Source of the DNA: Fimbriimonas sp. | Lineage (GTDB): Bacteria; Armatimonadota; Fimbriimonadia; Fimbriimonadales; Fimbriimonadaceae | Assembly: GCA_031292555.1 (NCBI GenBank) | Contig: JARLGV010000032.1 | Location: 70,651-110,926 of the forward strand | Length of the DNA: 40,276 nt | Direction: 5' to 3' | Part shown: positions 1 through 40,276 of the stretch, one piece after another | Numbering within the stretch: the stretch's first letter is position 1 | How the letters are laid out: every line of letters starts with the position of its first letter | The notes under the pieces: model-generated | Databases searched by the model: none | Seen by the model: the letters and a program-made list of their open reading frames with translations, nothing else | What the model was told of the DNA's origin: nothing | Program-made: the position numbers and the translations under genes

Positions 1-308
1 TGCCATACTTCGTCGCCGTGGCCGCTTGCGAGCGCAGCGTTCTGGGCATCGATCGACGCCAGCATCGAGTTCATGACTCGATACGGAAGCTTGAATACGT
101 CCGAGTTGACCTTCTGAAGCAGATACTCGCCGTCGCCGGCGTGGACGTGATAGGTATGAAGATTAATGTTTCCCTTTCCGGGAAATGGGCCAACTTTGAT
201 CGGGCTGGCAATCCGAAACTGTTCCGCTACCCATTCGATGTCGCTTGTCGAGTAGTCGACGCAGGAACCGATTAGGTGCGGGGGCTTGTCCCTCAATTCG
301 TCAAACAT
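1..308 (-). CDS. Phosphotransferase (N-acetylhexosamine 1-kinase-like), N-terminal part
   Basis: The gene runs off the left edge, so only the first 102 codons are present, read from ATG at 308. The visible protein has a glycine-rich strand (PFPGKGNINLHTYHV, about residues 42-56) followed by GEYLLQKVNSDVFKLPYRVM. This matches the nucleotide-binding start of the aminoglycoside-phosphotransferase-fold kinases related to N-acetylhexosamine 1-kinase, where the pattern is G-x-INDTY-V, then Y-I-LQ-x-IN, VF and P. Those enzymes phosphorylate free sugars at C1 in salvage pathways, which would suit the glycosidase cluster next door. The catalytic Asp and the metal-binding DxD lie beyond the window and cannot be checked. 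It is divergent from the hydrolase at 457 across a 148-bp gap. The family is fairly secure; the substrate is a guess. Confidence 0.62.
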   Translation of the reverse strand, partial: MFDELRDKPPHLIGSCVDYSTSDIEWVAEQFRIASPIKVGPFPGKGNINLHTYHVHAGDGEYLLQKVNSDVFKLPYRVMNSMLASIDAQNAALASGHGDEVW

Positions 309-329
309 TAAATGAAACCTTAGGCATGC

Positions 330-335
330 AGTATA
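330..335 (-). promoter_or_regulatory. Putative -10 box for the kinase-like gene
   Basis: TATACT on the minus strand, 21 nt before the ATG at 308. I see no clear -35 box. Unlike most genes here it would leave a short ordinary leader. Confidence 0.35.
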
Positions 336-443
336 CGCCCCTGGGCATGGGCGATTTGAATGGAGGGGCAAAGGAAGGGCATTTCGGGTCGAATGGCGTC
401 GACTAAGATTGCGACCGACCTCCGTGATTAAGGTCTAGGGCCA

Positions 444-449
444 CATACT
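444..449 (+). promoter_or_regulatory. Putative leaderless -10 box of the GH140-like gene
   Basis: CATACT lies 7 nt before the ATG at 457, the same geometry as several other genes in this window. If used, transcription would start at or next to the start codon. Confidence 0.35.
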
Positions 450-456
450 CTTAGGC

Positions 457-2154
457 ATGGGTTGGCTGAACTCCCGCGTCGCCCTTCAGATGCTCGTTTT
501 GGCGTCGATTTCTCGCCCAATCTATGCGGCGCGCGACCATAGAGAGCAGAATGTGCCCATGGAGCTCGCATTCCATTCGTCAGTCCGGCACGAAGACCCT
601 TTTAGCTCGATTTCGCTTGACGTCGAGTTCGTCGACCCGCACGGATTGACCCATATCGTGCCTGGATTCTGGGCGGGCGGAGATGTTTGGAAGGTGCGTT
701 ACTCATCGGCCGTGCCGGGAATCCATAGATACCGGACGTACTGTAGCGACGCTCTGGACCGAGGATTGACGGGCATAGCCGGTGACCTCGAGGTGAGGCC
801 GTATTGTGGCTCCAATCCCCTGTTCGTGCATGGGCCGGTCAAGGTGGACGCCGATCGACGTCACCTCACATATGCTGACGGCACTCCCTTCTTCTGGCTG
901 GCCGATACCTGGTGGATGGGGTTGGCCAAGCGCCTGGAGTGGCCAGGTGAGTTCAAGGCTTTGACCAAGGATCGAGTAGAGAAGGGCTTCAACGTGGTGC
1001 AGATCGTCGCTGGTCTGTATCCCGACATGTTCGCCTTCGACCCGCGCGGCGCCAACGAGGCCGGCTATCCGTGGAAAGCCGAGTATGCGGAAATCAACCC
1101 CGCCTACTTCGACCACATGGACGAGCGAATTCGCTACCTCGTCGATCAAGGGATTACGCCTTGTATCGTCGGCGCCTGGGGCTACTTCCTGCCGTGGATG
1201 GGCGAGGACAAGATGAAAAGGCACTGGCGCTACCTGATCGCGCGTTACGGTGCGATGCCGGTCGTTTGGTGTGCGGCGGGGGAGGCTAACTTGCCTTGGT
1301 ATCTTTCTAGCGGGTTCCCATATGACGATCGAGAGGTCGTTCACGGCTGGACCGACATCCTGCGCTTCATTCGCGCGACCGATCCGTTTCGGCGTCCCCT
1401 GACAATCCACCCGACCGCTATCAACCGCTATACCGCGCGTCACGCGACCGACGACGAAGCTCTTCTCGACTTCGATATGCTCCAGACACCGCATGGCCAG
1501 CTCGATGCCGCTCATGTTGCCGTGCGGGCCGTTCGGGAGTCGTACGAAGCGTCGCCCAAGATGCCCGTGATCGATGGGGAAGCTGCATACGAGATGCTGA
1601 GCGATTCTCTTCCTACCCAATGGACCCGCGCGATGTTCTGGGTTTGCATGATGAACGGCGCAGCCGGACACACCTATGGCGCCAACGGCATCTGGCAGAA
1701 CAATCGACCCGGTGATCCCCACGGTCGCTCGCCGAACGGACCGGGTTACGGAACATTACCGTCTCAGGAGGCAATGCACTTGCCGGGCTCGAGCCAGCTT
1801 GCGATGGGGAAGAGGCTGTTCGAGCGGTTCGAATGGCAGAAGTTCAAGCCGCATCCCGAATGGGCGGTCTATGCCTCCAAGGCAAGTCAAACCTTCGATC
1901 CCGGCGACTACGACCAACCTCAATCCACCGGCATACCGGGCCAAGTTCGTCTGACCTACTGCCTCAAACCAGAATCCGTAGTCCTTCGCTGCCTGGACCC
2001 AAGCACCGCCTATCGGCTAGAGTTCTTCGATCCAGTCACTGGCCATACGACCCCGCTCGGTGAGGGAACCCAAAAGTCGGACCCAACTGGCGCCCTGTCC
2101 TGCGCCCCTCCCAAGAGCCTGACTCACGACTGGCTACTCATCTGCCACAGCTGA
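457..2154 (+). CDS. Apiosidase-like glycoside hydrolase (DUF5060 + DUF4038 / GH140-like), exported
   Basis: A 565-residue protein with a short N-terminal hydrophobic stretch (about residues 8-24, ending IYAA) that could be a signal peptide. Residues 35-115 resemble the DUF5060 beta-sandwich (PGFWAGGDVWKVRYSSAVPG). Residues 135-400 resemble the DUF4038 (apiosidase-like) TIM barrel, with GTPFFWLADTWW and KGFNVVQIV. Likely catalytic carboxylates are E276 (WCAAGE) and E375 (PVIDGEAAYE). The C-terminal ~90 residues look like a small beta domain. GH140 enzymes remove apiose from rhamnogalacturonan-II, but DUF4038 proteins also act on other glycans, so the substrate is inferred. The GH51 and GH5 neighbours support a role in plant cell-wall breakdown. 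The start has no Shine-Dalgarno but a -10-like box close by. Confidence 0.8.
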   Translation: MGWLNSRVALQMLVLASISRPIYAARDHREQNVPMELAFHSSVRHEDPFSSISLDVEFVDPHGLTHIVPGFWAGGDVWKVRYSSAVPGIHRYRTYCSDALDRGLTGIAGDLEVRPYCGSNPLFVHGPVKVDADRRHLTYADGTPFFWLADTWWMGLAKRLEWPGEFKALTKDRVEKGFNVVQIVAGLYPDMFAFDPRGANEAGYPWKAEYAEINPAYFDHMDERIRYLVDQGITPCIVGAWGYFLPWMGEDKMKRHWRYLIARYGAMPVVWCAAGEANLPWYLSSGFPYDDREVVHGWTDILRFIRATDPFRRPLTIHPTAINRYTARHATDDEALLDFDMLQTPHGQLDAAHVAVRAVRESYEASPKMPVIDGEAAYEMLSDSLPTQWTRAMFWVCMMNGAAGHTYGANGIWQNNRPGDPHGRSPNGPGYGTLPSQEAMHLPGSSQLAMGKRLFERFEWQKFKPHPEWAVYASKASQTFDPGDYDQPQSTGIPGQVRLTYCLKPESVVLRCLDPSTAYRLEFFDPVTGHTTPLGEGTQKSDPTGALSCAPPKSLTHDWLLICHS

Positions 2155-2243
2155 TAAAGCCAAGGAGCGCGGGCTTCAGTCCCGAGCCTCTCTGGCACCA
2201 CCCAATCCTAGTAGTCCACAAAACCTCGACTGACCCACCGTTG

Positions 2244-2261
2244 CAGGGCCTGGCGGCCCTG
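2244..2261. terminator. Hairpin between convergent glycosidase genes
   Basis: A perfect 7-bp stem (CAGGGCC/GGCCCTG) with a TGGC loop lies between the stop codons at 2154 and 2336. There is no T-run on either strand, so termination is only a suggestion from position. The rest of the 181-bp gap shows nothing else convincing. Confidence 0.35.
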
Positions 2262-2335
2262 CCGCCTGCGCCGAAACGTAGCCGGATTTGCCACCTGACC
2301 AATCGCCCACCTGTCGAACGTGGACCGGTCCTGGC

Positions 2336-4639
2336 CTACCCCTTTACCCTCCACCTCAACGCCGTTAAAGTAAGTGGCTCGAATCGGTATTCGAACTTCG
2401 CGCCGCCGGCATGGAATCGGCTCGCGACAGGAGCGATCCGCTCCGGCTCGGCGAATGAGTTGACCGCGTCTGGTTCCCCTGCCTTCTTCGAATCGCCAAG
2501 TGTCCAGACTTCGACGTCTTGGGCGTCGGATCCGAATTCCGATAGATCGAGGCTCCTTGTCAACGCACTCTCAGTTTGATTGACGAAGAACAGGGTCAGC
2601 CACTTGCCGTCCTCCGAAAGCGTCGCGCTGGTGTCGGGGGCGACATCGATCGGCAGTTCCGATTCGATCTTCAGTGGCCGAGTGCCGGCCAGGTTAGCGT
2701 AGAGAAACTGAGCGTAGTAGGTCGGCGTCAAGTAAAGCCCGGAACGATTGGTCTGAATGATGCCCGAGCAAAAACTGTTCGTCAGGTTCGAGCGATTGGC
2801 GATTTCGACCAAGTCAGCCTCGCGATGCATCAAGTTCTGGTATCGAGAGCAGGCCAATGCGTTATCCAACGACCAAAGCATTGCCCGGGGCAGTCCCGCG
2901 TCGCCGGCGGTCGTATTCCACTCGGTTACGCCGATCTTCAGTGCTTTGCCACCTCCGTTCTCTTGGATCAACTTCCGCGTGTCCTCTAACTCCTGCCGCG
3001 AGCCTGACAGGTCGGCGACGTTGTACTGGTGAGGGCTCACGTACGACACGTATGGCGCCGCCAACTTGACGAGTTCGGCGCTCGGGAAACTCGTAAGCAG
3101 CTGAGCCTTGGGGTCGACCTCCAAGATCGCTTTGGCGAATTCGGGAACCGCCTTCCAATACTCCTCGCCCCACCGCTCGTTTCCGATCTGCCAGTACTTG
3201 ATGCCGTAAGGCTTTGGATGGCCGTTCTTCGCCCGAAGCGCTCCCATGGGGGAATCGACCGGACCGTTGAAGTACTCGACCTCCCTTGCCGCGTCGGCGG
3301 GAGATTTCTTCTCGTACCGAAGGCAGATAAGTGGCTCCGCCTTGACCGCTTGAATGAGTTGGACTACCTCTTCCAGGCCCGCACCGGTCGGCTGAAGTCC
3401 ACCCCATGCGCGGAACGGAACACGCTTGTCAGGATCACCGATGGTGTCTGACCACTCGAACGTGCCGAGATTGGCGTCGTCGAGAACGCTGCCACCGACC
3501 CGGATAACTCCTGGCTTTATCGCCGTGAGAACCTTGACAACGTCCTTTCGCCACCCACCGACCGTGTCCTCCGGCATCAGCGAGGCGTTGTCCAACCAGA
3601 AGCTGCCGTTTCCCCTAAAGGTGATCGAAATCGTAGCGTTTGCATCTGTCGCAGATGGCGTGAGTACTGCCGAAACCTTGGTCCACGTATCGGTGACGGG
3701 CAGCTTTGCCTCCGCAAAGCCGACCTGGTTATGGAACAAGCGAACCGTCATCGTCGCTCCAGGAACGCCCTTGACGTATACCGAGAACTTGCACGCCTTT
3801 CCCTTGTTAAGCGACAGTCCGTCCTGCGCGATTCCCGCGCTCGAAGGAGCCCCGTCCCCGAGAAGAATGTGCTTGCTGGACGTTCCGCTGATGCACGTTG
3901 AAGTGTCCTGATCCACCTTGAGTCGTGTTACCTGACCGAATGGATACCAGCCCTTCTCCTTGAAATCGGTCTCGACCGTGAATTTGAACTTGTATGGAGA
4001 AAGTCCCTCGAAGCTGCCGTCGTAAAGCTTTTCTGCCCACATACTTGGCACCAGATCGCACAAGTATTCGATGAATTGCCCGTACTGCATAGGATTGATG
4101 CGTCCAGGGCATTGCGGTTCGCGAGTGATTTTCATAGGAATGTTCTCCGACTTCAGTTCCTCAAGTTTGATTCCGGAGAACCAGGCTGTTCCAGTTCCTC
4201 GGCCCCATCCGAACATGAAAAGTGCCACGTGAGCTATCCCCGAGCTAGGGGCAACGAAGTAGGCAGATTCATGTACCCAGTCAGTGTCACCGGAGTGATT
4301 GTGGCCACTCGACAAAATCCGGCCGTTCTCCTGAACCTGAATCGTGCCGACAACTGGCGCCCCATGTGGATCAAGATCCTTGGTCTTCACCCAGCCGGTA
4401 AGACGATACACGGCTCCCGGGTGAACCTTGACGTCCTGACCGAACGCGGTGTCCGTCACAGCGGCGGATGTAACTTTGAGGGATGGTGACGATCCGTGCC
4501 TGATAACGCTATCGATCGCTACGGTGGGGTCGGCGCCATAGGTCGCGCGCATCCAACCGTCCATCCCGGAAGAGAAATCGCCGTTCAGGATGTCTCCTGT
4601 CTGAAGTGCCAGAGCTGCCAAGACCGTAATCCCGATCAT
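2336..4639 (-). CDS. Alpha-L-arabinofuranosidase, GH51 family, with carbohydrate-binding modules
   Basis: A 767-residue secreted enzyme predicted to release terminal arabinofuranose from arabinan or arabinoxylan. Order: signal-like N-terminus; a CBM_4_9-like beta-sandwich (about 15-160, ILNGDFSSGMDGW); the GH51 entry motif YGQFIEYLCDLVP (about 186-198); a second inserted binding module (about 225-355); the (beta/alpha)8 core with acid/base E488 in YWQIGNERWGEEYW and nucleophile E573 in IGVTEWN; and a C-terminal beta-sandwich. Both catalytic Glu are present. I chose ATG at 4639 over GTG at 4645: a TAACAT box stands 7 nt before the ATG but only 1 nt before the GTG. It is larger than bare GH51 enzymes (~500 residues) because of the two modules. 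Neighbouring GH140-like and GH5 genes point to joint glycan degradation. Confidence 0.9.
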   Translation of the reverse strand: MIGITVLAALALQTGDILNGDFSSGMDGWMRATYGADPTVAIDSVIRHGSSPSLKVTSAAVTDTAFGQDVKVHPGAVYRLTGWVKTKDLDPHGAPVVGTIQVQENGRILSSGHNHSGDTDWVHESAYFVAPSSGIAHVALFMFGWGRGTGTAWFSGIKLEELKSENIPMKITREPQCPGRINPMQYGQFIEYLCDLVPSMWAEKLYDGSFEGLSPYKFKFTVETDFKEKGWYPFGQVTRLKVDQDTSTCISGTSSKHILLGDGAPSSAGIAQDGLSLNKGKACKFSVYVKGVPGATMTVRLFHNQVGFAEAKLPVTDTWTKVSAVLTPSATDANATISITFRGNGSFWLDNASLMPEDTVGGWRKDVVKVLTAIKPGVIRVGGSVLDDANLGTFEWSDTIGDPDKRVPFRAWGGLQPTGAGLEEVVQLIQAVKAEPLICLRYEKKSPADAAREVEYFNGPVDSPMGALRAKNGHPKPYGIKYWQIGNERWGEEYWKAVPEFAKAILEVDPKAQLLTSFPSAELVKLAAPYVSYVSPHQYNVADLSGSRQELEDTRKLIQENGGGKALKIGVTEWNTTAGDAGLPRAMLWSLDNALACSRYQNLMHREADLVEIANRSNLTNSFCSGIIQTNRSGLYLTPTYYAQFLYANLAGTRPLKIESELPIDVAPDTSATLSEDGKWLTLFFVNQTESALTRSLDLSEFGSDAQDVEVWTLGDSKKAGEPDAVNSFAEPERIAPVASRFHAGGAKFEYRFEPLTLTALRWRVKG

Positions 4640-4646
4640 GGGCACG

Positions 4647-4652
4647 ATGTTA
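4647..4652 (-). promoter_or_regulatory. Putative leaderless -10 box of the GH51 gene
   Basis: TAACAT on the minus strand, 7 nt before the ATG at 4639. It decides the start choice for the arabinofuranosidase. No Shine-Dalgarno is visible. Confidence 0.4.
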
Positions 4653-4856
4653 CACCTACCGGCAATCGAAGGGAAGCGTCAAATGTCACCTCAATTCGGA
4701 CATTTCTTTGGAATCTGGCCTCAATCGAGGGCTCAATTAACGAAAGTCCGCAAATCCTGAAGTGCCGAGATCAGAGGAGCCACGAAGCAGTGAATCTCGA
4801 TCTCAACCGCCGAGTCGACCTTCGAAAGACTACTCCAACTAAACGGCCAGGACTGC

Positions 4857-4862
4857 TATAGT
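4857..4862 (+). promoter_or_regulatory. Putative leaderless -10 box of the GH5 gene
   Basis: TATAGT ends 6 nt before the ATG at 4869, leaving no space for a ribosome-binding site. A recognisable -35 box is missing. Confidence 0.45.
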
Positions 4863-4868
4863 GGTCAC

Positions 4869-5972
4869 ATGACAGCGTTGGTTTACGCGTTTACATTGTT
4901 GTTGACGGCTTCAAACGCCCGCTTCGATTCAAGAGTCCCGGCAACCCGGTTGGCCCACCTCCAGACTGGGACAAACGTGTGTCTTTGGTTTCGCGGACGC
5001 CCCAGGAACGATGACGGGTACGCGAGCTACGTGACTGACGCGGAGATGGACACGATGCGGCGGATGGGCTTGAGGCACGTGCGCCTGTGCATCGCGCCCA
5101 GAACGGTAATGGATCCAACGACCGGTGTTCCCAAGGAGAAGGAGTTCGGCTTCGTCGAGAACGCGATCAGTCGGTTCCTGAGCCATGGTCTCGCGGTAGT
5201 TGTGGATATGCACAACGAAAACCGCCGGGATGAAGCAGATCCGGCTTGGCAAGATCGGTTCAACACATTTTGGAAGGAGGCAGCCCACCGGTTAAGCACA
5301 ACCGATCCAGAACGTGTCTTTCTTGAGATCGTCAACGAACCGGTCTTCGAAGGTCACCCTCAAGACTGGTTCCCGATTCAACAACGGTTGGCCGCCACTA
5401 TTCGAGAGCAGGCGCCGAAGCACACGATCGTCGCAACCGGTCCAAACTGGAGCAACATTAACGGGGGATTGCTTCTTCTGACTCCGCTAGCCGATAGAAA
5501 CGTAGTCTACACATTCCATTGTTACGATCCTCACACCTTCACCCACCAAGGTGCGATGTGGTCCGCCCGTGCCGAGCACCCGTTGCGTAAGGTCCCCTAT
5601 CCCTCGACTCCAGAGCTAATTGCTCCACTTCTAGATGGTCTGCCCGAAGACGCCAAATCCGCGCTCAAGTCCTATGGCGACGACCGCTGGGATCGAAGGA
5701 AGATGGTGGAGAACTTCCAGCAGGCGATCGATTGGGGCAAGCGCTACCGGGTTCCGCTCTACTGCGGAGAGTTCGGAGTCTATCCGATGTATTCGCTTCC
5801 CGAACACCGTGCGAACTGGTTCCGAGACTTCGGTGGAGTGCTTCGTCAATTCCACATCGGGTGGTCCTCCTGGGGCTGGGACGACGCTTTCGGTCTGAAT
5901 CGCAAGAAGGACGGCGACAAACTCACCGTCGATCCAATCGTCGTCAAGTCCCTTGGCCTCAAACCGCCCTAG
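4869..5972 (+). CDS. Glycoside hydrolase family 5 (cellulase/mannanase-like), exported
   Basis: A 367-residue GH5 enzyme. A short signal-like N-terminus (residues 1-17) precedes the barrel. Typical GH5 landmarks are RRMGLRHVRLCI (about 64-75), VVVDMHNENR (about 110-119), acid/base E157 in FLEIVNEPVF, the HCYDPHTFTHQG segment (about 217-228) and nucleophile E301 in YCGEFGVY, followed by WSSWGWDD near the C-terminus. All catalytic landmarks are present and the length is usual for a single-domain GH5. The family covers endoglucanases, mannanases and others; the subfamily cannot be fixed by eye. It is divergent from the GH51 gene, 229 bp apart, and probably works on the same type of plant glycan. 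Confidence 0.88.
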   Translation: MTALVYAFTLLLTASNARFDSRVPATRLAHLQTGTNVCLWFRGRPRNDDGYASYVTDAEMDTMRRMGLRHVRLCIAPRTVMDPTTGVPKEKEFGFVENAISRFLSHGLAVVVDMHNENRRDEADPAWQDRFNTFWKEAAHRLSTTDPERVFLEIVNEPVFEGHPQDWFPIQQRLAATIREQAPKHTIVATGPNWSNINGGLLLLTPLADRNVVYTFHCYDPHTFTHQGAMWSARAEHPLRKVPYPSTPELIAPLLDGLPEDAKSALKSYGDDRWDRRKMVENFQQAIDWGKRYRVPLYCGEFGVYPMYSLPEHRANWFRDFGGVLRQFHIGWSSWGWDDAFGLNRKKDGDKLTVDPIVVKSLGLKPP

Positions 5973-6283
5973 GGCAGGCACTAAAGTGGGCGGACCCTAG
6001 TCGGCCGAAGTGTTACGGGCTTCTGCCCGTCCCTCGCTGATCGAGGAAGGAGTCGAAGCGGTTAGGAAACGGCCCTGGGGAATTGCGTACCTGGCCCTAA
6101 CTCCGTCTATGACAGTCCACGGTAGCAACACGGCATTCGCTCTATGCGAAATCCTGCCACGGATCGTGGGCAAGAAGAGCCGGTATTACGCCTTGGGAAC
6201 CACTTTCTGGGGCGGGCTGAAGTCCACCTTCCTTAGGCAAACTGCGCTCCTCGCAACCCGCAAACAAGATATGCTCCAAAGCG
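5973..6283 (+). other. Intergenic region with one small hairpin
   Basis: 311 bp without a convincing gene. At 6015-6030 a perfect 6-bp stem (ACGGGC/GCCCGT, loop TTCT) could help end the GH5 transcript, though it has no T-run. A 110-residue open frame beginning at 6010 overlaps the next gene out of frame and has no family-like pattern, so I do not call it. Confidence 0.4.
6270..6275 (+). promoter_or_regulatory. Putative leaderless -10 box of the oxidoreductase gene
   Basis: TATGCT ends 8 nt before the ATG at 6284. No clear Shine-Dalgarno or -35 box is seen. Confidence 0.4.
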
Positions 6284-7429
6284 ATGAAGATCGCGATTGT
6301 CGGCGTTGGGAGCTTCGCCCAGTGCTTTATCCCCTTGTATAAGGCTCACCCCCTGGTTTCGAAGGTCGTCCTTGCCGATTTGGACCCTGAGAAACTGGAA
6401 GAGAACAGGCAAAAGCACGGCATCCAGGAGACTTACGGATCGCTGGAAGATGTCCTTGCGTCAGATGTCGACGCGGTCGCCCTAATTACCCAGAATTGGA
6501 TGCACGGTCCTCAGGCTGTGCAGGCCCTCAAGGCAGGGAAGGCGGTGTATTCGGCGGTGCCAGCCGGTATCACCGTTCAGGAAGTCGAAGATATTGTCCG
6601 AACTGTCGAGGCGACCGGTCAAATCTACATGATCGGGGAGACGAGCTACTACTATCCTGGCGCGATTTACTGCCGTCGACGCTTCGCGGAGGGCGGGTTC
6701 GGCCAAGTCGTTTACAGCGAGGGCGAGTACTACCATGATTGGGATCACGGGCTCTATGAAGTCATGAAGGCCCGCGCTGGGGATCGGTGGAGGGAAGAAG
6801 GTGGCATGCCTCCCATGCACTATCCAACTCATTCCACCGGCGGCATCTTGTCAATCCTCGGCACCTACGCCACCCATGTCTCCTGCCAAGGTTTCGTCGA
6901 TCATGACGAAGACGGCATCTATGCCCCGGGGGCAAACGCCTACGACAACCCGTTTTCCAACCAGTCAGGTCTCTTCAAGATGGCCGACGGCAGCATGATG
7001 CGTGTCAATGAGTTTAGGAGAATTGGCAGCCCAGGCGCCGAAAGAATGTCGATGTTCGGAACCGAAGGGTGCTACCACAACACGCATGCGGGCCAGGTCT
7101 GGACCGACAAGAACACGGTGACTCGGCTGGAAGACATCCTTTCCTGCGCAGATCGGAGCTTCGGCGATTTGGAGAACCCGTTCGCCGACATGTCGCAGGT
7201 CCACGAAATAGAACGGCTTCCGAAGGAGTTCGCCGGCTTGCCTAACGGGCACCAAGGATCGCACCAATTCCTCGTCGACGACTTCGTGAAGGCGGTCATC
7301 GAAAAGAAGCACCCACCCAACAGCGTTTGGCAGGCGGCACGATACCTCGTACCCGGATTGGTCGCCCATCAGTCCGCAATGCGGGGCGGGGAATTGCTGC
7401 CCGTTCCGGATTTCGGATCGGGCAGCTAA
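6284..7429 (+). CDS. Gfo/Idh/MocA-family oxidoreductase
   Basis: A 381-residue cytoplasmic NAD(P)-dependent sugar or polyol dehydrogenase-like protein. The N-terminal Rossmann fold shows G7-V-G9-x-x-A12, with an acidic residue ending strand 2 (VVLADLD, about 29-35). Most family members carry an EKP motif at the end of the nucleotide-binding domain, with Lys in catalysis. Here the corresponding stretch reads VYSAVPAG (about 87-94), so that Lys is missing. Related subgroups with altered motifs exist, so activity is not ruled out but may differ. The C-terminal alpha/beta domain (about 120-370) is complete. The position beside three glycosidases suggests processing of a released sugar. It is convergent with the YVTN-like gene, with 7 bp between the stops. 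Confidence 0.85.
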   Translation: MKIAIVGVGSFAQCFIPLYKAHPLVSKVVLADLDPEKLEENRQKHGIQETYGSLEDVLASDVDAVALITQNWMHGPQAVQALKAGKAVYSAVPAGITVQEVEDIVRTVEATGQIYMIGETSYYYPGAIYCRRRFAEGGFGQVVYSEGEYYHDWDHGLYEVMKARAGDRWREEGGMPPMHYPTHSTGGILSILGTYATHVSCQGFVDHDEDGIYAPGANAYDNPFSNQSGLFKMADGSMMRVNEFRRIGSPGAERMSMFGTEGCYHNTHAGQVWTDKNTVTRLEDILSCADRSFGDLENPFADMSQVHEIERLPKEFAGLPNGHQGSHQFLVDDFVKAVIEKKHPPNSVWQAARYLVPGLVAHQSAMRGGELLPVPDFGSGS

Positions 7430-7436
7430 GCAACGG

Positions 7437-8474
7437 CTACTTGCCGACGACGACGATCGAGAACGAGCCAGGAATCATGGCGCGTCGTTGACGTCCTCCG
7501 GCAGGAGCGTCACCAGTCGGAGCCGCATACTCGGCGGCGATCAGGTAGACCTTGCCGGTCTTGGGGTCCAGGGTGCATGTTTTGGCGCCGGTCATCGTCT
7601 TGACCTCCTGCTCGACTTCGAAAGTCGTCGGGCTGGTCTCCTTGACGATTGTTAACGTGCCGTTCCCGTGCGAACTGAACGCTTCCTTGGTTTTGGCGTT
7701 GAATACCACACCGTCCGAACCGCCTGCGAGCGGAACGTCCGCAAGGTATTTGCCAGTCCTGGAGTCAAGCATGACCATCACCTGCGGTTCTCGGCAGGCG
7801 ACGAAGAGCACGTGATTCTTGATGTCCAGACCCAGGCCTGCACAGCCGTCGCCTTTGCCATTGAGGGAATAGGTCGTCTCGAGCTTCATCGCCTTGGCAT
7901 CGATAACGCCGACTGCGCCCTTGTCCTCCAGGTCCACATAGATATGGCCCTTTCCGTCCGACTGAGCCTGCTCGGGCGCTCCGCCGAGATCGATCGTGCC
8001 GAGAACGTTTCCCGTTGCGGCGTCGATGACGGTTGCATTCGGCGCCCCGTGACTAAAGATGTAGATTCGGTGGTTGAAGGCATCGCATAGGATTCCGTCA
8101 GGACCACCGTCGACGTCGATCGTCTTGATCGGCTGGTTGGTCTTGGTGTCCCACATGGCAACCGGCTTACTTGAAGCAAATCCATGATGCGACTTCGGAT
8201 CCACTGCAACGCCGTGGGCGCTGGCTTTGGGGATCTCGGTGATCGCGGCGAGCGTGTCGAGATCGAATACCGACACGCGGGGGTTCTGTCGGCTCCGGGC
8301 GATGTATAGTCTTCGTCCGTCTGGGTCGGCATAGACGTAGTCGAAGCCACCGTCGCCTCCGACTTTGGCGGTTTGTAGTATATGGTAGGGTCCGTCGGCA
8401 GGGGCCATCCGGCTGGTTGCCGCGTTCGCGCAGACTGCGAGACCGGCAAGAAGTGAAAGGGTTATCACGCGCAT
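7437..8474 (-). CDS. Secreted YVTN/YncE-like beta-propeller protein
   Basis: A 345-residue protein with a clear signal peptide (MRVITLSLLAGLAVCANA, residues 1-18) and repeated propeller strands such as FDYVYADPDGRRLYIARS, VSVFDLDTL, KTNQPIKTIDVDGGPDG, NHRIYIFSHG and DAATGNVLGTIDLGG. These fit a 7-bladed YVTN/YncE-like fold. Such proteins are periplasmic or secreted and their molecular role is usually unknown. The frame stays open to 8756, but that upstream part would overlap the divergent gene at 8701 and lacks sense. ATG at 8474 has a GGAG Shine-Dalgarno 9 nt before it and is followed at once by the signal peptide, so I chose it. Confidence 0.8.
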   Translation of the reverse strand: MRVITLSLLAGLAVCANAATSRMAPADGPYHILQTAKVGGDGGFDYVYADPDGRRLYIARSRQNPRVSVFDLDTLAAITEIPKASAHGVAVDPKSHHGFASSKPVAMWDTKTNQPIKTIDVDGGPDGILCDAFNHRIYIFSHGAPNATVIDAATGNVLGTIDLGGAPEQAQSDGKGHIYVDLEDKGAVGVIDAKAMKLETTYSLNGKGDGCAGLGLDIKNHVLFVACREPQVMVMLDSRTGKYLADVPLAGGSDGVVFNAKTKEAFSSHGNGTLTIVKETSPTTFEVEQEVKTMTGAKTCTLDPKTGKVYLIAAEYAAPTGDAPAGGRQRRAMIPGSFSIVVVGK

Positions 8475-8700
8475 GAAGTCATTCTCCGGCATGAACTCTA
8501 TCACGCAATCAGTCGGCATTAGGTTAAAACATTGGCGGATTCGCCATAGCAGGCTGATTTGCGGGTGTGGCTTGCGAGCGATCGGCCCAGGCACGAGTTT
8601 TTCCGTTGATACGCACTTCTCGCAAAACCGGCACAGTATAAGGTGACGCCAGGTTAAATGGTGAGGAAGAGAGTCACGCCAGACCACCGACCGACGGACC

Positions 8701-10770
8701 ATGAGTAACGAGAGCACGCAACCGACCCAGATTGCCCACATCCTGTTTCTGGACATTGTGAGTTGGTCTCGCCAGTCGATCGAAGCTCAGGGCAGGCTGC
8801 TTGCCGAGCTTTCACGCCTTGTCACCGAGTGCCCTACATTCAAGCGTTCCAAGGCTGAAGGCAGTCTCTTGGCCTTTCCGAGCGGGGACGGAATGTGGAT
8901 CCTGTTCACCGGTGATCTGGCCTCGCCGGCTCGCTGCGCGGTGGAACTCGCCGGTCTCTTGAAATCCGTGCCCGACCTTTCGGTGAGAATGGGCATCCAT
9001 AGTGGGCCTGTTCGATTTCAGACCGATATCGCAGGTACGCGAACCGTGGTTGGCGACGGCATTAACATGGCAAAACGGGTCATGGACATGGGAGACGGCG
9101 GGCACATCGTCCTCTCATCCCAATATGCTTCCTGGCTGAGACAGTTTGAGGAGTGGGCACCCTTCGTGAAGCCCTTCGGCTTTGGTGAGACAAAGCACGG
9201 GGAACAGCTTGAGCTGTTCACGCTAGCCTCGAACGACTTCGGCAGGACCGATCCATCGAGTCATATTACGCCCGCAGCTAAGCTTCCTGCCGCTGGCGCT
9301 GCGTCGACCGGCCTGAGGATCGTCGTGGTCTATCGCCGAAACACCCTGCCTGACGAGCAACTGGTGGCTACCTTGGAATCGGGCCTCGCTTCCGAGGGAT
9401 ACGAGGTATTTGTCGACCGGCACACCAAGATCGGCATCGATTGGGCGCAGGCCATCGAAGAGAAGATCCGCCAGTCAGATGCAGTGCTTGCCGTGCTTTC
9501 GGAAGCGGCAATGGGTAGCGAGATGCTCGAATTCGAGTTGGAAAAGGCGGACGACGAGCGACGAAAGCGCGGCAAGCCCGAGATCATTCCGATTCGGGTC
9601 GGTTCGGATCGAATTGTAGAGGGTCCGGTTGGCTCTTACGTGAATGGCCTAACGGCATTCGTGTGGCGAGATTCTGCCGATGATCGGCGGCTCCTGGCCG
9701 AACTCCGGTCTACCGTGTCCAAGGAACCCAAGCCTGTGGCCTCCGAACTCCATTTGGAGCCAGTCGGTGGCGCCGTTCCGCCTGACTCGCCGTTCTACGA
9801 GGAACGTGCATCGGATACCGAGTTTCATGCAGCCCTACGCGCTCACGAGAGCATTGTTCTGATCAAGGGCCCTCGCCAAATGGGCAAGACCTCCCTAATT
9901 GGACGCGGAGCGCGAGATGTCCGAGATCAGGGCTGGCGGATGGTTTCCACCGATTTCCAGAAGCTGAGCAGCTCTCAGTTGGTATCAGACGACGCATTCT
10001 ATAAGCTTCTTGCCGCGACCATCGCGCGTCAGCTCAAATTCAAGTTCGATTTCGATTCCGAGTGGCTGGACGTTTTCGGCGCGAACATGAACCTTGACAA
10101 CTTCGTTCGTACCCTGCTGGACGAGTCGGACGAACCGCTCGTCTGGTTCATGGATGAAGCGGACAAGCTATTCGGTGTCTCCTTTGCGAGCGACTTCTTT
10201 GGGTTAGTACGCTCATGGCACAATTCGCGTGCCACCGAACCTGGCGGTCCCTGGTCTCGTTTCACCGTCGTGATCGGGTACGCGACCGAGGCCCACCTGT
10301 TCATTCAGGATTTGAATCAGTCGCCGTTCAACGTGGGGAGGCAAATACCGCTCCAACCGTTCAACCTGGACCAGATATGGGATCTGAATGGCCGGTATGG
10401 CAAGCCACTTCTAGGCCTCTCGGATGCGGAGACTCTTCACCAGTTGGTCGGTGGCCAACCGTTCTTGGTGCGGCGGGCTCTCGATGCCATCGCCCGGGGG
10501 CAGGTTGACTTTGGCGAGTTGGTCGCGAATGCGGATCGCGACGACGGCGTCTTTGGAGACCACCTTAAGAGAATCCTACTCTCGGTAACCCAACTGCCCT
10601 CGGTGCTCTCCGCTCTTCGTCAATCTCTAACCCATCCTGATATGAGCGCTCAAGCGGATGGCATTCAGCGCCTATTGGCCGCCGGCGTCCTGAAGCAGTT
10701 GCCCGACAATCGGCTTGTATTGGCTAACGAACTCTATCGCCGGTATCTCTCGGCCCAAATTCGCGAATAG
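8701..10770 (+). CDS. Class III nucleotide cyclase - TIR - STAND-like ATPase fusion protein
   Basis: A 689-residue, probably cytoplasmic three-domain protein. Residues 11-175 are a class III cyclase homology domain. Metal-binding D18 (FLDIV) and D63 (SGDGM) and the transition-state pair N122/R126 (NMAKR) are present. The two purine-specifying positions, usually Lys and Asp, appear to be F59 and T115, so the product is not predictable. Residues 205-300 are a TIR domain, with a strand-1-like VVVYRRNT, S267, and E279 at the place of the NADase glutamate (SEMLEFE). Residues 350-689 resemble the AAA-like/STAND ATPases, with Walker A GPRQMGKT (390-397) and Walker B VWFMDEAD (481-488). It ends 12 bp from a convergent cyclic-nucleotide-binding gene. 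The arrangement recalls signalling or anti-phage proteins, but that role is inferred. The Shine-Dalgarno is weak and the leader is long. Confidence 0.85.
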   Translation: MSNESTQPTQIAHILFLDIVSWSRQSIEAQGRLLAELSRLVTECPTFKRSKAEGSLLAFPSGDGMWILFTGDLASPARCAVELAGLLKSVPDLSVRMGIHSGPVRFQTDIAGTRTVVGDGINMAKRVMDMGDGGHIVLSSQYASWLRQFEEWAPFVKPFGFGETKHGEQLELFTLASNDFGRTDPSSHITPAAKLPAAGAASTGLRIVVVYRRNTLPDEQLVATLESGLASEGYEVFVDRHTKIGIDWAQAIEEKIRQSDAVLAVLSEAAMGSEMLEFELEKADDERRKRGKPEIIPIRVGSDRIVEGPVGSYVNGLTAFVWRDSADDRRLLAELRSTVSKEPKPVASELHLEPVGGAVPPDSPFYEERASDTEFHAALRAHESIVLIKGPRQMGKTSLIGRGARDVRDQGWRMVSTDFQKLSSSQLVSDDAFYKLLAATIARQLKFKFDFDSEWLDVFGANMNLDNFVRTLLDESDEPLVWFMDEADKLFGVSFASDFFGLVRSWHNSRATEPGGPWSRFTVVIGYATEAHLFIQDLNQSPFNVGRQIPLQPFNLDQIWDLNGRYGKPLLGLSDAETLHQLVGGQPFLVRRALDAIARGQVDFGELVANADRDDGVFGDHLKRILLSVTQLPSVLSALRQSLTHPDMSAQADGIQRLLAAGVLKQLPDNRLVLANELYRRYLSAQIRE

Positions 10771-10782
10771 AACGAATCGAGG

Positions 10783-11253
10783 CTATTCGGTGTAGATCCA
10801 AGGATCGGCGAGTTGGCCCCGTAAGTCCTCAATCGTCTCGGACGCCTCGCGAAGTCGCATGGAAAGCACGCGCGCCAGGTTGCTCAGCATGATGAACCCG
10901 ATCTCTTTGTTCTGATACATGAACTGACGGAGAACTCTACCGTCGATATGCGCATACGTCAAGGACGCCTTGGAAATAACGTATGCCGAGCGAGGCTGAT
11001 TATCAACCAGGGAGATCTCGCCGATGACAGAACAGGGGCCGCGTTCGCCCAGCAGGGCCCCGCCCTTTCGATAGACCATCGCGATTCCGTCGAGGATGAT
11101 GTAGAGATCTGGGTCGCGGGCTCCCAGTTTAACGATCTCATGGCCACGGCTGACGACCTCGAGCTTTGCTAACTCGGCTACCTTGGCGATGTCCTCATCG
11201 GAAAGGCCGACGACCAGATAGTTCTGCTTGAACATTTCGAGATTGACTTCCAT
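10783..11253 (-). CDS. Stand-alone cyclic-nucleotide-binding domain protein (CRP-like, no DNA-binding domain)
   Basis: A 156-residue protein made of one cNMP-binding beta-barrel. The phosphate-binding cassette is complete: IGEISLVDNQPRSAYV (about 77-92), with E79 expected to bind the ribose 2'-OH and R88 the cyclic phosphate. The RSA order is as in E. coli CRP. After the barrel only a helix (about 115-150) follows; there is no helix-turn-helix, so it is not a normal CRP/FNR regulator. It could be a sensor or regulatory subunit. It is convergent with the cyclase-TIR-ATPase gene, with 12 bp between the stop codons, so a functional pair (cyclase plus receptor) is plausible but not shown. ATG at 11253 is preceded by TAGGAG about 12 nt upstream. 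Confidence 0.85.
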   Translation of the reverse strand: MEVNLEMFKQNYLVVGLSDEDIAKVAELAKLEVVSRGHEIVKLGARDPDLYIILDGIAMVYRKGGALLGERGPCSVIGEISLVDNQPRSAYVISKASLTYAHIDGRVLRQFMYQNKEIGFIMLSNLARVLSMRLREASETIEDLRGQLADPWIYTE

Positions 11254-11364
11254 AGTGGCTCTGTTCTCCTAGTGTGGAAATACGTATTGGGCTGCAAGAT
11301 TCTACCGCGCCAGGCAGGAACCTATCCTGTGCTCAAAGGGCTGGATCGGTCTCAATTTGCGGTG

Positions 11365-12612
11365 TCACCGCAATCCGTGGGCAACCGCAAGCACGAACTC
11401 ATCTTGGATGGCACGGGCCTCGGCGGAGGAACAGCCAAATTGATTCAGAATGATGCTCACTACGACCTTCTTGCCAGAGTCGGTTGTCAAATAGCCGGAG
11501 AGTGAAGCCACCATATCGAGACTGCCAGTCTTGGCATCGAACTGGAGCCCTTTGAGCCGGTTCGATAGCGTCCCGTTCCCGGGATGGGCGAGCGCATGAT
11601 GCCAGAAGTCTCCCGTTGGCTGCTTTTGTTCCCAGCACAGTAGCCTCGCGATGGCTCGAGTTGTAACGTAGTTGTGGCGGCTCATGCCGCTGCCATCGAA
11701 GACGTGAACATCCCCTGGTTCCACGCCCACGATCCGAGTCATGAAGTTCTCAAGTCTCTTTCGCGAGACGGTGTACGGATCTTCGCCCAGTTCGCCCTCA
11801 GTTCGAGCGCCCATTAGTAGTAGGTTCTCTGCGATGTTGTTGTCGCTTGGCGGAAGACATGCCGCAACCATGTCCTTGGTAGTGCCGCCTGTAATTACGT
11901 AGTCGGCAGTTCGAACCGGAATCTCAGTCGTTCTCGTAACCGAGTGACCGAAGATCGACCCGGCCGCAAGATCTGGTTCCGGCAAGGCAAGCGTGTCCAA
12001 CCGTTCGTTGGCTGCCGGCATTTCGCCCGAAATCTCAAGTCGGCGTCGGATCGGATCGTATTGAATCTGGGGCCTGCCCTTTCCGCCCAGGAACTTCACG
12101 TTTACGCCGAAAGCTTCCGGCTCCAGCCGAAAGCGTCGCTTTCGGCTCCAGGCCTCAAAGCTCCCCCGATCGAAGGTAAGGGCCGAAACGGCTGCCGCGT
12201 AACGATTGGGCAGGTCGTCGATCTCCCAACTGTCCGGGATTTCCGGAGCATATGCCTCGTGCAAAAACACGGGCGACCGGCCGTCGATTCCCAGCGCCAC
12301 CTTTGCTTGCTGTAGCGCAGCGTAAGTCATTAGCGGATCCCCCGGACAGTCGATGACGATTCGATCCTCGGACTTCCAGAAACTTGTCTTTGGCCGATAG
12401 TCCGGTCCGAGCGCCCAGAGCGCAAATGAGTTGCTGAGGAGTTTTTGGTTGCTAGCTGGCACCACGTGGGCGTCCGAATCGTGCCGGTAGATGGGCGCAC
12501 CCTCCAAGTCAGTTACGATGGCCGAGACCGTCGCGCCACCCAGTTTTGGATCAGCGAGAATGCGGTCAAGGTCGGTCGGAGCGAACGTTTGGTATGCGGT
12601 AGCGAAGAGCAC
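11365..12612 (-). CDS. dacB: D-alanyl-D-alanine carboxypeptidase/endopeptidase, PBP4 type (peptidase S13)
   Basis: A 415-residue penicillin-binding protein that trims or cuts peptidoglycan peptide cross-links. All three active-site motifs are visible: S54-N-Q-K57 (SxxK), S256-D-N258 (SxN) and K361-T-G363 (KTG). The long spacing between SxxK and SxN reflects the inserted domains typical of PBP4/DacB. The odd point is the N-terminus: only LFATAYQTFA precedes the mature-like sequence, too short for an ordinary signal peptide, although the enzyme must act outside the membrane. The GTG start at 12612 has a TAAAAT box 6 nt before it and no Shine-Dalgarno, so a leaderless start is likely. The HEAT-like gene upstream ends 32 bp away. 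Confidence 0.88.
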   Translation of the reverse strand: MLFATAYQTFAPTDLDRILADPKLGGATVSAIVTDLEGAPIYRHDSDAHVVPASNQKLLSNSFALWALGPDYRPKTSFWKSEDRIVIDCPGDPLMTYAALQQAKVALGIDGRSPVFLHEAYAPEIPDSWEIDDLPNRYAAAVSALTFDRGSFEAWSRKRRFRLEPEAFGVNVKFLGGKGRPQIQYDPIRRRLEISGEMPAANERLDTLALPEPDLAAGSIFGHSVTRTTEIPVRTADYVITGGTTKDMVAACLPPSDNNIAENLLLMGARTEGELGEDPYTVSRKRLENFMTRIVGVEPGDVHVFDGSGMSRHNYVTTRAIARLLCWEQKQPTGDFWHHALAHPGNGTLSNRLKGLQFDAKTGSLDMVASLSGYLTTDSGKKVVVSIILNQFGCSSAEARAIQDEFVLAVAHGLR

Positions 12613-12618
12613 CCGACT

Positions 12619-12624
12619 ATTTTA
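12619..12624 (-). promoter_or_regulatory. Putative leaderless -10 box of dacB
   Basis: TAAAAT on the minus strand, 6 nt before the GTG at 12612 and inside the short gap after the upstream gene. Confidence 0.4.
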
Positions 12625-12644
12625 GCCGGGTCGGTTCGCGAGGA

Positions 12645-13640
12645 TCAGTCCTCGTCAGGGAAGACCGGTTCTTCGACGTGATCGTAGGTGCCGTCCGCAA
12701 TGTCTTTCGCAAGGTGCGAAGCAAAATCTCGCAAGGCCGGTTCGGAATCGGCCGCAGCCTGTTCTTTGAGCGCCGAGACGACCTGGTTTCGCATGTCGGG
12801 AATCCACTCCACGACATGGAAAAGTCCATGGATGGCGCTTCTCCGCCCGATCTTGCTGGGTGCTTTCAGGCACTCCAACAGAATCGGCCCCCCAAAAGTA
12901 TGGGGAATATGCCCGCCCAGGACGACGCCAGCCTTGTAGATCGTACGCGCATAGTCGTCCTCCGCCTCCCATATCAGGTTTCTCATCGCAATCGCGGCAT
13001 CTTGCTCGTCGGTCGCCGACTGGCAGAAACTTGGGAGATCCTCGAATAGGTCGAGTACGCACCACTGGGCTGAGCGGCGGTTCGGGTGACGGCGATCGTT
13101 GAGTATCTCAACAAGGGCAGGGCAGAATGCCCCGTTTCGAGCGTGCGTCTCGATCACCGTCATGGACTCGTTTGCGACGTCCCGATCTTCGCAGTACAGA
13201 AGCTTGATCAACTCGATCTGCGACAGGTCGCGGATGTGTCCCTTGAAGCGCCCCAGGTGTCCCAAGACCTTGTTGATCTCAATCTGCCGTTTGAGCAAAG
13301 GCTCAGAACTGACGCGCAAATTCAACAGCATCAGCTCGTCGGTCGAACCGCGATCCTCGTGCCAAAGCTCCTCGCACCGCCCGAAGACCCCGTGCGGCGT
13401 CCGCGCAACCTTGACTTCGAACTTCTCGCCATATGCCTCGAACGAAGCGTGGCCTTTCCAATCAGATGCCAGGACATGAAAGCTATAGCTGATAGGATGG
13501 GGCGGCCAGTTGAACGGCACGCGATGTGCCGGCTTCTTGGCTTTCGTTGAATCGCCGTTCAGGGAAACGGCACGGTCTATGAAGGTTCGAAGGTCTCGAA
13601 CCAACTCCTCGGGGGGTATTGCCTGGCCAACCGTGTCCAT
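12645..13640 (-). CDS. Uncharacterised protein with HEAT-like helical C-terminal half
   Basis: 331 residues, no signal peptide or membrane segment. I do not recognise the N-terminal half (1-115), which has a beta-rich patch (SYSFHVLASDWKGHASFEAYGEKF, split here as SYSFHVLASDW and HASFEAYGEKF). Residues 125-315 look like stacked helical pairs of HEAT/ARM type, for example LSQIELIKLLYCEDRDVANE and RRSAIHGLFHVVEWIPDMRN. HEAT arrays are usually protein-interaction scaffolds, but no partner can be named. It sits between the metalloprotease and dacB, all on the minus strand. Codon use looks like that of its neighbours and the frame is clean, so the gene is real even though its function is unknown. 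Confidence 0.7.
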   Translation of the reverse strand: MDTVGQAIPPEELVRDLRTFIDRAVSLNGDSTKAKKPAHRVPFNWPPHPISYSFHVLASDWKGHASFEAYGEKFEVKVARTPHGVFGRCEELWHEDRGSTDELMLLNLRVSSEPLLKRQIEINKVLGHLGRFKGHIRDLSQIELIKLLYCEDRDVANESMTVIETHARNGAFCPALVEILNDRRHPNRRSAQWCVLDLFEDLPSFCQSATDEQDAAIAMRNLIWEAEDDYARTIYKAGVVLGGHIPHTFGGPILLECLKAPSKIGRRSAIHGLFHVVEWIPDMRNQVVSALKEQAAADSEPALRDFASHLAKDIADGTYDHVEEPVFPDED

Positions 13641-13647
13641 AGTTTGA

Positions 13648-13667
13648 GCGGAGCCGAACGGCTCCGC
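13648..13667 (-). terminator. Hairpin between metalloprotease and HEAT-like gene
   Basis: A perfect 8-bp stem (GCGGAGCC/GGCTCCGC) with a 4-nt loop, placed between the stop at 13677 and the start at 13640. The T-rich flank lies on the plus-strand side, so termination of the minus transcript is uncertain; the hairpin could instead shape the leader of the downstream gene. Confidence 0.4.
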
Positions 13668-13676
13668 CCTTTTATC

Positions 13677-16370
13677 TTACCGGCTAGTCGTCACGTTCCG
13701 AGAGAAGAACCGCTGAAGCATGTCGTGGCTGTCTTTCAGATGTAGGAGGCTCAGTTCGTCAAGCCCGCTAGGCTGATGAATTTGAGCGACGAGGCGAGTA
13801 TCCAGCCGCTTCAGCGCGTCGTTCGCGATGATCCGAACGTCGTCGTTGATCGCGCCTTCCGGTGCCCCTGCCTGGAGCATCAAACCGTTCAGAAGGAACC
13901 GCTGAAGATCGCGTCGTAGCGGTTGGATCACCTTTCCGGTCCCGACCTCCTGGAACACTGCGCCGATGATTGCGCCATAGTGCTCGGTCAGTTTGTACTC
14001 GTTGGGGGACTTGTATGAGTTCTCAGCGATTCGATCCGTTGTTGAGGCGCTCATCATCAGGGCGAGCAGGTTGCTTTGCTGCGTACCGATGATGCCTCGT
14101 AGCGGCGCCGACCAGCCAGGACCGTTCTCGTCGCTGCTGAGCGTGTCAAGCACCGATTTTGGAAGGTCGAAGGCGTCCGGAGCCCAGAAGTTCTTTACGA
14201 TCAAGTGCATCGCCTGTCGTTGAACGCTTGGCGAGATCGGATCCAAAGTGGGCCGCTCATGAGCGTCTCCCTTGAAGTTCCTGCTCTCGACGATGCCGCC
14301 CACAAAACGAGCCTCGGTGCGGGCTTCGCGGAAGCCTTTCAGGATGGATGACAGAATGAGCGCTGTTCGTGTGGAATAGCTCTCACCCGGCTTTGGCATG
14401 TTGGCAATCGCATACTGGCGTGCCTTGCGAAGGGAAAGCATGACTCGATCGCTAAACTCGAGCGGGTCTTTGGCGCCATCGAACTTCACCGCATAGGGGT
14501 CCCAGCGGTCGACGTTCTCGTCGGGCATATAGGTGTGGCCCGGGAGGCTGGACTGGCTCGCGACCTGAGAAAGGGCAAACCGCTCGCCGAGGGGGGTCTT
14601 GGCGTCGATCGGCATATATCCGTATTTGATCGCCCACGAGTCATACGAACCGATCGTCGTGCTGTAGAAATTGCCGCCACCCTTGAGTACAGCCATGACG
14701 TTAGGAGGCATGTAGTCCATTACGCTCGCGCTGATCCCTTCGGTAGACGTCAGCTTGTCGTCTGCAAGCTGGGCGGTCGTCAGGTTGGTCGAACCGGCGA
14801 AGTTGTGCCGAAGCCCCATGCAGTGGCCCGCCTCGTGACTGACGCACATGGCAAGGAAGCGCTTGACGTACTCCTCCTTGCTGATCGTATGGGGAACCGT
14901 CTCCAAAGCCGCCCAACTGAGCATCGATTCTGAACTTAGCTCAGAATCGTATTCGCACAAGTGGCTGTGCCAGCCAAACCGGCTGAACTGCTGCTCCAAG
15001 ATCTTCTGGGCCTTCTCCTCGGGCGATGCGAAAAGGAACCAGTCATCGGAGTCCTTGCGAGCGGGGTCCCTTGTCAGAACCTGCAACGCGTGGGTTTCCT
15101 GCGGTCGCAGCGCGCTTTCCTGGTTACGGAAATGCTCTTGCATGAGATCGCGAACCACGTTCGCGTCGATGGTGATGCTTGCGTTCAGAATCTCGCCCGA
15201 AATCGGATCGGTTCGGAAAAGCGAAATGGCGGAGAAAGGCGTGGACGGCCCAACCACCATTCGAACCACGTTGTAACGCCCATCGGCGTGATCGTAGTCA
15301 CTATCGTTTTTCGGCACTTCCTGAACCTGAACGGCATTCTTGAACCCAGCATTTTCAAACGCCTTGTTCCACCTGAGAATCCCCTCCTTGACCGCTGGAC
15401 GGTAGATCTCGGGGATCGAAGGGTCAATCGTCCAGACGATCGGCTTGACTGGTTCGCTCAGCTTGGATGAAGGGTCCTTTTTGATTAGGTTGAATCGGTT
15501 GATGAACCGTTGCGTTCGATCGTTGTTGAGATACTTGTCTAGGGTGAAGAACGAATCGTCGAAATAGCCGACGCGCGGATCGGCAAGGCGCGGCTTGTAT
15601 CCATCGTCCTTTCGGTACCACATTGTGTAGACGACTTTGAGCGGTGCGCTTCGATCGTCCTCAAGAGTGTTCTCGCCGCCGATGCCTAACAGGGCTGCCA
15701 ACGGGCTGGGCTGCGAGCCTCGAGGAGAGTAGAAGTGCATGTTCATCTCGACCACTGTATTCTCGGGGAACCCCTTCGCACTATCGACTGAGGACTTCTC
15801 GCGATCGAGTTGATACGGGCCACCCAGACCCGTCATCACCATTTCTGGTAGGCGGAACAGATCGCCCATAAACAGGCTTGTGATGTTCACGAGCAGCAGG
15901 TGCTTTTCTGGATTGCGTTGCTCGATGCGGAAGGTCCCGAGGATTGCTTGAGGGAATGTCCTCTCAGCGCCGACCGCAAACGGGTCTTTGTCCTCCCACC
16001 GGTAGTTGATATGGGGGCGAACGAGCCAAACCTGCTCCTCGTGCTCCTCCCATTTGAAAACATCGACGTCGTTGCCGCCGATTGGCATTCCAGCACTCAT
16101 AAAGCCGGCGTCGACTCCACTCTCAAGCGCCACCTGCATCAAAAAGAGCTTGCCGAGTTTGTCTTCCGGCAACTCCAGGAGCACCTCTTTCTTGCGCACA
16201 TAAACTGGAAGCGGGCCGTCTACGCGCTTAAGGTCCTTGACCGCCGTGTTATAACTGGCGACCTTGGAGTCGTTCTCTTCTTTCTTATCCTTGTCGGTCT
16301 GCGAGAAACCGAGTGCCGGAAGGGCGGCTAACGACCAAGCCAAAAACATAACGGCCTTGCTATGAAACAT
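13677..16370 (-). CDS. Secreted zinc-dependent metalloprotease (DUF4953/DUF5117-type)
   Basis: An 897-residue exported protein with a signal peptide (about residues 1-23, ending LGFSQ). The zinc site is H512-E513-A-G-H516-x-x-G-x-x-H522, a metzincin-like HExxHxxGxxH. Around it are the segments usual for the large DUF5117-DUF4953 metalloproteases: ILRWNKAFENAGFKNAVQV (about 331-349), YNVVRMVVGPSTPFS and GEILNASITIDANV upstream, and SVMDYMPPNV downstream. Members occur in Bacteroidota, Acidobacteriota and Armatimonadota; substrates are unknown. Length is normal for the family. A strong AAGGAG stands 12 nt before the ATG. It may be the start of a unit continuing into the HEAT-like gene, unless the hairpin between them stops transcription. 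Confidence 0.87.
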   Translation of the reverse strand: MFHSKAVMFLAWSLAALPALGFSQTDKDKKEENDSKVASYNTAVKDLKRVDGPLPVYVRKKEVLLELPEDKLGKLFLMQVALESGVDAGFMSAGMPIGGNDVDVFKWEEHEEQVWLVRPHINYRWEDKDPFAVGAERTFPQAILGTFRIEQRNPEKHLLLVNITSLFMGDLFRLPEMVMTGLGGPYQLDREKSSVDSAKGFPENTVVEMNMHFYSPRGSQPSPLAALLGIGGENTLEDDRSAPLKVVYTMWYRKDDGYKPRLADPRVGYFDDSFFTLDKYLNNDRTQRFINRFNLIKKDPSSKLSEPVKPIVWTIDPSIPEIYRPAVKEGILRWNKAFENAGFKNAVQVQEVPKNDSDYDHADGRYNVVRMVVGPSTPFSAISLFRTDPISGEILNASITIDANVVRDLMQEHFRNQESALRPQETHALQVLTRDPARKDSDDWFLFASPEEKAQKILEQQFSRFGWHSHLCEYDSELSSESMLSWAALETVPHTISKEEYVKRFLAMCVSHEAGHCMGLRHNFAGSTNLTTAQLADDKLTSTEGISASVMDYMPPNVMAVLKGGGNFYSTTIGSYDSWAIKYGYMPIDAKTPLGERFALSQVASQSSLPGHTYMPDENVDRWDPYAVKFDGAKDPLEFSDRVMLSLRKARQYAIANMPKPGESYSTRTALILSSILKGFREARTEARFVGGIVESRNFKGDAHERPTLDPISPSVQRQAMHLIVKNFWAPDAFDLPKSVLDTLSSDENGPGWSAPLRGIIGTQQSNLLALMMSASTTDRIAENSYKSPNEYKLTEHYGAIIGAVFQEVGTGKVIQPLRRDLQRFLLNGLMLQAGAPEGAINDDVRIIANDALKRLDTRLVAQIHQPSGLDELSLLHLKDSHDMLQRFFSRNVTTSR

Positions 16371-16581
16371 CGATTCGGAGGTCTCCTTGGGAGGCGAAAC
16401 GCCTATGCTTCTCTTATGTCGCTCGCGAGGGCGACGGTTCCATTGTCGAACGAAATTCTCTGTTAGGATCGAGAATTATGGCGGGTCTTTGAAGGTTCTT
16501 ACGAAGCGATCTCCACAGTCGACTCGATTTGTGGACCAAAGGTCTCTTGCCCGCTCGTGATCTAGTCAACGCGTTCCTGCC

Positions 16582-16627
16582 AAAAACAATACCGCCTCGC
16601 ACCGGATCGAGTCCGTTGCGAGGCGGT
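16582..16627 (-). terminator. Intrinsic terminator of the thioredoxin-like gene
   Basis: On the minus strand, an 11-bp perfect stem (ACCGCCTCGCA/TGCGAGGCGGT) with a 15-nt loop is followed by ATTGTTTTTGG. It starts 5 nt after the stop codon at 16633. The rest of the 262-bp gap to the metalloprotease start shows no gene. Confidence 0.8.
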
Positions 16628-16632
16628 GACGA

Positions 16633-17739
16633 TTAGTTCTGTGAAGAAGTCGTCGAATTGAACGAAGCCAACCGAGTCTTGAATTCGGCGAGGGTCGCCG
16701 CGTCGAAACTCTTGTCGCCGGAGGCCTTTTGGATCGCCTTGTTTTCGGTTGCGACGGCGTCGGCGGTGCGCTTGGCGCGGTAGTAGCAAAGCGCCAGCGT
16801 GTCGAGAATCATCGGATCGTCGTTCGAGACCTTGGCCGCTTTCTCCGCGATCTTGACGGCGACTCCAAAGTCCGCGTTCTTGACTGGCGACTTGTCTTCT
16901 ACGATGAACCAGGCAATCGAATTCAGGCCCGATGCATCGGACTTGAACTCGTTATCCGCCAAGCTCTGGGCTTGCTTCATTGCAGCAGCTGCGTCGTACT
17001 GAGACATCCAGCCGATCTCGCTGATCGACATGCTCGTCTTGTACATCGGCTCAGCGGCCATGATCGTGTTTGCCGCTTCGACGGCAGCTTTGAAATCCTT
17101 TGCGCCGAGAGCCTTGGTGAGCGGAGCGAGCAGTTTCATTCGCTTTTCCGACTCAGCCTGGCTGGCTAGGGCCTGCGCCTTCTGCTTGTCGGCTTCCGCC
17201 TTCGAGTCGAAGGTTCCGTCGATGACCTTGCCTACAACCTCGTCGAGGCCCATCATCGGGTGGCCGATCCATGCGATTTTGCCGGCTTTATCGACGACGA
17301 AGGCGGTTGGAATACCGTTTTGGCCGGATGCCATCATCCAGGTCTTGCCCATCGTTCCGGCGTTCCCGTCGATAGCGACGTTGTAGTTCATCTTGTCGCC
17401 AAAATCTTCCACGAATTTGGAGACCTTCGAGAAGCAAGTCGCATCGTCGGCCACATGCTCGAACGAGTCGACGCCAACGAAGGTCGCCTTGCCAGAATAC
17501 TTCTTCGCCAACTCCGTGAGGTGTGGAATCGACTGCTTGCACGGGCCGCACCAGGTCGCCCAGAACTCGACGACGGTGATCTTGCCATTGCCTAACTTCT
17601 CAACCGGAGTGCCCTTCGCCCATTTGGCGATAACCATCGGAGGTGCTGGGTCTCCGACGAAGAGCGTCGGCTTGGTCCCCTGGGCCGAGGCGATGGCCGC
17701 AAGGAGTACGAAAGGGGTGAGGGCTGTGAGTTTACGCAT
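16633..17739 (-). CDS. TlpA-like thioredoxin-fold protein, exported
   Basis: 368 residues. A signal peptide (1-19, MRKLTALTPFVLLAAIASA) is followed by a TlpA/AhpC-TSA thioredoxin domain (about 25-170) with ITVVEFWATWCGPC, active cysteines C64 and C67, and a cis-Pro region GIPTAFVVDKAG. Residues 175-368 are helical with Ala/Lys-rich pairs, probably TPR-like. The likely role is thiol-disulfide exchange outside the cytoplasm, for example reducing exported proteins or cytochromes; no cytochrome genes are nearby. The reading frame stays open upstream to 17922, but the signal peptide begins at the ATG at 17739, so that start is chosen. The Shine-Dalgarno is weak. Confidence 0.83.
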   Translation of the reverse strand: MRKLTALTPFVLLAAIASAQGTKPTLFVGDPAPPMVIAKWAKGTPVEKLGNGKITVVEFWATWCGPCKQSIPHLTELAKKYSGKATFVGVDSFEHVADDATCFSKVSKFVEDFGDKMNYNVAIDGNAGTMGKTWMMASGQNGIPTAFVVDKAGKIAWIGHPMMGLDEVVGKVIDGTFDSKAEADKQKAQALASQAESEKRMKLLAPLTKALGAKDFKAAVEAANTIMAAEPMYKTSMSISEIGWMSQYDAAAAMKQAQSLADNEFKSDASGLNSIAWFIVEDKSPVKNADFGVAVKIAEKAAKVSNDDPMILDTLALCYYRAKRTADAVATENKAIQKASGDKSFDAATLAEFKTRLASFNSTTSSQN

Positions 17740-17967
17740 TGCTGTTGAGTAAGGATACGACAATTCCCTCTCATTGCACTCCCAACGATCGCACTTTCTG
17801 CTCCCGGTAAGGTGCGCGGAGTTCGGTTCGGTTGGTTCCGGCGGACTTCTTAACGTCCCAAAGGAAACTTTAGAATTGCTATCCGGGACCCTTCCTGGGC
17901 AATTCGAGGTGTGCATGTCCATTGCCGCCTTCGCGACATAGACGACCCAAAGCGTATCGCTTTTCGA

Positions 17968-17997
17968 CGAAACAAGGACCCCGGACTAATCCCGGGG
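17968..17997 (-). terminator. Terminator-like hairpin after clpB
   Basis: Minus strand: CCCCGG/CCGGGG stem with a 7-nt loop followed by TCCTTGTTT. A second perfect 10-bp hairpin (TTAGGCGCGT/ACGCGCCTAA, 18008-18032) covers the clpB stop codon itself. The tandem hairpins probably end the clpB transcript. Confidence 0.6.
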
Positions 17998-18028
17998 CTC
18001 TTGGCCGTTAGGCGCGTCCAGCACGCGC

Positions 18029-20632
18029 CTAAGAAATCGAATCTGCGGTCGACCGAAAGACGAAGCTCCCTTCGACGTAGTCGACCGTGGCGGTGCTGCC
18101 GTCCTTTATTTCGCCGCGCAATATCGCCTGCGCGAGCGGATTAACAATATCTCGTTGAATCGCACGCTTGAGTGGGCGCGCACCGTAAACCGGATCGAAC
18201 CCCTCGGTGGCGAGTTGGAGTGTCGACCTTTCCGTGAGGTCGAGGCCAATCCTCCTCTCCGACAACCTTGCCTTCAGACCACGAATCTGAATCGCTACGA
18301 TCTGCTTGATCTGTTCCACCCCGAGCATATGGAAGACGATGATGTCGTCCAGCCGGTTGATGAACTCAGGCCGAAACACCACCCGGATCTCTTCAAACAC
18401 CCGTTGTTTGACGGCTTCGAATCCGCCGTTCTCCGATATAGGATCTCCGAAATGCTGCGAACCGATGTTGCTGGTGAGGATGATTACGGTGTTCTTAAAG
18501 TCCACTGTTCGGCCCTGGCCGTCGGTCAGACGGCCGTCGTCGAGCACCTGCAGCAGCGTGTTGAACACTTCGGGATGGGCCTTTTCGATCTCATCGAGGA
18601 GGATTACCGAATATGGGTGCCTCCGCACCGCTTCTGTAAGCTGACCGCCCTCTTCATAGCCGACATACCCTGGGGGGGCGCCAATCAAGCGTGCGACTGA
18701 GTGACGCTCGCCATATTCGCTCATGTCGATCCGAATGATATTTTTCTCGCTATCGAAGAGGAACTCGGCGAGCGCCTTCGCGGTCTCCGTCTTTCCAACA
18801 CCGGTAGGACCGAGGAAAAGAAAGCTGCCAGTCGGTCGATTCGGATCGGCTAGCCCCGATCTGGACCGTCGAACCGCATCCGCCAGCGAGCGAATCGCCT
18901 CATCTTGGCCAACGACTCTCTCGTGGAGTTGACCTTCCATTGAGAGAAGTTTCTGCATCTCGCCTTGCATCAGCCTGCTAACCGGAACGCCGGTCCACTT
19001 GGCTACGACTTCGGCGATGTCGTCGCTGTCGACCTCCTCCTTCAGCATCTTGCCGCCCTGCTGAATCTTTTCGAGATTCGCGGTTTCGGCATCCAACTGC
19101 TTCTGAATCATCGGTATGCGTCCGTATTGCAGTTCGCCCGCCTTGCCCCAATCGGATTCGCGGGTCGCCGTTTCAAGCTGACTCTTCACCGCGTCCATTT
19201 CCTGTTTGAGGCTTCGGACCTTCTCGATCTCTTCCTTCTCCCGAAGCCAGACCGCTCTCAGCCCGCTCTGCTTCTCGCCCAGTTCGGCAAGCCGTCGTTC
19301 GGTCGCCTCCAGCCGTTCCTTGCTGGCCGCGTCGCTCTCCTTCTTGAGCGCTTCTCGGTCGATTTCCAGTTGGATGATCTGGCGCTCGACCTCGTCGATC
19401 TCGGCGGGCACACTGTCGATCTCGATCTTCAGGCGCGAAGCCGCTTCGTCCATCAGGTCGATCGCCTTGTCGGGCAGGAAACGGCCGCTGATGTATCGAC
19501 TGGACAAGGAGGCAGCCGCCACTAGAGCTGAGTCAGTTATGCGCACACCGTGGTGAATTTCGTAGCGCTGCTTCAGGCCGCGAAGGATGCTTATCGTCTC
19601 CTCAACCGTCGGTTCCTCGACCATGACTGTCTGAAAGCGTCGTTCGAGCGCCTTATCCTTCTCGACATACTTCTGATACTCACCCAATGTCGTGGCGCCC
19701 ACGCACCGCAGTTCGCCTCGGGCAAGCATCGGTTTGAGCATGTTGGCGGCATCCATCGCGCCCTCGCTCTTTCCTGCGCCAACTAGCGTATGCAATTCGT
19801 CGATGAACAAGATGATCTGGCCGTCCGAGGATTTGATCTCTTCAAGCACGGCCTTCAGCCGCTCTTCGAACTCGCCTCGATACTTTGCTCCTGCTACAAG
19901 TGACGCAAGGTCCAGAGCGATTACCGACTTGTTCTTCAGCCCCTCTGGAACGTCGCCACTGACCACTCGCTGGGCGAGGCCCTCGACCACCGCTGTCTTG
20001 CCGACGCCGGGCTCACCGATTAGTACGGGGTTGTTCTTTGTGCGCCGGCTAAGGACTTGGATCACGCGTCGTATCTCCTCGTCGCGCCCGATGACGGGGT
20101 CCAGCTCACCATGACGAGCTCTTGCCGTCAGATCGATGCTGTATTTTTCAAGCGATTTGAACTGCTGTTCGGCGCTCCGATTTGTGACGCGCCGTCCAGC
20201 ACGGAGGTCCAGGATAGCCGCTCCAAGCGATTTATGATTCACGCCGTTTGCGCGCAGAATCTTGCCGGTCTCCCCCTTTTCGTCGCTCAGCGCAAGAAGA
20301 ATATGGTCGGTCGACACGTACTCGTCCTTCATTCCGTCCGCTTCAGTGAAGGCCCGTGTAAATATCTGTTGCAGGCGAGCGGTCATCGTTTGACCGTAGG
20401 GACCGCTCGAAACCTTGGAGATGCGGTTGAGTTCGGTTTCGACCGCATCTTTGACGGCCGATGGTTCGGCGCCGACCTTTTGAAGCAGGGGCCAGGCAAC
20501 ACCGCCTTCCTGGTTCAGCAAAGCGAGCAGCATCTCCTCGGCATCCACGCTGGGATGCTGATACTGCTCGGCGAGGACCTGCCCGGATTCAAGCGCCTCC
20601 TGGGCCATGATGGTTAGTTTTTCGAGTCTCAT
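18029..20632 (-). CDS. clpB: ATP-dependent disaggregase ClpB
   Basis: An 867-residue Hsp100 chaperone that, with DnaK, extracts proteins from aggregates by threading them through a hexameric ring. The layout is complete: N-terminal domain (1-145), first AAA+ module with Walker A GEPGVGKT (206-213) and the pore strand [11 protein letters not shown], the long coiled-coil middle domain (about 400-535) that separates ClpB from ClpA/ClpC, second AAA+ module with GPTGVGKT (about 605) and YVGYEEGG pore loop, and the C-terminal small domain. Length matches the family. The ATG at 20632 gives the typical start ([14 protein letters not shown]). A HAIR-like inverted repeat and a TATAAT box lie just upstream, pointing to heat-shock control. 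Confidence 0.97.
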
Positions 20633-20638
20633 GTTTGT

Positions 20639-20659
20639 TTTGAGCCTATGACTGTCAAG
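20639..20659 (-). promoter_or_regulatory. HAIR-like (HspR-type) operator upstream of clpB
   Basis: Minus strand CTTGA-N11-TCAAA ends 6 nt before the clpB ATG. The HspR-binding HAIR consensus, CTTGAGT-N7-ACTCAAG, has the same 11-nt spacing between its CTTGA and TCAAG cores. The inner positions (GT/AC) are only partly kept. No hspR gene is in the window. Confidence 0.5.
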
Positions 20660-20668
20660 TCATCTATT

Positions 20669-20674
20669 ATTATA
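20669..20674 (-). promoter_or_regulatory. -10 box of clpB
   Basis: TATAAT on the minus strand in an AT-rich stretch, placing the transcription start at about 20662, immediately before the HAIR-like repeat. No good -35 box is seen at 16-18 nt. Confidence 0.5.
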
Positions 20675-20710
20675 AGATTCAACGTCCAAATCCGCGCGTT
20701 GGTTTCACGA

Positions 20711-22015
20711 TTATTTGCCGATGCAGAAATCGTGGAAGATTCGTTCGATCATGTCCGGCGACGCGGTTTCACCGGTGATCGCCCCCAGGTGTTGGGCGGC
20801 ATCGGTTAACAACACACTCAACAGATCGTCCGGAGCGTAGCTGCTCACCGACGAGAGGCATTCGCTTAGCGACTTTCGAGCCTGCAGTAAAAGAGGCTGA
20901 TGTCTGAAGTTGATGAGTGGTTGCCCTGAGTCGCAGTCCAGCAAATCAGAAAGCGAATCGAAAAGGCGTTCGAATCCCATGCGAGTCAATGCGGATATGG
21001 GCCAGCCATATTCGGCATTCGCGAGGTCGGATTTGTTCGCAAGGACGTGGACCGGCCGGTCGAACCTGTCAATGGCAGCTTGATCGTCCGGCGTCCATCC
21101 GACCGATGCGTCGAACAAATACCAAACGACGTCGGCGTTCGCGGCGATTGCGCAGGTCCTTTGAATGCCTATCGATTCGACTCGGTCGTCGGTATCCCGC
21201 AATCCGGCGGTGTCGATCAGAACGATCGGGAGTCCAGCCAGTTCGACCTGTTCTTCGACGTAGTCCCGGGTCGTGCCCGGAATCTCAGTCACGATCGATC
21301 GGTCCTCGCCGAGTAGCGCATTGAGTAGGGAAGACTTGCCCGCATTGGGTGGTCCGACGATTGCCACTCGGTATCCCTTTCGCAGGATGCGACCAGAATC
21401 GGCGGTTCGAAGCAGGCTGTCGATTTGCGCGATTGTTTCCGCCAAGGCAAGGGAAGCGGCATCGTGATCCAGTTCGCCGATTTCCTCGCTGAAGTCGACG
21501 CTGGCTTCCACCATGGCCAGGATGCGGAGAACGTCCTGGCGGATCTGAGCGACCGAGCGGCGCAGAACCCCCTTGCGGTTGAGATTGGCGGCGCGAAGCT
21601 GCGTCTCCGTTCTTGCCTCGACGGTATCGCGTACCGCCTCAGCCTGGGTAAGGTCGATCCGTCCGTTTAGGAAGGCGCGCAATGTAAATTCCCCCGGATC
21701 TGCGTGGCGCGCTCCTTCTGCCAAGCACAACTCAACCAGGCTTCGACTTGAGGCAGTCGAACCGTGGATCGAGAGTTCGACGGCTTCTTCCCCCGTGTAG
21801 CTGTGGTGCTCTTCGAACGCGAGGGCGAGCCCGCTATCCCCGTGTCGGTAAGTTCCGAACACGGCGCGATGGCTTTCCGGGGTGTGCGGCCAGTTAGTGA
21901 AAACCTTCGATGCGATCTCCCAAGAGTCTGGACCGGAGAGTCGCACCCAGGCAACCGCCGCCGGTTGGTTGCCGGTAATCGGGGCCACGATCGTATCGAA
22001 TGGACTGGACGCCAC
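20711..22015 (-). CDS. mnmE: tRNA uridine-34 modification GTPase MnmE
   Basis: A 434-residue GTPase that, with MnmG, adds the carboxymethylaminomethyl group to wobble uridine of tRNAs. It has the N-terminal tetrahydrofolate-binding domain (DTIVAPITG start, EFTLRAFLNGRIDL at about 109-122), a helical domain and the inserted G domain: G1 GPPNAGKSS (221-229), G2 PGTTRD (246-251), G3 DTAG (268-271) and G4 NKSD (about 326). It ends in the C-terminal FCIGK box, whose Cys is required for modification. It is slightly short against ~450 residues but complete. The GTG start at 22015 is followed by a normal MnmE N-terminus. The upstream gap is occupied by the toxin-antitoxin relic. Confidence 0.96.
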   Translation of the reverse strand: MASSPFDTIVAPITGNQPAAVAWVRLSGPDSWEIASKVFTNWPHTPESHRAVFGTYRHGDSGLALAFEEHHSYTGEEAVELSIHGSTASSRSLVELCLAEGARHADPGEFTLRAFLNGRIDLTQAEAVRDTVEARTETQLRAANLNRKGVLRRSVAQIRQDVLRILAMVEASVDFSEEIGELDHDAASLALAETIAQIDSLLRTADSGRILRKGYRVAIVGPPNAGKSSLLNALLGEDRSIVTEIPGTTRDYVEEQVELAGLPIVLIDTAGLRDTDDRVESIGIQRTCAIAANADVVWYLFDASVGWTPDDQAAIDRFDRPVHVLANKSDLANAEYGWPISALTRMGFERLFDSLSDLLDCDSGQPLINFRHQPLLLQARKSLSECLSSVSSYAPDDLLSVLLTDAAQHLGAITGETASPDMIERIFHDFCIGK

Positions 22016-22024
22016 ACGTTAAGC

Positions 22025-22135
22025 ATGGCTCAAGTCTCGCAGGGAGGGCTGTTCCATCTGAAGCGATTCGTCACGGGATGCCTGGATCGCTGTGATGAAG
22101 CCGGCCTTGGGCAGGAGCGGGCGCTCGTTGAGTGA
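22025..22135 (+). pseudogene. Possible YefM-type antitoxin remnant (C-terminal tail)
   Basis: A short frame ends in a segment, DEAGLGQERALVE, that resembles the C-terminal tail of YefM/Phd antitoxins (pattern EAxAGxGxERDLIE). Its TGA overlaps the GTG of the toxin frame as GTGA, the usual coupling in yefM-yoeB pairs. The DNA-binding N-terminal domain is absent because mnmE starts only 10 bp to the left, so the antitoxin is truncated or decayed. The similarity is short; I rely mainly on its position before the toxin. Confidence 0.45.
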
Positions 22136-22386
22136 GGATCATTTTCGATGCCGCCGCTTGAGATGATTACCTTCATTGGGTTAACGCCGACCGTCAGACA
22201 CACAAGAAGATCATCGAGCTAATCGGAGATATCCGTCGATCGCCGTATTCGGGCTTGGGCAAACCGGAACCCCTCCGATTTGAGCTAATCGGATGGTGGT
22301 CGAGGCGAATGGACCGCGAGCATCGCCTCGTCTACCGGGTCGAACAAGATGCGGTCCTTATCGCCCAGTGTCGGTTCCACTATTGA
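22132..22386 (+). pseudogene. yoeB: YoeB-type mRNA interferase toxin gene with in-frame TGA at codon 10
   Basis: Read from GTG at 22132, the frame has exactly 84 sense-length codons, the length of E. coli YoeB, and aligns without gaps: DDYLHW at 11-16, RRSPYSGLGKPEPL at 35-48, GWWSRRMDREHRLVYRV at 54-70 and CRFHY at the end. The catalytic set E46, R65, H83 and Y84 is kept. Codon 10 (22159-22161) is TGA where the family has the conserved Trp (TGG) of the SWDDY/AWEDY motif, so a single G-to-A change explains the inactivation. YoeB cuts mRNA on the ribosome; here it should be dead unless the stop is read through. The antitoxin before it is also broken. There is no later good start codon before the conserved core. 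Confidence 0.85.
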
Positions 22387-22493
22387 CACGGAAGCGGCTA
22401 TCGCCAATTGTTCAACATGTGGCCAAACCAAACCCAGCCGGTATCCCGCACCTCACCCCGCATGCCACGATCCGCACCCCGCACAACGCATAG

Positions 22494-22499
22494 TAAACT
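22494..22499 (+). promoter_or_regulatory. Putative leaderless -10 box of the transaldolase gene
   Basis: TAAACT lies 7 nt before the ATG at 22507. The AAGG between them is too close to the ATG to act well as a ribosome-binding site. Confidence 0.4.
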
Positions 22500-22506
22500 A
22501 AGGCCT

Positions 22507-23175
22507 ATGAAGTTGTTTGTGGATACCGGAGATATCGAGGAAGTAAGACAGGCGGCCGAGTGGGGGATTTTGGATGGCGTGACCACCAACCCCACGCTCA
22601 TCGCTAAGACCGGGCACGGGTTTAAAGAGACCGTACTCAAGATCTGCGACCTGGTGCCGAACGGGGCGATCAGCGCCGAAGTAGTCGCCACCGACTACGA
22701 CACGATGCTAAAAGAGGCTCTCGAGATCCACTCTTGGCATCCGAACATCGTTGTCAAGGTTCCCTTGATCGAGCCGGGCGTCCACCTTGTCAAGACGCTC
22801 TCGGACAAGAACATCAAGACCAATGTAACGCTGGTGTTCACGGTTTCACAGGCCCTTTTGGCGGCCAAGGCGGGAGCCACGTTCATTAGCAACTTCGTCG
22901 GTAGAGTCGACGACATTTCCGACGAGGGTATGGTTGCGGTTTCCAAGACGGTCCAGATGGTGGAGAACTACGGCTACGACAGCGAAGTGCTTGTTGCGTC
23001 GGTGAGGCACCCACTTCACGTCGTCCAAGCGGTCGAGGCGGGAGCCCATATCTGCACCTTGCCATTCAAGATCATGTCTATGCTCTTCAAGCACCCTCTG
23101 ACCGATGCCGGTCTGAAGCGATTCCTGTCGGACTGGAACGATGCCGGTCTTAGCATCTTCCCGAAAGAGGCTTAA
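22507..23175 (+). CDS. Transaldolase-like fructose-6-phosphate aldolase family protein (type 4 transaldolase)
   Basis: A 222-residue member of the short transaldolase family, which interconverts sugar phosphates in the non-oxidative pentose phosphate pathway or cleaves fructose 6-phosphate. Landmarks: MKLFVDTGDIEEV start, GVTTNPTLIAK (about 24-34), Schiff-base lysine K84 in NIVVKVPL, TNVTLVFT and ISNFVGRVDD. The last is typical of this compact barrel. Members in bacteria are mostly true transaldolases despite the FSA label. An upstream in-frame extension to 22408 is low-complexity and not family-like, so ATG 22507 is used. A terminator hairpin follows, so it is probably a single-gene unit. 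Confidence 0.93.
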   Translation: MKLFVDTGDIEEVRQAAEWGILDGVTTNPTLIAKTGHGFKETVLKICDLVPNGAISAEVVATDYDTMLKEALEIHSWHPNIVVKVPLIEPGVHLVKTLSDKNIKTNVTLVFTVSQALLAAKAGATFISNFVGRVDDISDEGMVAVSKTVQMVENYGYDSEVLVASVRHPLHVVQAVEAGAHICTLPFKIMSMLFKHPLTDAGLKRFLSDWNDAGLSIFPKEA

Positions 23176-23190
23176 GCGCCCTTTCCGAGC

Positions 23191-23219
23191 GGGCGCCTGT
23201 TCAAATTGGCGCCCCTTTT
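23191..23219 (+). terminator. Intrinsic terminator after the transaldolase gene
   Basis: GGGCGCC/GGCGCCC, a 7-bp stem with a 10-nt loop, followed by CTTTTG. It begins 15 nt after the stop codon. Confidence 0.7.
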
Positions 23220-23256
23220 GCATTTACAGAAGCGGCCCTGCCCCCTCCCAACGACC

Positions 23257-23865
23257 ATGAGCAGCCCTCCGAAAGTGCTTTTTCTGCCCGGAGCCGGCGG
23301 CGATCCGCAGTTTTGGCGCCCCGCAGGGGACCGCCTTCCGTCCAATTGGTCGAAGACTTACCTCGCATGGCCCGGACTGGGAGCGCAGTCGCCTGTCGAT
23401 GGCGTTGCCGGTCTTGACGGGTTAGTCGGCATCGTGGAGAGTCACCTTGGCCGAGAAGTGGTGGATTTGGTCGCACAATCGATGGGTGGCGTGGTTGCGC
23501 TCCTGACTGCGATCAAGAATCCGGCTCGGGTGCGACGCCTCGTCCTCTGCGTTACCTCCGGTGGAATCCCGATGGATGGACTGGGTGCGCACGATTGGCG
23601 TGAGGACTACCACACGGCCTTTCCAAATGCGTCCGACTGGATCTACTCTTCTATCCCTGATTTGACGCAATCGCTTGTCAAGATAATCCACCCTGTGCAA
23701 CTGATTTGGGGAGGTTCGGACCCAATCAGCCCAATCGCAGTGGGGAAGCGCCTAGAAGCCCTCTTGACGGGCGCAAGCATGTGCATCGTCGAAGGCGGAG
23801 ATCACGACTTGGCGGTTGTTCACGCCGATGAGGTAGCGCAAATCATCGAACGCCATCTTCGTTAG
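23257..23865 (+). CDS. Alpha/beta hydrolase
   Basis: A compact 202-residue alpha/beta-hydrolase without signal peptide. The elements are an oxyanion-hole strand LFLPGAGGDPQFW (about 8-20), nucleophile elbow AQSMGG with S75 in place, acid D155 in IWGGSDPISP and base H183 in EGGDHDLA. The catalytic triad is complete, while the lid region is short, so small ester or thioester substrates are likely. The chemistry cannot be named further. Frames start earlier (23206), but that would place the terminator hairpin inside the gene; the ATG at 23257 begins just before the first beta-strand and is preferred. It is 82 bp after the transaldolase gene and separated from it by a terminator. Confidence 0.82.
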   Translation: MSSPPKVLFLPGAGGDPQFWRPAGDRLPSNWSKTYLAWPGLGAQSPVDGVAGLDGLVGIVESHLGREVVDLVAQSMGGVVALLTAIKNPARVRRLVLCVTSGGIPMDGLGAHDWREDYHTAFPNASDWIYSSIPDLTQSLVKIIHPVQLIWGGSDPISPIAVGKRLEALLTGASMCIVEGGDHDLAVVHADEVAQIIERHLR

Positions 23866-23927
23866 GCAGGGCCGAATGTGCTCGCAATTTCCAATTGTCC
23901 AAGTTTCATTTAATTCTGAAAGTTTGA

Positions 23928-23933
23928 TATACT
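23928..23933 (+). promoter_or_regulatory. Leaderless promoter of the SRPBCC gene
   Basis: TATACT ends 7 nt before the ATG at 23941, with a possible -35 TTCATT at 23905-23910 (17-nt spacing) in an AT-rich stretch. This is the clearest case in the window of a start codon at the expected transcription start. Confidence 0.55.
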
Positions 23934-23940
23934 GTGAAAC

Positions 23941-24918
23941 ATGGGGAAGCGATCTTCGGGATACGATACGATTCCACCCGCAATGGGCGGATTTCTAGGG
24001 GCATTGGGGATTGCCTTGGTGGGAGTCGTTCTTTACGGTCTCGCCTCAAAGGTCGACAGCCAATACGGCTGGGCGGTCTTCGTCGGGTTACCGATCGTCT
24101 TGGGTTTTGCTTGTGCCTGGATTGTTAGCCCAACTGGCGAGTTGACGTACCGTGCCTGCGCGGCGACCACGATGTGGGCACTTCTATTCACCTCCTTGGG
24201 TTTGGTTTGCCTGGCTTGGGAGGGAATTGTCTGTCTATTGATGGCCGCACCTCTCGAGATTCCGCTGGCGCTGCTCGGGGCAGGGTTAGGGTTTGCAATG
24301 CGAAGGGGCATGGGGAAGGGACATGATCACCGGGCGTCGGTCACGCTGGTTGTTGGGATGTTCCCCCTGCTTTTGTCCAGCGAAGTCGCCGCCCCTCCCG
24401 GCTTCGTGGAACATTCCGAATCCACGACGATTGTCATCGACGCTCCGCCAGAGAAGGTTTGGCCCTATGTCGGTTCGCTCGAAAACCTGCCTCCGGCGAA
24501 GGAGTGGCTGTTTCGGGCCGGTATCGCTCACCCAATGCGTGTAGACCTACCCGAGCCCTGGGTCGGTGGACGCCGTTACTGCCGTCTGTCGACTGGCGAT
24601 ATGCCGGAGCGGGTCGAAGTGATCGAGCCCAATCTACGGTTCGCGTTTCGAGTCCTTTCGACACCGGAAGCGATGCGCGAAACCAGTCCATGGGGAGACA
24701 TCCATCCGGCTCACCTCAAGGGATACTTTGAGTCACGGAGAGGTGAATTCGACTTGGAGCGGCTGTCGGGAGGGAGGACTCGGTTGATCGGAACGAGTTG
24801 GTACGCCTCGCGAATCGCGCCTGATCCTTACTGGTCCATCTGGACCTCCGCAATCATCGAACAGGTACATCAGCGGGTTATGAGAGAGATCAAGCTCCGT
24901 GCCGAACGGTTACGCTAG
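23941..24918 (+). CDS. Membrane protein with C-terminal SRPBCC (START-like) domain
   Basis: 325 residues. The first 155 hold about five hydrophobic segments (about 15-35, 43-62, 72-92, 96-115 and 130-145), so the N-terminus is an integral membrane region. Residues 160-325 look like an SRPBCC/polyketide-cyclase fold: ESTTIVIDAPPEKVWPYVG is the typical first strand, followed by a strand-rich middle and a long C-terminal helix (IIEQVHQRVMREIKLRAERL). These domains bind hydrophobic ligands in a deep pocket; the ligand here is unknown. A membrane-anchored version suggests lipid or membrane-compound handling. The DinB-like gene follows after 8 nt, so they may be co-transcribed. Confidence 0.75.
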   Translation: MGKRSSGYDTIPPAMGGFLGALGIALVGVVLYGLASKVDSQYGWAVFVGLPIVLGFACAWIVSPTGELTYRACAATTMWALLFTSLGLVCLAWEGIVCLLMAAPLEIPLALLGAGLGFAMRRGMGKGHDHRASVTLVVGMFPLLLSSEVAAPPGFVEHSESTTIVIDAPPEKVWPYVGSLENLPPAKEWLFRAGIAHPMRVDLPEPWVGGRRYCRLSTGDMPERVEVIEPNLRFAFRVLSTPEAMRETSPWGDIHPAHLKGYFESRRGEFDLERLSGGRTRLIGTSWYASRIAPDPYWSIWTSAIIEQVHQRVMREIKLRAERLR

Positions 24919-24921
24919 AAT
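24916..24921 (+). promoter_or_regulatory. Possible internal leaderless -10 box of the DinB-like gene
   Basis: TAGAAT, overlapping the stop codon of the upstream gene, lies 5 nt before the ATG at 24927. It could allow separate transcription, or it may be chance. Confidence 0.25.
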
Positions 24922-24926
24922 CAAGA

Positions 24927-25403
24927 ATGCGTTACCAGGATCAGGTCGTGCGGTCGACCCAAAAGGCGTTGGATGACGTTTGCCGTGCCGCACTTTCCGT
25001 TCCGTCCGATCGTCTTGAGTGGATCCCAATGGGCGATGCTCGCTCCGTACTGAGCCAGATGCAGGAGGTCGCGACGGCCGGCACGTGGTTCCTTCCGATT
25101 GTCCGCGACCGCAAGCCCCCCGAGTTCGACGAACACGCCCGCCGGGAAGCGATCCGCCTCCGGCGAAGCTTCGACACGATCGAGAAGTGCGTGGAGGGCG
25201 CCCGCGACACGACCTCCGACCTATGCCGCGCCATTGCTGCGTTTCCAGACGATGCGCTCGAAGACGAGATGCAGCTCCCCTTCGGAGGCGGTGTCGTGAT
25301 GACGATGGCTGACGTGCTCGGAATGCACTATTGGAACATGGTCTACCACCTGGGCCAGATCAACCAAATTCAGCTCCTGCTCGGCGATCGAGAAATGCAC
25401 TAG
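24927..25403 (+). CDS. DinB-superfamily protein with altered metal site
   Basis: A 158-residue four-helix-bundle protein of the DinB/YfiT type. The ending MADVLGMHYWNMVYHLGQINQIQLLLG matches the last DinB helix pair, given here in two parts for length: MADVLGMHYWNM and VYHLGQINQIQLLLG. Family members usually bind a metal with three His. Here the first position (in QMQEVATAG) reads Glu and the second, four residues before the last His, reads Asn; only the last His is kept. The site may therefore bind metal differently or not at all. Some members are thiol transferases and many are uncharacterised. It follows the SRPBCC gene by 8 nt. Confidence 0.72.
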   Translation: MRYQDQVVRSTQKALDDVCRAALSVPSDRLEWIPMGDARSVLSQMQEVATAGTWFLPIVRDRKPPEFDEHARREAIRLRRSFDTIEKCVEGARDTTSDLCRAIAAFPDDALEDEMQLPFGGGVVMTMADVLGMHYWNMVYHLGQINQIQLLLGDREMH

Positions 25404-25715
25404 GTCTGGGCGAGCGGGGACGCGGGTAGCGGACCGGAAAACAAGAGCCGCGCCCTTAGCGATCCCTCTACGTCCTCCTCGCAGGATCCGAAGGGCACCG
25501 CGCCATCCAGCAATGAGGAGTCCGCAATCGCGCTTAAAAGTCAAAGATCTGGGGCTTGCGAACCTGCGCTAAGTGGCTTTACCGCTCCCAGCTCACATCG
25601 CCCCGCGACCCGCAGCTACCGTCCCAGCAACCCTCTAAACATCGATCGCCAAAAGATACAAGACGTTGCAGAACGGCGTGAAAGATGCGAATTACTCAAA
25701 AAGGTTAACGAGGCC
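25404..25715 (+). other. Gap before the 23S-5S operon, no 16S rRNA gene
   Basis: 312 bp between the DinB-like gene and the rRNA promoter. I see no 16S sequence, no tRNA and no convincing gene. The part just before the promoter is AT-rich (ACTCAAAAAGG) and could act as an UP element. Confidence 0.6.
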
Positions 25716-25744
25716 TTGACACGAAGGATGCCGGGAGGTACCAT
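25716..25744 (+). promoter_or_regulatory. rRNA promoter of the 23S-5S operon
   Basis: TTGACA and TACCAT are separated by exactly 17 nt, the best sigma-70-type promoter in the window. The start would be near 25751, about 60 nt before the processing stem. It shows that the 23S-5S pair is transcribed on its own. Confidence 0.75.
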
Positions 25745-25811
25745 ATTCGACTGTCAGCCAGTAAGGCACTAGCGAAAAAGCGAAGTCCAAAACGAGGCCG
25801 GCCAGCGAAGA

Positions 25812-25878
25812 AAGCTCTTTGAAAGTTGCATAGCGATTGAATAGAAGCAAAGTATCGAGCACTCGAAAGAAGCTACAT

Positions 25879-25882
<4 letters not shown>
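25812..25882 (+). other. 5' arm of the 23S precursor processing stem, with boxA-like site
   Basis: This ~70-nt arm pairs with 28819-28887 along almost its whole length, for example CTTTGAAAGTTGCA and GATTGAATAGAAG with their perfect complements downstream, then TATCGA and TCGAAAGA. Such stems are cut by RNase III to free pre-23S rRNA. The arm also contains GCTCTTTGAAA (25814-25824), close to the antitermination boxA consensus TGCTCTTTAACA. Confidence 0.8.
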
Positions 25883-28818
<2,936 letters not shown>

Positions 28819-28823
<5 letters not shown>

Positions 28824-28887
28824 TTTGGCCTCTTTCGATGGTTCGATATTTTCTTCTATTCAATCATGTGCAACTTTCAAAGCGCTT
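28819..28887 (+). other. 3' arm of the 23S precursor processing stem
   Basis: The complement of 25812-25882, lying between 23S and 5S. The stem therefore encloses 23S alone and the 5S is outside it. Confidence 0.8.
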
Positions 28888-28901
28888 TAGGCGCTGAACA
28901 G

Positions 28902-29023
28902 TTTCCGGGTGACCATGGCGAGGAGGTCACACCCGTTCCCATCCCGAACACGGCAGTTAAGCTCCTCAGCGACGGAAGTAGTTGGTCCGCAGGGTCCCGC
29001 GAGATAGGTGCGTCGCCCGGTTA
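28902..29023 (+). rRNA. rrf: 5S ribosomal RNA
   Basis: About 120 nt. A perfect 9-bp closing helix (CCGGGTGAC with GTCGCCCGG) and the conserved CCCATCCCGAACACGG loop and GATAGGTGCG 3' region are present. It lies 78 nt after the 23S gene, with no tRNA in between. Confidence 0.93.
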
Positions 29024-29031
29024 ATTTTAAG

Positions 29032-29062
29032 AGCCCCACGAAAGTGGGGCTTTTTCTTTTTT
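29032..29062 (+). terminator. Intrinsic terminator of the rRNA operon
   Basis: GCCCCAC/GTGGGGC stem with a GAAA tetraloop, followed by TTTTTCTTTTTTT. It is a strong terminator 9 nt after the 5S gene. Confidence 0.93.
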
Positions 29063-30349
29063 TGTGCCCGGCAGGGCGTCGTCCTCCAGTAACGCCATGC
29101 TTGGACGGTGCGTCTGTTGTCTTGTCCGGAGGATCTTAATTGCCAATCAGATCACTTTCCGCCGGGTTTTATCTCGCATCGATGCTTGATTCGCCGCAAG
29201 TCGGTGTTCGGTTGACAGTCGGGTTGGCCCGTCGTGCATGCGACCATCGGAAGGGAACCTGACCAAGCTGGAAGCCGGCGCTCGCAAAGGATCCGAGGTC
29301 GCCCGGCTTAAGGTGATTCGCGATCTCGGCGATGTTGCCGACTTCGGTTCTGACACCCGGCCGGTCGAACTCGTCGCCGACTACAACGCAGCGACAAGGC
29401 AGACTTCTACTGACACGATCGACGAGATCTGGGCACGCGGAGACGTCGAGGTCGAGCGACGCGCCAAGTCTGTCGGAGAGGACATGACAGCAGGACTAGT
29501 CGGGGCCAAGTTTCGAGAGGAACTGGACGGTCTCCACGTGTGCATTGATGACGTCAACGGCTGCGCTTAAAGCGAGGAGATCTCGAATGCTCTCCTCCTA
29601 AGGCAGTACCGAGTAGTTGTGCTGAATACCATGACGTGGCATGACGCGAAGACCCTCCGACGGACTTTGGATCTTGTCTTCAGCGATGGAGACAGGGACG
29701 GCAGTTTCGGCGAGGATCAGTTCATCGATCCGAATGGGACGGTAGATGATTGGAGTGGGAGATGTGGCGGCTGTTGCGGTCGCTCTACTTGGCAGTCAGC
29801 CTTGGTTGACCTATTCGTCGGGATGCTGGCCGAGAGCATTGCGATGCTTTACGACTCTTTCAAGTCGGTACAGATCGTTGTCGCTTGATGAAGTCGGAGG
29901 TCAAAAGCCCATGACGCCTGGCATCTTCTTGGAGTTTGCCGATGACCCCGTGGACTCCCTCCGGTGCGCATATCGGTTACACGCTTCAAGAGGTCGACAG
30001 CGCTTTACTGGCGCATACGCACGACCCCGTTGCGAGCGTTGAGGCGCTGCACTGTAAGTACTTGAACGGCACAATCCGTTCCTGGGAGTGTCCAACGCAA
30101 TCGGGCTGGCAAATGACCGGCCGCTACGTAATGTCGTGCTTCACTGCCTCCGCGAGTACTCCGAAGAGGCAAGCATCCCGGAGCTAATGGCCTTGCTGGA
30201 CGGGGAAGATCGCAAATTGGAGCAGGCGGCCTGCGCTGGCATCGTCTATGCCGGCGGTCAACCAGTCATTGAGGTTTTGGGGCAGATCGGCAGCCAAAGC
30301 CAGCTTTGATTCGCCGGTTCTATGAACGATCGAATGGAAATTTACGGCA
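29063..30349. other. Low-coding, probably decayed region
   Basis: Almost 1.3 kb with only short frames on both strands. Three overlapping plus-strand frames follow each other in different phases (about 29746-30042, 29936-30187 and 30088-30309), as expected for a gene broken by frameshifts. A 110-codon frame at 29238-29570 shows no recognisable pattern and may be chance. I find no tRNA, insertion sequence or clear promoter here. Confidence 0.45.
30058..30309 (+). pseudogene. Possible HEAT-repeat gene fragment
   Basis: The frame after the TAA at 30055 reads VLERHNPFLGVSNAIGLAND and later EEASIPELMALLDGEDRKLE, then QAACAGIVYAGGQPVIEVLG. The helix pairs look like HEAT/PBS-lyase repeats. It has no ribosome-binding site and no N-terminus, and adjacent frames carry similar acidic, helical text, so I take it as the tail of a broken gene. 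Confidence 0.35.
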
Positions 30350-30787
30350 TCACCGTATGAACGTAAAGACAATCGTTGACAGCGAGTTATGGAGGCCCGA
30401 TGTGTCTGGATAGGCGCCGCCGATGCCGTTCCATATATCTCCAAGTAGTGCGCCCATGGGAAATCCGCCTATGATGCAAACTACGCCGAGTGCCAGCGCT
30501 GCACCGTTATCGATTCCTCGAATCCTTAGTTTCGCCAGACGGGAGAGCGCTACAACGACGATTCCGGCAAGCACGAGGAGAAGACCACGTCCGATGCCAC
30601 GGACGAATTCGAACCGCCCGGTTGCTGCCAAGTGCCACCCGGCTGTGAACTGAATGCCGACCAGCCAGAGAACGAACCCTCCCACCAAATGGTTAGCCAA
30701 TGATCTGCCGGTTAATTGCTTGGCTGGCGACTCTGGCGATGGCCCAACTGCCCGATCAACCTCTTGATGACTTGAAAATCGGCTCAT
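30350..30787 (-). CDS. Small integral membrane protein, unknown
   Basis: 145 residues. A charged N-terminal 30 residues is followed by three hydrophobic segments: about 32-52 (HLVGGFVLWLVGIQFTAGW), 65-85 (GIGRGLLLVLAGIVVVAL) and 92-115 (NGAALALGVVCIIGGFPMGAL). I do not recognise a family. A good Shine-Dalgarno, AAAGGAG, stands 8 nt before the ATG, and hydrophobic segments rarely persist by chance, so the gene is probably real. It stands alone on the minus strand beside the decayed region. Confidence 0.6.
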   Translation of the reverse strand: MSRFSSHQEVDRAVGPSPESPAKQLTGRSLANHLVGGFVLWLVGIQFTAGWHLAATGRFEFVRGIGRGLLLVLAGIVVVALSRLAKLRIRGIDNGAALALGVVCIIGGFPMGALLGDIWNGIGGAYPDTSGLHNSLSTIVFTFIR

Positions 30788-31088
30788 GTGTTCTTCTCCT
30801 TTACCCCTCGTCGAGTTTCGGCAGAAGTCGAGTATTTTGACAGGCTACTGCCACCCTTCGTAGAGTATGCACTCAAGCGGAGTAACGAAGTATTGGAGTA
30901 TTGCCAGGAAACTGGAGGACTGGCAACTTTGGCCAGAATAATGGTAGCGAGGACATACAATAAAAAAGAAAGAGAAGGGTGACAACAATAAAGAGGCGAA
31001 AATGAGGCGATCTGATTCCCGACCGGCGGGCCAACTACTGGCACGCCCAGAATTCATTGAAGAATCCACTGCTTCCGGAATCGTGCGG
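30788..31088. other. Gap with no supported gene
   Basis: 301 bp, AT-richer than the surroundings. A 64-codon plus-strand frame from GTG at 30788 (EYFDRLLPPFVEYALKRSNE in its middle) has plausible composition, but it starts within 1 nt of the divergent gene's start and has no ribosome-binding site. I leave it uncalled. Confidence 0.35.
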
Positions 31089-32858
31089 CTAGTAGAGGGT
31101 TGCTCCGCTTGCGCTTAACTTCGAAACGTACAGACCCGTGACGCCGCTGAGCGACGTCATCGACGCGGCGCAAAAGGCGTTGCCGGAGCCGTCCAGGTAG
31201 TAGGCGTAGCCAGTGGACGCTGGGTTAGAGCCGAGGCGAACGCTGTATGCCACCGTGCCAGTTGCACCCACCTTGTTCAAATAGAGTCCCGCGGCCCCGG
31301 TCAGACTGGACATGTTCGCGAGGGTCAGCACGTTTCCGGATCCGTCTATCCAGTAAGAAAACGGCGGCGCCACCGCGTTGATCCCCACCCGCACGTTGTA
31401 GGTCACCTTTCCCGTCGAGCTTAGCTTGGTGAAGTAAAGGCCGGTCGTGCCGCTCAAACCAGTCATGCTGGCGACCGTGTAGACATTCGACGCAGAGTCC
31501 ACGTAATCGCCGAACGGGAATCCGGCCGGGTTATATCCAATGCGGTCCATGTAAGATACCGCCCCGGTCGAACTGAGCTTTGTGACATAAAGCCCCGAAA
31601 CGCCGGTAGTTGCCGTCATGTTGGAGAACGCAAACGCATTGCCCGAACCGTCTAGCCTGGCGTCAAATGGGACGGCCGCCGGGTTGGAGCCGAGGCGATC
31701 GTTGTATACGACTGTGCCGGTAGCGTTTAGTTTGCTGTAGTACAGACCCTTTGAGCCATTTAGCGCCGTCATATTGGCCACGGAGTAGAGGTTGGAGGAA
31801 CTGTCCACCGTGACCGCGAAGGGAGCGCTGGCCGGGCTATAGCCGAGCCTCCCGTTGTAGATTGTCGTACCTGAGCTATTGGTCTTGGAGTAGAACAGCC
31901 CCGTGACCCCGCTTAGGTTCGTCAGGTTCGAAACCGTGTATGTGTTATCGGAACTATCCAAGGTCGCCCAAAACGGCGAGGTCGCGGGGCTATAGCCTAG
32001 CCGACTGCTAAACGTAGTCGTTCCGTTGGCATTAACTTTCAGAAGGAAAAGCCCAGAAACGCCCGAAGTGGACGTCATGCTGCTGACGGAGAATAGGTTC
32101 GCCGAGGAATCGAAACCGTTCCCATAGGGCGCCGTTGCGGCGTTGTAGCCGATCCGGTTGTTGAAGGCGAGCGACCCCGTCGTCGACAACTTGCTCAAGT
32201 ACAGCCCGGACACCCCGTTTGCGGCGGTCAAGCTGGAAAGCGTGAACTCATTTCCTGCGCTGTCAAGGTTGGCTGCGAATGGCGCGGTTGCCGGCTTCGT
32301 GCCGAGCGAAACGCTGTAGACAGTGGCTCCCGCCGTATTCAACTTGATCGAATACAGGCCGGCGACCCCGCTGAGCGACTTCATGCTTGTGACGACGTGC
32401 ACGTTACCGGAAGGGTCCAAAGTCGCGGCGAACGGCTGCGTCGCCGGGCTCGTCCCGAGCCTCGTTGTGTAGACGATCGCTCCGCTGGTGTTGATCTTGG
32501 TTACGTACAGCCCGGAAACGCCATTCAAGGCGGTCATGCTGTCGACGACAAAACATTCGCCCGCGCTATCCAAGAAGCTGGCAAACGGCGCTGTCGCCAC
32601 GCTATATCCGAGCCGGTCGCTGTAGACGATCTTTCCAGCCGAGCTTAGCTTCGTAACATAAATCCCCGAGACTCCAGTCAGAGACGTCATGTTGGCAACG
32701 ACAATAGAGTTCTCGCTCCCGTCGAGCGCAAATTGGAACGGCGCCGAAGCATTCGTCCCAATGCGAACCGAGCCTATCGCCAGTGTCACAAGAAGGGGCA
32801 ATGCCGTCATTGAAACGAATCTGTATATATGCGGGCCGCGAGATGAACCTCGTTCCAT
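31089..32858 (-). CDS. Exported protein made of ten 51-residue SBBP-like repeats
   Basis: 589 residues, nearly all repeat. After a short basic start and a hydrophobic stretch (MTALPLLVTLAIG, about 17-29), ten full 51-residue units follow, each like GLYVTKLSSTGAVSYMDRIG, then PAxxPF, LDSSGNxY and SSMTSLSGVS. An incomplete unit opens the array (its last ~35 residues) and another closes it (its first ~15); together they make one more unit. Such split ends are typical of propellers closed by a 'velcro' blade. The pattern (K-x-x-x-x-G-x-x-x-Y, then D-x-x-G-N-x-Y) is related to SBBP propeller repeats. Function is unknown; a surface or secreted scaffold is likely. GAGGAG precedes the ATG by 11 nt. 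Confidence 0.75.
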   Translation of the reverse strand: MERGSSRGPHIYRFVSMTALPLLVTLAIGSVRIGTNASAPFQFALDGSENSIVVANMTSLTGVSGIYVTKLSSAGKIVYSDRLGYSVATAPFASFLDSAGECFVVDSMTALNGVSGLYVTKINTSGAIVYTTRLGTSPATQPFAATLDPSGNVHVVTSMKSLSGVAGLYSIKLNTAGATVYSVSLGTKPATAPFAANLDSAGNEFTLSSLTAANGVSGLYLSKLSTTGSLAFNNRIGYNAATAPYGNGFDSSANLFSVSSMTSTSGVSGLFLLKVNANGTTTFSSRLGYSPATSPFWATLDSSDNTYTVSNLTNLSGVTGLFYSKTNSSGTTIYNGRLGYSPASAPFAVTVDSSSNLYSVANMTALNGSKGLYYSKLNATGTVVYNDRLGSNPAAVPFDARLDGSGNAFAFSNMTATTGVSGLYVTKLSSTGAVSYMDRIGYNPAGFPFGDYVDSASNVYTVASMTGLSGTTGLYFTKLSSTGKVTYNVRVGINAVAPPFSYWIDGSGNVLTLANMSSLTGAAGLYLNKVGATGTVAYSVRLGSNPASTGYAYYLDGSGNAFCAASMTSLSGVTGLYVSKLSASGATLY

Positions 32859-33075
32859 AGATTGTGGGACTCCTCATCTGATCCTACCAGCATGGGCATA
32901 GATTCAAATGGCAAAACGGGTCGTGGCGTTCGAATGAGTGCTTTCGACCTGTAATAGATATAGGCATAGAAATGTATGTGACTGTCTGGATTGGCCCGGC
33001 TGGCGTAATCCCAGCAATTGTAATGGCTTTGTAGACACTTAATGCACTACCTCACACCCCTTTAGATGCCAGTCG

Positions 33076-33081
33076 TATAAT
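33076..33081 (+). promoter_or_regulatory. -10 box of the NHL lipoprotein gene
   Basis: TATAAT 43 nt before the chosen ATG, with no clear -35 box. The 266-bp divergent gap before it holds nothing else I can support. Confidence 0.4.
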
Positions 33082-33124
33082 TCGGCCAACTCCGGGCTCG
33101 CGTAGGCCCGGGTGGGAGATGGTT

Positions 33125-35938
33125 ATGAGTATGGGCCTTCGTCTCTCCAAAACCGTTTGGGCTTTGCTAACGGTCACGATCGTAGGTTGCGGCGGTGTCA
33201 CTCCACGAGGCGGCGGCCCCCTTAACTCGCCGGGACCAAATGCACCAACGGGAACGGCCATCGTGACGGTCGACACTAGAGCGGGGACGGTTTCAGTAAA
33301 GAAGCTGCGAGGGCCGGCTGGTTCTATGGCGGTGTTTACCGGCACAGCCGTTACGTTCACGACGAGCAATCTTTTAAACGATGTGGGAGAACTTTCCACA
33401 AGCGTTATCCAGGTTCAGCTTACGAATAACCAAAGCCAACCAATCGGTGGATCGTTCGGGTTCAACGTATTGTTTGGTCCATTTACCAACCTATCTGCGC
33501 CAACTCTCGACCTCAGGTCACTCACGACTGTGACCACAATCGCCGGAAATGGCACGACCGGCTACAAGGACGGCAGCGGAGTGAGTGCATCCATAAAGGG
33601 GCCCTCTGGTTTGTTGTTTGACTCGCAGGCACCGGCCGTCTATTTCTGTACCGCAGACGGACGAATTAGAAAATACAAGGCTGGCACGGTTTCGACGGTC
33701 GCCGGCGGCGCAGGCAGTCTGCTCAAGGGACCCGCTGGGCTTGCCTTCGCTACCGGGTTATCGGGGCTTCCTGATAACAGCAATATTTATGTCGCTGACT
33801 CGGTTGCAAACCAGGTTTTCTCGGTGAACGTCGCGACTGGCGTCGTCACCTCGGTCGCCGGCTCGAGTACCTCAGGATCTACCGATGGGTCACCGTCATC
33901 TGCGACTTTCAGCGCTCCGACTGGTATTGCCGCTGGAACCCAGGGCTTCTATGTAGCCGATAATGGCACGGGCAAAATTCGCTTCCTATCCTATACGCCG
34001 GGGATCGGAATCACCAATGTTACGACAGTCGCGTCCGGGCTTTCGAAGCCTGCAGGAGTCACTGTCTTTGGCACTAATGCGGCCGCCGGAACCGATGGGT
34101 ATCTTGGCGTCGCCGAAACAGGTAACAACTGGATCGACGTCTACCAACTTGGCGTTAGTAATTCCCCATTGGGTTCGCCAGCGGTGATTGGAACCGGAAC
34201 GGCAGGCACCACCAATGGAATGGGGGCCTCCGCAACATTCACGGCTCCGCAAGGCATTACCGCGGGCAATGGCGCTCTCTTCGTGACCGATACTGGCAGC
34301 AATGAGATTCGTCAGTTGTCGCTCATGGCCAGTGGTGGTGCTACGTCAGCAGGAAACTGGCTCGTCACGAGTCTTGCCGGATCGGGCACTGCAGGTTCTA
34401 GCGACGGGAACGGAAACACGGCAACTCTGAATGCGCCGTCGGGCATTCTCGCGGACCTGAACGGCAATCTGGTTATTGGCGACACGTCGGCAAATCTCCT
34501 TCGGCGAGTCGTTCCAACGAATGGATTCTTTCCCATCCAGGTGAATGGAGCAACCGGGACAGTACCGGCCGATAGTGTTCGTCTGGCGAACCCGACTGGT
34601 TTCGTCCCTACGAACACGACCAGTTCGCCATACATATCGGAGCACTTTGCGATTGCGCCAGGTCAAACAGTCTCACTACATCCTTGGCAACTCTATATTC
34701 CCCAAGGAGTTAGTCTCTTCCAATTCACTGTCACGGTCGAGGGCGACACGCAATATACTGAGCCAGTAGGCGCAGTTCTGAATCCCGGACCTTCCTATGC
34801 TCCTGGCTCTCCTTACGTAAATGTCCGAACTCTGACTGGGGCGCCATTGTCATCTTTCAACAATGGAACCCTTGACCAAGCAGGGTTTGGTGGCCTGAGT
34901 GGCGCAGCGATTGACAGTGCCGGAAACCTCTATGTAACTGACTCGGTGAACAACGCGCTTAGGTTCATCTCTCCCAGTGGCAACGTGTCTACGATTGTAG
35001 GCGTGCTAGGTACCTCAGGAGCGCTGGACGGTGCTGGATCGGCGGCAGAATTTAGCGGCCCGACTGGGATCGCTCTTGGTCCCTCTGACCCCGCGAACCC
35101 GGGTGGCATCGTCTTATACGTCGCCGACTCTGGCAACAACACTATTCGGCGGGTTACCAGTAATCCGGGCGCGCTAGACCTTAGTGTTGCTGGGAACTAC
35201 ACTGTATCGACGATCGCGGGAGAGCCGGGAGGCGCCGCCTACGCCAGTGGTTCAGGAAATCTCGCGAGATTCAATCAGCCCTGGGGCATTGCCATCAGTG
35301 AATCTGGGGAGTTGTTTGTTACAGAGACCGCCGGCAATCGTGTCCGTCACTTAGTTCCTGTAGGTTCGAACCTATCCAGCCCAGCTTCGTGGATGGTCTC
35401 GCTCTATGCGGGTGACGCATCGGCTACCGCTGGAACTGCTGGCGTTACCAACGGGATCGGTGCCAGCGCTCGTTTCAGCGCGCCGATGGGAATTGCCATT
35501 GCTGCATCAGGTGAGTTGTATGTCGCCGACACGCTCAACTGCAGAATCCGCAAGATAACCGTGGGCGCTAACGTTTCGATCTTCTCTGGCACGCTTGTTG
35601 GATACGTTGACTCAGATACGCCTACTACGGCTGAGTTCAAACAGCCGGTAGGTATCGCGGTCGATCCCTCCGGGTACCTGTTCGTTACGGACAAGCAGAA
35701 CACCTACGTACGTCGCGTAAGCCCAACAGGTGGGGCGAGGACTGTGGCTGGAACCGGGACCGCCGGTCTGTCAGACGGGACAGGTGCGACGGGCCAGTTT
35801 GGCGCAAGCCTCGCCGGCATCTTGGAGAAGCCAGATGGAGACATAGTCGTTTGCGATGGTACACGCCTAAGGTTGGTTGAGCGTGTCATTTCGACCGGGA
35901 CGTCGGGTTCACCGCTTATCGGACCTAAGGCAAAATGA
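33125..35938 (+). CDS. NHL-repeat lipoprotein with two propeller arrays
   Basis: 937 residues. The signal ends in a lipobox (TIVGCGG, Cys at 22), so it is probably lipid-anchored outside the cytoplasm. A beta-sandwich-like segment comes first (about 45-120). Then NHL-type repeats of the form GPSGLLFDSQAPAVYFCTAD and VSTVAGGAGS follow (about 125-465), a second sandwich-like spacer (about 470-590, SLHPWQLYIPQGVSLFQFTV) and a second NHL array (about 610-925). The spacer resembles the N-terminal segment, so the protein may be an internal duplication. NHL propellers bind proteins or glycans; no ligand is evident. ATG 33125 is preferred over 33119 because GGGAG sits 6 nt before it. Its stop overlaps the next start as ATGA. 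Confidence 0.8.
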   Translation: MSMGLRLSKTVWALLTVTIVGCGGVTPRGGGPLNSPGPNAPTGTAIVTVDTRAGTVSVKKLRGPAGSMAVFTGTAVTFTTSNLLNDVGELSTSVIQVQLTNNQSQPIGGSFGFNVLFGPFTNLSAPTLDLRSLTTVTTIAGNGTTGYKDGSGVSASIKGPSGLLFDSQAPAVYFCTADGRIRKYKAGTVSTVAGGAGSLLKGPAGLAFATGLSGLPDNSNIYVADSVANQVFSVNVATGVVTSVAGSSTSGSTDGSPSSATFSAPTGIAAGTQGFYVADNGTGKIRFLSYTPGIGITNVTTVASGLSKPAGVTVFGTNAAAGTDGYLGVAETGNNWIDVYQLGVSNSPLGSPAVIGTGTAGTTNGMGASATFTAPQGITAGNGALFVTDTGSNEIRQLSLMASGGATSAGNWLVTSLAGSGTAGSSDGNGNTATLNAPSGILADLNGNLVIGDTSANLLRRVVPTNGFFPIQVNGATGTVPADSVRLANPTGFVPTNTTSSPYISEHFAIAPGQTVSLHPWQLYIPQGVSLFQFTVTVEGDTQYTEPVGAVLNPGPSYAPGSPYVNVRTLTGAPLSSFNNGTLDQAGFGGLSGAAIDSAGNLYVTDSVNNALRFISPSGNVSTIVGVLGTSGALDGAGSAAEFSGPTGIALGPSDPANPGGIVLYVADSGNNTIRRVTSNPGALDLSVAGNYTVSTIAGEPGGAAYASGSGNLARFNQPWGIAISESGELFVTETAGNRVRHLVPVGSNLSSPASWMVSLYAGDASATAGTAGVTNGIGASARFSAPMGIAIAASGELYVADTLNCRIRKITVGANVSIFSGTLVGYVDSDTPTTAEFKQPVGIAVDPSGYLFVTDKQNTYVRRVSPTGGARTVAGTGTAGLSDGTGATGQFGASLAGILEKPDGDIVVCDGTRLRLVERVISTGTSGSPLIGPKAK

Positions 35939-38900
35939 GCCAGGGGTACCGAAAGGTTGCTCGGCCCCGAATTTCGGATCGGGGCCGAGTCTGTCGGTTG
36001 GCTAGCTTCCTTTTGGCTTGCGCCGTTTTGCTTGTGTCTTCGTCTTCGATGGCGATGGCGTTCGGGGCGACCAAGCAGGCTAGTCCGACGTTGAGCATCT
36101 TGGACGTTTTCATGGACGACCAAGGGACGAGTGCGTCTTCTCGAATCGGCCGGGAAGTGCTGGCTCCGGGAGGCTTGTCGGGTAACCAGCGGATTCACGT
36201 CATTGTGCTGAATTCGAGTCTGTCGGCTCAGCCGACGACCGGGACTTTGTCACTGGTGACGACGGACGTGACGGGCGCGACGAATTCTACGCCCGGGGTT
36301 TCGATGAGATTCAGCTTGGCGTTCAAGTCAGGTACGACGGACGTGTGGGCTCCTGCGACGGCGGTGTTTCCTGACGCGCTTGTAAACCCAGCCCAGTTCG
36401 GCTCGTACTCGTTCAATGGACGCCTGTTCCAAGTGGCCGCGAAGTTAACGGCGGCCTCTCAATCGGCTTCGAGCTTTTCGACGACGGTGAACCTGGACGG
36501 CCTGGGTGTTCCGGATTGGATGTGGGATATGAGGCTCGCTTACTACTCCACTCCGAGCGGTCTTTATCCTCCGTTCCCCAAGTTGTGGCAGCCGTCTCAG
36601 ATGTGGAACCCAAGCTATATGGGCGCCGCCCAGAGCGATTTGCAGACGCTAGACAAGACGTACGGGTTCAACACCTTCCTGGTGGGTGAGTTCTTCAAAG
36701 TCAGCAGCTTGAGCGCAAACGTCAACAACGACTACTTCGCCTTTTTGCATACGCTCTCGCTGAGCGGGGCGATCGGCGACTACTTGAGCCATCACGTTTG
36801 GAATCCTTCTGGCGGGGGCTTTACTTTTCCGAGCGTCAGCTATAGTTTTCCTCCAACGTATTCTTCGATAGGCGCCATCCAGTCGCTGGTCGGCTACATC
36901 CACGCTTTGCCGGGAACGCCTCACGTCATCGCCTACACGGATCCGTCGGTCCTTTCGGTCGAGTCCATCGGCGCGCCTTTCTCTCCGTATACGAAGAAGA
37001 TGTATGCCACCAAAGGCACAGACTTTTGGGGCAATCCGGTAGCGGTTCCGTTTCGTGCCGTCGAGACGATGAATCTGGCTTCGTTCTGGCTCGCGATGTG
37101 TTGGTCTCCATTCCGAGACTATTTCAACTACGTTGGTGACGACGAGGAACTTCCCGACGTGTCGGTGTTGGCGGTCCTCTTTCCAGAAGCCGCCGGGATC
37201 ATCGCTGTCATCGAAGGGGTCATCGAGACGATAAACGACATCTATAACGACCTCCATTTGGCGTATCAGGCTGACGCACTCCTAAACGGCTATGACTTTG
37301 ATGATCCTCCTCGTTTTCTGAGCGAGGTGGCTGGGGACTTGCCGAACTTCGGTCCGGCGTACCAGTCCGCATCGGCGAGCGACATCTCGAATGCGGTGAA
37401 GACTTACGGGTTTGACGCGGTGCTTGCCGACGATACCGGTCGGCCACTTCAGAAGCTTCAAACGGGCAGTGCCGCAGTGACGCTGATGTCGGTGGCCTTG
37501 GTAGACGTCATCGACATCATGTCGGCTATCGCCTCCCAATTTCCGCTTCACGGATTGATTCAGAGCGCGTTTGAGAACGTAGTGAACACCCTCGTTTCCA
37601 TCGGGTATTCGCAATTGGACAGTTTTGCGCTCTCGGTACCGGTGACCGACAGTCCGTTGTACGCAACAGATGCGGGAACCGATTGGAACGGGATCTCGGC
37701 GACGACTGCCGGCATTCGTTCGGGCATCAAGACCGCGCGCGGCACTTTCGGAGGCGGACTGATCTCGAGCGACTACTTCGACGTGTGGACGAATTTGACG
37801 CCGACAGGGAAGCCTTATCTTCCTGCTCAAGCGCTTGCCGAGGACGTTCCCAGCACTGACCAATATGCGCTTTTCTCGACCGCCTTCGCAACGACCGCGT
37901 ACGACGCCAGACGGATTACCCGCAAGCCGTTCAGAACCGACACGAAGGATTCGGATCTATTGCTGGGAGGTTTGCTTTACAACTCGGCTCGAGCACGTTC
38001 GATAGAGACGGGTTTGGCTTGGGCTCAAGGAACGACCTTGGAGAATTCGGGAGACGCTCTTCTAAATAGATGGGCGGATACGAGCGTTCAACAAGTCGTA
38101 CAATCCCTGAACTCTCTAAGGGCTCAGCGTCCGAACCTGTTCGATTCGCCTTCGGGCGCGGTGAACGCGAGTCCGATGGAACTGTGCTTCCACAGCTTTG
38201 GAAGCATCTTGGCTCAGATACCGTCGGGACAAGTCCTGAAGTTGTCGTCTTCGACGCACGATATCGCGGACTACGGTTTGAACAAGATCGTGACGACCGC
38301 GTATCGGCAGACGCTTGTGACTCCGGAGGGAAGTTCCGCTCCGAATTCGACGACTCGGCGTTATACGATCTTCCTCGTCAATACGATGGATAGGGACAAG
38401 GGCCGATCGGTCGGTTCGGGAACGGAGGCCGTCAAGCTGACGATCTCGCTCAACAGCCCCGAGCATTTCGTTTCCGGTTTGAACGCGCTTGCTTACGTCC
38501 CCCAGGGATCTGGCTACAACATGGTTCCTGTCTCTATCGGTCAGGGGTCTAGTTCAACGGTTACGGTTCCTGTCGACACGGTGACTGTCTTGCAGTTTTA
38601 CACCCAGGTTGCCACCGTTTCGAACAACGACGTCGTCCTCGATCCCCTTTCTTCCTTCTTCGTCACGCCAACCTCAGTCGTTGGTGGTGCAACTGTGCAT
38701 TTAACTGTGGGTATTTCCACGCCGGCTCCGGTTGGCGGCGTCACTGTTTCACTCTCAAGTTCATTGCCTGGCGTGGCACCGATTGTTGCGTCCATTACGA
38801 TACCGGCGGGGCAGTCGATCGCCGTTGTCAACGTGCAAACTACGCCAATTCAATACTATGCGGAGGTCACGTTCACAGCGTCCAACCTAGGCACGAGCCT

Positions 38901-40059
38901 TGCCGCGACGCTGACCGTTTCCAAAGGGCCATCACTAAGTGTTACGCCTTGGCCGAAGTTTCGAGCGAGCCAAACAAATGGCGGACTTAGTTCGGGATCC
39001 GGTTCGGGAGGAAGCAAGTTGTGGGCATATGGAAGCGGCCTTTCTACTTCAAGTCCTGTCGTGGGCGCCAAAGGGGTCGTCTACTTCACGGGGCAGACCA
39101 ACGGACCAGGGTATTTCCCATACTACTTCAATCTCTACAGAATAACTGACGGGGTAGGCAAAGCTCTTTTTACGGGGGGTGCTTCTTGGGGCGTTCACTA
39201 TACGGGCGATCTTCTGTTCAATTCGACACCTGCGCTCGCCAACGACGGCACAGTCTATTTTGGCACTTGGGACGGTAACCTCTATGCGGTTAGTTCCGAC
39301 GGCTCAAAGAAATGGGCTTTCCAAACAGGTGGTGATATCGACTCCAGCCCTGCAATCGGTCCGGACGGAACGGTGTACATAGCATCCACGGACCATAGTC
39401 TCTATGCGATCGATCCAGCCACCGGTTCTAGGAAATGGGCCTTCCCCACAGGGGGACTCATTTTGTCTAGCCCAGCAATCGGACTAGACGGAACGATCTA
39501 CATCGGTTCGTACGACAAGCGATGGTACGCTGTTGACCCCTTAACTGGTCTAGCTAAGTGGTCGTTACTTACCCAATATGGAATTGATACGAGTGCCGCA
39601 ATTGGTCCAGATGGCACCGTTTATTTTGGGTCAAGTGAAGGCAATCTCTACGCGATTGACCCGAAAACTGCAGCGAGGAAATGGACTTCCTATTGTGGGT
39701 TCGGCGGCATTGTGTCTAGTCCAGCCATAGGCCCAGATGGAACGATCTATGTTGGGTCCAGTGACTTCAATCTCTACGCTATCAACCCTAAGGATGGCTC
39801 GCAAAAGTGGGTCTTTCCTACAGGCGGGCTAGTATATTCCAGCCCTGCGGTCGGCGCAGATGGAATCATCTATCTCTATACTGTCAAAGGGCTATGTGCA
39901 ATCGACCCGGCTCACGGTGAGCTTCGTTGGAGTTATGCAGGTGCCTCGAGCGGCTTCGAACGGAGTCCGGCGATAGGAAGTGGAGGAACCGTCTATATCA
40001 CGGATGGGTCTGGCAACCTATTTGCTCTCGATTCGGTAGCCAGTAATACGCGACATTGA
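35935..40059 (+). CDS. Giant exported protein with Ig-like domain and C-terminal PQQ-type propeller
   Basis: 1374 residues. A basic start and hydrophobic segment (about 21-42, LASFLLACAVLLVSSSSMAM) form a signal peptide. Residues 50-880 are a large region I do not recognise, with aromatic-rich parts such as VPDWMWDMRLAYYSTPSGLY. Residues 895-995 look like an Ig-like sandwich (FFVTPTSVVGGATVHLTVGI). From about 1000 to the end, eight repeats of the type SSPAIGPDGTVYIGSSDxNLYAI with W-x-F-x-T-G-G between them form a PQQ-like propeller. Tryptophan docking is of the PQQ/BamB type, but no dehydrogenase catalytic site is seen. The start overlaps the NHL gene stop (ATGA), so coupled translation is likely and the two proteins probably work together at the cell surface. 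Confidence 0.78.
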   Translation: MSQGYRKVARPRISDRGRVCRLASFLLACAVLLVSSSSMAMAFGATKQASPTLSILDVFMDDQGTSASSRIGREVLAPGGLSGNQRIHVIVLNSSLSAQPTTGTLSLVTTDVTGATNSTPGVSMRFSLAFKSGTTDVWAPATAVFPDALVNPAQFGSYSFNGRLFQVAAKLTAASQSASSFSTTVNLDGLGVPDWMWDMRLAYYSTPSGLYPPFPKLWQPSQMWNPSYMGAAQSDLQTLDKTYGFNTFLVGEFFKVSSLSANVNNDYFAFLHTLSLSGAIGDYLSHHVWNPSGGGFTFPSVSYSFPPTYSSIGAIQSLVGYIHALPGTPHVIAYTDPSVLSVESIGAPFSPYTKKMYATKGTDFWGNPVAVPFRAVETMNLASFWLAMCWSPFRDYFNYVGDDEELPDVSVLAVLFPEAAGIIAVIEGVIETINDIYNDLHLAYQADALLNGYDFDDPPRFLSEVAGDLPNFGPAYQSASASDISNAVKTYGFDAVLADDTGRPLQKLQTGSAAVTLMSVALVDVIDIMSAIASQFPLHGLIQSAFENVVNTLVSIGYSQLDSFALSVPVTDSPLYATDAGTDWNGISATTAGIRSGIKTARGTFGGGLISSDYFDVWTNLTPTGKPYLPAQALAEDVPSTDQYALFSTAFATTAYDARRITRKPFRTDTKDSDLLLGGLLYNSARARSIETGLAWAQGTTLENSGDALLNRWADTSVQQVVQSLNSLRAQRPNLFDSPSGAVNASPMELCFHSFGSILAQIPSGQVLKLSSSTHDIADYGLNKIVTTAYRQTLVTPEGSSAPNSTTRRYTIFLVNTMDRDKGRSVGSGTEAVKLTISLNSPEHFVSGLNALAYVPQGSGYNMVPVSIGQGSSSTVTVPVDTVTVLQFYTQVATVSNNDVVLDPLSSFFVTPTSVVGGATVHLTVGISTPAPVGGVTVSLSSSLPGVAPIVASITIPAGQSIAVVNVQTTPIQYYAEVTFTASNLGTSLAATLTVSKGPSLSVTPWPKFRASQTNGGLSSGSGSGGSKLWAYGSGLSTSSPVVGAKGVVYFTGQTNGPGYFPYYFNLYRITDGVGKALFTGGASWGVHYTGDLLFNSTPALANDGTVYFGTWDGNLYAVSSDGSKKWAFQTGGDIDSSPAIGPDGTVYIASTDHSLYAIDPATGSRKWAFPTGGLILSSPAIGLDGTIYIGSYDKRWYAVDPLTGLAKWSLLTQYGIDTSAAIGPDGTVYFGSSEGNLYAIDPKTAARKWTSYCGFGGIVSSPAIGPDGTIYVGSSDFNLYAINPKDGSQKWVFPTGGLVYSSPAVGADGIIYLYTVKGLCAIDPAHGELRWSYAGASSGFERSPAIGSGGTVYITDGSGNLFALDSVASNTRH

Positions 40060-40276
40060 CCTGCTCCAGTGCGATTCACTTATTTTAGTGGGTCTGCGCC
40101 GTGAACTTGTGTTGTGCAAAGGCCCAAAGCCATTCTAGCCCGAGTTCCGCAGTTTGCGGTTAAAACTGGTAGATTTTGAATCTAGCCCAGTCCTAAACCG
40201 GGTGTTTTGTGTCACTACAATTTGTGCTGTTCGGCGTTTGTGGGCAGGGTTAGTTTGAGTTTGTGGAGGAGTTGGG
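40060..40276. other. Right-edge gap with strong palindromes
   Basis: 217 bp without a supported gene. It contains CCGCA-GTT-TGCGG (40147-40159) and the long imperfect palindrome described separately. The sequence to the right edge is GT-rich, and any gene it belongs to lies outside the window. Confidence 0.4.
40157..40200. repeat. 44-bp imperfect palindrome
   Basis: Nested complementary blocks CGGTT, ACTGG and TAGATT face AATCTA, CCAGT and AACCG around a TTG centre, giving 16 base pairs with small internal loops. It is not a tRNA and has no T-run. It may be a mobile-element end, a recombination site or a folded RNA. Confidence 0.6.

Follow-up and report, generated by a model that had tools for sequence, protein, structure and literature searches.

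Gene A encodes a cyclase-TIR-STAND protein next to a cyclic-nucleotide-binding protein

The window, by which we mean the whole 40,276-nucleotide stretch of Fimbriimonas sp. DNA analysed here, contains two convergent genes that lie 12 bp apart from stop to stop (Table 1). Gene A encodes a 689-residue protein in which Pfam recognizes a class III cyclase followed by a TIR domain and then by an AAA_35 STAND ATPase, and its neighbor encodes a 156-residue cNMP-binding protein. Both ORFs are conserved in the congener G005, with 70% identity for the 689-residue protein and 76% for the 156-residue protein, and therefore they are not chance ORFs. A scan for promoters and terminators around the gene pair gave nothing above chance.

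Table 1. Coordinates of the gene pair, the domains of gene A and an adjacent landmark in the window.
Feature	Position	Strand	Basis
Gene A, class III cyclase-TIR-AAA_35 (STAND) protein, 689 aa	8701..10770	+	ORF, Pfam, AlphaFold model
Class III nucleotide cyclase domain, residues 8-178; metal Asp D18 and D63, R126, F59	8722..9234	+	Alignment, fold match
TIR domain, residues 205-343; candidate catalytic E279	9313..9729	+	Pfam, alignment, fold match
AAA_35 STAND NTPase and C-terminal winged-helix part, residues 351-686	9751..10758	+	Pfam, motifs, fold match
Single-domain cyclic-nucleotide-binding protein, 156 aa, long C-helix	10783..11253	-	Pfam, alignment, fold
First gene of a conserved chromosomal block (S13 peptidase ... 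ClpB), a landmark outside the system	11365..12612	-	

Gene A matches Pfam AAA_35 (E = 6e-71, residues 357-684) and TIR_2 (1.2e-16), and its Guanylate_cyc match (1.5e-4) falls exactly at Pfam's cut-off. This weak cyclase call was settled by the AlphaFold model (mean pLDDT 88), in which residues 8-178 align with solved class III cyclases at Z scores of 18.9-19.8 and rmsd values of 2.0-2.4 (Ma1120, Z 19.8; Rv1900c, Z 18.9). TIR residues 205-343 of the model match the TIR domain of TIR-APAZ (8i87) with Z 17.5, and ATPase residues 352-685 match the STAND-type protein 2qen with Z 21.5. The ATPase carries Walker A (GPRQMGKT) and Walker B (MDEAD) motifs, and on this domain and these motifs we assign gene A to the AAA_35 STAND NTPases. 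An earlier note on this DNA had read cyclase, TIR and ATPase domains in one protein; the ORF, Pfam and fold matches agree with that reading, and its numbering of D18, D63, N122, R126 and E279 and its call of both Walker motifs are right.

The top Foldseek PDB chain was the plant TIR-NLR RPP1 (7dfv; E 8.5e-12). This match spans the TIR and ATPase half in a long alignment, whose high rmsd is unsurprising in a multidomain chain. The likeness is structural only (identity 11-15%), which rules out a plant NLR as a close relative. Gene A shares with plant TIR-NLRs and Avs STAND proteins the layout of TIR, nucleotide-binding domain and winged helix, but differs from them by its additional cyclase and by having no LRR or other sensor repeats. 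Pfam and the model both show the chain stopping at residue 689, directly after the ATPase/winged-helix part, and thus the C-terminal sensor repeats of one-chain NLR- and Avs-type proteins are absent. The earlier proposal that sensor, cyclase and effector are merged in one chain consequently fails for the sensor, for which the candidate in relatives is a separate, membrane-anchored AAA_35(-WD40) protein. The window feature is real and interesting, and belongs to the AAA_35 STAND kind as a variant form. AAA_35 (PF14516) may correspond to the Npun2340/2341 family, a member of the MNS clade that Leipe is said to have named in 2004. The Npun2340/2341 family is mentioned within that clade by Burroughs 2021 (PMC8195603).

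The cyclase and TIR active sites are conserved among relatives

Nearly all members of an alignment of 44 related Armatimonadota cyclase domains retain the cyclase residues D18, D63 and R126, and E279 is kept in 37 of 38 related TIR domains. Degenerate sites in homologues would have spoken against the earlier note's reading; instead, the catalytic residues of both domains are conserved among relatives. Given the fold and the pair of metal-binding aspartates, the first domain is a class III cyclase with predicted cyclase activity. Likewise, the TIR fold and catalytic glutamate place the second domain among TIR-domain NADases, with predicted cleavage of NAD. Both activities of gene A are deduced from conserved residues and should be read as predictions.

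The likely substrate is less easily read. The position of the purine-selecting lysine, four residues before D63, is occupied by F59 in gene A, whereas adenylate cyclases have Lys there; most of the 44 relatives have Pro, Leu, Asp or other residues. Because F59 is neither Lys nor Glu, the gene A cyclase is predicted to be neither a canonical adenylate cyclase nor a canonical guanylate cyclase, and the base is not readable from sequence. Non-canonical residues around the base-selecting positions are also found in solved PycC enzymes, which does not thereby identify the base (PMC11224242).

AAA_35 proteins form two co-evolving clades, mostly encoded by adjacent genes

Across the roughly 125 loci that we fetched and mapped, the gene family takes two forms: "A" proteins, which end in AAA_35, and "B" proteins, which start with AAA_35 and usually continue into WD40. 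When the count is restricted to A genes flanked on either side by 2.5 kb or more, a B gene lies within 1.5 kb of A at 56 of 66 Armatimonadota loci. By type of A, B is adjacent at 12/18 cyclase-TIR, 6/7 cyclase-only, 6/7 TIR-only and 32/34 other loci. The AAA_35 domains of A and B fall into two separate clades (SH-aLRT 100), and the A and B trees mirror one another across 61 thinned pairs (r = 0.756, against a maximum of 0.277 in 5000 permutations). These data suggest that the A and B clades are both ancient and have evolved together, with the mirror-tree correlation perhaps partly reflecting shared lineage.

A transmembrane helix is predicted just after the ATPase, and preceded by basic residues, in 57 of 78 B proteins, and anywhere in the chain in 4 of 91 A proteins. 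Where this segment crosses the membrane once, B would have a cytosolic ATPase and an external sensor. WD40 is not the only kind of C-terminal domain in B proteins; amidase, peptidoglycan-binding, GUN4 and PAS/GAF domains also occur there. An external sensor fits the amidase and peptidoglycan-binding C-termini of some cyanobacterial B proteins; GUN4 and GAF do not decide the matter. One such B-type protein, encoded on Nostoc plasmid NZ_CP046708.1 (L181, 8565-12893) and annotated only as an amidase, combines AAA_35, WD40 propellers and a C-terminal peptidoglycan amidase.

A two-gene operon of two STAND proteins with GT4/HEPN effectors has been described (Burroughs 2021, PMC8195603), and it resembles the A/B pair in that one of its two STAND proteins has variable effectors. 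The two arrangements differ in STAND family, and one NTPase is eroded in the published operon, whereas GK[ST] and an acidic Walker B motif are retained in most A and most B members. We found no published description of sister-clade A/B pairing with mirror trees, of the cyclase-TIR-AAA_35 form or of SARP-WD40 pairs, in a search of freely accessible papers.

The window gene has a predicted B partner on another contig

No B gene adjoins window gene A, either in the window or in the 11.3-kb and 6.5-kb flanks examined. Its own genome contains six AAA_35 genes, three A (the window gene on contig C87, and one each on C109 and C27) and three B. The B genes on C109 and C27 each lie beside their A, and the B gene on C107 (L091) is unpaired. 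In the tree, the C107 protein groups at 100% with the B that adjoins the G005 orthologue of the window gene, and with an unpaired B from G008. We also compared distance profiles in the five genomes whose fetched loci include an A and a B that are each unpaired. The profiles match at 0.64-0.87, and by trace the correct A-B assignment ranks second of 120, the sole better one swapping two similar profiles. The window gene therefore belongs to the A clade and has a matching unpaired B in its genome, although not an adjacent one. The tree grouping and the profile match make the C107 protein our predicted sensor partner for window gene A in trans, with shared lineage as the confounder. The B beside the G005 orthologue has no recognizable WD40.

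G008 has no A of the window type, so a B of this clade can exist without one. In G008, an unpaired B gene neighbors both a second WD40 gene, whose AAA_35 is truncated, and a gene for a CRP-type regulator (L173, 6695-13356); this may be what is left of a locus from which the A gene has disappeared.

The absence of a neighboring B could also mean that the window gene is a decaying orphan, which lost its sensor during rearrangement and has the cNMP gene as a neighbor by chance. The genomic site is relevant to this idea. In G005, G019 and G004, the block that lies to the right of the pair and runs from the S13 peptidase to ClpB occurs intact at another place, where the pair is absent. The left-hand block of the window is largely collinear with another contig of G019. 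The blocks are thus separate in relatives, and the pair sits exactly where the two ancestral blocks meet, having stayed together while its surroundings changed. Congeners G004 and G019, moreover, have the cNMP gene without the cyclase gene. Against decay, gene A has kept every active-site residue and a full-length ORF, the pair is still together in G005, and the divergence of gene A from its G005 orthologue is like that of core genes. We consider an orphan in decay very improbable.

Other features of the window were also inspected. The gene at 7437-8756 encodes a secreted-looking beta-propeller protein and was rejected as the missing WD40 sensor: it has no ATPase, and its orthologues in four congeners occur without the gene A cyclase beside them. 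Two large adjacent proteins with NHL and PQQ-type beta-propeller repeats are encoded at 33119-40059. The window also contains 23S and 5S rRNA genes at 25882-29021, and no 16S gene reached the gathering score within 5900-31100, so the rRNA operon may be split.

The cNMP-binding neighbor and the resemblance to Pycsar

The 156-residue protein matches cNMP_binding at 1.7e-10 and has an intact phosphate-binding cassette, in which G78, E79 and R88 are invariant among 17 sequences. It adopts a CNBD fold with a dimerization helix; the nearest folds are mycobacterial CRP and GlxR, and the CNBD of PycTIR is also close. The protein ends after the C-helix, and Pfam and the sequence reveal no HTH, TM helix, TIR or nuclease effector. 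It therefore shares the CNBD, cassette and dimerization helix of CRP/FNR regulators (Mtb CRP, GlxR) but lacks their C-terminal helix-turn-helix. ORF, Pfam and alignment thus confirm what had been noted from the DNA: a convergent single-domain cNMP protein 12 bp away, with a complete cassette and no DNA-binding domain. Phage records contained no match to this protein.

The locus recalls Pycsar (PycC with PycTIR or PycTM) in that it brings together a class III cyclase, a TIR domain and a cNMP-binding domain. The locus might accordingly encode a three-tier defense in which infection triggers synthesis of a cyclic pyrimidine, the cNMP protein is its dedicated receptor or regulator, the TIR domain kills within the same complex, and B is the sensor. 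This is the earlier note's idea with sensing reassigned to B. The best PADLOC matches of the 156-residue protein are indeed Pycsar effectors (E 5.6e-13), and the base-selecting positions of the cyclase are unlike those of adenylate and guanylate cyclases. The PADLOC PycC model, however, matches the gene A cyclase only at E = 0.02 (12 bits, residues 89-174 only). In addition, the TIR domain is fused to the cyclase rather than to the cNMP domain, the chain also contains a STAND ATPase, and the neighbor is a single CNBD instead of a separate cNMP effector fused to TIR or TM. The inverted Pycsar layout proposed earlier was not borne out, given an equivocal PycC match and a neighboring receptor that has no effector part.

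We asked how consistently cyclase and receptor genes occur together. The pair is the sole syntenic segment between the 111-kb window contig and a 75-kb contig of G005, where a B gene comes next after it. It is thus kept as a unit in two genomes (G000, the window's own, and G005) on contigs that otherwise share nothing, which favors a Pycsar-like unit, as does a single-domain cNMP protein encoded 3.3 kb from A in G174. G005 is nevertheless the only congener in which the two genes stay beside each other, the cNMP gene standing alone elsewhere. The closest relatives of the 156-residue protein, in 13 other genomes, had no cyclase of gene A's family in the stretch fetched. Moreover, a cNMP gene lies within 4.5 kb at only 3 of 16 adequately flanked CYC-TIR-AAA_35 loci, and is missing at the other 13, so we rejected the 156-residue protein as a general partner of this protein type. 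The conserved neighborhood expected from the initial reading therefore holds for G005, where the pair persists without other shared synteny, and not for any fixed partnership.

More broadly, cNMP-domain genes lie within 4.5 kb of 6/21 cyclase-bearing A genes and 0/35 others (p = 0.0017), in a test that ignores relatedness and comprises about four independent cases. The background is 45 such genes in 49 Mb, or 0.91 per Mb. This pattern supports a general link between the cyclase and a cNMP receptor, as the earlier note had suggested, in that cNMP-domain genes occur near AAA_35 loci only where A bears a cyclase. In the case of the receptor encoded in the window, three genomes, two of them related and one distant, provide the support.

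Without the flank filter there are eight neighboring cNMP proteins, five of which are CRP regulators with an HTH, as judged by Pfam for L152 and L154 and read from sequence for the remaining three. At these five loci (L151-L155, in genomes G006, G081, G084, G020 and G082), the A protein is a cyclase-AAA_35 without TIR, accompanied by a large AAA_35 B-type partner with the CRP/FNR regulator on the far side. As regulators, these five were rejected as Pycsar effectors, and they count against a Pycsar-like defense. On balance, we regard such a three-tier system as unlikely.

Stand-alone class III cyclase genes adjoining CRP-type cNMP genes were also observed in the window's own genome (contig C51; L092, 5310-7622) and in G004 (L095, 7180-9208), with Pfam applied to the C-terminal HTH in L092 only. 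These loci are a small second-messenger module in the same genus as the window.

Exchangeable outputs and the distribution of the family

Most of the other A proteins checked carry N-terminal SARP-type DNA-binding and BTAD modules. Further modules are Ser/Thr kinase, TIR and cyclase domains, with LuxR HTH in some, and the A/B family members on cyanobacterial and Chloroflexota plasmids have CHAT, trypsin-like and kinase modules. STAND conflict systems are reported to include fused TIR, kinase, caspase-like and trypsin modules (PMC8195603); the modules fused to AAA_35 (PF14516) NTPases, the family of gene A, match this list. The family is patchily distributed (24/85 family genomes at E<=1e-60), and plasmid copies adjoin toxin-antitoxin and restriction genes. 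A distant TIR-AAA_35 relative with 32% identity occurs on a contig listed as viral (L180, IMGVR_UViG_3300031236_000894).

Because the exchangeable outputs include SARP, the platform does not serve defense exclusively. The A/B chassis could instead read a cell-envelope cue in general stress or developmental signaling and alter expression or metabolism, with cyclases and CRP-type receptors as ordinary second-messenger parts. The prevalence of SARP-BTAD outputs, the occasional kinase and LuxR HTH, the pairing of several cyclase loci with CRP/FNR regulators, and the range of B C-termini are all consistent with this explanation. In contrast, TIR, CHAT and trypsin outputs, patchiness, and plasmids near toxin-antitoxin or restriction genes are typical of conflict systems. 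We judge signaling of this general kind to be rather less probable than not as the role of the window gene. Several outputs, the patchy distribution and plasmid carriage nevertheless point toward defense, which is a plausible role.

A model for gene A as executor of a two-STAND relay

Together, these results lead us to favor, with some reservation, a two-STAND relay in which the 689-residue protein (A) serves as the executor half. Such a relay would operate like a split NLR, with one STAND protein as sensor and the other as executor. The membrane-anchored B protein, with its AAA_35 domain, one TM helix, and WD40 or another C-terminal sensor, would detect a signal and engage A through ATPase-ATPase contacts. 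Class III cyclases work as dimers, and TIR enzymes as higher oligomers. ATP-driven oligomerization of A could thus pair its cyclase domains as dimers and bring its TIR domains into a higher oligomer. The output would be a cyclic nucleotide together with NAD cleavage or an NAD-derived signal.

At the window locus, the 156-residue protein might buffer or read that cyclic nucleotide, although we are inclined to doubt that it binds the product of the gene A cyclase. The oligomerization, the pairing in trans, the topology of B and the role of the cNMP protein are all deduced steps of this model. Given the TIR, protease and plasmid associations, the purpose is most likely arrest triggered by stress or phage. 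A bolder version treats the system as an analogue of paired sensor/executor NLRs, in which a membrane STAND-WD40 receptor triggers a STAND executor whose cyclase and TIR fire together, producing NAD depletion and a cyclic nucleotide that is read by a dedicated single-domain receptor. This version is improbable in our estimation.

The AAA_35 A/B chassis is a general signaling platform, since it also carries SARP transcription activators. It is a widespread two-gene STAND system that appears to divide sensing from execution: one of its two co-evolving ATPases carries interchangeable outputs (cyclase, TIR, kinase, protease or transcription factor), and the other carries interchangeable sensors. 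The partner predictions, including the trans partner on another contig, are directly testable. If the model is true, then a single switch would set off both cyclic-nucleotide signaling and a TIR NADase, linking Pycsar-type and NLR-type immunity.
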